From a bacterium (GTDB taxonomy: Bacteria; UBP14; UBA6098; 4484-93), in assembly GCA_021158465.1 (NCBI GenBank), contig JAGGUN010000011.1, positions 1 to 39,131 on the forward strand: DNA of 39,131 nucleotides, written 5' to 3'. A program made the position numbers and the translations under genes. Position 1 is the first letter of the stretch. Each line of letters opens with the position of its first letter. Shown here one piece after another: positions 1 to 39,131 of this stretch. The notes beneath the pieces were generated by a model. It had not been told where the DNA came from. It did not search any database and worked only from the letters and a program-made list of their open reading frames with translations.

Positions 1-2
1 CA

Positions 3-95
3 CGCCCGCTCACCTGCCGCAGCGGGTTAAATTTCGAGTGTGTGAGAAGCATCACTGTCGATGAGGTCGAGCAAGCAGTGGCAAAGCTACTGTAA
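3..95 (+). CDS. C-terminal tail of an unidentified protein (partial, 5' end outside window)
   Basis: One frame is open from the left edge to a TAA at 93-95 and reads about 30 residues ending SITVDEVEQAVAKLL. That end looks like an amphipathic C-terminal helix; the other two plus frames hit stops within the first 65 bases. I do not recognise the family, and a stretch this short could be open by chance. Its stop coincides with the end of the degraded toxin-antitoxin remnant on the other strand, which fits a remnant squeezed between two intact genes. Confidence 0.35.
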   Translation, partial: RPLTCRSGLNFECVRSITVDEVEQAVAKLL

Positions 96-354
96 TCCGC
101 GAGGTCGTGCGAGTCCCAGAACTCAGCCAAGAGCTTTTTATCTCTCTTATACACGAAGAAAACAATGAGGAACAGCTTGCATCATACTGCCCCATTGTCG
201 CATAAACATTCTCCTCAGCGCGATACCCATTTTCTACAAAACGGAAAAGAGGATGATTAACGAAGACCTCTTCAACCTCATACTGTTGGACATTATGCTT
301 TCACTCAAGTTCTTCAACAACCTCGCCAAACCAGACAAGAGCTTCTATTCTCAA
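92..354 (-). pseudogene. Decayed BrnT-like toxin fused to a CopG-type antitoxin fragment
   Basis: A Shine-Dalgarno GGAGGAG lies about 7 nt before a TTG at 354-352. Translation runs RIEALVWFGEVVEELE, meets an in-frame TGA at 303-301, and continues KHNVQQYEVEEVFVNHPLFR and then ENGYRAEENVYATMGQYDA. This resembles BrnT-family toxins (KHGV.. EVEEVF ..N.P ... E..YA.LG..D). Near 178 the frame must shift to continue KLFLIVFFVYKRDKK, a typical toxin core strand. The usual SAR-D C-terminus is missing. The same frame runs straight into EFWDSHDLADY (124-92), the hallmark N-terminal motif of the CopG-like antitoxins usually encoded just downstream. So there is a nonsense codon, a frameshift and a fusing deletion. 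What is seen is the reading frames; the family match is from memory of motifs. It is almost certainly non-functional. Confidence 0.68.
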
Positions 355-381
355 CAGATATTCTCCTCCAATTGCCGCAAG

Positions 382-1872
382 CTACTCTGCGTTGTCTATC
401 TGTGCTCGCTGGAGCTTGCCGGAGTAATCAACATAGACAACCTTCCATTCGGTGAAGATATCGTATGCTGTCCAGCCGCCTTCTCTATGCCCGTTGCCGG
501 TATTCTTGACACCACCGAACGGGAAATGAGCCTCTGCACCGATTGTCGGACCATTGACATAGGTGATTCCTGCCTCGATGTCCCTCATAGCACGGAACGC
601 AGCGTTGACATCTTGAGTATAGATGGACGAGGATAAGCCATACTCTGTGTCGTTCAAAACTGCTATCGCCTCATCTAAGTCCTTCACCTTGATCACGGAG
701 AGAACAGGTCCAAATATCTCCTCCTGCTCGATTCTCATTCCCGGCTTGACATCGACGAATATTGTCGGTTTGTAGAACCATCCGCGCGAGAGTTCTCCAT
801 CGGTCGCAAACTCACCACCAGTGATAAGGCGTGCCCCCTCGTCCTTCCCTATCTGAACATACCGATGCACCTTTTCCCTCGCTTTCTCGTTGATAAGCGG
901 ACCGACATCGGTTGAAGGAAGGAGTCCATCACCGAGCTTGAGTTTCTTTGTCGCCTCGACGAGCATATCGACGAACCTATCGTGGATTCCCTCCTGAAGT
1001 ATCAGCCTGCTCGTTGCGGTGCATCTCTGCCCGGTGGTACCGAACGCACCCCACAGGACACCTTCAAGAGCGAGGTCGAGGTTGGCATCGTTCAAAACAA
1101 TCTGCGCGTTCTTGCCGCCGAGCTCGAGCGATACCCGCTTGAGCGTTCTTCCGCAGGCTTCCGCAATGCTCCTGCCCACCGGTACCGAGCCGGTGAAAGT
1201 GATGACATCGATGCCTGGGTGTTCAACCATAGGTACCCCGACCGTGGAACCTGTTCCATGAACAAGATTGATAGCCTTTGGTGGGACACCTGCCTCGAGC
1301 AGTATCTCGACGAGTTTCGTTGCTGTTGCAGGTGTATCGCTTGCCGGCTTGAATACGACTGTGTTCCCAGAGACTAACGCAGGGAATATCTTCCATGTCG
1401 GTATAGCCATCGGAAAATTCCAAGGTGTGATGACACCGACCACACCTATCGGAACCCTCGTAACGATCCCCATCTTGTCTGGCAACTCTGATGGAGGGTT
1501 TTCGGCAAAGAGCATTCTCGAGTATCCGGTAGCATAGACAGCGGTATCGATCCCCTCCTGGAAATCTCCGCGGGTCTCAAGCAGCACCTTTCCCATCTCG
1601 CGTGTCATAAGGCGCGCTATTTCTTCCTTTCGTTCAATCATAATGTCGGCGACCTTCCTCATAATCCTTCCGCGCTGAGGAGCAGGAACAAGTCGCCATT
1701 CACGGAACGCCTCTCGGGCGGATTTCACCGCCCGGTCTACATCCTCCCTCCCAGACAGCGGAAATACACCGATGACCTCATCCCAGTTCGCAGGATTGCG
1801 ATTCTCAAATGTCTTTCCGCTTGCCGCCTCACACCATTCACCATCGATAAAGTTGAGATACCTATCTGCCAT
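382..1872 (-). CDS. NAD(P)-dependent aldehyde dehydrogenase
   Basis: This 496-residue protein has full ALDH-superfamily length. Visible catalytic features are the oxyanion Asn152 in PWNFP, Lys175 in FKPAS, the general base Glu250 in LELGGKN and the nucleophile Cys284 in GQRCTATSR. The C-terminal FPFGGVKNTGNGHREGG resembles 2,5-dioxovalerate and alpha-aminoadipate-semialdehyde dehydrogenase-like members, but substrate cannot be fixed from sequence. It would oxidise an aldehyde to the acid in the cytoplasm. It is the last gene of the ten-gene operon, 15 nt after korC, with a strong AAGGAGG Shine-Dalgarno before the ATG at 1872. Position after Kor and SucCD suggests a role with semialdehydes or aldehydes from 2-oxoacid metabolism; this is inference. 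Confidence 0.93.
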   Translation of the reverse strand: MADRYLNFIDGEWCEAASGKTFENRNPANWDEVIGVFPLSGREDVDRAVKSAREAFREWRLVPAPQRGRIMRKVADIMIERKEEIARLMTREMGKVLLETRGDFQEGIDTAVYATGYSRMLFAENPPSELPDKMGIVTRVPIGVVGVITPWNFPMAIPTWKIFPALVSGNTVVFKPASDTPATATKLVEILLEAGVPPKAINLVHGTGSTVGVPMVEHPGIDVITFTGSVPVGRSIAEACGRTLKRVSLELGGKNAQIVLNDANLDLALEGVLWGAFGTTGQRCTATSRLILQEGIHDRFVDMLVEATKKLKLGDGLLPSTDVGPLINEKAREKVHRYVQIGKDEGARLITGGEFATDGELSRGWFYKPTIFVDVKPGMRIEQEEIFGPVLSVIKVKDLDEAIAVLNDTEYGLSSSIYTQDVNAAFRAMRDIEAGITYVNGPTIGAEAHFPFGGVKNTGNGHREGGWTAYDIFTEWKVVYVDYSGKLQRAQIDNAE

Positions 1873-1887
1873 CTTCCCAAACCTCCT

Positions 1888-2493
1888 TCATACCAATCTC
1901 ATTCTATCACTCTGCTTACTACCGACACGATAACCTATCTCGAGAGCCTTCAGATTCTTTTCCCTGAAAGCCTCGTTAAAGCTGGAAGCAACTGCCTCCT
2001 TCAGAGCCTTCTCTCCTACTACTTTTATCAACCCACCGATAAAACCGACAGCGATGATATTAGCAGCGATCGGGGTTCCGATCTCGGTTTTGGCAGTCCT
2101 TATAAACGGGAACCTCACCGCATTCTTCTCCCTCACCTCCGGGACATAATCCTCATCAACAATGAGAACCCCTTCCTCTTTGAGTAGCGGTATATACTTA
2201 TAGTATGATTCCTCGTTAAATGCGAGCAGAAGATCGAGCTTTCTTGCCTTGGGATAGTAAATCTCCTCGTAGCTACTTATGATAACATCCGAGCGGCTGG
2301 CACCTCCTCTTGCCTCGGGTCCATAGCTCTGGGTCTGCACAGAGTTGAGCCTCCCGGTGAGAACAGCCGCCTTTGCGAGTATCATACCAGCAGTTATAAG
2401 TCCCTGCCCCCCTGAACCAGCAAGGCGAATCTCCAGTTTGAACCCTTCCTTATTATGATTATGAGCACGATGATTATGCTTAGCTCTGCTCAT
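1888..2493 (-). CDS. korC: 2-oxoacid:ferredoxin oxidoreductase, gamma subunit
   Basis: The 201-residue gamma subunit matches the POR/KOR gamma domain. Seen are IRLAGSGGQGLITAG (GSGGQG at 26-31), SYGPEARGGASRSDVIIS and the late TPIAANIIAVGFIGGL. In the family this subunit completes the CoA- and cofactor-binding core of the alpha/beta/gamma/delta enzyme, which converts a 2-oxoacid plus CoA to acyl-CoA, CO2 and reduced ferredoxin. The ATG overlaps the korB stop by 4 nt (ATGA). The first 17 residues are an unusual His/Asn-rich extension (KHNHRAHNHNKEG) before the conserved domain. I see no better in-frame start after it, so the extension is probably translated. Confidence 0.92.
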   Translation of the reverse strand: MSRAKHNHRAHNHNKEGFKLEIRLAGSGGQGLITAGMILAKAAVLTGRLNSVQTQSYGPEARGGASRSDVIISSYEEIYYPKARKLDLLLAFNEESYYKYIPLLKEEGVLIVDEDYVPEVREKNAVRFPFIRTAKTEIGTPIAANIIAVGFIGGLIKVVGEKALKEAVASSFNEAFREKNLKALEIGYRVGSKQSDRMRLV

Positions 2494-3332
2494 CTTTTCG
2501 TCGCACCCTCCTTCAGAGAATCTATGAGCTTCTGATATTCGGTGACATACTCCGGCATATCAGGCTCATCCTTAAAGATACCCACGATATATTTGCCCTT
2601 AAGCTCTTCCGGAGACCTCTTGGCAGTTACCCTCACATCCACCGTGTGTTCCTTCTGCCACCGAAGCATCTCGACCGGGCTTTTCATCTTATTCAGCCTA
2701 CCGTAGAGGACAGGACACTGTGAGATAACATCAACGAGGGAATATCCTTTGTGTTTGAGAGCCTTCTCGATGATCTTTCCCATCTGTACGACATGGTAAA
2801 CAGTAGTTCTTGCGACAAACGACGCCCCTGCTGCGATACCCAACTTGACGACATCGAAATCTGGTTCGATATTTCCATACGGTGCGGTATATGCAAAAGC
2901 CCCTACCGGTGTTGTCGGTGAATACTGACCTCCCGTCATACCGTAGATGGAATTGTTGATAAGTATATGGGTCAAGTCGATGTTTCTTCGGGCAGCATGG
3001 ATAAAGTGGTTTCCACCGATGGCGAGCCCATCGCCGTCACCTGTAACAACGATAACCTTCAGATGCGGCTTAACCAGTTTTATCCCTGTGGCAAAGGCGA
3101 TCGCCCGCCCGTGCGTTGTATGCAGGGTATTAAAATCTACATAGACAGGCATACGGCTCGAGCAACCGATTCCAGAGACCATAACGACATCGTTTTTCTC
3201 ATATCCGAGCGACATAACAGCCCGTATAATTGCACCCATAACCGTTCCGATACCGCAGCCAGGGCACCAAACAGTTGGAAATTTCTTCTTGTAGCGAAGA
3301 TACTCGTAAACTGGGCTTTTTGGTCCCATCAT
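2490..3332 (-). CDS. korB: 2-oxoacid:ferredoxin oxidoreductase, beta subunit (thiamine diphosphate binding)
   Basis: This 280-residue protein carries the thiamine-diphosphate signature GDGDGLAIGGNHF starting at 98, followed by NNSIYGMTGGQ at 126-136. CPGCG at 23-27 and Cys57 are likely cluster ligands of the beta subunit. The motif set matches 2-oxoglutarate (Kor) or 2-oxoisovalerate (Vor) enzymes better than pyruvate enzymes, which are usually larger or fused. It shares 4-nt overlaps with korA upstream and korC downstream, so translation is probably coupled. It catalyses decarboxylation of the 2-oxoacid and passes electrons to the cluster and then ferredoxin. The exact substrate (2-oxoglutarate or a branched-chain 2-oxoacid) is uncertain. 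Confidence 0.94.
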   Translation of the reverse strand: MMGPKSPVYEYLRYKKKFPTVWCPGCGIGTVMGAIIRAVMSLGYEKNDVVMVSGIGCSSRMPVYVDFNTLHTTHGRAIAFATGIKLVKPHLKVIVVTGDGDGLAIGGNHFIHAARRNIDLTHILINNSIYGMTGGQYSPTTPVGAFAYTAPYGNIEPDFDVVKLGIAAGASFVARTTVYHVVQMGKIIEKALKHKGYSLVDVISQCPVLYGRLNKMKSPVEMLRWQKEHTVDVRVTAKRSPEELKGKYIVGIFKDEPDMPEYVTEYQKLIDSLKEGATKR

Positions 3333-4483
3333 CTCTCCTTGTTTCCGTGAACTACTTTCAAGGAATGGATGATCTCGTCAGGTGTAATGAGCACTCCATC
3401 GTACCGGTTAGCACCAAGGATGGGCAGTTTTCTTGGGCAAGCCCTCTTCACCTCGCGGATAAGCTGCCCCATATTCATCTCGGCGACGACTATCCCCTCG
3501 ATATTTCTTGACAGCTCGGCAATCAGTTCATCTGGGAACGGCCATATAGTGCAAAGTTGTAGAAGTCCCACCTTCATTCTATGACGACGAGCTTCGATAA
3601 CAGCCTGCTTTGCCGATCGAGCTGCCGTTCCAAACGCAACGATAAGCCAGTTGGCATCGTCGGTCATAAACTTCTCATAGTATGTGAACCTCTCCTTGTG
3701 GTTGAGGATCTTGTCCCGGAGCTTCTCGAGCCCATCTGTTACCTCTCTGGAGACTGCTGTGGGGAAACCCATCTGGTCGTGGGTAAGTCCTGTGATGTGA
3801 TACCTGTATCCATCCCCGAACGCCGAAAAATTGGAGATGCAATCTGGGGTCATCTCGAACCGTTTGAACCATGCAAACGGCATCTCTGGTTCTTTCCTGT
3901 TGATAACTTCTATCGAATCAGCTGGCGGATGGACAAATCTCTCCCTCATATGAGCGAGTGTCTCATCCATAAGGAGTACAACAGGCGTCTGAAGGAACTC
4001 TGCTGCGTTGAAAGCCTTAACAGTGTATTCGAACACCTCTTGAACGGACGATGGGGCAAATACCACTGCACAGTAGTCTCCGTGGGGACCAAACCCTGCT
4101 TGGAGTGTATCCGATTGTGATGTCATTGTTGGTAGCCCTGTCGATGGTCCACCGCGCATCACATTCACTACAACCACGGGAGTCTCTGTCATATAAGCAA
4201 ATCCAAGGTGTTCCTGCATAAGTGAGAACCCTGGTCCAGAGGTAGCGGTCATAGCCTTTGCCCCTGCAATAGATGCCCCGATAACAGCAGCAAGCGAACC
4301 CATCTCGTCTTCCATCTGGATGAATTTGCCACCGCGTTTTGGGAGTTCTCTCGCCATAAACTCAGCGATCTCCGTCGATGGTGTTATCGGGTATCCGGCG
4401 AAGAAGGAGCATCCTGCGGCAAGAGCGCCATATCCACAGGCGATATTACCTTGGATGAGCGTCGGTTTTCCCTTGTCCTGCAT
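3329..4483 (-). CDS. korA: 2-oxoacid:ferredoxin oxidoreductase, alpha subunit
   Basis: The 384-residue alpha subunit shows the family's GYPITPSTEIAEFMA motif near residues 30-43, QMEDEMGSLAAVIGAS and TATSGPGFSLM, followed by a C-terminal transketolase-like domain. I place the start at the ATG at 4483-4481, preceded by GGAAGAAGAG inside the end of korD and 2 nt after the korD stop. A longer reading frame to 4573 would add 30 arginine-rich residues lying entirely in korD and is unlikely. With sucCD just upstream, 2-oxoglutarate is a natural substrate, placing the complex in a reductive or oxidative partial TCA cycle. Branched-chain 2-oxoacids are the alternative, given the acyl-phosphate kinases elsewhere in the window. 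Confidence 0.94.
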   Translation of the reverse strand: MQDKGKPTLIQGNIACGYGALAAGCSFFAGYPITPSTEIAEFMARELPKRGGKFIQMEDEMGSLAAVIGASIAGAKAMTATSGPGFSLMQEHLGFAYMTETPVVVVNVMRGGPSTGLPTMTSQSDTLQAGFGPHGDYCAVVFAPSSVQEVFEYTVKAFNAAEFLQTPVVLLMDETLAHMRERFVHPPADSIEVINRKEPEMPFAWFKRFEMTPDCISNFSAFGDGYRYHITGLTHDQMGFPTAVSREVTDGLEKLRDKILNHKERFTYYEKFMTDDANWLIVAFGTAARSAKQAVIEARRHRMKVGLLQLCTIWPFPDELIAELSRNIEGIVVAEMNMGQLIREVKRACPRKLPILGANRYDGVLITPDEIIHSLKVVHGNKER

Positions 4484-4485
4484 AT

Positions 4486-4743
4486 TTACTCTTCTTCCTT
4501 TATCTCTACCTTGGGTCCCTCTATTATGGCGAGATCTGGGCAGCGGAGCCAGCATTGTCCACATAGGACACACTTCTCCGGTGCAGCCAGATACGGGACT
4601 CCTCTTTCATCGTTGGCAAGTGCACCTGTCGGGCAGAAAGCAACGCATATCCCGCAGCGCTTGCACCATTTCTCAAAAACGATTATCTTGCCCTCGGGAT
4701 GGCGAATTTTCGGCTTTTTTTCCGCCGTCTTATTCATTTTCAC
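4486..4743 (-). CDS. korD: 2-oxoacid:ferredoxin oxidoreductase, delta (2x[4Fe-4S] ferredoxin) subunit
   Basis: The 85-residue ferredoxin-type subunit has two complete CxxCxxCxxxCP motifs, at Cys27/30/33/37 and Cys58/61/64/68, enough for two [4Fe-4S] clusters. It carries electrons between the beta-subunit cluster and external ferredoxin. It opens the kor block (korD-A-B-C). GGGG lies just before ATG-AAA-ATG, so the start could be 4743 or the third codon at 4737. The 52-nt gap to sucD is the widest in the operon, but I could not see a convincing promoter in it. Confidence 0.92.
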   Translation of the reverse strand: MKMNKTAEKKPKIRHPEGKIIVFEKWCKRCGICVAFCPTGALANDERGVPYLAAPEKCVLCGQCWLRCPDLAIIEGPKVEIKEEE

Positions 4744-4795
4744 CCCTTCATTTTTTGGTTAATCTTCCGACAAAATAACACAAAAATTTCCTCGG

Positions 4796-5671
4796 TCAAT
4801 GATTTTCAACCGTTTCTTTCAAGAGTTCTGGTATCCGTGACGGAATAGGTGCAACAGGCACTCCTGCGGATTTGAGGACCTCTATCTTCTCTCTTGCCGT
4901 CCCTTCGCTACCTGAAATTATCGCTCCAGCATGTCCCATCCTCCTTCCGGGTGGAGCGGTTTGACCGGCAATGAAAGCAACCACAGGTTTCTTGAACTCA
5001 CGCTTTATATACTCTGCCGCATCCTGCTCATCGGTGCCGCCGATCTCACCTATCAAGACAACCGCTTCTGTTCCGTCATCCCTTGCGAACATTTCGAGTA
5101 CATCGACGAAACTCGTGCCGATTATCTGGTCGCCGCCTATTCCGATGCAGGTCGACTGTCCGAAGCCCGCCAGCGTTAGATTATAAACTATCTCGTATGT
5201 CAGCGTTCCAGAGCGTGAAACGACACCGACCGTTCCCTTCTTGAATATACTGGACGGCAATATCCCCACCTTCGACTTCCCTGGTGAGATAACCCCTGGG
5301 CTGTTCGGACCGATAAGGGTAACAGAGTCGAACCGAAGCCACCAATAAAGCTTTGACATATCGAGTGTAGGGATTCCTTCGGTTATGCAGACAATAGTTT
5401 TTATCCCTGCTTCCTTCGCCTCGAATATTGCATCCGGCGCAAAGGGAGCGGGGACAAACAGCACGGATGTATTCGCTCCGGTGGATTCGACAGCCTCACG
5501 GCAGTTGTCAAAGACTGGGACTCCCTCGACTGTTTCCCCGCCTTTCCCTGGGGTGACACCGGCAACGACATTTGTTCCGTAGGCGAGCATCTGCTTCGTG
5601 TGGAATGAACCATCGCGACCCGTTATACCCTGAACGAGAAGCTTGGTCCCCTCATCAACTATTATACTCAT
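4796..5671 (-). CDS. sucD: Succinyl-CoA synthetase, alpha subunit
   Basis: The 291-residue alpha subunit has an N-terminal CoA-binding Rossmann domain ([17 protein letters not shown]) and the phosphohistidine motif GHAGAIISG. The active His is residue 247, almost the same position as in E. coli (246). I use the ATG at 5671-5669 because it overlaps the sucC stop as ATGA; an 11-residue longer frame lies inside sucC and is rejected. With SucC it interconverts succinyl-CoA, ADP/GDP and phosphate with succinate, CoA and ATP/GTP. Next to Kor it would harvest ATP from the succinyl-CoA made by 2-oxoglutarate oxidation, or run in reverse in a reductive pathway. Confidence 0.96.
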
Positions 5672-6810
5672 CTCTTCTCCTTTCCAACGAGAGCAACTGC
5701 ACACTTGACAGCTTCGTCCATCGAGGTATAAACCCTTATCCCTATGGTGGAAAGTATCTTCCGAGCCTCTTCCTCGTTTGTTCCTGTCAGGCGAACGACC
5801 ACGGGACTGCTGATATTTAGCTCCAGAACCGCCTTTTTCAACCCCTCTGCGACATCATCACAACGGGTTATTCCACCAAATATATTGAAAAGTATCACCT
5901 CAACATTTGGGTCAGTTTTTATTATCTTGAGTGCGTTCACCACCTTTTCTGGGTTAGAGGAGCCACCGATATCAAGGAAGTTAGCTGGCTTCCCGCCATA
6001 GTATTTTATAACATCCATCGTTGTCATAGCGAGTCCTGCACCGTTAACACAGCAAGCGATATTACCATCGAGCTTCACATAGGATAGGTTCGCTTCTCTT
6101 GCAGCCCTTTCTTGAGGGGCTTCAACCTCTGTGTCCCGCAACTGTTCAAATTCTGGATGGCGAGAAAGCCCGTTGTCGTCGAGGTTTATCTTGGCGTCCA
6201 CTGCCCAGAAGACACCTTCCTTATCTACAACGAGCGGATTTATCTCCGCCAACGAGCAATCGTTCTCGATAAACATCCGGTACAACTTTGAGAGGATCGG
6301 TATTGCCTGTTTCACCTGCTCTCTGTCAGAGTATAGAAACGATGCAAGCTCCCTCGCCTTCGACGGCATAAGTCCAAAGAACGGGTCGACAGGATACCTG
6401 AGAATCTTCTCCGGGGTCTCTTTTGCAACCTGCTCGATATCTATCCCTCCAGCAGGAGAAACCATAAACACTGGCTTTTTTGTCCTCCTGTCCATTACCA
6501 ACCCAGCATAGGATTCGCTCTCGATATCGACAGCAGAGAGGACCAGCACCTTACTAACTGTGATACCCTTTATCTTCATTCCGAGTATTGCCTCTGCCTT
6601 CTCTCTTGCCTCCTCTGGTGTTCTGGCAAGTTTAATTCCTCCAGCCTTCCCTCTGCCACCCACATGGACCTGGGCTTTTATAACCACATCAGTCCCGAGC
6701 TGTTCTGCTATTCGGTAAACCTCATCCGGTGTCTCCGCTACATCACCCGGTTGAACCCTTATGCCATACCGTGCAAGAAACCGCTTCGCTTGATACTCGT
6801 AAATCTTCAT
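5668..6810 (-). CDS. sucC: Succinyl-CoA synthetase, beta subunit (ADP-grasp)
   Basis: The 380-residue beta subunit has normal length. The ATP-grasp N-terminus [17 protein letters not shown] and [14 protein letters not shown] are typical, as are AEINPLVV and the C-terminal [16 protein letters not shown] that contacts the phosphohistidine of SucD. It supplies the nucleotide-binding and succinate-activating half of the enzyme. Its ATG overlaps the stop of the CCA-adding gene by 4 nt, with AAGGAGAGG upstream, so a tRNA-maturation gene and a central-carbon gene are translationally coupled here. Confidence 0.96.
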
Positions 6811-8189
6811 ACCCTCTCCTTCTTCATTTTTCTTACGAACCGCTCTGCTTCGGACAAGAGAACATCCCTTTCATTTGGCATCTTACCGTCTATTACAAGC
6901 GAAAACAGGTGACAAAGTACCTTTCCAACATCCGGACCCTCTGGGATCTGGAAGCGGTTCATAATATCGTGTCCGTTCACCGCAAGCTCCCGAACGGTGA
7001 ACTCTGGCGCCGATTCGATAATATCCTTCGCCCTCTTTTTGAAGTTTGAAAACTCAACCAGCTCCTCATCCATCTTTGGGTACGCCCGTCCTCTTGAGAG
7101 GATATCAGCCTCCCTGAGGGCAAAGAGCCAGTCAATTCTCTCGTATCCAACACGCCTCAGGAACCGTCTCAACCCTCTGTCGGAGAAGCGATAGTTGAAC
7201 ATATGGTTCCTGACAAGGACGGAGACATCATCGATGGTCCTATTGGAGAACCGTAGCCGTTTGAGGATATCTCTGCTCATTTTCTCAGACAGGAGATCAT
7301 GCCCATAAAAACAAGCCTTACCGTCTTCTCTAATCACACGTGCTTTGGGTTTGCCGACATCGTGTAGGAGTGCAGCGAGCCTGACGACAAGATCCCTTGG
7401 CGTGAAATCTACCGTCTTTATCGAGTGGTAGAAAACATCATATTCATGAAAACATCCAGGTTGGGTCACACCATAGCACCGCTCCAGCTCCGGCAGTATC
7501 TGTTCGAGAACTCCCGTCTCATGCATCCTATCAAACACCTTGGACGGTTTTTGAACCCTCATCAGAATCCTTTCCAGCTCATCCCTCACTCTCTCAGCTG
7601 ATACGAGCTTGATAAGGCTGGCTGACTTACGGATAAGCCCTTCGGTTTCCTCTTCAACAGAGAAGTCAAGCTGCGCCTCGAAGCGGAGGGCACGCATTGT
7701 CCTCACAGGGTCATCGGAGAAGCTCTCGGGTGAGGTTGCTCGGATAACTCTTCTCTCGATATCCCTAACCCCGCCTGTCGGGTCAAGAAGTGCCTTTGTC
7801 GAAAGGTTATAGGCAATTGCGTTTATTGTGATATCACGATGGAAGAGGTCTTCCTCAATCGTCTCTACGGGGATAAACTCCCCTCTTATGTTTCTCTTCG
7901 ATGGAGTGGCGAAGTCGTAGAATACATCCCGTTTCCCTTTGGGTCTGAACTTCAGAACGGGGAAGAACTGACCGACAATCTCGCCTTTTCCAAACAGGGA
8001 GAGAATAGCGCGTAACTCTTTCAGAGTCAGTCCCTCAACAACGAAGTCAAAATCGCCCTCACTCTGCCCACCAAAGATGATGGCATCCCTAACACTCCCA
8101 CCAACGAGAAACAGTCTTCCTCGCCTCGATATCGCCTCGACCGCCTCCTGCTGGAGCGGAGAAAGAGATTTTAGTGCGTCGAGCGTCAT
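6807..8189 (-). CDS. tRNA nucleotidyltransferase (CCA-adding enzyme / poly(A) polymerase family) with HD domain
   Basis: This 460-residue class II nucleotidyltransferase shows GGSVRD at 30-35, the metal-binding DFD at 46-48 (GDFDFVVEG), HRDITINAIAYN near 117-128 and DDPVRTMRALRF at 159-170, which are the standard catalytic and nucleotide-recognition motifs. An HD phosphohydrolase-like motif follows (LLHDVGK, His276-Asp277). It adds or repairs the 3' CCA of tRNA. Some bacteria split C- and A-adding between two enzymes, and sequence alone does not tell which this is. It sits between carbamate kinase and sucC with ATGA overlaps on both sides. Confidence 0.92.
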   Translation of the reverse strand: MTLDALKSLSPLQQEAVEAISRRGRLFLVGGSVRDAIIFGGQSEGDFDFVVEGLTLKELRAILSLFGKGEIVGQFFPVLKFRPKGKRDVFYDFATPSKRNIRGEFIPVETIEEDLFHRDITINAIAYNLSTKALLDPTGGVRDIERRVIRATSPESFSDDPVRTMRALRFEAQLDFSVEEETEGLIRKSASLIKLVSAERVRDELERILMRVQKPSKVFDRMHETGVLEQILPELERCYGVTQPGCFHEYDVFYHSIKTVDFTPRDLVVRLAALLHDVGKPKARVIREDGKACFYGHDLLSEKMSRDILKRLRFSNRTIDDVSVLVRNHMFNYRFSDRGLRRFLRRVGYERIDWLFALREADILSRGRAYPKMDEELVEFSNFKKRAKDIIESAPEFTVRELAVNGHDIMNRFQIPEGPDVGKVLCHLFSLVIDGKMPNERDVLLSEAERFVRKMKKERV

Positions 8190-9121
8190 ATCGTTATGTG
8201 CGTTCCCACACCCCGTTGGATAGATTCCCCCACCTTATCGATAGAGGTGATAATAACCTCCTGTCCCCCAGATTCGAGGAAACTTATCGCAGATTCTATC
8301 TTCGGTCCCATAGAACCGGCTGGAAAGTGACCTTGCTTGTAATACCGTTTTATCTCATCAAGTGAAACCCTACTGAGCCTCTTCTGTTGGGGGGTATTGA
8401 AATTGAGATAGACTGAGTCGACCGCGGTCAGAATAAGGAGAATATCAGCCTTTATTATTCGTGCGAGGAGGGACGATGCGAGGTCCTTGTCGACAACTGC
8501 ATCTATCCAGCGGAACTCTTGTCCCACACGGATGACAGGTATCCCACCTCCACCTGCGCATATAGTGATTACCCCATTGGCGACGAGGTTCTCTATCGCC
8601 TGTTTCTGCAGTATATCGATCGGCGCTGGAGATGGGACAACCCTCCGCCAGCCGCGTCCTGAGTCTTCTCGAACTACCCAGTTATACCTCTTCGCAAGGA
8701 GCTTTGCCTCGTCTTCCGCGTAAAACGAGCCGATGAATTTTGTCGGGTTACCGAAGGCAGGGTCGTTTTCGTCAACGAGAACCTCTGTCAATACGGTAGC
8801 GGAATCGCCCTTAATGGAGTATCGGGTAAACAGGTTCTTTATCGCCATCTGGATAAGGGAGCCGATTTCTCCCTGTGTGAGTGCGTTGCAGACAGCGAGT
8901 GGAAGAGGCGAGATCTCATCCGATGCGAGCTCCATTCGGCGCATCATATTCCCCACCTGTGGTCCGTTCCCGTGTGTGATTGCAATCTCGTAACCACTGC
9001 GGAAAAGTTGAACGAGCCCTTCCAATGACCGGAAGCTTCTCTCGTATTGTCGGGAGAATTCTTCCTTCGGACCACAGGAGAGAGCGTTTCCTCCAAGAGC
9101 AACAACAAGTCTCTTGCTCAT
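8186..9121 (-). CDS. arcC: Carbamate kinase
   Basis: The 311-residue amino-acid-kinase-fold enzyme shows VVALGGNAL at the N-terminus, THGNGPQVGN, GWRRVVPSP, CAGGGGIPV, DAVVDKDLASSLLA and FPAGSMGPK, all typical of carbamate kinase. It makes ATP from carbamoyl phosphate in the fermentative direction. No arginine deiminase or ornithine transcarbamylase gene is in the window, so the source of carbamoyl phosphate is not visible. It is tied by 4-nt overlaps to the COG2403-like gene upstream and the CCA gene downstream. Pairing of arcC with that P-loop family recurs in other anaerobes (from memory). Confidence 0.95.
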   Translation of the reverse strand: MSKRLVVALGGNALSCGPKEEFSRQYERSFRSLEGLVQLFRSGYEIAITHGNGPQVGNMMRRMELASDEISPLPLAVCNALTQGEIGSLIQMAIKNLFTRYSIKGDSATVLTEVLVDENDPAFGNPTKFIGSFYAEDEAKLLAKRYNWVVREDSGRGWRRVVPSPAPIDILQKQAIENLVANGVITICAGGGGIPVIRVGQEFRWIDAVVDKDLASSLLARIIKADILLILTAVDSVYLNFNTPQQKRLSRVSLDEIKRYYKQGHFPAGSMGPKIESAISFLESGGQEVIITSIDKVGESIQRGVGTHITI

Positions 9122-10431
9122 TGAAACTTCTTCTTCAAGATATCCGACAGGTCAGGTTTGCCAACCTCCTGCAGTTCGTATCTGACGCGGACAGCAGGCT
9201 TGTTAAAACAGATAACCCTTCTTATATCGATCGGTGTTCCTATCACAACCACATCCGCAGGTGTTTTGTTTACCGTCTCAGCGAGCTCAGCTATCTGCTT
9301 CTCCGAATACCCCATGGCGGGTAGCACCTCACCTGTCGTAGGATACTTCTCGTATGTTGTTTTGATTGAACCAACAGCGTACTCGCGCGGGTCAACAATC
9401 CGTCTTGCTCCGAACTTCATCGCGGCGATATATCCGACACCATAGGACATCTCACCGTGGGTAAGGGTTGGACCATCCTCGATGACGAGCACATCCTTGC
9501 CTGCTATCATCTGCGGGTCATCGACAGAGAACGGGCTCGCCGCCTCAACGATAGTTGCCTCGGGGTTTACCGTCCTTATATTTTCCTCGAGACAACATAC
9601 ATCCTCGTAGTCTGCCGTAACTACCTTATTCACGACGACGACATCCGCCATACGAAGGTTGCTCTCTCCCGGATGATATGATAGCTCATCCCCTACTCGC
9701 AAGGGATCGGCAACAACAATCAGGAGGTCTGGCTCGTAGAACGGCATATCGTTGTTTCCACCGTCCCAGAGGATAATATCCGCTTCCTTCTCCGCCCTCT
9801 TCAGTATTTCACCGTAGTCAACACCAGCATAGACAACCGTTCCTTTGTCTATATGCGGCTCATATTCCTCTCGCTCTTCGATGGTGCAACGGTGTTTATC
9901 GAGGTCACCGTATGTTGCGAACCTCTGACAGACCTGCTCCCTTATGTCTCCATACGGCATAGGGTGTCTGACAACGACAACCTTCTTCCCCATACCCCTC
10001 AGGATATCGGCAACACGGCGGCTGGTCTGGCTCTTGCCAGAGCCTGTCCTGATTGCACACACCGCCACCACAGGAACACTGGATTTGAGCATCGTATCCT
10101 TTGGACCCAGAAGGACAAAGCTCGCACCAGCAGAAAGGACAATAGAGGCTCTATGCATAACATACTCGTGAGAGACATCCGAATAGGCAAACACAACATC
10201 GTCTATCTTCTCTCGGCTGATTATATCTGGAAGCTCCTCCTCGGGGTATATCGGTATCCCTTTGGGATAAAACCTCCCTGCAAGCTCAGCAGGATACTTC
10301 CTCCCTTCGATGTCTGGAATCTGAGCAGCCGTGAAGCAAACCACCTCATAATCCTCGTTATCCCTGAAGAATAGATTAAAATTGTGAAAATCCCTTCCAG
10401 CAGCTCCCATAATGAGAACCCGCCTTCGCAT
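9118..10431 (-). CDS. COG2403 P-loop protein, cyclic 2,3-diphosphoglycerate synthetase-like
   Basis: This 437-residue cytoplasmic protein starts MRRRVLIMGAAGRDFHNFN, the signature of a family annotated as predicted GTPase or cyclic 2,3-diphosphoglycerate synthetase. A P-loop is visible at 126-134 (AIRTGSGKS), followed by RRVADILRGMGKKVVVVRHPMPYG. Later come ILWDGGNNDMPF, VVVNKV and VLVIEDGPTLTHGEM. The archaeal synthetase makes cyclic 2,3-diphosphoglycerate with ATP; whether bacterial members do so is not established. It is the first gene of the ten-gene operon, with its own promoter (10503-10476) and an AGGAGGAGG Shine-Dalgarno. Its link to arcC suggests a role in the same metabolism, perhaps with a phosphorylated or carbamoylated intermediate; this is inference. 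Confidence 0.8.
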   Translation of the reverse strand: MRRRVLIMGAAGRDFHNFNLFFRDNEDYEVVCFTAAQIPDIEGRKYPAELAGRFYPKGIPIYPEEELPDIISREKIDDVVFAYSDVSHEYVMHRASIVLSAGASFVLLGPKDTMLKSSVPVVAVCAIRTGSGKSQTSRRVADILRGMGKKVVVVRHPMPYGDIREQVCQRFATYGDLDKHRCTIEEREEYEPHIDKGTVVYAGVDYGEILKRAEKEADIILWDGGNNDMPFYEPDLLIVVADPLRVGDELSYHPGESNLRMADVVVVNKVVTADYEDVCCLEENIRTVNPEATIVEAASPFSVDDPQMIAGKDVLVIEDGPTLTHGEMSYGVGYIAAMKFGARRIVDPREYAVGSIKTTYEKYPTTGEVLPAMGYSEKQIAELAETVNKTPADVVVIGTPIDIRRVICFNKPAVRVRYELQEVGKPDLSDILKKKFQ

Positions 10432-10475
10432 ACTACCTCCTCCTAATCTTCCGTCTTCTATACCAAGAATTTTCC

Positions 10476-10503
10476 AAAATATAAATTAAAACCGATATGT
10501 CAA
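10476..10503 (-). promoter_or_regulatory. Sigma-70-type promoter of the ten-gene minus-strand operon
   Basis: On the minus strand TTGACA (10503-10498) is followed after 16 bp by TATTTT (10481-10476). The expected start lies near 10469, giving a leader of about 38 nt with AGGAGGAGG just before the ATG at 10431. This is the only clear promoter I see for the whole run down to 382. Confidence 0.72.
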
Positions 10504-10530
10504 CCGTTATTTCACACAGAAATTTGGGGG

Positions 10531-10559
10531 TTGACTTACTCTCAAATTTGCAATATATT
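10531..10559 (+). promoter_or_regulatory. Sigma-70-type promoter of ftsK
   Basis: TTGACT (10531-10536), a 17-bp spacer and TATATT (10554-10559). The expected transcription start is about 10566, only some 6 nt before the ftsK ATG at 10573, and there is no Shine-Dalgarno. The -35 boxes of the two divergent promoters are 27 bp apart. Confidence 0.72.
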
Positions 10560-10572
10560 ATAAAGTTAATAT

Positions 10573-12906
10573 ATGAAGCGAACATCGAGAAAAAAAGCGA
10601 TAAAGAGGTATAGTAGGCGGTATTCTGTCATTGCTGGGATACTTCTCATTCTTGTAGCAGTTCTCCTCATCATAAGTGTTGTTAGTTTTTCTCCTTCCGA
10701 CTACACTGCTGGAATGGGCAAGATCCTCTACAGCAAGGAACTCTCCAATCGAGGGGGAGTAGCAGGTGCGTATCTTGCCAAGTTCATCATCAGAAGATCA
10801 GGATACCTTTCCCTACTTTTGACGCTCATTATCGTGATATGGGGGATAAACAGAATAACGGGTGAGAATACTCTCCGGACATTCAAGGCGAGTATTTTCA
10901 TTCTGGTATCATACATTCTTCTGGCAACACTGGTTTCACTTCCTATCAAATCTGGTGAGAATCTAATCGCGGGTTCTCTGGGGGACAGTTTTGCGCAGCT
11001 TGCAGAGAGCTGGTTTGGCTCCGTTGGTGCTTACCTTGTTGTCGGGGTGATTCTACTTCTTGTTCTGACCCTTGTCACAGGAGTTGACATTGCGTCTATC
11101 TTCCCTCACAGAGAGAGGTTACCTGCTCACTTGAGGGGAAAGAGATCGAGGGGAGACAATGAGCGGGAGAAGAGGCGTCAGGAACTGATAGAGGAATACA
11201 AGAGAAGCCAGGAGGAGAAGTTTCGGCGCTTTCAGAGGGCAGAGACCTACGGTGAGCTGAGACCGGGAGAAAGACATACTCAATCCAAAAAGGTGGAGGA
11301 AGAGTTAGAGGAGTTCAAGCCTCCTTCTATCTTGAGAAGGAAGGCTATCGAGAAGCTCGAATCTTTTGTCTCGAAAACCGGCGAGGAGCAACCGACCGTT
11401 TCGGAGTCCCAGGGAACAGAAGAGGAAACTGTTTCCACTGAGGAAAAGGTAGAGGTCTCTGGTAGACCGGAGGAGCCTTCCGTTCAGATAGCCGGGACCG
11501 GCGGATTCCAGCCACCGCCTGTAACTCTGCTTGATCCTCCACTGGAAAGTGTTTCCATCTCCGACGGCGAGCTGGCTGGTAAGGCAAAACTGCTCGTCGA
11601 TAAACTTGCCAGCTTCAATGTCACAGGAGAGGTAAAGCGGATCATTCCTGGTCCTGTCGTCACGCGGTTCGAGTTCAAACCCGATGAGGGGATAAAAGTA
11701 TCCAAGATAATATCACTCGAGGACGACCTGGCACTCGCACTCAAGGCACGCTCGGTCAGGATACTTGCTCCAGTACCAGGGAAGGATGTTGTCGGGGTTG
11801 AGATACCAAACAACAGGCGTGAGACAGTCCACTTAAGGGAGATAATTGCCTCGAAGGAGTTCGTCAACAGCGAATCACCGCTCGCCTTTGCCCTCGGGAA
11901 GGATGTGTCGGGAAACCCCGTTGTCGCTGAGCTCGACAAGATGCCGCATCTGCTTGTTGCCGGTGCCACTGGCTCAGGGAAAAGCGTTTGCATAAACTCT
12001 ATCATCACAAGCCTAATATACAAAAACCCTCCGAAGGAACTTCGGTTTATTCTCATAGACCCGAAGAGGCTCGAACTTTCGCTTTACAACGACATACCGT
12101 ATCTTGCCCATCCTGTTATCACGGAACTCAAGTATGCGAAGCTTGCCCTCAAGTGGGCAACGGATGAGATGGATTCCCGCTATCGAGCACTCGAGAAAAT
12201 GAGTGTAAGGAACCTCATTGAGTACAACCAGAAATCCGAGGAGCCGTTGCCGTTTATCGTTGTGGTCATCGATGAGTTAGCCGACCTTATGGTCCGCGGA
12301 GCCGCTGAGGTAGAGGAGAGTATCACGAGGCTGGCACAGATGGCTCGGGCAGTTGGAATACACCTGATAGTTGCCACCCAGCGTCCATCGGTGGATGTGA
12401 TAACGGGGCTTATAAAGGCAAATTTCCCAGCAAGAATTGCGTTCAAGACCCGCTCAAAGATAGATTCACGAACTATAATCGATATGAACGGTGCCGAGGT
12501 GCTTCTCGGTTCGGGTGATATGCTCTTCCTCCCGCCATGGAGGGCAGAACCTATAAGGGTACATGGCTCTTACATCTCCACAGAAGAAACAGAACGTGTG
12601 GTCGATTGCATAAAGAGATTCCCCAATCCATACCCGCATATACAACTTGAGAAGCTCGAGGAACGCCAGGCGAAAAAGCTTATCCGGGATGAACTATTTG
12701 AGGAGGCTGCCAGGATCATCGTTATGTATCAGCAGGGTTCCTCATCATTCCTCCAGAGGAAGTTAAGGGTTGGCTACACAAGGGCTGCAAGCCTGATTGA
12801 CCAACTGGAGTCTGCAGGAATCGTCGGACCGCACGAGGGAAGCAAGGCAAGAGAGGTCATTCCCAAAACCCTCGACGAGCTTGATGAGATCCTGAGGAAC
12901 CTCTGA
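10573..12906 (+). CDS. ftsK: DNA translocase FtsK/SpoIIIE
   Basis: The 777-residue translocase has four predicted N-terminal membrane segments (about 18-38, 78-95, 105-122, 150-172), a charged linker (180-330), and the motor domain with Walker A GATGSGKS at 464-471 and Walker B VVVIDELADLM (Asp567, Glu568). A C-terminal winged-helix gamma domain (about 710-777, FLQRKLRVGYTRAASLIDQL) would read KOPS-like sequences. It pumps the chromosome terminus through the division septum and activates dimer resolution. The linker is much shorter than in E. coli and resembles SpoIIIE-length proteins. The ATG lies right behind the promoter without a Shine-Dalgarno. The next gene begins 4 nt after its stop. 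Confidence 0.95.
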   Translation: MKRTSRKKAIKRYSRRYSVIAGILLILVAVLLIISVVSFSPSDYTAGMGKILYSKELSNRGGVAGAYLAKFIIRRSGYLSLLLTLIIVIWGINRITGENTLRTFKASIFILVSYILLATLVSLPIKSGENLIAGSLGDSFAQLAESWFGSVGAYLVVGVILLLVLTLVTGVDIASIFPHRERLPAHLRGKRSRGDNEREKRRQELIEEYKRSQEEKFRRFQRAETYGELRPGERHTQSKKVEEELEEFKPPSILRRKAIEKLESFVSKTGEEQPTVSESQGTEEETVSTEEKVEVSGRPEEPSVQIAGTGGFQPPPVTLLDPPLESVSISDGELAGKAKLLVDKLASFNVTGEVKRIIPGPVVTRFEFKPDEGIKVSKIISLEDDLALALKARSVRILAPVPGKDVVGVEIPNNRRETVHLREIIASKEFVNSESPLAFALGKDVSGNPVVAELDKMPHLLVAGATGSGKSVCINSIITSLIYKNPPKELRFILIDPKRLELSLYNDIPYLAHPVITELKYAKLALKWATDEMDSRYRALEKMSVRNLIEYNQKSEEPLPFIVVVIDELADLMVRGAAEVEESITRLAQMARAVGIHLIVATQRPSVDVITGLIKANFPARIAFKTRSKIDSRTIIDMNGAEVLLGSGDMLFLPPWRAEPIRVHGSYISTEETERVVDCIKRFPNPYPHIQLEKLEERQAKKLIRDELFEEAARIIVMYQQGSSSFLQRKLRVGYTRAASLIDQLESAGIVGPHEGSKAREVIPKTLDELDEILRNL

Positions 12907-12910
12907 CAGT

Positions 12911-14206
12911 ATGAAGATAATCGACAGATATATAATCTCCGAGCATATAGCCCCGTTCTTTCTTGCGTTTGCCATCCTTATGTTTGTTATGCTTATGGAC
13001 CTCGTAATAGATGTTCTCGATATGATCATCGAGAAGGGGATCCAGGCGGGGACTGTTTTTCAGCTTTTCTTCCTCAACACAAGCTGGATGGTGGCTCTTG
13101 CCGTTCCGATGGCTACACTTGTGGCGTCTGTTATGGCGTTTGGTAGGCTTTCCGGCGACACGGAGATCGTTGCGATGAAGTCGAACGGTATACCGCTCTG
13201 GAGGATGGTCTATCCTGCCATCGTTGTTGGCGGAATCCTGACGGTAGCTATGATCTTCTTCGGCGACCTCGTCCTACCAAAGGCTAATTACAAAGCCAAG
13301 CTCTTGACCAGACAGCTTGCCCACAAGCGTCCTACGCTATCTATTAAGTCGAATGTTGTCGTTAAGGATTTCCCAGGTTTCCTGCTGAAGGTAGAAGAGG
13401 TAGATCACAAGAGAGCCGAGGTAAAGAACATCACAATATATGACAACCGCGACAGGCTCTATCCGAGAACTATCACAGCCAAGAGGGGGAAGTTCTCCCT
13501 TACCCCTGGTGGAAACACACTTACCTTAACACTCACCAACGGCGAGATCCATGAGGTGGATGAGAGGAGCACGGAACGTTATACGAGGATTGAGTTCGAG
13601 CATCAGATATTCCGGCTCAGGGCTCCTAACAATGAGACATCCCCATTATCGATCAAGAGGGGCGACAGGGAGCTTTCCATATCGGAGATGCTCTTAAGGA
13701 TAGAGTCATTTTCCTCTATGAATGAGCAAGCACATGCCAGCTTAGACAGTGTAATCGATGAGGCGTTTGGCGAGCTTTTTCATCCGAAAAGGAGAGGCGT
13801 AGGCAGGACAACACGGAGACGGCTCTTCGCAAAAAATGCGGAATACCTTGCACGAATCCACAAGGAGGTCAACAGGATCCAGACATACGAGTACAACATA
13901 AGGAAACTGCTTGTGGAGATACACAAGAAATACTCTCTCCCCTTCGCCTGCTTCTTTTTCATCCTAATAGGTGCGCCCATAGGCGTCTGGGTAAGGCGAG
14001 GCGGGCTATCTACAGGGGTCGCAGCGAGCATCGGATTCTTCGTCATATACTGGGCTTTTCTTATAGGGGGTGAGGAACTGGCTGATAGGGGAATCATATC
14101 CCCTGTTGTTGCTATGTGGACTGCGAACCTCCTGCTTCTTATCCTCGGCGTTATATTCATCTTCAATCGGAGGGAATGGAAACCTCTGGGGAAACCTAAC
14201 CTTTGA
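12911..14206 (+). CDS. LPS export permease, LptF/LptG family
   Basis: This 431-residue inner-membrane protein has the family layout: N-terminal segments (DRYIISEHIAPFFLAFAILM onward), a periplasmic beta-jellyroll region (about 140-230), and C-terminal membrane segments containing the conserved PFACFFFILIGAPIGVWVRRGG stretch (broken here across 336-360). With LptB it extracts lipopolysaccharide from the inner membrane. Only one such gene is present here, whereas lptF and lptG are often adjacent; a partner elsewhere or a homodimer is possible. About 60 extra charged residues (270-330) lie before the last membrane block. Co-transcribed with ftsK. Confidence 0.88.
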   Translation: MKIIDRYIISEHIAPFFLAFAILMFVMLMDLVIDVLDMIIEKGIQAGTVFQLFFLNTSWMVALAVPMATLVASVMAFGRLSGDTEIVAMKSNGIPLWRMVYPAIVVGGILTVAMIFFGDLVLPKANYKAKLLTRQLAHKRPTLSIKSNVVVKDFPGFLLKVEEVDHKRAEVKNITIYDNRDRLYPRTITAKRGKFSLTPGGNTLTLTLTNGEIHEVDERSTERYTRIEFEHQIFRLRAPNNETSPLSIKRGDRELSISEMLLRIESFSSMNEQAHASLDSVIDEAFGELFHPKRRGVGRTTRRRLFAKNAEYLARIHKEVNRIQTYEYNIRKLLVEIHKKYSLPFACFFFILIGAPIGVWVRRGGLSTGVAASIGFFVIYWAFLIGGEELADRGIISPVVAMWTANLLLLILGVIFIFNRREWKPLGKPNL

Positions 14207-14217
14207 CAACGCAAGCC

Positions 14218-15294
14218 TTAATCCTCGGTGAGCCGAACGCTCTTATTCTCAGCAAGGAGCTTTTCTATCCTTTCTCTGATATAGTTGATGAACTCTTCCT
14301 TATTTTCCTGCGTTACCTCCGGGAAGCGCTCTACTATCTCCGAGAGGCGCAGGACACATCCGTATGCTATCTCCGATTCCAGGATATCGTTTACAAGGTC
14401 TATCAGTTCGTCAGAGAGGATTGTCGGCAGTGAACTCAGGTCGGAGACGGTAACCGCATCGACAAACCGCTGGATGGAGCTTTCCTCCCTGTTTTGAAGT
14501 ATCCTCTTTGCCGTTCCTCTCGAGAGCCGAGCAAGTATAGAGCGCAGTTTCGAGTCGAGCCTCCTGAGAAACCTTCTCACCCAATATGATGGCGGCTTAT
14601 CGCCAAGGTGGACCCTGCAGGAAAGACAATACGGAAAATACCTTATATGCCGCTTTACATCCTCCGTGCAGGGAGAGAGGACAGACTTAAGGTGCTGATA
14701 ACTACTCTTCAGATACTCCAGTTCGTCTGCCTCCTCGAACCCTTTTATCTTCATCAGATACTCGAGCGCAGAAAGCTTTTCCCTCCCTTTCGATTCCAGC
14801 TTCTCCAGGAGAGCCTGGCACTCCTCGTGATACCTTTTGTGGAAATCGGCATACCGAGCAGAATAGTTCTCCAGGAATTTGGCGAAGCCAGAAATCACAC
14901 TCGGAGCGATAGACGGGACATTGATTATACTCTCAAGCTCAAGCTGGTTCTGGAGGGTAATTCTATCAAAAAAAAGGGCTTCTTCATCTTCGGGAATCTT
15001 AACCTCCGCGAGATAGCGTCTGACAACAATGATATCAGGAATAAAGCTTGTCAGCTTACTCCAGCCTGATATAGTATCAACCAGAGAAGATAGCACCTCA
15101 TAGGTGGCGTTTTCAGGGTCCGAACTGGCAAACTGCTGAAAGCTCTTAAAACCTATTATCCTTTCCGCAAGGGAGAGCGTCTCCTCCACCTTTTCGGGAA
15201 GCGAAGAAGCAAACCCATCGGCAAGAAATTGAAGCGAATCACGGATCAAACTGATGTCAAACCGCTTGAGTTCCTCAAAGATCTCCTTTTCCAT
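14218..15294 (-). CDS. Uncharacterised helical protein with CxxC motif, DUF6079-like C-terminal architecture
   Basis: The 358 residues are almost entirely helical, with no signal peptide or membrane segment. Near 230-250 it reads CTEDVKRHIRYFPYCLSC followed by RVHLGDKPPS, a PxCxxC-type element after helices (YADFHKRYHEE, KLSALEYLMKIKGF). I recall that order from the C-terminal part of DUF6079/PglY-type proteins of BREX defence systems, but the AAA ATPase region of those is absent, so this is only a resemblance. The ATG shares one base with the tsaD stop (TAATG), so it is the last gene of the 17797-14218 operon. It meets lptF/G convergently with an 11-nt gap. Function unknown. Confidence 0.75.
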   Translation of the reverse strand: MEKEIFEELKRFDISLIRDSLQFLADGFASSLPEKVEETLSLAERIIGFKSFQQFASSDPENATYEVLSSLVDTISGWSKLTSFIPDIIVVRRYLAEVKIPEDEEALFFDRITLQNQLELESIINVPSIAPSVISGFAKFLENYSARYADFHKRYHEECQALLEKLESKGREKLSALEYLMKIKGFEEADELEYLKSSYQHLKSVLSPCTEDVKRHIRYFPYCLSCRVHLGDKPPSYWVRRFLRRLDSKLRSILARLSRGTAKRILQNREESSIQRFVDAVTVSDLSSLPTILSDELIDLVNDILESEIAYGCVLRLSEIVERFPEVTQENKEEFINYIRERIEKLLAENKSVRLTED

Positions 15295-16301
15295 TAGTCC
15301 CCTTTCTGAGCAAGGTCGAGCCTTGGAACAGCCGAGAGAGACAACGGGCTACTCCCGTTCCGCTCGAATAGAAAGATTGCGAGGCGAGCAACCATAGCAG
15401 CATTGTCCGTACAAAGCGAGACAGGCGGAATATGCATCCTCACCCCTTCTGCCTCAGAAAACCGAGCGAGTTTCTCCCTCAAACGGCTGTTCGCTGCCAC
15501 ACCACCAACAACTATAATATCGGACACAGGATAGATTTTATAAGCCTGTTTCAGCTTTTCGACGAGAGAATCAACAACAGCCTCCTGAATCCCAGCAAGA
15601 ATATCTGGAAGGTTCGAACGCACGAAATCCTCACCACAGGATGTGAAAAACTCTATAACCGATGTCTTTATTCCCGAGAAGGAAAAATCGAGATCGCCGC
15701 TTTCGAGCATCGCCCTCGGGAAGGAGAACCTATCGGGATCACCTTCTTTCGCAATCCTATCTACCACAGGTCCCCCAGGGTATCCGAGTCCAAGGAATTT
15801 CGATGTCTTATCGAGGCACTCACCAGCCGCATCATCTCTCGTCTTGCCAAGTAGGCGATACACTCCAAACTCTGGTATAAAATGCAACTCCGTATGCCCG
15901 CCAGAGACCACCAAAGCGAGTGCAGGGGTCGAGACATCCTCGTAGACAAGCGACGAGAATATGTGTGCCTCAATATGGTTAACCCCAACGAACGGGATAT
16001 CGAGTGCAAAGCAGAGCGTCTTGGCGAACGTAAGTCCCACCAGAAGCGAACCAACAAGCCCCGGACCGACGGTTGCACCAATAAGCTCTATATCACTAAG
16101 AGAGACGCCAGCCTCCGAGATAGCCTCATCGACAACGGGAACAATACGCCTAATATGCGCCCTCGATGCCAACTCCGGCACAACTCCACCATACCTCCTA
16201 TGCTCACTCTGGGAATAAACGATATTGGAGATAAGTGTCCCATCATTGAAAACCGCAGCGGAGGTCTCATCGCAGGATGTCTCTATACCAAGGACAAGCA
16301 T
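15294..16301 (-). CDS. tsaD: tRNA N6-adenosine threonylcarbamoyltransferase
   Basis: The 335-residue ASKHA-fold enzyme shows LGIETSCDETSAAV at the N-terminus, the metal-binding HIEAH (His109, His113), SGGHTEL at 133-139, KTSKFLGLGYPGGP and the late GGVAANSRLREKL. With TsaB, TsaC and TsaE it forms threonylcarbamoyladenosine at tRNA position 37; none of those partners is in the window. It overlaps the YbbR gene stop and the next gene start by one base each (TAATG). The mtaB-like gene at the right end of the window acts on the product of this pathway. Confidence 0.97.
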   Translation of the reverse strand: MLVLGIETSCDETSAAVFNDGTLISNIVYSQSEHRRYGGVVPELASRAHIRRIVPVVDEAISEAGVSLSDIELIGATVGPGLVGSLLVGLTFAKTLCFALDIPFVGVNHIEAHIFSSLVYEDVSTPALALVVSGGHTELHFIPEFGVYRLLGKTRDDAAGECLDKTSKFLGLGYPGGPVVDRIAKEGDPDRFSFPRAMLESGDLDFSFSGIKTSVIEFFTSCGEDFVRSNLPDILAGIQEAVVDSLVEKLKQAYKIYPVSDIIVVGGVAANSRLREKLARFSEAEGVRMHIPPVSLCTDNAAMVARLAIFLFERNGSSPLSLSAVPRLDLAQKGD

Positions 16302-17215
16302 TATCTCTTCTTGAAATGGATATATTCAGGGCTCGCGCCGAGACACTTGACGCCCTTTGGTCCAACCACAACCACAGGCACAGAATCCGTGCTGTCGGCA
16401 ATAGCTTCTGTTATCTCAATAAAGGCACCAACATCGTCCACGGTCAGCCCCTCAACCCTCCGTTTCGCTCCCCAGAAAACGGCAGAAACATACCCTGTAT
16501 CCGGCTCAACATCCAACCCCTTATCCGCACGGATATGCAACGGAATATCACCTATCCTCTTCTCAAGCCCCCTTTTTACTTCCACTCTGGCAATCACCTT
16601 ATCAGGCGTAATACTCACTCGCTCTCCCACCCCCTTCAACCCGACGACAAAGCTCACCGTAGAGGAAAGATCAGTCAGGGTTTCTGGGACTGTTTCAACA
16701 AATCTAAGCTTCCTCACAACGCTTTTCGGTCCCGAGACCACTACCTTATCAGGGACAAACTCGAACCCATTCTGAATAAGATACCCATCAGCGGGGGAAA
16801 CCTCGATCGCAGACTTCACTGGAACACGCTTCGTCTGGAGCCTATCCATAAACAGGATAAAATCCTTTGGACCCTCTATCCTTTCAACCTTGAGTGTTCC
16901 ATACGGCAGAACAAAGTCCTTCGGCGAGAAGGTATAACGGCGTTCCCCGTAAGTAAAGTCAGAGCAGTCGACAGCAACAACCCTTCGGGAAAGACCAAGC
17001 CGTATGAGGTCCCTCCCCACTCCACTGATAGTTGCTATGACCGCTTCCGGCGGATCGCTCGCAAGGACAAAACCAGGCGGTATCTCCTCCAAAACAAGCG
17101 AGAAGTCAAAGCTATGGTTATACTGCGCATTCACCTTTATAAGGAACCAGACCAAAAGGGCAATAAAGAGGGCGGCAATCCTCAATGTCAAATCCCTCTT
17201 GAAGAACGACCACAT
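16301..17215 (-). CDS. YbbR-domain membrane-anchored protein
   Basis: This 304-residue protein has a short cytoplasmic N-terminus, one membrane segment (LTLRIAALFIALLVWFLIKV, about 9-28) and a row of beta-rich YbbR repeats outside (for example VPVKSAIEVSPADGYLIQNG then VSGPKSVVRKL). YbbR proteins usually neighbour and regulate a diadenylate cyclase (CdaA); no such gene is next to it here. Instead it lies between an unknown gene upstream (12-nt gap) and tsaD. The assignment rests on the fold pattern. Confidence 0.8.
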   Translation of the reverse strand: MWSFFKRDLTLRIAALFIALLVWFLIKVNAQYNHSFDFSLVLEEIPPGFVLASDPPEAVIATISGVGRDLIRLGLSRRVVAVDCSDFTYGERRYTFSPKDFVLPYGTLKVERIEGPKDFILFMDRLQTKRVPVKSAIEVSPADGYLIQNGFEFVPDKVVVSGPKSVVRKLRFVETVPETLTDLSSTVSFVVGLKGVGERVSITPDKVIARVEVKRGLEKRIGDIPLHIRADKGLDVEPDTGYVSAVFWGAKRRVEGLTVDDVGAFIEITEAIADSTDSVPVVVVGPKGVKCLGASPEYIHFKKR

Positions 17216-17227
17216 CTTTATCCCCCA

Positions 17228-17797
17228 TCAGAAGAAGAGAACCTGTGCCTTCTTCACCTTTTCTGCGATATCTATATCCTTCCAGAAATCCTCCGATGCG
17301 AAGTTGGTAACGATGAACTGGTCGAGCGGGAGAACAGACCTCATCCCGAGCTTCACCCAACAGAGCCCTCTCTGTGTCAACCCTTCTGTGATACTTCTCT
17401 TTTCGACAATCTTTGCATCCTCGAGCCAGAAACCGACAAGCTCACCGTTGATATAGCCCACAAGGAAGTATCTTCTATCCCCGACAACGGGCAGAAAAGA
17501 GCTCATCCCATCCCAGACATCAAGCGGAATGAGATCCGAGTAAATATACGAGAAGAAGAACGACTGTTTCCTTACCACATCCAGCAAGACCCTATGTGGT
17601 AGATTGAGATACAAGCGGCGCACCGGGTCGGTGTGGGCTGTGAACCTTACTATAAGCTCGGTGAACCTGCCAGAACCCACATCAGACACACCCAGCCGAA
17701 AGGTATAAAAAGGATGCCCATCGTTCCTGAAAAGGAACGCTTCCACACCCTTTGAAAGGGAGCGGACACGCGAAAAATACTCCTTTCTATCCATCAT
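17228..17797 (-). CDS. Uncharacterised 189-residue protein, first gene of the ybbR-tsaD operon
   Basis: I do not recognise this protein. It starts MMDRKEYFSRVRSLSKGVEA and continues with alternating beta strands and basic residues (RFTELIVRFTAHTDP, RRYFLVGYINGELVGFWLE), with no signal peptide, membrane segment or cysteine motif. The strand pattern suggests a small alpha/beta domain. Two consecutive ATGs (17797, 17794) stand 6 nt behind a strong -10 box with no Shine-Dalgarno, so a leaderless start at 17797 is most likely. It is encoded just before YbbR and tsaD and is probably co-transcribed with them. Confidence 0.75.
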   Translation of the reverse strand: MMDRKEYFSRVRSLSKGVEAFLFRNDGHPFYTFRLGVSDVGSGRFTELIVRFTAHTDPVRRLYLNLPHRVLLDVVRKQSFFFSYIYSDLIPLDVWDGMSSFLPVVGDRRYFLVGYINGELVGFWLEDAKIVEKRSITEGLTQRGLCWVKLGMRSVLPLDQFIVTNFASEDFWKDIDIAEKVKKAQVLFF

Positions 17798-17803
17798 CCC
17801 TGA

Positions 17804-17832
17804 ATAATATCTCTATTCCCTTTATAAGTCAA
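17804..17832 (-). promoter_or_regulatory. Sigma-70-type promoter with -10 directly before the start codon (leaderless)
   Basis: On the minus strand TTGACT (17832-17827), 17 bp, TATTAT (17809-17804). The first base of the ATG at 17797 is 7 bases past the -10 box, where transcription should begin. Confidence 0.78.
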
Positions 17833-17843
17833 CATATTTTTCC

Positions 17844-17871
17844 TTGAAAACTCAGCGAAATATTGTATTAT
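17844..17871 (+). promoter_or_regulatory. Promoter of the TPR gene, also leaderless by position
   Basis: TTGAAA (17844-17849), a 16-bp spacer and TATTAT (17866-17871), with the ATG at 17879 only 7 nt further. No Shine-Dalgarno is present. It lies back to back with the minus-strand promoter. Confidence 0.65.
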
Positions 17872-17878
17872 AAAAGTT

Positions 17879-19558
17879 ATGAAACTCCTTCCTCTTGCGG
17901 TTCTTATCATTTTAGTGCTTGCCTTCCCTTATGTTCTCTCAGCTGTGGAATTGGATACGCTTTATCTTTCTGCCAACCTGTTTTTAGAAGGCGAGCTGTT
18001 CATAATCGCTGGAGCGCCGGATAGTGCCGCCTTCTACCTCCGGGAGGCGTTGACCCTTGACATGGACTCAGAGACCATCTTTGAGGAGCTTTTCCTTTCT
18101 CTCCTCAGAGCCAAAAGATTCCGGGAGATCCTTGCGTTTTCTGATTCCTGCGAAGATAGATTCCAGGAGAATCCGCTTTTCTGGCAGGCGGTTTTCGACG
18201 CGAGTATGGCAACCCTCAACCATTCCAGAGCAGAGCGTGCGCTCAAGAGATGGGAGAAGCTTACCGATTCGGAGGCACTCAGATACGCGAGGGTGAGGTT
18301 CCTTTTCAGTAAGGGGGACGCCAAGGGAGTAAAGAAGGAGATTAAAAACCTCTTTCCCGACGGGCTCTCAGAGGCAAACTTCTTTATAATTCCGTCAGAG
18401 ATCATCGGACTCCAGCTTGCAAGCGAGGCAAAGTTGAAAGAGACCGATCTTGCCAGATTTATACTATCATCGGGCATTCCACCCGGATACTACAACCCGA
18501 TCTATGACCTGCTTGCTGCCAGGGAATTCGCTAAGCAGAGAGGGCTTGACACCCTCTCCCTTATGTTCTATGCAAGATACTTCGAAGAAAACTCCTTCCC
18601 TGTTGCCGACCTTGCCAAGTACCTTGAGCTCTCACGAAAGCTGGGCATCATCCCAAAATGTCCCGATATCTCCTCTGTGATATCGTTTGCACCGAGCGAG
18701 TTCGAGATACTAAAAACCATCGTGCTTCTATCCCCATCAATAACCCAGGAAGTAGAAAGGCTGTTTACAGAGCAGGCTCTCTCACTCTCTGAGGATGCAG
18801 AGTTGCATAGGCTCTTGGCTAACATCCACCTCTCTTCCGGGGAGTACGATTCAGCTATCGCTCATTTCAGGACGTCGCTTTTTCTCTCAGACACATCCAT
18901 CGACAGCTGGATTGGGCTCATTCAAGCGTATGGCGAGAAAAAGGATACCATATCAGCGAGGAAGTTCTTCGAGACTGCTCTCGGACGCCTCGAGGATACA
19001 CTTTCCCTCGTGCGCGCTATGGAAAGCGCTTACGAGATGTCAGGAGACAATGCTTCGGCTCTGAGCTTCGTCGAACATTGGAGCTCATCATTTCCAGATA
19101 GTGAAGAACTCCTATTCCTACTCGGGCATCTGCTCGTCCAGACAGGAGAAAAAGACACAGGTTATGCTGTGTTTGAGACGATAATTGCGAAAAACCCAAA
19201 TCACGCCCTCGCAATGAACTATCTTGGATACTCGCTTGTTGAAGACAGCACAAACTTAGAGTATGCTGAGACGCTTCTGAGGAAAGCCCTCGAACTGGAA
19301 CCTGGGAACGCAATGATAGTGGATAGCTATGGTTGGCTTATGTTCAAGAAGGGTGAAATCGATTCTGCTTACAGCTACATAAAGGCTGCATCGGATGCCT
19401 ACCCCGACCCTGAGATACTGTATCATCGTGGTAGAATAGAGGAGGCAAAGGGGAAGATCGAAGAGGCAAGGGAGAGCTACCGAGAGGCTATCAATGCATC
19501 TCCGCAAGACGAGCGCCTAAGAGAACGCATCGAACGAGCATTGAAGAGAGTGGAATGA
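17879..19558 (+). CDS. Exported tetratricopeptide-repeat protein
   Basis: The 559-residue protein begins with a signal peptide (MKLLPLAVLIILVLAFPYVLSA) and then consists of helical repeats. Clear TPR units include SSGEYDSAIAHFRTSLFLS, YAETLLRKALELEPGNAM, DSYGWLMFKKGEIDSAYSYI and AKGKIEEARESYREAINASP. The repeats are best preserved in the C-terminal 250 residues. It is probably periplasmic and a scaffold for protein-protein contacts. It overlaps the next lipoprotein gene by 4 nt (ATGA), and that pair precedes the Tol-Pal genes, so an envelope role is likely; its partner is not known. Confidence 0.85.
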   Translation: MKLLPLAVLIILVLAFPYVLSAVELDTLYLSANLFLEGELFIIAGAPDSAAFYLREALTLDMDSETIFEELFLSLLRAKRFREILAFSDSCEDRFQENPLFWQAVFDASMATLNHSRAERALKRWEKLTDSEALRYARVRFLFSKGDAKGVKKEIKNLFPDGLSEANFFIIPSEIIGLQLASEAKLKETDLARFILSSGIPPGYYNPIYDLLAAREFAKQRGLDTLSLMFYARYFEENSFPVADLAKYLELSRKLGIIPKCPDISSVISFAPSEFEILKTIVLLSPSITQEVERLFTEQALSLSEDAELHRLLANIHLSSGEYDSAIAHFRTSLFLSDTSIDSWIGLIQAYGEKKDTISARKFFETALGRLEDTLSLVRAMESAYEMSGDNASALSFVEHWSSSFPDSEELLFLLGHLLVQTGEKDTGYAVFETIIAKNPNHALAMNYLGYSLVEDSTNLEYAETLLRKALELEPGNAMIVDSYGWLMFKKGEIDSAYSYIKAASDAYPDPEILYHRGRIEEAKGKIEEARESYREAINASPQDERLRERIERALKRVE

Positions 19559-21027
19559 AGCGGATTATCCTGGTCCTTCTGCTCCTTTTATCTGCTTCCT
19601 GCGCCAAGAGAGGACTTCCAACCGGCGGACCCGAGGACAAAACACCACCCACCCTCACCCTGTCCTTGCCCGAAAACGGTGAAACCAACATCCCCGTAGA
19701 TGCCAGATTTACCCTTACATTCTCCGAGCCGGTCAAGCCAACCTCAGCAGAAAGGGCGATATTCCTATCGCCGCCCTCGGGAAAACTCACCACCATCTGC
19801 CGCGGGAAACAGGTCTCCATTACACACCCTCCTATTGACAAGGGAAAAACATATTCCTTGATCATAACCGACAGGCTCGCTGACATGCATGGAAACCATC
19901 TCCAAGGAAACATAATAATAACCTTTTCCACAGGCAAAACTATCGATACGATCGATGTTCACGGCAGGGTTCTCGCTCCGGGAAGATACTCTATTCTTGC
20001 GTACAGGGGAGGCAAATCGGACATATTCAACCGCCTCCCAGATTATTTCTCCATCACCGACACAACCGGGAGCTTCAAGATGTGTGGTCTCCCGGATAGA
20101 GATTTCGTATTCATTGCCCTTGAGGATAAAAACTCCAACCTCCGCCTCGACAATGGGGAGAAGGTCGGCTTCTTCGACGGCGAGAAAAGATGTCCGCTCA
20201 ACTTCGCCCCTACAGAACCTGACACAACTCCACCAAAGATTACCAAGGCGTTCTTATACACCAAGAAGACCGTTGCACTGGTCTTCTCCGAGCCGGTGCT
20301 GACAGGAGAAGGCTTTACACTTAAAGACGCCTATCAGAGGCTCTCTCTGGACACGCTGTTTGTTCCGATAGATTCTATCCCAGACCACATCCCACCGCTG
20401 GAGGGTATATTTGATCTGGCTGGGAACACACTCGCAGCGGAAACGGTCCTTGTGTGGAAAGAGACCGTCATCGAAGACAGCATTCCAGCGTTCGTCGTGG
20501 CGGTGATACCAGAGCCAAAGAAGAGGATCACCGTCCCCGATACAAGTTTTACCATTATCTTCTCGAAACCGACAGAGACACCCGATATAAGCATCCTGTG
20601 CGATTCCACAAATAGAATAAAAGGAACTGTCAAACGTATCTCCTCAAATCGATTTCTCTTCAAAGCCAACTCCCCGCTTCCTACACTTTCCACCTGTAAA
20701 CTGCTCGTCGCGGACACCAGCTTTTCGTTCAAGACAGCAGAATTCAACCAGTACGGGGGAGTACTGTTCTCATCGAACCTTACACCACCGTATATCATCG
20801 TATTCGAGGGGAATGATACATTTGCATCTTGCGTCGAGCATCATCCTAAAAAGCTCCACCTTCCTGGCGGGGAATATTCTATCTCTGCCTTCATCGACAG
20901 GAACGGCAACGGCAGATTCGACAAGGGCAGCTTCAGCCTGCCAGCCGACACCCCATACATATCCGACGAGCCGATAACCATCCGTCCAAGGTGGACAACG
21001 GAAGATGTGGAATTTATTTTCAAATAG
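19555..21027 (+). CDS. Lipoprotein with N-terminal Ig-like (Big_5/SbsA-type) domain
   Basis: The 490-residue protein has a lipoprotein signal (MKRIILVLLLLLSASC, lipidated Cys16) followed by AKRGLPTGGPEDKTPP. The next ~100 residues (NGETNIPVDARFTLTFSEPV ... IITDRLADMHGN) form a bacterial Ig-like domain of the Big_5 type. A carboxypeptidase-regulatory-like segment (VHGRVLAPGRYSILAYRG ... DKNSNLRLDNGEKVGFF) and further Ig-like units follow; the end IDRNGNGRFDKGS resembles a calcium-binding-like loop. Such CxxRGxPTGGPxDxxPP lipoproteins are common in Bacteroidetes and other FCB bacteria (from memory). It would be anchored in the outer envelope; the function is unknown. Confidence 0.85.
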   Translation: MKRIILVLLLLLSASCAKRGLPTGGPEDKTPPTLTLSLPENGETNIPVDARFTLTFSEPVKPTSAERAIFLSPPSGKLTTICRGKQVSITHPPIDKGKTYSLIITDRLADMHGNHLQGNIIITFSTGKTIDTIDVHGRVLAPGRYSILAYRGGKSDIFNRLPDYFSITDTTGSFKMCGLPDRDFVFIALEDKNSNLRLDNGEKVGFFDGEKRCPLNFAPTEPDTTPPKITKAFLYTKKTVALVFSEPVLTGEGFTLKDAYQRLSLDTLFVPIDSIPDHIPPLEGIFDLAGNTLAAETVLVWKETVIEDSIPAFVVAVIPEPKKRITVPDTSFTIIFSKPTETPDISILCDSTNRIKGTVKRISSNRFLFKANSPLPTLSTCKLLVADTSFSFKTAEFNQYGGVLFSSNLTPPYIIVFEGNDTFASCVEHHPKKLHLPGGEYSISAFIDRNGNGRFDKGSFSLPADTPYISDEPITIRPRWTTEDVEFIFK

Positions 21028-21056
21028 TTGTTGCAATTTTGGAATGCTGTTATAAA
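21028..21056 (+). promoter_or_regulatory. Possible promoter of the Tol-Pal operon
   Basis: TTGTTG (21028-21033), a 17-bp spacer and TATAAA (21051-21056) lie just after the preceding stop codon. The 100-base gap to tolQ would leave a leader of about 65 nt ending in AAGG before the ATG. I see no terminator hairpin in the gap. Confidence 0.45.
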
Positions 21057-21127
21057 TTAGAGTATTAAAGGTTATACTTGAGAACATTAGTTAAGTTAGA
21101 GCCATAATCACTGAGAAATAAGGCAAG

Positions 21128-21778
21128 ATGGAACCTGTACAAGCGAGAAATTTCTGGTGGATGCTAACATCATCCGACCTATTCACAACCATTATTCTTA
21201 TTATCATCGGCGTTATTTCGGTCTTTGCCTGGGCTGTGGTTATAAAGAAGATAGGAGAGTTCAAGGGGGTATGGCGAGGTTATCGCTGGCTTACGAGGAA
21301 TATGCGTGGAAGGAGTTTCAACGAGATTATCTCTCTTCGGCCTCCGAGGAAAAACAACCCGTTTGCGAACCTTCTTGATGCTATGCGATTTGAGTATAAT
21401 CCTGATAGTTCTTCTCTTGTTGCAAGGCTTCATGAGGTGGAGAATCGCGTTGTTGTCGAGGAGTTAGAACATTTCTCCCGCGGTCTGGATATTCTCGCCT
21501 CTGCTGCATCGGCTTCGCCCTTTCTGGGGCTTCTGGGAACCGTTTGGGGCATATCGAAGGCGTTCCTGAATATCGGGCTTCACGGCTCAACGAGCATTGT
21601 GGTCGTCGGTCCAGGACTTGCCGCAGCGCTAACCACAACACTTGTAGGACTTATAGCCGCCATACCTGCTCTCCTATTTTACAACTACTTCACCAAACAG
21701 ACAGCGAGCCTTGAGGCAAAGATGCATGAGGTTGCATCAAAGATGATACTCCTTGCCTCGAGAGAGGAGAAGGGTTGA
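21128..21778 (+). CDS. tolQ: TolQ/ExbB-family proton-channel protein
   Basis: The 216-residue inner-membrane protein has a first membrane segment (LFTTIILIIIGVISVFAWAV, about 20-39) and two later ones around SAASASPFLGLLGTVWGISKA and GLAAALTTTLVGLIAAIPALLFY, the conserved MotA/TolQ/ExbB core. With TolR it forms the proton-driven stator that energises TolA/TonB and Pal. The tol context favours TolQ over ExbB. The stop overlaps the TTG start of tolR. Confidence 0.93.
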   Translation: MEPVQARNFWWMLTSSDLFTTIILIIIGVISVFAWAVVIKKIGEFKGVWRGYRWLTRNMRGRSFNEIISLRPPRKNNPFANLLDAMRFEYNPDSSSLVARLHEVENRVVVEELEHFSRGLDILASAASASPFLGLLGTVWGISKAFLNIGLHGSTSIVVVGPGLAAALTTTLVGLIAAIPALLFYNYFTKQTASLEAKMHEVASKMILLASREEKG

Positions 21779-22173
21779 GGAGGTTCAATCTAACATCGAT
21801 GCCGAACCTGACATCTCTCGTAGATGTGACGATTATGCTACTTGCGATATTTATGATAACCTCATCTGTCACGGTGGATTCGGGGCTTGATGTTTCACTC
21901 CCCAAGACAACTGCCGCAAGGAGCAAGGAATACTCCGGCGAGATGATAACCGTCAAAAGGGACGGAACAATATATATAGGCTACAAGAAGGTGACGCTGG
22001 AGGAGTTTCCGAGGGTTGTCAAGTCTATGCACGATGCTGGGAAGCTCTCCCGTGTCGCGCTCAAGGCAGACAAGTCCGTTCCGTACGGGACGGTCATCAA
22101 GGTGATAGGATACATAAGGGAAGCAGGGCTCGATGAGCTTGGTCTGGTCGCCCTTCCAGAAGAGAGAAGATGA
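21775..22173 (+). CDS. tolR: TolR/ExbD-family protein
   Basis: The 132-residue protein has one membrane segment (about 12-29, VDVTIMLLAIFMITSSV) containing the proton-relay Asp of this family (LVDVTIMLL), then a small periplasmic domain ending YIREAGLDELGLVALPEE, typical of ExbD/TolR. The TTG at 21775 overlaps the tolQ stop (TTGA) and has GAGGAGAAGG directly upstream, which decides the start. It works with TolQ as the proton-driven motor. Confidence 0.93.
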   Translation: MRRFNLTSMPNLTSLVDVTIMLLAIFMITSSVTVDSGLDVSLPKTTAARSKEYSGEMITVKRDGTIYIGYKKVTLEEFPRVVKSMHDAGKLSRVALKADKSVPYGTVIKVIGYIREAGLDELGLVALPEERR

Positions 22174-22763
22174 GAAATGAATTCTTCATATCTCTTGGAG
22201 GGCATATTGCCGTTTTTCTTCTCATCGCTGCTATCTCTGGGCTCACAGCGAGAAGAGCAAAACCACCGGAGAAGGTTTATCGGGTGAAAATCCTGCCAGA
22301 GTTCGCCGAGGAAGAGAAAACAGATATCGCAGCCAAAGAGAAGCCAAAACCGCTCGAGAAGACACTGCCCATCCATACGACCAGGAAGGTCAAACCGAAA
22401 GCGAAACCGAAGAAGAAACAGGAGAAGGTAAAAAAAGAGGGGAAAAGAGGAGAAAAGTCGAAGATAAGGCTTGACGACGAGAACTTTTCTGATTTTTTTT
22501 ATATAAATTTATTGGTGAACAAGGTTTCGTCAAACTGGAAGAACCCAGCAAGAGGAGGTATAACACTTAGAACGACTATATACTTTATCATCTTGAGGGA
22601 CGGGCGGATAAAGGGGTTAAAGGTAGAGAAATCATCTGGGAGCAGTATATTTGATGAATCCGCCAAAGAGGCGATAAGATGCTCTGTTCCGTTTCCAGAG
22701 TTACCGGAGGATTACACAGGCGACCATCTCGGAGTGCACTTTGAATTCGAACATATACCGTAG
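22170..22763 (+). CDS. TonB/TolA-like energy-transducing protein
   Basis: The 197-residue protein has one N-terminal membrane segment (ISLGGHIAVFLLIAAISGL, about 7-25) and a Lys/Pro-rich periplasm-spanning stretch (about 30-105, rich in KPKAKPKKK). A C-terminal TonB-type domain follows (INLLVNKVSSNWKNPARGG, RDGRIKGLKVEKSSGSSIFD, AIRCSVPFPELP). In this place in the operon it takes the role of TolA. The start overlaps the tolR stop as ATGA. Calling it TolA rather than TonB rests on context only. Confidence 0.85.
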   Translation: MRNEFFISLGGHIAVFLLIAAISGLTARRAKPPEKVYRVKILPEFAEEEKTDIAAKEKPKPLEKTLPIHTTRKVKPKAKPKKKQEKVKKEGKRGEKSKIRLDDENFSDFFYINLLVNKVSSNWKNPARGGITLRTTIYFIILRDGRIKGLKVEKSSGSSIFDESAKEAIRCSVPFPELPEDYTGDHLGVHFEFEHIP

Positions 22764-24060
22764 TTTTATCTTGCCAACTGCTGGGGTTTTGTTTATATTT
22801 ATATTGTTATATGGGCAAACGGATGTCTATGTCAAGATAACCGACAGCGGAACGGAGAGGATACGGATTGCTGTCTTGGATTTTTTCCCGAAGAATCTGG
22901 TGTGGAACCCTGATGATAGGCGGATATCTGAGATTCTGACCCAAACGGTAAGAGACGATCTGGAGTTTTCGCCGTTCTTCACTGTCGTGGACACGGCAGC
23001 GTTCCCACAGGCGCAGGGAATACTGGATGAGGAGGATATAAACTTCATAAGCTGGGCAACTGCGGGGGTCCATGCTATAGTTGTTCCTGTGTTCGAGAGC
23101 AAAGACGACAGGATAGAGGCGAAGGTTCAGCTTTTCAGCACCACTTACGGGAAGCGGATCATGAAGAGGAGCTACAAGAGAAAGCGGGAAGGTATTCACC
23201 GGCTGGCTCACAACATCTCAGACGACATTGTTAAGGAGCTAACAGGAGAGGATGGAATAGCCTCAACGAAGATAGCGTTCGTCTCCAAGAGAACGGGGAA
23301 GAAGGAGCTTTTTGTCATCGACTACGACGGGCGCTCGCTTTGTCAACTGACAAAGACAAATTCGATAACCCTCTCCCCAGCTTGGTCGCCTACTGGGGAT
23401 GCTATAAGCTTTACATCGTATGCAAGTGGGAACCCTGATCTGTATATTCTCGACCTGAGAAGGCGAAAGATAACGGTTCTATCAGACTTTGCTGGGTTGA
23501 ACGCCAGCGCTTCCTGGTCTCCCGACGGCAGGAATATAGCCTACACCGTTTCTAAGGACGGGAATTCGGAGATATATATAATGGATGCTCGGACGAGGCG
23601 CTCAGAGCGGCTGACATATGAGAACGCAATCGACACAAACCCTACATTTTCTCCTGATGGCAGCAGGATAGCTTTCACCTCCGACCGCTCAGGCAAGCCG
23701 CAGATATACATAATGGACATAACGGGGATAAATGTTCGCAGGCTCACCTATGAAGGGGAATACAACGACCTTGCCTGCTGGTCACCCAAAGGAGATAAGA
23801 TCGCTTACTGCTCGAGGCTTGAGGGGCTTTTCCAGATAGCGGTGATAGATGTCTCAGGAGGGATTCCCGTTTATCTGACATCACTCGGCAACAACGAATG
23901 TCCGTCGTTCTCACCGGATGGATACCACATAGCATTCGCCTCAGATAGGTTGGGTGAGTACAAGATATATACAATGGATGCGGACGGTGCAAACATAAGG
24001 AGGATAACCTCGACCGGGTGGAACTATGATCCTGCCTGGTCACCGAGATTCGAATACTAA
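22741..24060 (+). CDS. tolB: TolB beta-propeller protein
   Basis: The 439-residue protein has an N-terminal hydrophobic export segment (ILPTAGVLFIFILLYG), a TolB N-terminal domain (RIRIAVLDFFPKN ... IVVPVFESKDDRIEAKVQLF) and six WD40/PD40-like blades. The blades are marked by repeats such as PAWSPTGDAISFTSY, ASWSPDGRNIAYTVS, PTFSPDGSRIAFTSD and PSFSPDGYHIAFASD. TolB is the periplasmic partner of Pal. The TTG at 22741 lies 6 nt after GGAG and overlaps the upstream gene by 23 nt, so this start is well supported despite the overlap. Confidence 0.94.
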   Translation: MNSNIYRSFILPTAGVLFIFILLYGQTDVYVKITDSGTERIRIAVLDFFPKNLVWNPDDRRISEILTQTVRDDLEFSPFFTVVDTAAFPQAQGILDEEDINFISWATAGVHAIVVPVFESKDDRIEAKVQLFSTTYGKRIMKRSYKRKREGIHRLAHNISDDIVKELTGEDGIASTKIAFVSKRTGKKELFVIDYDGRSLCQLTKTNSITLSPAWSPTGDAISFTSYASGNPDLYILDLRRRKITVLSDFAGLNASASWSPDGRNIAYTVSKDGNSEIYIMDARTRRSERLTYENAIDTNPTFSPDGSRIAFTSDRSGKPQIYIMDITGINVRRLTYEGEYNDLACWSPKGDKIAYCSRLEGLFQIAVIDVSGGIPVYLTSLGNNECPSFSPDGYHIAFASDRLGEYKIYTMDADGANIRRITSTGWNYDPAWSPRFEY

Positions 24061-24079
24061 ACGATAGGAGGTGAACGGT

Positions 24080-24574
24080 ATGTTAAAGAAAGCGCATCTG
24101 CTCATCTTGTTTCTGGTGATACTACTTCCGTCTGCTGGATGCAGGAAGAAAACTGCTCCGCCACCGGAGATAGTAGAGGTAACACCCCAGGTCGAGGAAC
24201 CGGTGGTAGAGCCCGAGCCAGAGCCAGAACCTGAGCCTGAGCTTGTACTCCCGACGGTCTACTTCCACTTTGACAAGTACGATATAACCGACAGTTCGAG
24301 GGTAGCCCTTGCTGCTGCTGCAGAGCAGCTCATCGCCCACCAGGATGTGAATATCATAGTCGAGGGACACTGCGACGAACGCGGAACCGAGCAGTATAAC
24401 CTCGCACTCGGTCAGAAAAGAGCCCAATCGGTCAAAGACTTTCTCGTAAGCTATGGAATAGATCCGACACGCATTGACCTTATTTCGTACGGCGAAGAGC
24501 GACCAGCTGACCCGAGACACAACGAAGAAGCCTGGGCAAAAAACAGAAGAGCCGAACTCAAGGTAAAGAAGTAG
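24080..24574 (+). CDS. pal: Peptidoglycan-associated lipoprotein (first copy)
   Basis: I start at the ATG at 24080, about 6 nt after AGGAGGTG; an in-frame GTG at 24071 lies inside that Shine-Dalgarno and is unlikely. The 164-residue product has a lipobox (LLPSAGC), a Pro-Glu linker (EPEPEPEPE) and an OmpA-like peptidoglycan-binding domain (VYFHFDKYDITD, EGHCDERGTEQYNLALGQKR, YGEERPADP, AWAKNRRAEL). The Asp and Arg positions that bind diaminopimelate in this fold appear present. It anchors the outer membrane to peptidoglycan. A second pal-like gene follows 4 nt later. Confidence 0.94.
   Translation: MLKKAHLLILFLVILLPSAGCRKKTAPPPEIVEVTPQVEEPVVEPEPEPEPEPELVLPTVYFHFDKYDITDSSRVALAAAAEQLIAHQDVNIIVEGHCDERGTEQYNLALGQKRAQSVKDFLVSYGIDPTRIDLISYGEERPADPRHNEEAWAKNRRAELKVKK
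24383..24423 (+). repeat. 41-bp perfect direct repeat, copy 1 (inside pal)
   Basis: The stretch starting GGAACCGAGCAGTATAACC is identical to 24882-24922 and encodes GTEQYNLALGQKRA in both pal copies. Flanking codons differ, so the identity is local. Confidence 0.95.
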
Positions 24575-24578
24575 CAAG

Positions 24579-25079
24579 ATGAAGAGCCTGTATTTTCTGC
24601 TTATCATAATCCTTATCCTTTCTGCTTGCGCACCGAGGAAGGTCTGCAACTATGGGGTGTGCGAAGAGGCAGTGTATTCGCAGGCATCCCGACCCGCCGA
24701 GCTCGAGACGAAGAAAAGTGAGACACAACCAGCCGAGAAGGTAAAACTCGAGACGGTTTTCTTCGAGTTCAACAGCTGTTCCCTTACACCCGAGGCAAGA
24801 CGAACAGTCGAAGCAAATACCGAGATACTGCTTGCATTTCCCGATATGTATGTAACCCTCGAAGGCTACTGTGACGAGCGAGGAACCGAGCAGTATAACC
24901 TCGCACTCGGTCAGAAAAGAGCGGAAACAGTGAGAGATTTTCTATTGAAGCACGGGGTCGAGCCAGAGAGGATCAAGGTGGTCTCCTATGGCGAGGATAA
25001 CCCTATCGACCCAGGTCATACAGAAGAAGCCTGGGCAAAGAATAGGAGGGTTGAGTTCACGGTCAGGGAAAGAAGATGA
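24579..25079 (+). CDS. Second Pal-like OmpA-domain lipoprotein
   Basis: The 166-residue lipoprotein (lipobox IILILSAC, Cys17) carries the same OmpA-like domain: VFFEFNSCSLTPEARRTVEA, EGYCDERGTEQYNLALGQKR, YGEDNPIDPGHTEEAWAKNRR. It differs from the first copy in the region after the lipid anchor. It has extra cysteines (Cys23, Cys28 and one in FNSCS) and no Pro-Glu linker. It is clearly a tandem duplicate of pal, sharing a 41-bp identical stretch with it. It may share or divide the Pal role. Confidence 0.92.
   Translation: MKSLYFLLIIILILSACAPRKVCNYGVCEEAVYSQASRPAELETKKSETQPAEKVKLETVFFEFNSCSLTPEARRTVEANTEILLAFPDMYVTLEGYCDERGTEQYNLALGQKRAETVRDFLLKHGVEPERIKVVSYGEDNPIDPGHTEEAWAKNRRVEFTVRERR
24882..24922 (+). 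repeat. 41-bp perfect direct repeat, copy 2 (inside second pal)
   Basis: Partner of 24383-24423, offset by 499 bp. The third codon positions are also identical, unlike the rest of the two genes. Confidence 0.95.
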
Positions 25080-25771
25080 GAACGATATTACTCACGCTTT
25101 TGGTGATGCTGCTTTTGAGCGGGTGCGCAACTCGAAAGGAGATAAGGCAGTTCCAGGTTGAGGTAGAAGAGATCAGAGCAAGCAATGCCAGGCTGGAGGA
25201 GAAGCTCGACAACATCGACAGCACCCTCTCCGCCGTTTCACAAGAAGTCTCGGCACTCAGAACAGAGTCATACCAGAACTCAAGGGTATTAGAGGACAGG
25301 CTCGACATCCTCGAAAATGCGCTGAGAGAGCAGGGAGTTCGCTTCTCGGAGATAACGAGGCGCATCGAGCGAGTCCAGACAACTGCTTTACCTACTATTC
25401 CCGACACTTCTGATACCGCTGCTTCCAATAGACTGTTTGACTCAGCGCTGCTGGAGCAGGCAAAGGGCAGAATCAGCTCAGCTATCGAGGGCTACAAAGA
25501 GTATCTGGAGAAGTTTCCTTCCGGACCGAAGAAAGACAGGGTCCATCTCAATCTCGGAGAATGCTACTTCGCCCAGAAGAAGTATGACCTGGCAATAAAA
25601 GAGTATTCCTTGGTCAAACAGCAGTTCCCAACTGCTATGTACAAGATGGCTCTCTCATACCTTGCCCAAGGCGATAAAAAAACGGCAAAATCACTCCTAA
25701 ACGAACTCATTGAAAAATTCCCAGGGTCCGAAGAGGCGGCAGCCGCCAGAAGAAAATTAAAGGAGCTATAA
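25076..25771 (+). CDS. CpoB/YbgF-like lipoprotein with coiled coil and TPRs
   Basis: The 231-residue lipoprotein (LLLSGC, Cys17) has a coiled coil from about 25 to 100 (VEVEEIRASNARLEEKLDNI) and then three TPR-type units (AKGRISSAIEGYKEYLEKFP, LGECYFAQKKYDLAIKEYS, LAQGDKKTAKSLLNELIEKFP). This is the architecture of CpoB (YbgF), which coordinates Tol-Pal with peptidoglycan synthesis at division. E. coli CpoB is periplasmic rather than lipidated; the lipid anchor here is a difference. ATGA overlap with the preceding gene. Confidence 0.88.
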   Translation: MRTILLTLLVMLLLSGCATRKEIRQFQVEVEEIRASNARLEEKLDNIDSTLSAVSQEVSALRTESYQNSRVLEDRLDILENALREQGVRFSEITRRIERVQTTALPTIPDTSDTAASNRLFDSALLEQAKGRISSAIEGYKEYLEKFPSGPKKDRVHLNLGECYFAQKKYDLAIKEYSLVKQQFPTAMYKMALSYLAQGDKKTAKSLLNELIEKFPGSEEAAAARRKLKEL

Positions 25772-26487
25772 TGCGTTCCCCTCAGCAACAGAGTTGGCTT
25801 GTACCGGACAGGATAACCCTCCCAGACCCAGATGACAAATCCTTCATCAGGATTATCCCAACACTCGATGAGCGGGAGGTCAAACTGTTAAAGAACAAGG
25901 TTAAACTCCATGATATCTTTTTCATAGTGGATAGGAATGAGAACCTACTCAAATCAGGAGTCTTCTTTACAGCTGGTTTCCCCACATTGGACGGGTGGAC
26001 TGCTCAGCTACTCGTGAGAGTCAATACAAACGGGAAACTAAACCTTGCTGAAGCGGTGCCTAATCATCATCCTCTCACCGGAATGACCCAACTCTCTTCT
26101 CTGGAGTTCGAGCGCCTCTCGACAGTTATCTGCCAGCTCTTCCCAAGGCTCTCAGCCGATATAGAATGCCTACGGAACTGGGCAAGAAGGGAGTGGGCTC
26201 TTGAGGAGATATACCGTATAACCTCCGAGAAAGGATGCTCGGAAGAGGAGGAAAGACAGCTTTTCAAGGCACTGAAATCATTGCTTGCATGGGTAGGCGA
26301 TGAGTCAAGACGGAAGGAGGACATCCAGACCGTTGTGGCATCTATTATGTCCACACTCCACGCCGAAAACATGACAGAAAAGGAATGGAACACCCTCTGG
26401 GAGAGACTTATCCAGTCCTGGAGAACATATGTTTCACACCTGACAGAAAGCGAACTTGCAAGGGTCGAGGAGACCATCAGATACTGA
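25771..26487 (+). CDS. Uncharacterised 238-residue protein at the end of the Tol-Pal cluster
   Basis: I do not recognise this protein. It starts MRSPQQQSWLVPDRITLPDP, has no signal peptide or membrane segment, and its second half is helical (LRNWARREWALEEIYRIT, DIQTVVASIMSTLHAENM). The middle (VKLHDIFFIVDRNENLLKSG, GWTAQLLVRVNTNGKLNLAE) looks like beta strands. The ATG shares one base with the cpoB stop (TAATG), so it is in the same transcript, and the next gene begins within a few bases of its stop. It is probably cytoplasmic; role unknown. Confidence 0.75.
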   Translation: MRSPQQQSWLVPDRITLPDPDDKSFIRIIPTLDEREVKLLKNKVKLHDIFFIVDRNENLLKSGVFFTAGFPTLDGWTAQLLVRVNTNGKLNLAEAVPNHHPLTGMTQLSSLEFERLSTVICQLFPRLSADIECLRNWARREWALEEIYRITSEKGCSEEEERQLFKALKSLLAWVGDESRRKEDIQTVVASIMSTLHAENMTEKEWNTLWERLIQSWRTYVSHLTESELARVEETIRY

Positions 26488-26489
26488 AG

Positions 26490-27485
26490 TTGACCAATAT
26501 TCTTGTCATCAGATTTTCATCACTCGGAGACATTGTCCTCACCCTGCCTGTCCTGGATACCATTAAGAAAAACCTGCCGGAATCAGAAATAACCTTCCTG
26601 ACGAAAAAGGAATATATCCCTCTTGTTTCGCTCTTTCCGAGGATAGAGAGGGTGATCCCGTTCAAAGGGAATGAGTTCTTTCGGTGTGCAAGAACACTCG
26701 CAAAGGAGAGATTCGACCTCATTGTGGACCTGCACGGGAGTGTCCGCTCGAGGCTCATATCGAGCCTGCTTTCGAGGAGAACCCTCCGTTACCCAAAGGA
26801 GCATAGAAAGAGGGTAAAACTCATCCGAGAGGGAGGCAAATCCATACATCTGGAACACACAGTAATACGGTATCTCAAGGCACTCTCAGCACTCGGTTTC
26901 CCAGAGGAAAACAATGTCAGAATACCTACACTCGACATCCCGGAGGAAAAGAAAAACAAGGCAAAAAGTAGGTACAACATCCCTGAGAAGATCCCAAAGG
27001 TTGCTCTCCTCCTTGGGGCGAAATGGCAACTCAAGGATTGGGGGGAAAGCAACTTTCTATCCCTCTGCCGCAAACTTGTTGACAGGGGGCTGTTTGTGGG
27101 TATATTTAACTGTCAGCATCCTATTGAAAGCTCTGATGGGGTAGTAACCTTTAATCAACTGCGGCTAAATGAGTTGGCTGTTGTTATCTCGCTCTTTGAC
27201 ATAGCTGTTGCCAACGATTCAGGACCAGGGCATCTCGCCGCCGCTCTGGGGCTCGACACCATAACGATCTTCGGTCCTACGCATCCTGTCCTGGGGTTTG
27301 CACCCATCGGCAGAGGCGAAAACAGAATAATTACCCGAGACCTCGATTGCTCTCCCTGCAGCCTTCACGGCGAAGGAAAATGCAAGAGAGGAGATAGAGC
27401 CTGTATGGATATCCCTGTGTCGGTTGTCCTTGAAAACATAACCGAGCTATGGAACAGTTCAGCTGACAAGATTGATACGAAATAG
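26490..27485 (+). CDS. Glycosyltransferase family 9 (ADP-heptose:LPS heptosyltransferase-like)
   Basis: The 331-residue protein shows ILVIRFSSLGDIVLTLPVLD at the N-terminus, FDLIVDLHGSVRSRLIS, and the donor-binding NDSGPGHLAAALG and TITIFGPTHPVLGFAP. A late cluster CSPCSLHGEGKCKRG ... ACM is common in GT9 enzymes. It adds heptose or a similar sugar to an LPS core at the cytoplasmic face. The start is uncertain: the frame has no ATG near the front except one deep inside the previous gene. TTG 26490 gives the expected N-terminus and CTG 26484 is the alternative; GAGGAG lies at 26466-26471. Confidence 0.88.
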   Translation: MTNILVIRFSSLGDIVLTLPVLDTIKKNLPESEITFLTKKEYIPLVSLFPRIERVIPFKGNEFFRCARTLAKERFDLIVDLHGSVRSRLISSLLSRRTLRYPKEHRKRVKLIREGGKSIHLEHTVIRYLKALSALGFPEENNVRIPTLDIPEEKKNKAKSRYNIPEKIPKVALLLGAKWQLKDWGESNFLSLCRKLVDRGLFVGIFNCQHPIESSDGVVTFNQLRLNELAVVISLFDIAVANDSGPGHLAAALGLDTITIFGPTHPVLGFAPIGRGENRIITRDLDCSPCSLHGEGKCKRGDRACMDIPVSVVLENITELWNSSADKIDTK

Positions 27486-27499
27486 TTGGAGGATATAAA

Positions 27500-28321
27500 A
27501 TGCCGGATAAATATGGAAGCCACGCAGATTATATGGGGTGGGTAAAAGAGGATGCAGACTCGCGGCAAGAGACCATAGAAGATGCTCTTCGTGAGGCATT
27601 TTCTAACTTTATCGAGAGGCGAGAAGTGGAAGTTATTGTCTTTTCAAGTATGACTGCTCTTGACCTTGCAAGAGCTATTGTCAATCATCCTCTTATCCTT
27701 AAACCACTTTTAGCTGCTTGTAACATTGCAGCAAGAGCAATTGAACGGGATCTATCTATTAAGAATTTAGATACTTACAGCCCTCGATTGAACGGAGACA
27801 AAGCTAAAGTAATTGCCGGATACATCAAACCATTTCTACCATCTTATCTGGAAATCCCAGCGCTTAGCCGGATTGACAGAGTTGCTTTCTTCGACAAGGA
27901 AATTCGAAAAAGGAAAGGGCATTGGGAGAAAAAGATTCTTGAGGCTCTCAATCGGTTTGGCAAATTGCAGTTTCACAAACGAATGTTCCTAGCCGAGGGT
28001 GAGCAATTCGAGTTGGACGCTGCCAGCCCAGAGGTAGGTGATATCAAGTTTGGAATAGATATAAAGAGAATTGAAGCCAGAAGGGACATTCATAAGCGTT
28101 GCGACGAAATTGTCAATAAAGCTGATAAACTAAAGTCAACTTTCCCGAGTTGCAAATTTGGAGTTGTTATTTATTATCCTTTCATTGAAGAACATACAAA
28201 TATCCAGAATCGCCTTCGTTCAGAAAATATAGATGGTGTTGTCTTTGCATCCGAGGCAAAAGAGTCCATTGAAACCGCTGTTAGAATACTTCTCTCAACT
28301 CTGGAGGTATCCTCCAAATGA
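27500..28321 (+). CDS. Putative type II restriction endonuclease
   Basis: This 273-residue protein overlaps a DNA methyltransferase by 4 nt (ATGA), the usual arrangement of a restriction-modification pair. A possible PD-(D/E)xK nuclease core is visible in its second half: HWEKKILEAL (Glu143), FELDAASP (Asp173) and then GIDIKRIEARRD, where Asp187-Ile-Lys189 would be the DxK. The first half is helical and unrecognised. No specificity can be read. GGAGG precedes the ATG. The gene is markedly AT-richer than its neighbours and uses codons such as AAA, ATT and TTT more, which points to acquisition. The nuclease role rests on the motif and the partner. Confidence 0.7.
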   Translation: MPDKYGSHADYMGWVKEDADSRQETIEDALREAFSNFIERREVEVIVFSSMTALDLARAIVNHPLILKPLLAACNIAARAIERDLSIKNLDTYSPRLNGDKAKVIAGYIKPFLPSYLEIPALSRIDRVAFFDKEIRKRKGHWEKKILEALNRFGKLQFHKRMFLAEGEQFELDAASPEVGDIKFGIDIKRIEARRDIHKRCDEIVNKADKLKSTFPSCKFGVVIYYPFIEEHTNIQNRLRSENIDGVVFASEAKESIETAVRILLSTLEVSSK

Positions 28322-29172
28322 CCAAACAAAAAACCCTACATCGCCTAATTCAGGGAGATGCTCGGAATCTTTCTTTTATCCCAGATGAGAGTATTCATCT
28401 AGTTATTACCTCCCCCCCCTATTGGACACTCAAGAAATACCGTGAGTGTCCTGGTCAATTGGGACATATTGAGGACTACGAGGAGTTTATAACAGAACTC
28501 TCAAAAGTTTGGCAACATTGCTATCGTATCTTGGTCCCTGGAGGAAGATTAGTTTGCGTGGTTGGTGATGTGTGTCTCTCAAGAAAAAAATTCGGTAGGC
28601 ATGTTGTAGTCCCTCTTCACGCGGATATAGCTGTATCCTGTAGAAAAATAGGGTTTGATAATTTAAACCCAATCATTTGGTATAAGATTGCCAAAGCGAC
28701 ATACGAAGTTAATAATGGCGTTAGGTTTTTCGGCAAACCCTACGAGCCCAATGCTATTATTAAAAACGATATCGAGTTTATCCTTATGCAACGCAAGCCA
28801 GGAGGTTACCGCAAACCAACTATGGAACAACGTCGACTAAGCATGATCGACAAAAAAGATTACGAGGTATGGTTTCAACAAATTTGGAACATTCCCGGAA
28901 CCTCAACGAAAACTCATCCTGCTCCATTTCCTCTTGAACTAGCCTATAGACTCCTTAGGATGTTTTCTTTCCACGGAGATACTGTTCTCGACCCTTTTTG
29001 TGGTACGGGAACAACAATGCTTGCTGCGATGAAGGCCAATAGGAATAGCATCGGCGTTGAAATTGACCCAGAATATTGCCAAATGATACTGAAGAGACTT
29101 CACCAAGAAGGACAAACCTTATTTAATCAAATAGAAATCAAGTTCGAGAAGATGGAGGAGCTTATGGTGTAA
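28318..29172 (+). CDS. Site-specific DNA methyltransferase (amino-methylating, beta-type order)
   Basis: The 284-residue enzyme has the catalytic motif TSPPYW at 31-36 near the N-terminus and the AdoMet-binding motif DPFCGTGTT at 225-233 near the C-terminus, the beta-class order. SPPY fits N4-cytosine methylation and is also seen in some N6-adenine enzymes. The middle (about 90-200) holds the probable target-recognition region. VLVPGG-type and GVEIDPEYCQ elements are also present. It would protect host DNA from the paired nuclease. It is intact and AT-rich like its partner. Confidence 0.9.
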   Translation: MTKQKTLHRLIQGDARNLSFIPDESIHLVITSPPYWTLKKYRECPGQLGHIEDYEEFITELSKVWQHCYRILVPGGRLVCVVGDVCLSRKKFGRHVVVPLHADIAVSCRKIGFDNLNPIIWYKIAKATYEVNNGVRFFGKPYEPNAIIKNDIEFILMQRKPGGYRKPTMEQRRLSMIDKKDYEVWFQQIWNIPGTSTKTHPAPFPLELAYRLLRMFSFHGDTVLDPFCGTGTTMLAAMKANRNSIGVEIDPEYCQMILKRLHQEGQTLFNQIEIKFEKMEELMV

Positions 29173-29288
29173 CAAATGAATATACCCGAAACGATGTATG
29201 ACAAAGCATTCGCTCCACATTCCGCTTGCCCTTCGGGAAATCGCCTTTGGTAACTTTGTGAATACAAGATGCTCATCAAAAGGAAGAG
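29173..29288. other. Gap downstream of the restriction-modification pair
   Basis: The 116 bases hold a 25-codon frame (29176-29253) without a Shine-Dalgarno, which I regard as chance. I see no inverted repeats or target-site duplication that would mark an insertion boundary. The AT-rich character fades across this gap. Confidence 0.4.
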
Positions 29289-29771
29289 ATGATGAAACAA
29301 TGGAAAAAGACCGGTGTTGCCTCGATGGATGAGGTGGAGAAAATCCTCCCCAGTAGAGAGCGCAGAGCAAAGGGTGGATATGTCGTTATAGAGTGTTTCG
29401 AGAATATCCCCTGCGACCCCTGCCACGCTGCCTGCCCGTTCGGAGCAATCCTCCCATTTGAAAATATCAACGACCTACCAAAAGTCGACTACGACAGATG
29501 CACCGGCTGTGGCATCTGCGTTCCGCTATGCCCAGGACTCGCAATATTCGTCGTCAATGAAGCAGCATCGGAGGATACAGCACTCATCGCCATTCCATAC
29601 GAGCTCCTGCCGATACCCCAAAAAGGCGACAAGGTCAAAGGACTGGACAGGGAGGGGAAAATCGTCTGCGAGGCAACAGTGCACAAGGTAATCCCAGGCA
29701 AGAACAAAACCATAACCGTCTGGATTTCGGTGCCAAAACAGTTCGCTAATATCGTCAGACATTTCAAATGA
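29289..29771 (+). CDS. 2x[4Fe-4S] ferredoxin-type subunit of an amino-acid oxidoreductase family
   Basis: The 160-residue protein has eight cysteines in two cluster motifs: ECFENIPCDPCHAACPFGAI (Cys36/42/45/49) and CTGCGICVPLCPGLAIF (Cys71/74/77/81). A beta-rich tail follows (IPYELLPIPQKGDKVKGLDR then CEATVHKV ... VSVPKQF-like end). I recall this exact layout from small subunits encoded beside FAD-dependent and (2Fe-2S) subunits of amino-acid dehydrogenases (HcnABC-like, with proline racemase) in clostridia. None of those partners is here, so it looks orphaned. Two ATGs (29289, 29292) follow AGGAAGAG; the second has better spacing. Confidence 0.8.
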   Translation: MMKQWKKTGVASMDEVEKILPSRERRAKGGYVVIECFENIPCDPCHAACPFGAILPFENINDLPKVDYDRCTGCGICVPLCPGLAIFVVNEAASEDTALIAIPYELLPIPQKGDKVKGLDREGKIVCEATVHKVIPGKNKTITVWISVPKQFANIVRHFK

Positions 29772-29775
29772 GATT

Positions 29776-30567
29776 ATGCCATCTGAAAAGGAGCTATCAA
29801 CCCTTCGCAAGCTTAGACAGAAAAAATACATCGTAAAATACGGCAAGCTACTCATCGAGGGAGCAAGGTTTATCAAGGATGCTCTTGATTCCGGGAGGAC
29901 AGTGGAGAAGGTGTACTTCACGGAGGGAGCGGAAAGGAGATACCCTGATATCATAAAAAGGGCAAAGGAGAAGGGTGTCGAGACTGAAAGGTTGTCTGCC
30001 AGGGTATTGAGGAGCATTTCGCTCCTTGAGACACCGCAGGGGTTAGCTGCTACTGTCCTCATCCCGCCTGATAACCCTAATCTTCTGGGCAAACTTCTGA
30101 GACCGAGAAAGAGGTTCTCGTTTTATCTTTTCCTCGATGAGGTTCAGGACCCCGGCAATGTCGGGACAATCATAAGGATTGCAGACGGGCTGGGGATCGA
30201 TTGTGTTATCCTGTCATCTGGATGTGCAGGGGTGTTCAATCCCAAAACATATCACAGCTCAATGGGCTCCATATTCCGAGTAAGCCTGTTCGATGCAAAG
30301 GATAGGAACAGCAAGGAGCTACTCGAGCTGTTCAAGAGAGAAGGGTTCAAGCTCATCGGCTCGGATGCAGGTGGAAAGCTTTTGCCAGAGGAGACGGAGC
30401 TCTCGGACAAGAACATCCTCATAGTTGGGAACGAGGGAAAAGGGGTGAAGCAGAAGTTGCTCGATCTCTGCGAAGCGGTCGTCAGAATACCGACCAGAAA
30501 TGAGTCGCTCAATGTGGCGGTTTCAACAGGAATTATTGTGTACAACCTCCTGGCAAGAAGAAGATAA
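29776..30567 (+). CDS. TrmH/SpoU-family RNA 2'-O-methyltransferase
   Basis: The 263-residue SPOUT enzyme has an N-terminal substrate-binding domain (LLIEGARFIKDALDSG) and the knotted catalytic domain. The three family motifs are all visible: DEVQDPGNVGTIIR around 117-130, ILIVGNEGKGV around 215-225 and VRIPTRNESLNVAVSTGII near the C-terminus. It methylates the 2'-hydroxyl of a nucleotide in rRNA or tRNA; the target (RlmB-like or TsnR-like) cannot be decided. It begins 4 nt after the ferredoxin-type gene. Confidence 0.92.
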   Translation: MPSEKELSTLRKLRQKKYIVKYGKLLIEGARFIKDALDSGRTVEKVYFTEGAERRYPDIIKRAKEKGVETERLSARVLRSISLLETPQGLAATVLIPPDNPNLLGKLLRPRKRFSFYLFLDEVQDPGNVGTIIRIADGLGIDCVILSSGCAGVFNPKTYHSSMGSIFRVSLFDAKDRNSKELLELFKREGFKLIGSDAGGKLLPEETELSDKNILIVGNEGKGVKQKLLDLCEAVVRIPTRNESLNVAVSTGIIVYNLLARRR

Positions 30568-30572
30568 TTCGC

Positions 30573-30601
30573 TTGCGTCAAACGGTCAAATCTGATATTT
30601 T
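30573..30601 (+). promoter_or_regulatory. Promoter of rdgB, leader of one or two bases
   Basis: TTGCGT (30573-30578), a 17-bp spacer and TATTTT (30596-30601) sit in the 42-base gap after the methyltransferase gene. The ATG at 30610 follows 8 nt later with no Shine-Dalgarno. Confidence 0.6.
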
Positions 30602-30609
30602 GTTAAATT

Positions 30610-31218
30610 ATGAAGAGATTGCTTGCTGCAACCCAGAACCCTGGTAAACTGAGTGAGATAGTTTCCATCCTTTCTCCTTATGGATTCGATGTTACCTCTC
30701 CGTTGGAGCTTGGATTGAGGGTCGAGGTTGTGGAGGACGGGCGAAGCTTCCGCGAGAACGCCCTTAAGAAGGCTCTTGCTTATCACAGGGCGTCGGGTAT
30801 GCTCACGCTCGCTGACGACTCAGGGCTTGTGATAGATGCTCTCGACGGCGCCCCAGGGGTGCTGTCATCGAGGTTTCTGGGAGAGAAAACATCATACGCT
30901 GAGAAGATGAAAGAGATCCTCGAGACGCTTGAATCCGTCCCGGACGAGGAGAGAACCGCCAGATTCATATGCGAGGTGGCAATAGTCAAAGACGAAGATA
31001 ATATCTGGTTCGCCCATGGGGTGCTTGAGGGAACAGTCGCCCGCTCGCCAAGCGGAAAGGGCGGCTTCGGCTACGACCCGATATTCTACCTGCCAGATAC
31101 AGGGAAAACCCTGGCAGAACTGACTCCCAAAGAGAAGAACTCCATATCACACAGGGGGCAGGCACTCAGGGAAGCAGCGAGGATACTTGTAAGGCTCATA
31201 GAAACAGGAGAGATATAA
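30610..31218 (+). CDS. rdgB: XTP/dITP pyrophosphatase (RdgB/HAM1)
   Basis: The 202-residue enzyme shows [14 protein letters not shown] at the N-terminus, [18 protein letters not shown] (the metal-binding acidic loop), [14 protein letters not shown] and [10 protein letters not shown]. It hydrolyses ITP, XTP and their deoxy forms to monophosphates, keeping damaged purines out of DNA and RNA. It appears to start a new transcript, and its TAA shares a base with the murA ATG. Confidence 0.96.
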
Positions 31219-32480
31219 TGGACAAGTTTGTGGTAAGGGGAGGAATAGAACTTAACGGTTCGATCTCTGTTAGAGGTGCAAAGAACGCCATACTCCCGAT
31301 GATAGCAGGGGCACTACTTTTGGAAAAAGGGGAATGCATCATCCATAATGTGCCAGACATAAGTGATATCCGCAACTTTCTCAGCCTGATCGAGCTTCTC
31401 GGGGCAAAAAGCAGGTTCAACACAGAAGAGCGCACACTCATAATAAACGCCGAGAACCTATCCAATCCAGAGGCTCCATACGATATTGTCAGGAAGATGA
31501 GAGCGAGTTTCCTTGTGACAGGGGCTCTCCTCGCCAGATTCGGGCATGCCATGGTAGCTCTACCAGGCGGATGTTCAATCGGGGCAAGACCGGTGAACCT
31601 GCACATAGAAGGGTTTAAGAGACTGGGTGCAAAAATAACCGAGGAGAAAGGATACATCCTCGCTCAAGCCGACAAACTGAAAGGGAAGACCATATATTTT
31701 GACAGACCAAGCCACACGGGAACAGAGAACATTATGATGGCGGCGGCAAATGCTGAGGGGACAACCCGTATAATAAACGCTGCCTGTGACCCAGAGGTGA
31801 AAAGTTTTGCAGATTTCCTGAATTCGATGGGGGCAAAAATATATGGTGCAGGAACACCCTATATTATGATAGAGGGAGTGCCGTCCCTCTCTCCAACGGA
31901 GTTCACTCCGATAGGCGATAGGTTAGAGGCTGGGACATATCTCTACGGTGCCCTCATAACGGGCGGTGATATCGAGGTGTCGGGGGTCGATCCACAGCAT
32001 CTCGAGTTCCCACTCCTCAAGATGAGGGAGATGGGAGCAGAGATAAAAACAACATCATCTACCATCCGCCTGAGAATGCGAGGAAAACCGAAGAGTGTTA
32101 ACCTCACCACATTTCCTTATCCTGGGTTCCCGACCGACCTTCAGCCTATGGCTATGGTGGCAGCAACCATCTGCGACGGCACAAGCTACATCAGGGAAAC
32201 GGTGTTTGAGAACCGTTTCAATCATGTGATGGAGCTTATAAGACTTGGAGGGATGATCGCTGTGGCAGGCGATACTGCGACAGTCACCGGAACGGAAAAA
32301 CTCCGTGGGGCAGAGGTAATGGCATCCGATATAAGGGCAGGAGCAGCACTTACCCTCGCCGGACTTGTTGCCGATGGGAAAACAGAAATACTCAGAGTCT
32401 ACCACATCGACAGGGGATACGAAAGGCTCGAGGAAAAGCTCTCATCACTCGGAGCATCCATCGAGAGAACCCAACAGTAA
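31218..32480 (+). CDS. murA: UDP-N-acetylglucosamine 1-carboxyvinyltransferase
   Basis: The 420-residue enzyme has the expected EPSP-synthase-like double domain. Visible are [11 protein letters not shown] (Lys22-Asn23) and the active loop [14 protein letters not shown] with Cys119, the fosfomycin-reactive cysteine. Further motifs are [28 protein letters not shown] and the end [17 protein letters not shown]. It transfers enolpyruvate from PEP to UDP-GlcNAc, the first committed step of peptidoglycan synthesis. It overlaps rdgB by one base, and buk copy 1 starts 11 nt after its stop behind GGAGG. Confidence 0.97.
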
Positions 32481-32491
32481 GGAGGTGCAAT

Positions 32492-33562
32492 ATGGTCTAC
32501 TACATTCTGGTTATCAACCCAGGCTCGACCTCAACAAAGGTGGCGATATACGAAAACGACAGAGAGATAATATCAGGAAAGATAGAGCATCCAGCAGAGG
32601 AACTGGAGAAGTTTGACAGTATAGTTGACCAGCACGAGTATCGCGCCTCCGCGATTAAGGGTTTTCTGAAGGAGAAGAGATTCGATACGAAAAGGGTTTC
32701 TGCTGTTGTCGGCAGGGGGGGACTATTCAAGCCTCTTGAGAGCGGTGTGTATCGAGTGAACGAGGCGATGCTCGCGGACATAAGAGAAGGGAGGATGCAG
32801 GGACAACACATATCAAACATCGGGGCAATGCTTGCACACGACATCGCAGAAGAGATAGGTGTGCCAGCATTCATAGCCGACCCAGTCTCAGTCGACGAGT
32901 TCTGTGACCTCGCACGGGTCTCTGGACTCGCTGAGATACCGCGAATCGCCCTCCAGCACACACTGAATATTAAAGCGGTAGCGAGAGAGGTGCTTGCAAA
33001 GCACAACAAATCGCTTCAAGATGTAAACCTCATCGTTGCACACATAGGTGGAGGGATATCTGTATGTCCGCTCGAGCGCGGCAGGATTATAGACGCCAAC
33101 AACGCCATCCAGGAAGGACCGTTCTCACCAGAAAGAACCGGTGGACTCCCAACAGGACTGCTTGTTGACCTATGCTACTCCGGGAAATACACACACAAGC
33201 AGATGAAGAAGAAGCTCGTCGGGAACGGAGGGCTTGTCTCATACCTCGGTACAAACAATATGAAGGAACTGCGCAAACGGATCGATGAGGGAGATAAAGA
33301 GGCGGCATTCTACATCGAGGCTATGGCTTACCAGATAGCAAAAGAGATAGGTGCAATGGCAACGGTACTCAAGGGGAATATCTACCGTATCATCATAACC
33401 GGCGGTGGAGCACACTTCCCGTTCCTGCTGAAGAACATTATATCGAGGGTAAATTTTATCGCCCCCGTGGAGGTCTTCCCCGGCGAGCACGAGATGTACG
33501 CCCTTGCCACAAGTACAATCAGAGTACTAAAAGGCGAGGAAGGAGAGAAACGGTATGAATAG
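32492..33562 (+). CDS. Butyrate kinase family, copy 1
   Basis: The 356-residue ASKHA kinase shows VINPGSTSTKVAIYEND, VVGRGGLFKPLESG (Arg75), QHTLNIKAVAR (His156), VAHIGGGISV and GPFSPERTGGLP. Arg215 in the last motif corresponds to an essential catalytic Arg of acetate kinase. The family converts butyryl or branched acyl phosphate plus ADP to the acid plus ATP. The C-terminal GEHEMYALATSTIRVL departs from the usual ALAEGA.RVL. It follows murA and overlaps copy 2 by 8 nt (ATGAATAG). No phosphate acyltransferase gene is in the window. The substrate may be a branched or aromatic acyl phosphate. Confidence 0.93.
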   Translation: MVYYILVINPGSTSTKVAIYENDREIISGKIEHPAEELEKFDSIVDQHEYRASAIKGFLKEKRFDTKRVSAVVGRGGLFKPLESGVYRVNEAMLADIREGRMQGQHISNIGAMLAHDIAEEIGVPAFIADPVSVDEFCDLARVSGLAEIPRIALQHTLNIKAVAREVLAKHNKSLQDVNLIVAHIGGGISVCPLERGRIIDANNAIQEGPFSPERTGGLPTGLLVDLCYSGKYTHKQMKKKLVGNGGLVSYLGTNNMKELRKRIDEGDKEAAFYIEAMAYQIAKEIGAMATVLKGNIYRIIITGGGAHFPFLLKNIISRVNFIAPVEVFPGEHEMYALATSTIRVLKGEEGEKRYE

Positions 33563-34631
33563 AAGAGACCCGCTTATACTCGTTGTAAACCCAGGTTCGA
33601 CATCCACAAAGGTCGCTATATTCAAAGGGGACAAGGAGGTTGTATCGGAGAATATCGAGCACCCGAAGGAGGAGCTCGCACGGTTTGATCGGATAATCGA
33701 GCAGAAAGATTATCGTCGGAAGCTTGTGGAAACGGTCACCGATAAGCTGGGAATAAGGCTATCCGACATAAATATCGTGGTTGGAAGGGGTGGAGCACTC
33801 AAGCCTCTTGAGGGCGGTGTGTATCGGGTCTCGGAGAAGATGGTTAAGGATATCGAGTCTGGAAAGACTCAGGAACAGCATCCAGCGAACCTTGGGGCTG
33901 TTATAGCCTATGAAATAGCAACTCAAATCGGTGCCCCCGCCTATATAGTTGATCCCATTTCAACCGATGAGATGAGTCCAGTCGCAAAACTAACAGGGAT
34001 ACCAGGAATCAAAAGGCGCTCACTGACCCACGCGCTCAATGTAAAAGCCTGCGCAAGGAGGTATGCCCGCGAGGCAGGGATGAACTGGCTCGACTTGAAC
34101 ATAATCGTCGCACATCTGGGTGGCGGCATAACGGTCAATGCCGTCAAGAACGGCAGGATAGTCGATGTCTCCGATGCGCGCCAGGATGGTCCAATCGCTC
34201 CAACAGCAGCAGGCAAGGTGCCAGGACCAGAGCTCGCACGGTTTATCCGCAAATCGAACCTGACAGAAAAGCAGTTGGTCAAATTCTGGTTTGGCAAGGG
34301 GGGAGGAGTAGCACTCACAGGAACAGACAATGTTCGGGAACTGCTCGCAAGGAAGAAGAAAAAAGATAAGCAGGCAGAACTCTTCATTGATGCTCTGACA
34401 TACAGTGTTGCAAAGGAGATAGGCGCACTCTCAACCATCTTCAGGGGAAATGTGGACGCAATCATACTGACAGGCGGTCTTGCCCAATCCAGTGAGTTAA
34501 CCGAGGCGATAAAAAGATATGTCGAGTTCATCTCAGCTGTTGTCGTATATCCAGGAGAGTCCGAGATGGCAGCACTGGCAGAAGGTGGTATGAGGGTGTG
34601 GAACGGTGAGGAAAAAGAAAAACTGTATTAG
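33555..34631 (+). CDS. Butyrate kinase family, copy 2, with altered catalytic loop
   Basis: This 358-residue paralogue keeps LVVNPGSTSTKVAIF, VVGRGGALKPLEGG (Arg78), THALNVKACAR (His159) and VAHLGGGITV. It differs where copies 1 and 3 have PERTGGLP or PERSGGLP: here the loop is DGPIAPTAAGKVPG, so the catalytic arginine is replaced by Ala218. The nearby GNGG loop is also changed (GKGGGVALTGT, Lys248). The frame is intact and the rest well conserved, so it is not a decaying pseudogene. It may be a regulatory or structural partner, or use a different chemistry. Next gene starts 8 nt after its stop. Confidence 0.9.
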   Translation: MNRRDPLILVVNPGSTSTKVAIFKGDKEVVSENIEHPKEELARFDRIIEQKDYRRKLVETVTDKLGIRLSDINIVVGRGGALKPLEGGVYRVSEKMVKDIESGKTQEQHPANLGAVIAYEIATQIGAPAYIVDPISTDEMSPVAKLTGIPGIKRRSLTHALNVKACARRYAREAGMNWLDLNIIVAHLGGGITVNAVKNGRIVDVSDARQDGPIAPTAAGKVPGPELARFIRKSNLTEKQLVKFWFGKGGGVALTGTDNVRELLARKKKKDKQAELFIDALTYSVAKEIGALSTIFRGNVDAIILTGGLAQSSELTEAIKRYVEFISAVVVYPGESEMAALAEGGMRVWNGEEKEKLY

Positions 34632-34639
34632 GAGGGAAA

Positions 34640-35722
34640 ATGTTCAGAATCCTCGTTGTCAACCCGGGGTCAACCTCAACAAAGGTCTCACTCTTCGAGG
34701 AAACAAAAGAGCTCTTTACACAGGTGCTACGCCATACAGAAGAGGAACTGGCTCCGTTCCAGGATATAACCTCACAATACCAGTTCCGTGAAAAGATTAT
34801 ACTCAATTTCCTGAAGGAAAAGGATATCCCACTGGATACCCTCGATGCCGTTGTCGGAAGAGGTGGTCTGCTCTATCCGCTTGAGAGCGGAACTTACGAG
34901 GTCGACGATGTTATGATTGCTCATCTCAAGAAAGGCGTTCAGGGGCAACACGCCTCGAACCTCGGCGGGATACTGGCAAGAGAAATTGCCGAAAAAGCGA
35001 AGGCAAGAGCATTCATCGTTGACCCGGTGATAGTGGACGAGATGGACAAGGTAGCCAAGCTATCCGGCAACCCGAAGTTCACCCGAAGGAGTATATTCCA
35101 CGCACTTAACCACAAGGCGGTTGCCAGAAAGGCAGCGGCAAAACTTGGTAAGAAATACGAAGAGACAAATCTGATAGTGGCACATCTGGGCGGAGGAATA
35201 TCCGTTGGAGCGCACAAAAAGGGAAGGGTCGTCGATGTTAACAACGCTCTGAACGGAGACGGACCTTATGCGCCAGAACGCTCCGGTGGACTACCAGCAG
35301 GAGACCTGGTAAAACTATGCTTTTCTGGGAAGTACACACTCAAAGAGGTTATGCGTATGCTCCGCGGAAACGGAGGAGTGAGTGCATACCTCGGAACCCG
35401 CGACATTCGAGAGGTAGTAAAGAGGGTGAAATCGGGAGACGAGTATGCCTCACTCATCCTTGAAGGGATGGCATACCAGGTGGCAAAGGAGATAGGCGCA
35501 TTATCTACCGTGCTTGAAGGAGAGATAGACGCCATCATCCTGACAGGAGGGATCGCCTACAATGAATTCTTCACCCAGAAGGTAACAAGACGGGTCAAAT
35601 TCCTTGCTCCCGTTCTCGTTTATCCCGGGGAAGAAGAGATGAAAGCCCTGGCTGAAGGAGCATACCGAGTACTTACCAAGAAAGAGGTCGCCAAACGATA
35701 CCGCCCAAAAGAAACTACTTGA
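34640..35722 (+). CDS. Butyrate kinase family, copy 3
   Basis: The 360-residue kinase has all family motifs: LVVNPGSTSTKVSLFEE, VVGRGGLLYPLESG (Arg74), FHALNHKAVARK (His154), VAHLGGGISVGAHKKGRVVD, GPYAPERSGGLPAGDLVKL (Arg214), RGNGGVSAYLGT and YPGEEEMKALAEGAYRVL. Of the three copies it looks the most canonical. GGAGGG lies upstream of its ATG. It ends the rdgB-murA-buk run and overlaps the convergent 35715-36230 gene by 8 nt at the 3' end. Confidence 0.95.
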   Translation: MFRILVVNPGSTSTKVSLFEETKELFTQVLRHTEEELAPFQDITSQYQFREKIILNFLKEKDIPLDTLDAVVGRGGLLYPLESGTYEVDDVMIAHLKKGVQGQHASNLGGILAREIAEKAKARAFIVDPVIVDEMDKVAKLSGNPKFTRRSIFHALNHKAVARKAAAKLGKKYEETNLIVAHLGGGISVGAHKKGRVVDVNNALNGDGPYAPERSGGLPAGDLVKLCFSGKYTLKEVMRMLRGNGGVSAYLGTRDIREVVKRVKSGDEYASLILEGMAYQVAKEIGALSTVLEGEIDAIILTGGIAYNEFFTQKVTRRVKFLAPVLVYPGEEEMKALAEGAYRVLTKKEVAKRYRPKETT

Positions 35723-36230
35723 GTAGCAGCATCTTCCTGGTGCTATGAAACTCTCCAGCTTGAAGCGTGTAGAAGTAAACTCCACTCGGAAGTTCACCAG
35801 AATCGAAGTTCACAATATATGAACCAGCAGGCTTTTTCTCATTAAGCTCATACACCTTCTCACCCACAACATTGTAAATAGTAAAACGAACCTCCGACTC
35901 CTTCGGCAGGTCAAACCTGATAACAGTCCTCGGATTGAACGGATTTGGGTAGTTCTGCGAGAGCGAGAAACTCTTCGGAATCGAGGCATCTTTGTCCTCT
36001 TCAATTCCGACCATGAGACCTGCAACAGCCGTTATATATCCTGCCTGATTCCTGTAAAGGGCACCACCAGCCTCATCTATAACCGCCTGCCCGATGGAGG
36101 CGAGATTATTATACGAACCATCCGACACAATACCACCACCGTTGTCCATAACATGGGGATACTCATTGTAAGCCCACAGAAAACCCGCTAAAACAAACAA
36201 AACCACCACAGCCAATATAATACTTCTCAT
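35715..36230 (-). CDS. Small exported protein with type IX-secretion-like C-terminal domain
   Basis: The 171-residue protein has a signal peptide (MRSIILAVVVLFVLAGFLWA) and a short mature region of about 60 residues (MDNGGGIVSDGSYNNLASIG-type). A C-terminal domain of about 80 residues follows: FSLSQNYPNPFNPRTVIRFD, VRFTIYNVVGEKVYEL, GELPSGVYFYTLQAGEF and a basic end RKMLLLK. This is the FlgD-like / Por-secretion sorting domain typical of FCB bacteria. The DNGGG...SIGQ element also recurs in proteins of such genomes (from memory). The cargo is tiny, so the protein is little more than a signal and a sorting tag. Confidence 0.88.
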   Translation of the reverse strand: MRSIILAVVVLFVLAGFLWAYNEYPHVMDNGGGIVSDGSYNNLASIGQAVIDEAGGALYRNQAGYITAVAGLMVGIEEDKDASIPKSFSLSQNYPNPFNPRTVIRFDLPKESEVRFTIYNVVGEKVYELNEKKPAGSYIVNFDSGELPSGVYFYTLQAGEFHSTRKMLLLK

Positions 36231-36262
36231 TTCTTCCTCCTTACTTATTTCACTTGATATTC

Positions 36263-36290
36263 AATATAACATTCATATCTTAAAAGTCAA
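36263..36290 (-). promoter_or_regulatory. Promoter of the type IX-tagged gene
   Basis: On the minus strand TTGACT (36290-36285), 16 bp, TATATT (36268-36263). The leader of about 25 nt contains AAGGAGGAAG before the ATG at 36230. Confidence 0.68.
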
Positions 36291-36302
36291 CAGAAAATTC
36301 CC

Positions 36303-36331
36303 TTGGAACGACACCGAGATTCCACTATATC
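36303..36331 (+). promoter_or_regulatory. Possible promoter of the cupin gene
   Basis: TTGGAA (36303-36308), 17 bp, TATATC (36326-36331), then AAGGAGGAG before the GTG at 36355. TTGATA (36254) with TATCTT (36276) is an alternative. Both are moderate matches. Confidence 0.4.
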
Positions 36332-36354
36332 TCTATCGACAAGGAGGAGCAATA

Positions 36355-36690
36355 GTGATAATAAAAGACTACAAATTCCTGCCCGTCAGAGAAGAGGGAG
36401 CAGAGGACACCGAGAAGGCTGTCCTCATTGGAGAAGAAGAGGGAGCACGCAACTTCATTATGAGGGTATTCCGGATCATTCCCGGTGGATTCACCCCGTA
36501 TCACAAACACGACTGGGAACACGAGGTCTACATCCTGCGCGGAGAAGGGACCGTAAAGATCGCGGGGAAAGAGGAACCGATAAAACAGCGAGATGCTGCC
36601 TTTATCCCTCCAAATATCGAGCACCAGTTTATAAATACAGGGAATGAGATATTGGAATTTATCTGCGTGATACCGACAAGAAAGCGTTAG
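36355..36690 (+). CDS. Single-domain cupin protein
   Basis: The 111-residue protein is one cupin barrel. Motif 1 is GGFTPYHKHDWEHEVYILRG (metal ligands His50, His52 and Glu57) and motif 2 is FIPPNIEHQFINTG (His90). Small cupins of this kind bind a metal and act as isomerases, dioxygenases or sugar-binding proteins; the substrate is unknown. The start is GTG at 36355 behind AAGGAGGAG. It stands alone between two minus-strand genes. Confidence 0.9.
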   Translation: MIIKDYKFLPVREEGAEDTEKAVLIGEEEGARNFIMRVFRIIPGGFTPYHKHDWEHEVYILRGEGTVKIAGKEEPIKQRDAAFIPPNIEHQFINTGNEILEFICVIPTRKR

Positions 36691-36702
36691 CAAGTATCTT
36701 CC

Positions 36703-36900
36703 CTAATGCTTGCTCGAATACGGTAGCACCTTACCGAAGCTTACCTCCCCATTATCGATGCGGATGGAAAACCCACAATCAGGGTTCGAGCAGACCCACG
36801 CCTTGTAACGAATCGGTGCACCATCCCTGCCATAATCGGAAAGTGGTAAGAGCACTCCCTTCTCACACTTGAGACACTTAGGGAACCCCCCTTCCATCAT
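36703..36900 (-). CDS. Small zinc-ribbon protein
   Basis: The 65-residue protein has two cysteine pairs, CLKC and CSNPDC, spaced as a zinc ribbon, and ends VSFGKVLPYSSKH. I place the start at the tandem ATGs at 36900/36897 because GGGAGG lies directly upstream and a promoter is visible 47 bp further up. A longer frame to 37092 runs through the end of the neighbouring gene and lacks support; a TTG at about 36918 behind AGGAGG is a further alternative. Function unknown. Confidence 0.75.
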   Translation of the reverse strand: MMEGGFPKCLKCEKGVLLPLSDYGRDGAPIRYKAWVCSNPDCGFSIRIDNGEVSFGKVLPYSSKH

Positions 36901-36946
36901 AACCTCCCTGAAAAACAAAATTCCTCCTCTCAGTAAATAAAAAAGC

Positions 36947-36974
36947 AAAATAATAAAAATCCTTGCATTGTCAA
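36947..36974 (-). promoter_or_regulatory. Promoter of the zinc-ribbon gene
   Basis: On the minus strand TTGACA (36974-36969), 16 bp, TATTTT (36952-36947). The -35 box overlaps the last codons of the DUF1460 gene. Confidence 0.65.
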
Positions 36975-37678
36975 CCAGAATCTTCGCAACAGCTTGAAAG
37001 AAAGAGCAGTTTAACACCCAGAATATCCCTCTTACATCCGATGTAATCGGAGACCCTCTCTCGAACGACTGCCCGTTTCTCGCTCGATGCATTGTAAAGC
37101 AAAAGTTCTCCTTTCTCCTCTATCACAAGTCCCGCGTGTGTAAAGATGGTCTTTGGGTTATCCTTTGCAAAGAAGACCACAAGCGGCGCAGGAAGCCTTC
37201 GAGGAATACTACCGGGAGGCACAACAGATACCCGAGCAAAAACAGGGTTACCACCATCATACCGATACCCATGCTCCTCAAAGAAGGTTTTCCTGTCAAT
37301 CCACTTCTCGATGAAGGTATGCTCGAAATTCTCCGTTATATCTCGGAAGAGATGCGAGTTGTTCGGTATCCAGTCGATAGATGGGAAATGGTTCCTTGTC
37401 AGGAAAGAGACGACTCCGTTCTTATATCTTATCCTATCGAGTGTTGGCAGAACCTCATCGACAGAATCGGAGAGTGTGAGTGCAAGCATCTCCTCGACAA
37501 ATGTCAGGCAGTCGAACCGTGAGAAATCGAATCTGGGCTTCTCTATGCCTTCCCCGAGCGGGAAAAGATGATATGGATAGCCGACGAAACCGCTCGCAAA
37601 GAACCCGAGCCGCCTATTCCTCGGAAGCGAGCGAGCCCGCCTGAAAAGAGATATAATATCTTCTGGCAGATTATTCAT
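36971..37678 (-). CDS. DUF1460 (N-acetylmuramoyl-L-alanine amidase-like) protein
   Basis: This protein of about 235 residues has the DUF1460/NlpC-like papain-fold signature: FDCLTFVEEMLAL with the nucleophile Cys, RNHFPSIDWIPNN, FTHAGLVIEEKG with the His, and LLLYNASS. Members cleave bonds in peptidoglycan stems in recycling or remodelling. I start at 37678, where ATGAATAA overlaps the lpxH stop by 8 nt; an ATG 10 codons upstream is possible. I see no clear signal peptide, which is unusual if the target is periplasmic. Confidence 0.88.
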   Translation of the reverse strand: MNNLPEDIISLFRRARSLPRNRRLGFFASGFVGYPYHLFPLGEGIEKPRFDFSRFDCLTFVEEMLALTLSDSVDEVLPTLDRIRYKNGVVSFLTRNHFPSIDWIPNNSHLFRDITENFEHTFIEKWIDRKTFFEEHGYRYDGGNPVFARVSVVPPGSIPRRLPAPLVVFFAKDNPKTIFTHAGLVIEEKGELLLYNASSEKRAVVRERVSDYIGCKRDILGVKLLFLSSCCEDSG

Positions 37679-38402
37679 CAAAACTTTTGCCCGATAGGGT
37701 CTTGCCATCGAACACGAGATAGTTTCTCTCCCATATCCAGTTGCCTATCTGGGCATAGCCACCAGCATCTAACTTCTCTATCCGCTGGAAATGGATGTGT
37801 CCCACAACAACATAGTCAAACCCGCTGGAAAGCTTCTTTCTTGCGAAATCGATGTATTCTTCCTCAAATTCAACCTTTCTCTTCTCGGTTGCATCCCTGC
37901 TCGTATGAGAAACGAGCTTCGCCAAGACAAATCCGATATCCGGATGAAGGAGACCGAACAGAAAATTGTTCAGCGGATTCCTCAAAAACGGCTTGAGCAG
38001 ACATCTGTATCTCCAATCGCTCTTTGCGATACCGTCGCCATGGGAGATGAAGAACCTCTTGCCGAATATGGTAATATCGAGGTTGCCATCCACAACGCTC
38101 ACACCATAATCCGAAACTGTTCTACCCAGCCAGAAATCATGGTTGCCCCCGAGGAAGTATATCTTCACACCCCGCTCAGCCATATCAGCGAGACGACCGA
38201 TCAACCGCAGCCCGAGCCTCGGCACGGAAAAATGATACTCGAACCAGAAATCGAACATATCACCGACGAGAAACAGATACTCGCAATCATCCTCAACCAT
38301 CTTGAGGAACCGAACAAGCGCCCTCTCCTGGCGATATGTCGCCTCCCTCCCGAAGACCCCAAGATGAGCATCGGAGATAAAATACGCTTTCCCTGTTGAC
38401 AT
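37671..38402 (-). CDS. lpxH: UDP-2,3-diacylglucosamine diphosphatase, LpxH-type
   Basis: The 243-residue metallophosphoesterase has the dimetal motifs DAHLG, GDMFDFWFEY, GGNHDFWLG, ISHGDGIAKSD and VVGHIHFQ in order. The FWFEY and NHDFW contexts are typical of LpxH/UDP-diacylglucosamine hydrolases. It makes lipid X, a lipid A precursor, supporting a lipopolysaccharide outer membrane. The ATG at 38402 follows a -10 box by 7 nt, without a Shine-Dalgarno. Confidence 0.9.
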   Translation of the reverse strand: MSTGKAYFISDAHLGVFGREATYRQERALVRFLKMVEDDCEYLFLVGDMFDFWFEYHFSVPRLGLRLIGRLADMAERGVKIYFLGGNHDFWLGRTVSDYGVSVVDGNLDITIFGKRFFISHGDGIAKSDWRYRCLLKPFLRNPLNNFLFGLLHPDIGFVLAKLVSHTSRDATEKRKVEFEEEYIDFARKKLSSGFDYVVVGHIHFQRIEKLDAGGYAQIGNWIWERNYLVFDGKTLSGKSFDE

Positions 38403-38424
38403 ACGAAAAAATATAGATTATAAT
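38396..38424 (+). promoter_or_regulatory. Consensus sigma-70 promoter of the mtaB-like gene
   Basis: TTGACA (38396-38401), exactly 17 bp, TATAAT (38419-38424): a perfect match to consensus. The expected leader is about 27 nt with AAGGA before the ATG at 38458. The -35 box covers the first codons of lpxH. Confidence 0.82.
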
Positions 38425-38438
38425 TCAAAATAAAGCAA
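38410..38438 (-). promoter_or_regulatory. Probable lpxH promoter
   Basis: On the minus strand TTGCTT (38438-38433), 17 bp, TATATT (38415-38410), 7 nt before the ATG. The -35 match is weak. It overlaps the divergent mtaB promoter completely. Confidence 0.45.
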
Positions 38439-38457
38439 ATAATTTGTCAAAAGGATT

Positions 38458-39131
38458 ATGAAAGGTTTTTACATAAAGGCGTTCGGCTGCAAGCTCAACC
38501 AATATGAAGCGGAGTATGTCAGGGAGAGGCTCGAGACACATCTCGAATATACAGAGACCTCCCCGGATATCGTTGTTGTCTACGGCTGCACGGTGACCTC
38601 GCGCGCTGATGCCAAGGTCAGGCGGTTTATCCGGAGAGCCAGACGGATGTTTCCACAGGCAAGGATTGTGCTCCTTGGTTGTTCGTCGAGAATAGGAGAA
38701 TCTTTTGGCGCCGACGAGCTGTTTCCCGATACGAACATCTTCCTTGCCTCACTCGGAATAAAGACAAAAGAGTGGTTTGACACATCGGGTTTCTTCGGGC
38801 ATACGAGAAGCTTTGTCAAGATTCAGGACGGCTGTGAGAGGTTCTGCTCGTATTGCATAGTTCCGTTCACGAGGGGAGCTGAGCGCTCACGACCGTCAAG
38901 CGAGATTATTGAGCAGACCAGGAGGCTCACCAACTCGGGGTTCAAAGAGGTCGTTTTGACAGGTGTCAGGGTCGCCGGATACAGCTTCAACGGGTACAAC
39001 CTTGTCCGCCTCCTCGAGCAGCTCCTGGAGAAGACCGAAATCCCAAGGATAAGGCTATCATCCATCGACCCTGATGAGATAACCGACGAGCTCATCGATA
39101 TAATCGCAGGGAACAGCCGCATTATGCCGCA
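38458..39131 (+). CDS. mtaB: tRNA t6A37 methylthiotransferase-like radical SAM enzyme (partial, runs off the right edge)
   Basis: The first 224 codons are present. The UPF0004 domain has its three cysteines (FGCKLNQYE, YGCTVTSRAD, LGCSSR) and the radical-SAM motif CERFCSYCIVPF follows at about 125-136, with SRPSSEIIEQ and LTGVRVAGYS behind. KAFGCKLNQYEAE is typical of MtaB (YqeV) more than MiaB or RimO. MtaB adds methylthio groups to t6A37, which TsaD of this window helps make. The UPF0004 region is somewhat short. The C-terminal TRAM domain lies outside the window. Confidence 0.88.
   Translation, partial: MKGFYIKAFGCKLNQYEAEYVRERLETHLEYTETSPDIVVVYGCTVTSRADAKVRRFIRRARRMFPQARIVLLGCSSRIGESFGADELFPDTNIFLASLGIKTKEWFDTSGFFGHTRSFVKIQDGCERFCSYCIVPFTRGAERSRPSSEIIEQTRRLTNSGFKEVVLTGVRVAGYSFNGYNLVRLLEQLLEKTEIPRIRLSSIDPDEITDELIDIIAGNSRIMP

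Follow-up and report, generated by a model that had tools for sequence, protein, structure and literature searches.

Three butyrate kinase genes lie side by side in the 39,131-nucleotide stretch of bacterial DNA analyzed here (the window), and the protein encoded by the middle one, copy 2, lacks a catalytic arginine of acetate kinase. Has copy 2 become an inactive partner of its neighbors, as a sequence-only reading of the window had proposed, or is it still an enzyme, and if so, acting on which acceptor?

The catalytic arginine of the middle gene

The genes concerned are:

31218-32480, + strand: murA (open reading frame and spacing), ending 11 bases before copy 1
32492-33562, + strand: copy 1, an ordinary butyrate kinase with PERTGG (motif EGPFSPERTGGLP); TIGR02707 score 481.5 bits
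33555-34631, + strand: copy 2, an Arg-less butyrate kinase (R218A); TIGR02707 score 414.1 bits
34640-35722, + strand: copy 3, an ordinary butyrate kinase with PERSGG (motif DGPYAPERSGGLP); TIGR02707 score 543 bits

All three copies score above the curated TIGR02707 cut-off of 289.1 bits and, judged by this criterion, copy 2 belongs by descent to the butyrate kinase family. The first 8 bases of copy 2 are also the last 8 of copy 1, and a gap of 8 bases separates copy 2 from copy 3; copies 1-3 are packed as a probable operon, and murA and copy 1 probably form one transcription unit. Third-position G+C is similar across murA and the three copies (0.52-0.57), and murA matches were also present in eight relatives searched. 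Convergent with the array is a gene (35715-36230, - strand) whose short product carries a C-terminal sorting domain of type IX secretion. The host genome contains no butyrate kinases other than copies 1-3, together with one acetate kinase homolog, and its two phosphate butyryltransferase-like genes lie on a different contig from the array.

Copies 1 and 3 carry PER[TS]GG, whereas the corresponding region of copy 2 (34179-34226) reads RQDGPIAPTAAGKVPG, with the following replacement:

34206-34208, + strand: codon GCA for Ala218, replacing the catalytic arginine (Arg241 of Methanosarcina or Arg243 of Salmonella acetate kinase)

When phmmer was run against PDB chains, Ala218 aligned with the arginine of MGTRSGD in Thermotoga maritima acetate kinase, and a profile of the Arg-less group likewise aligned residue 218 with the arginine of Salmonella AckA. 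Since the two alignments agree, the equivalence of residue 218 to Arg241/Arg243 holds. In acetate kinase, this arginine touches the carboxylate/transferring phosphate. In Salmonella AckA, Arg243 is listed as contacting both acetate and the nucleotide (PMC3475010). Arg241 of the Methanosarcina enzyme has been called essential, an R241A mutant having a kcat that is 0.4% of wild type, and loss of the equivalent arginine leaves 3.9% of the activity in Porphyromonas (PMC6461089). Activity in these mutants was thus lowered rather than abolished, which counts in favor of copy 2 being a working kinase.

The replacement is rare and isolated. Among 181 butyrate kinase homologs, drawn from the host's own phylum, Spirochaetota, Synergistota and a broad sample, residue 218 is Arg in 175, Ser in four, Thr in one and Ala only in copy 2. 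We defined 38 columns as near-invariant (conserved in 95% or more of the Arg-bearing butyrate kinases), and copy 2 retains 37 of them, being altered at residue 218 alone; that the single change should fall precisely on the catalytic arginine is more than chance would suggest. Within the active-site arginine pair (equivalents of Arg91 and Arg241), Arg78 is present and only residue 218 has become alanine. Asn12, Lys19, His109, Asp133, His159, His187, Glu335 and Glu337 are also kept. The earlier reading had described an altered loop, the loss of the Arg241 equivalent, an intact frame and survival of the other motifs, and each of these observations is borne out.

An Arg-less lineage in two phyla

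The same reading had raised the conservation of the change as a point to check, and the arginine proves to be missing also from four orthologue-like spirochaete proteins (L035, L036, L095 and L124), all of which have PTSCG at the site. Trees were built without the alignment columns covering the motif (207-222). Copy 2 and the four spirochaete proteins were monophyletic in a tree of 83 rows (SH-aLRT 98), and the same five-member clade was recovered in a more careful tree of 78 rows from which long branches had been removed (bootstrap/SH-aLRT 100/98); on the latter tree the state of residue 218 changes once. The spirochaete forms keep 35-36 of the 38 near-invariant columns. These comparisons assign copy 2 to a subfamily of Arg-less butyrate kinases that is distinct, conserved, rare, old and present in two bacterial phyla, so that the loss of the arginine is not a recent lesion. 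As the clade has one evolutionary origin, the residues that its five sequences known here share count as one event.

The three copies have different affinities. Copy 1 was placed with "PQRCG"-type butyrate kinases of its own phylum (nearest L049, L062 and L048, among others), and copy 3 grouped with L066, L050, L053, L044 and L063 (clade support 100/97). Topology tests rejected a clade of copies 1+2+3 (p-AU 2.7e-5) and one of copies 2+3 (p-AU 0.0009); a clade of copies 1+2 was marginal (p-AU 0.064). The array therefore probably brings together three lineages instead of being the product of recent duplication, and the two ordinary lineages, those of copy 1 and copy 3, sit on separate contigs in relatives.

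These results bear on two simple accounts of the missing arginine. One is that copy 2 is a tandem duplicate on its way to becoming a pseudogene, as the loss of one catalytic residue in a three-gene array might suggest. However, the three copies fall in different lineages, so copy 2 is not a decayed duplicate of its neighbors, 37 of the 38 near-invariant columns are retained, and the same loss has become fixed in another phylum. This account is largely refuted, and we consider it very improbable. The other is an error of sequencing or assembly, for which a short CAACAGCAGCAGG run at the motif could be cited. Yet the frame is unbroken, the motif reappears in none of the other frames, and Thr217, Arg209 and the loss of the arginine are common to the relatives. 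Because at least two base changes are needed to turn the Arg codon into an Ala codon, and because Arg-less relatives occur in other genomes, a sequencing slip does not explain the change, and an artefact is scarcely credible. Decay and artefact are both nearly excluded.

In the spirochaete order to which L036 belongs, the Arg-less gene was found in all four genomes examined, at 638-680 bits with the Arg-less profile, scores that are favored by the inclusion of the spirochaete members in that profile. The same four genomes also contain an ordinary butyrate kinase (369-382 bits), one in each, on a contig other than that of the Arg-less gene; in G061 a further contig carries an equally scoring match. 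An ordinary butyrate kinase thus accompanies the Arg-less form in every host genome, and the separate contigs in the spirochaetes indicate that an operon partnership is not common to the clade. In L035 (3477-7871, + strand) and L036 (3480-8008, + strand), the Arg-less kinase gene has a phosphoglucomutase-type gene on one side and tyrS on the other, and kal and kce follow downstream. Lysine fermentation was considered as a common theme, given kal and kce near these two genes, and was rejected because the window's genome has no BKACE family protein.

Beyond these hosts, the Arg-less profile found no further member among 385 broadly sampled genomes, the best match after the window scoring 420.8 bits and having the arginine, and none among 188 Synergistota genomes (best match 396.4 bits), so the clade is rare in the genomes searched. 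A close ortholog of copy 2 was also absent from 15 relatives of the same class, the butyrate kinases of which join the groups of copy 1 or copy 3 or fall elsewhere, with the arginine present wherever the site is covered. A genome of the same genus gave no butyrate kinase match; there the murA match spans only residues 1-376 of 420, so that the locus may be cut off and the absence is uninformative.

Changed residues at the acyl pocket

The catalytic residues listed above, Arg78 included, are invariant throughout the five-member clade, as is the NPGSTSTK loop. Nine further residues are invariant in the clade and occur in less than 10% of proteins elsewhere: Ile100, Ile135, Lys153, Thr158, Cys166, Asn195, Arg209, Gln210 and Lys233. 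Three of them fall in two short segments in or next to the acyl pocket, for which Ala181, Pro234 and Arg243 are among the residues listed as acetate-binding in Salmonella AckA (PMC3475010):

34026-34031, + strand: Thr158, at the pocket position Phe179/Ala181, followed by the phosphoryl-transfer histidine His159 (His180/His182)
34179-34184, + strand: Arg209-Gln210, clade-invariant (5/5, together with Ala/Ser218), in the loop of the acetate-pocket proline; Arg209, nine residues upstream of the lost arginine, is a candidate to compensate for it

Thr158 occurs in 1.1% of the Arg-bearing set. Arg209 is found in five of the six Arg-less proteins, versus two of the 175 that retain the catalytic arginine. 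Because the five carriers represent a single origin, this association is suggestive rather than statistical proof, and because the two exceptions (L188 and L037) carry both arginines, Arg209 is not strictly a replacement. Its register against acetate kinase also depends on the alignment: with phmmer it falls on the pocket proline, and with the Arg-less profile it falls two residues before the proline, which is then in an insertion. Lys221 of the TAAGK sequence was considered as another source of compensating charge and discarded, not being conserved within the clade.

An AlphaFold2 model of copy 2, made from a 65-row alignment, had a pLDDT of 95.9 and a pTM of 0.91, and Foldseek superimposed it on butyrate kinase 2 (1x9j) with a TM-score of 0.96 and an rmsd of 1.3. 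The butyrate kinase ASKHA fold of copy 2 is thus predicted to be intact.

With the arginine lost, Arg209-Gln210 and Thr158 gained, and the residues for nucleotide, metal and phosphoryl transfer all intact, we propose that copy 2 has a rebuilt acyl pocket. The explanation that we favor, at about even confidence and from comparison of sequences, is that copy 2 works as an acyl kinase, perhaps a slow one, on an acceptor other than butyrate, Arg209 possibly acting as a partial substitute. Copy 2 would bind Mg-ATP/ADP and pass phosphate between the nucleotide and a short-chain carboxylate that is either different from butyrate and isobutyrate or more polar, while Arg209 would reach into the site and restore part of the lost charge. 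Its gene would have been inserted between two ordinary butyrate kinase genes, or set next to them, and is probably co-expressed with both. A bolder form of this explanation holds that the clade is a new type of acyl kinase: its second catalytic arginine would have shifted nine residues within the same loop, from the Arg241 position to Arg209, and the acceptor would have changed with it; on the residue patterns described here, we regard that as possible but doubtful.

Copy 2 might instead be simply a slow butyrate kinase, catalyzing its neighbors' reaction on their substrate at a rate that the missing arginine lowers some 25- to 250-fold, and kept for dosage or slow flux. The residual activity of R241A-type mutants (0.4-3.9%; PMC6461089) would fit, as would the overall similarity of copy 2 to butyrate kinases, above the TIGR02707 cut-off. 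However, selection across a divergence spanning two phyla has excluded the arginine while fixing other changes in the pocket, and two ordinary copies already adjoin copy 2, so we rate this explanation as improbable.

Comparison with known enzymes and a partner role

Butyrate kinase 2 of Thermotoga maritima (1SAZ, 1X9J; TIGR02707 / NF002834) is 41% identical to copy 2 and has the same length, fold (TM 0.96) and motifs. Relative to the family as a whole, copy 2 differs in having Ala218 for the PER[ST]G arginine and in its atypical Arg209-Gln210 and Thr158. The acetate kinases of Methanosarcina thermophila and Salmonella (PF00871) belong to the same superfamily and share the active-site residues of copy 2 apart from the arginine, although identity is only about 20%, Arg241/Arg243 is replaced by Ala in copy 2, and the loop preceding it is two residues shorter.

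The reading of copy 2 as a pseudokinase holds that it folds and binds nucleotide without catalysis, and that it tunes the activity of copies 1 and 3 by assembling with them into hetero-oligomers. An essential arginine is missing; the genes are arranged head to tail with their 8-base overlap and 8-base gap; an ordinary copy is present wherever the Arg-less copy occurs; and acetate and butyrate kinases are generally oligomers. There is also a precedent in t6A synthesis, where TsaB is an inactive ASKHA-fold paralog that serves as the partner of TsaD. TsaB is without the ligand-binding residues, however, and copy 2, unlike TsaB, keeps them.

What an eroded member of the family looks like can be seen in a Synergistaceae genome with multiple copies, G063, which also holds two ordinary butyrate kinases:

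L094, 1363-2556, + strand: butyrate kinase fold family, without the arginine (Thr); adjoins a phosphate butyryltransferase-like gene
L037, 3465-4583, + strand: butyrate kinase fold family; like L094, without the nucleotide loop and further catalytic motifs

These two proteins have lost the nucleotide loop (NPGST replaced by FPHSE or YPKSY), Arg78 and the glycines of AHLGGG, all of which copy 2 retains. They keep 21 (L094) and 30 (L037, which has the arginine) of the 38 near-invariant columns, versus 37 in copy 2. A pseudokinase of this family would be expected to show such losses, which copy 2 does not, and by their sequences L094 and L037 are better candidates for that role.

Two further arrangements of butyrate kinases were seen. 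In the host's own phylum there are fused proteins of 734-768 amino acids with a butyrate kinase as the C-terminal half (L047, 3218-5482, - strand; L052, 2385-4586, - strand; L056, 1602-3812, + strand; L060, 123-2426, + strand). The N-terminal half of the L047 protein matches phosphotransacetylase families, and fusions of this type look, from their sequences, like bifunctional phosphotransbutyrylase-butyrate kinases. Many Synergistota (e.g., G498:C78, G480:C21 and G483:C62) have two butyrate kinase genes about 2 kb apart, with phosphate butyryltransferase-like genes beside them in the loci fetched.

Of the sequence-only reading, then, the loss of an essential-type arginine stands. The partner role that it had attached to that loss fares less well: all of the other catalytic and ligand residues are kept, His159 and Arg78 included; new clade-specific residues, Arg209-Gln210 among them, have appeared at the acyl pocket; the two genes are unlinked in the spirochaetes; and many genomes get by with one butyrate kinase, so that no partner is needed. 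On balance, we consider a partner role unlikely, although it is the most serious competitor of a working kinase with a rebuilt pocket. Our search of the literature, which covered mostly open-access papers, found no Arg-less or pseudoenzyme butyrate kinase and no inactive paralog of acetate kinase. Were copy 2 a partner after all, it would be, judged from that literature, the first pseudokinase regulator to be described in the acetate/butyrate kinase family.

For annotation, the Arg-less proteins pass the curated cut-off and are automatically named butyrate kinase, so that their substrate or their fermentative role is probably misassigned. For the family, a conserved lineage that is without an arginine called essential, yet retains all else and has a new arginine nearby, is a natural test of how far acyl kinases need that residue for their mechanism. 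If the arginine has indeed been relocated, the reaction would have been kept while a supposedly essential residue moved.
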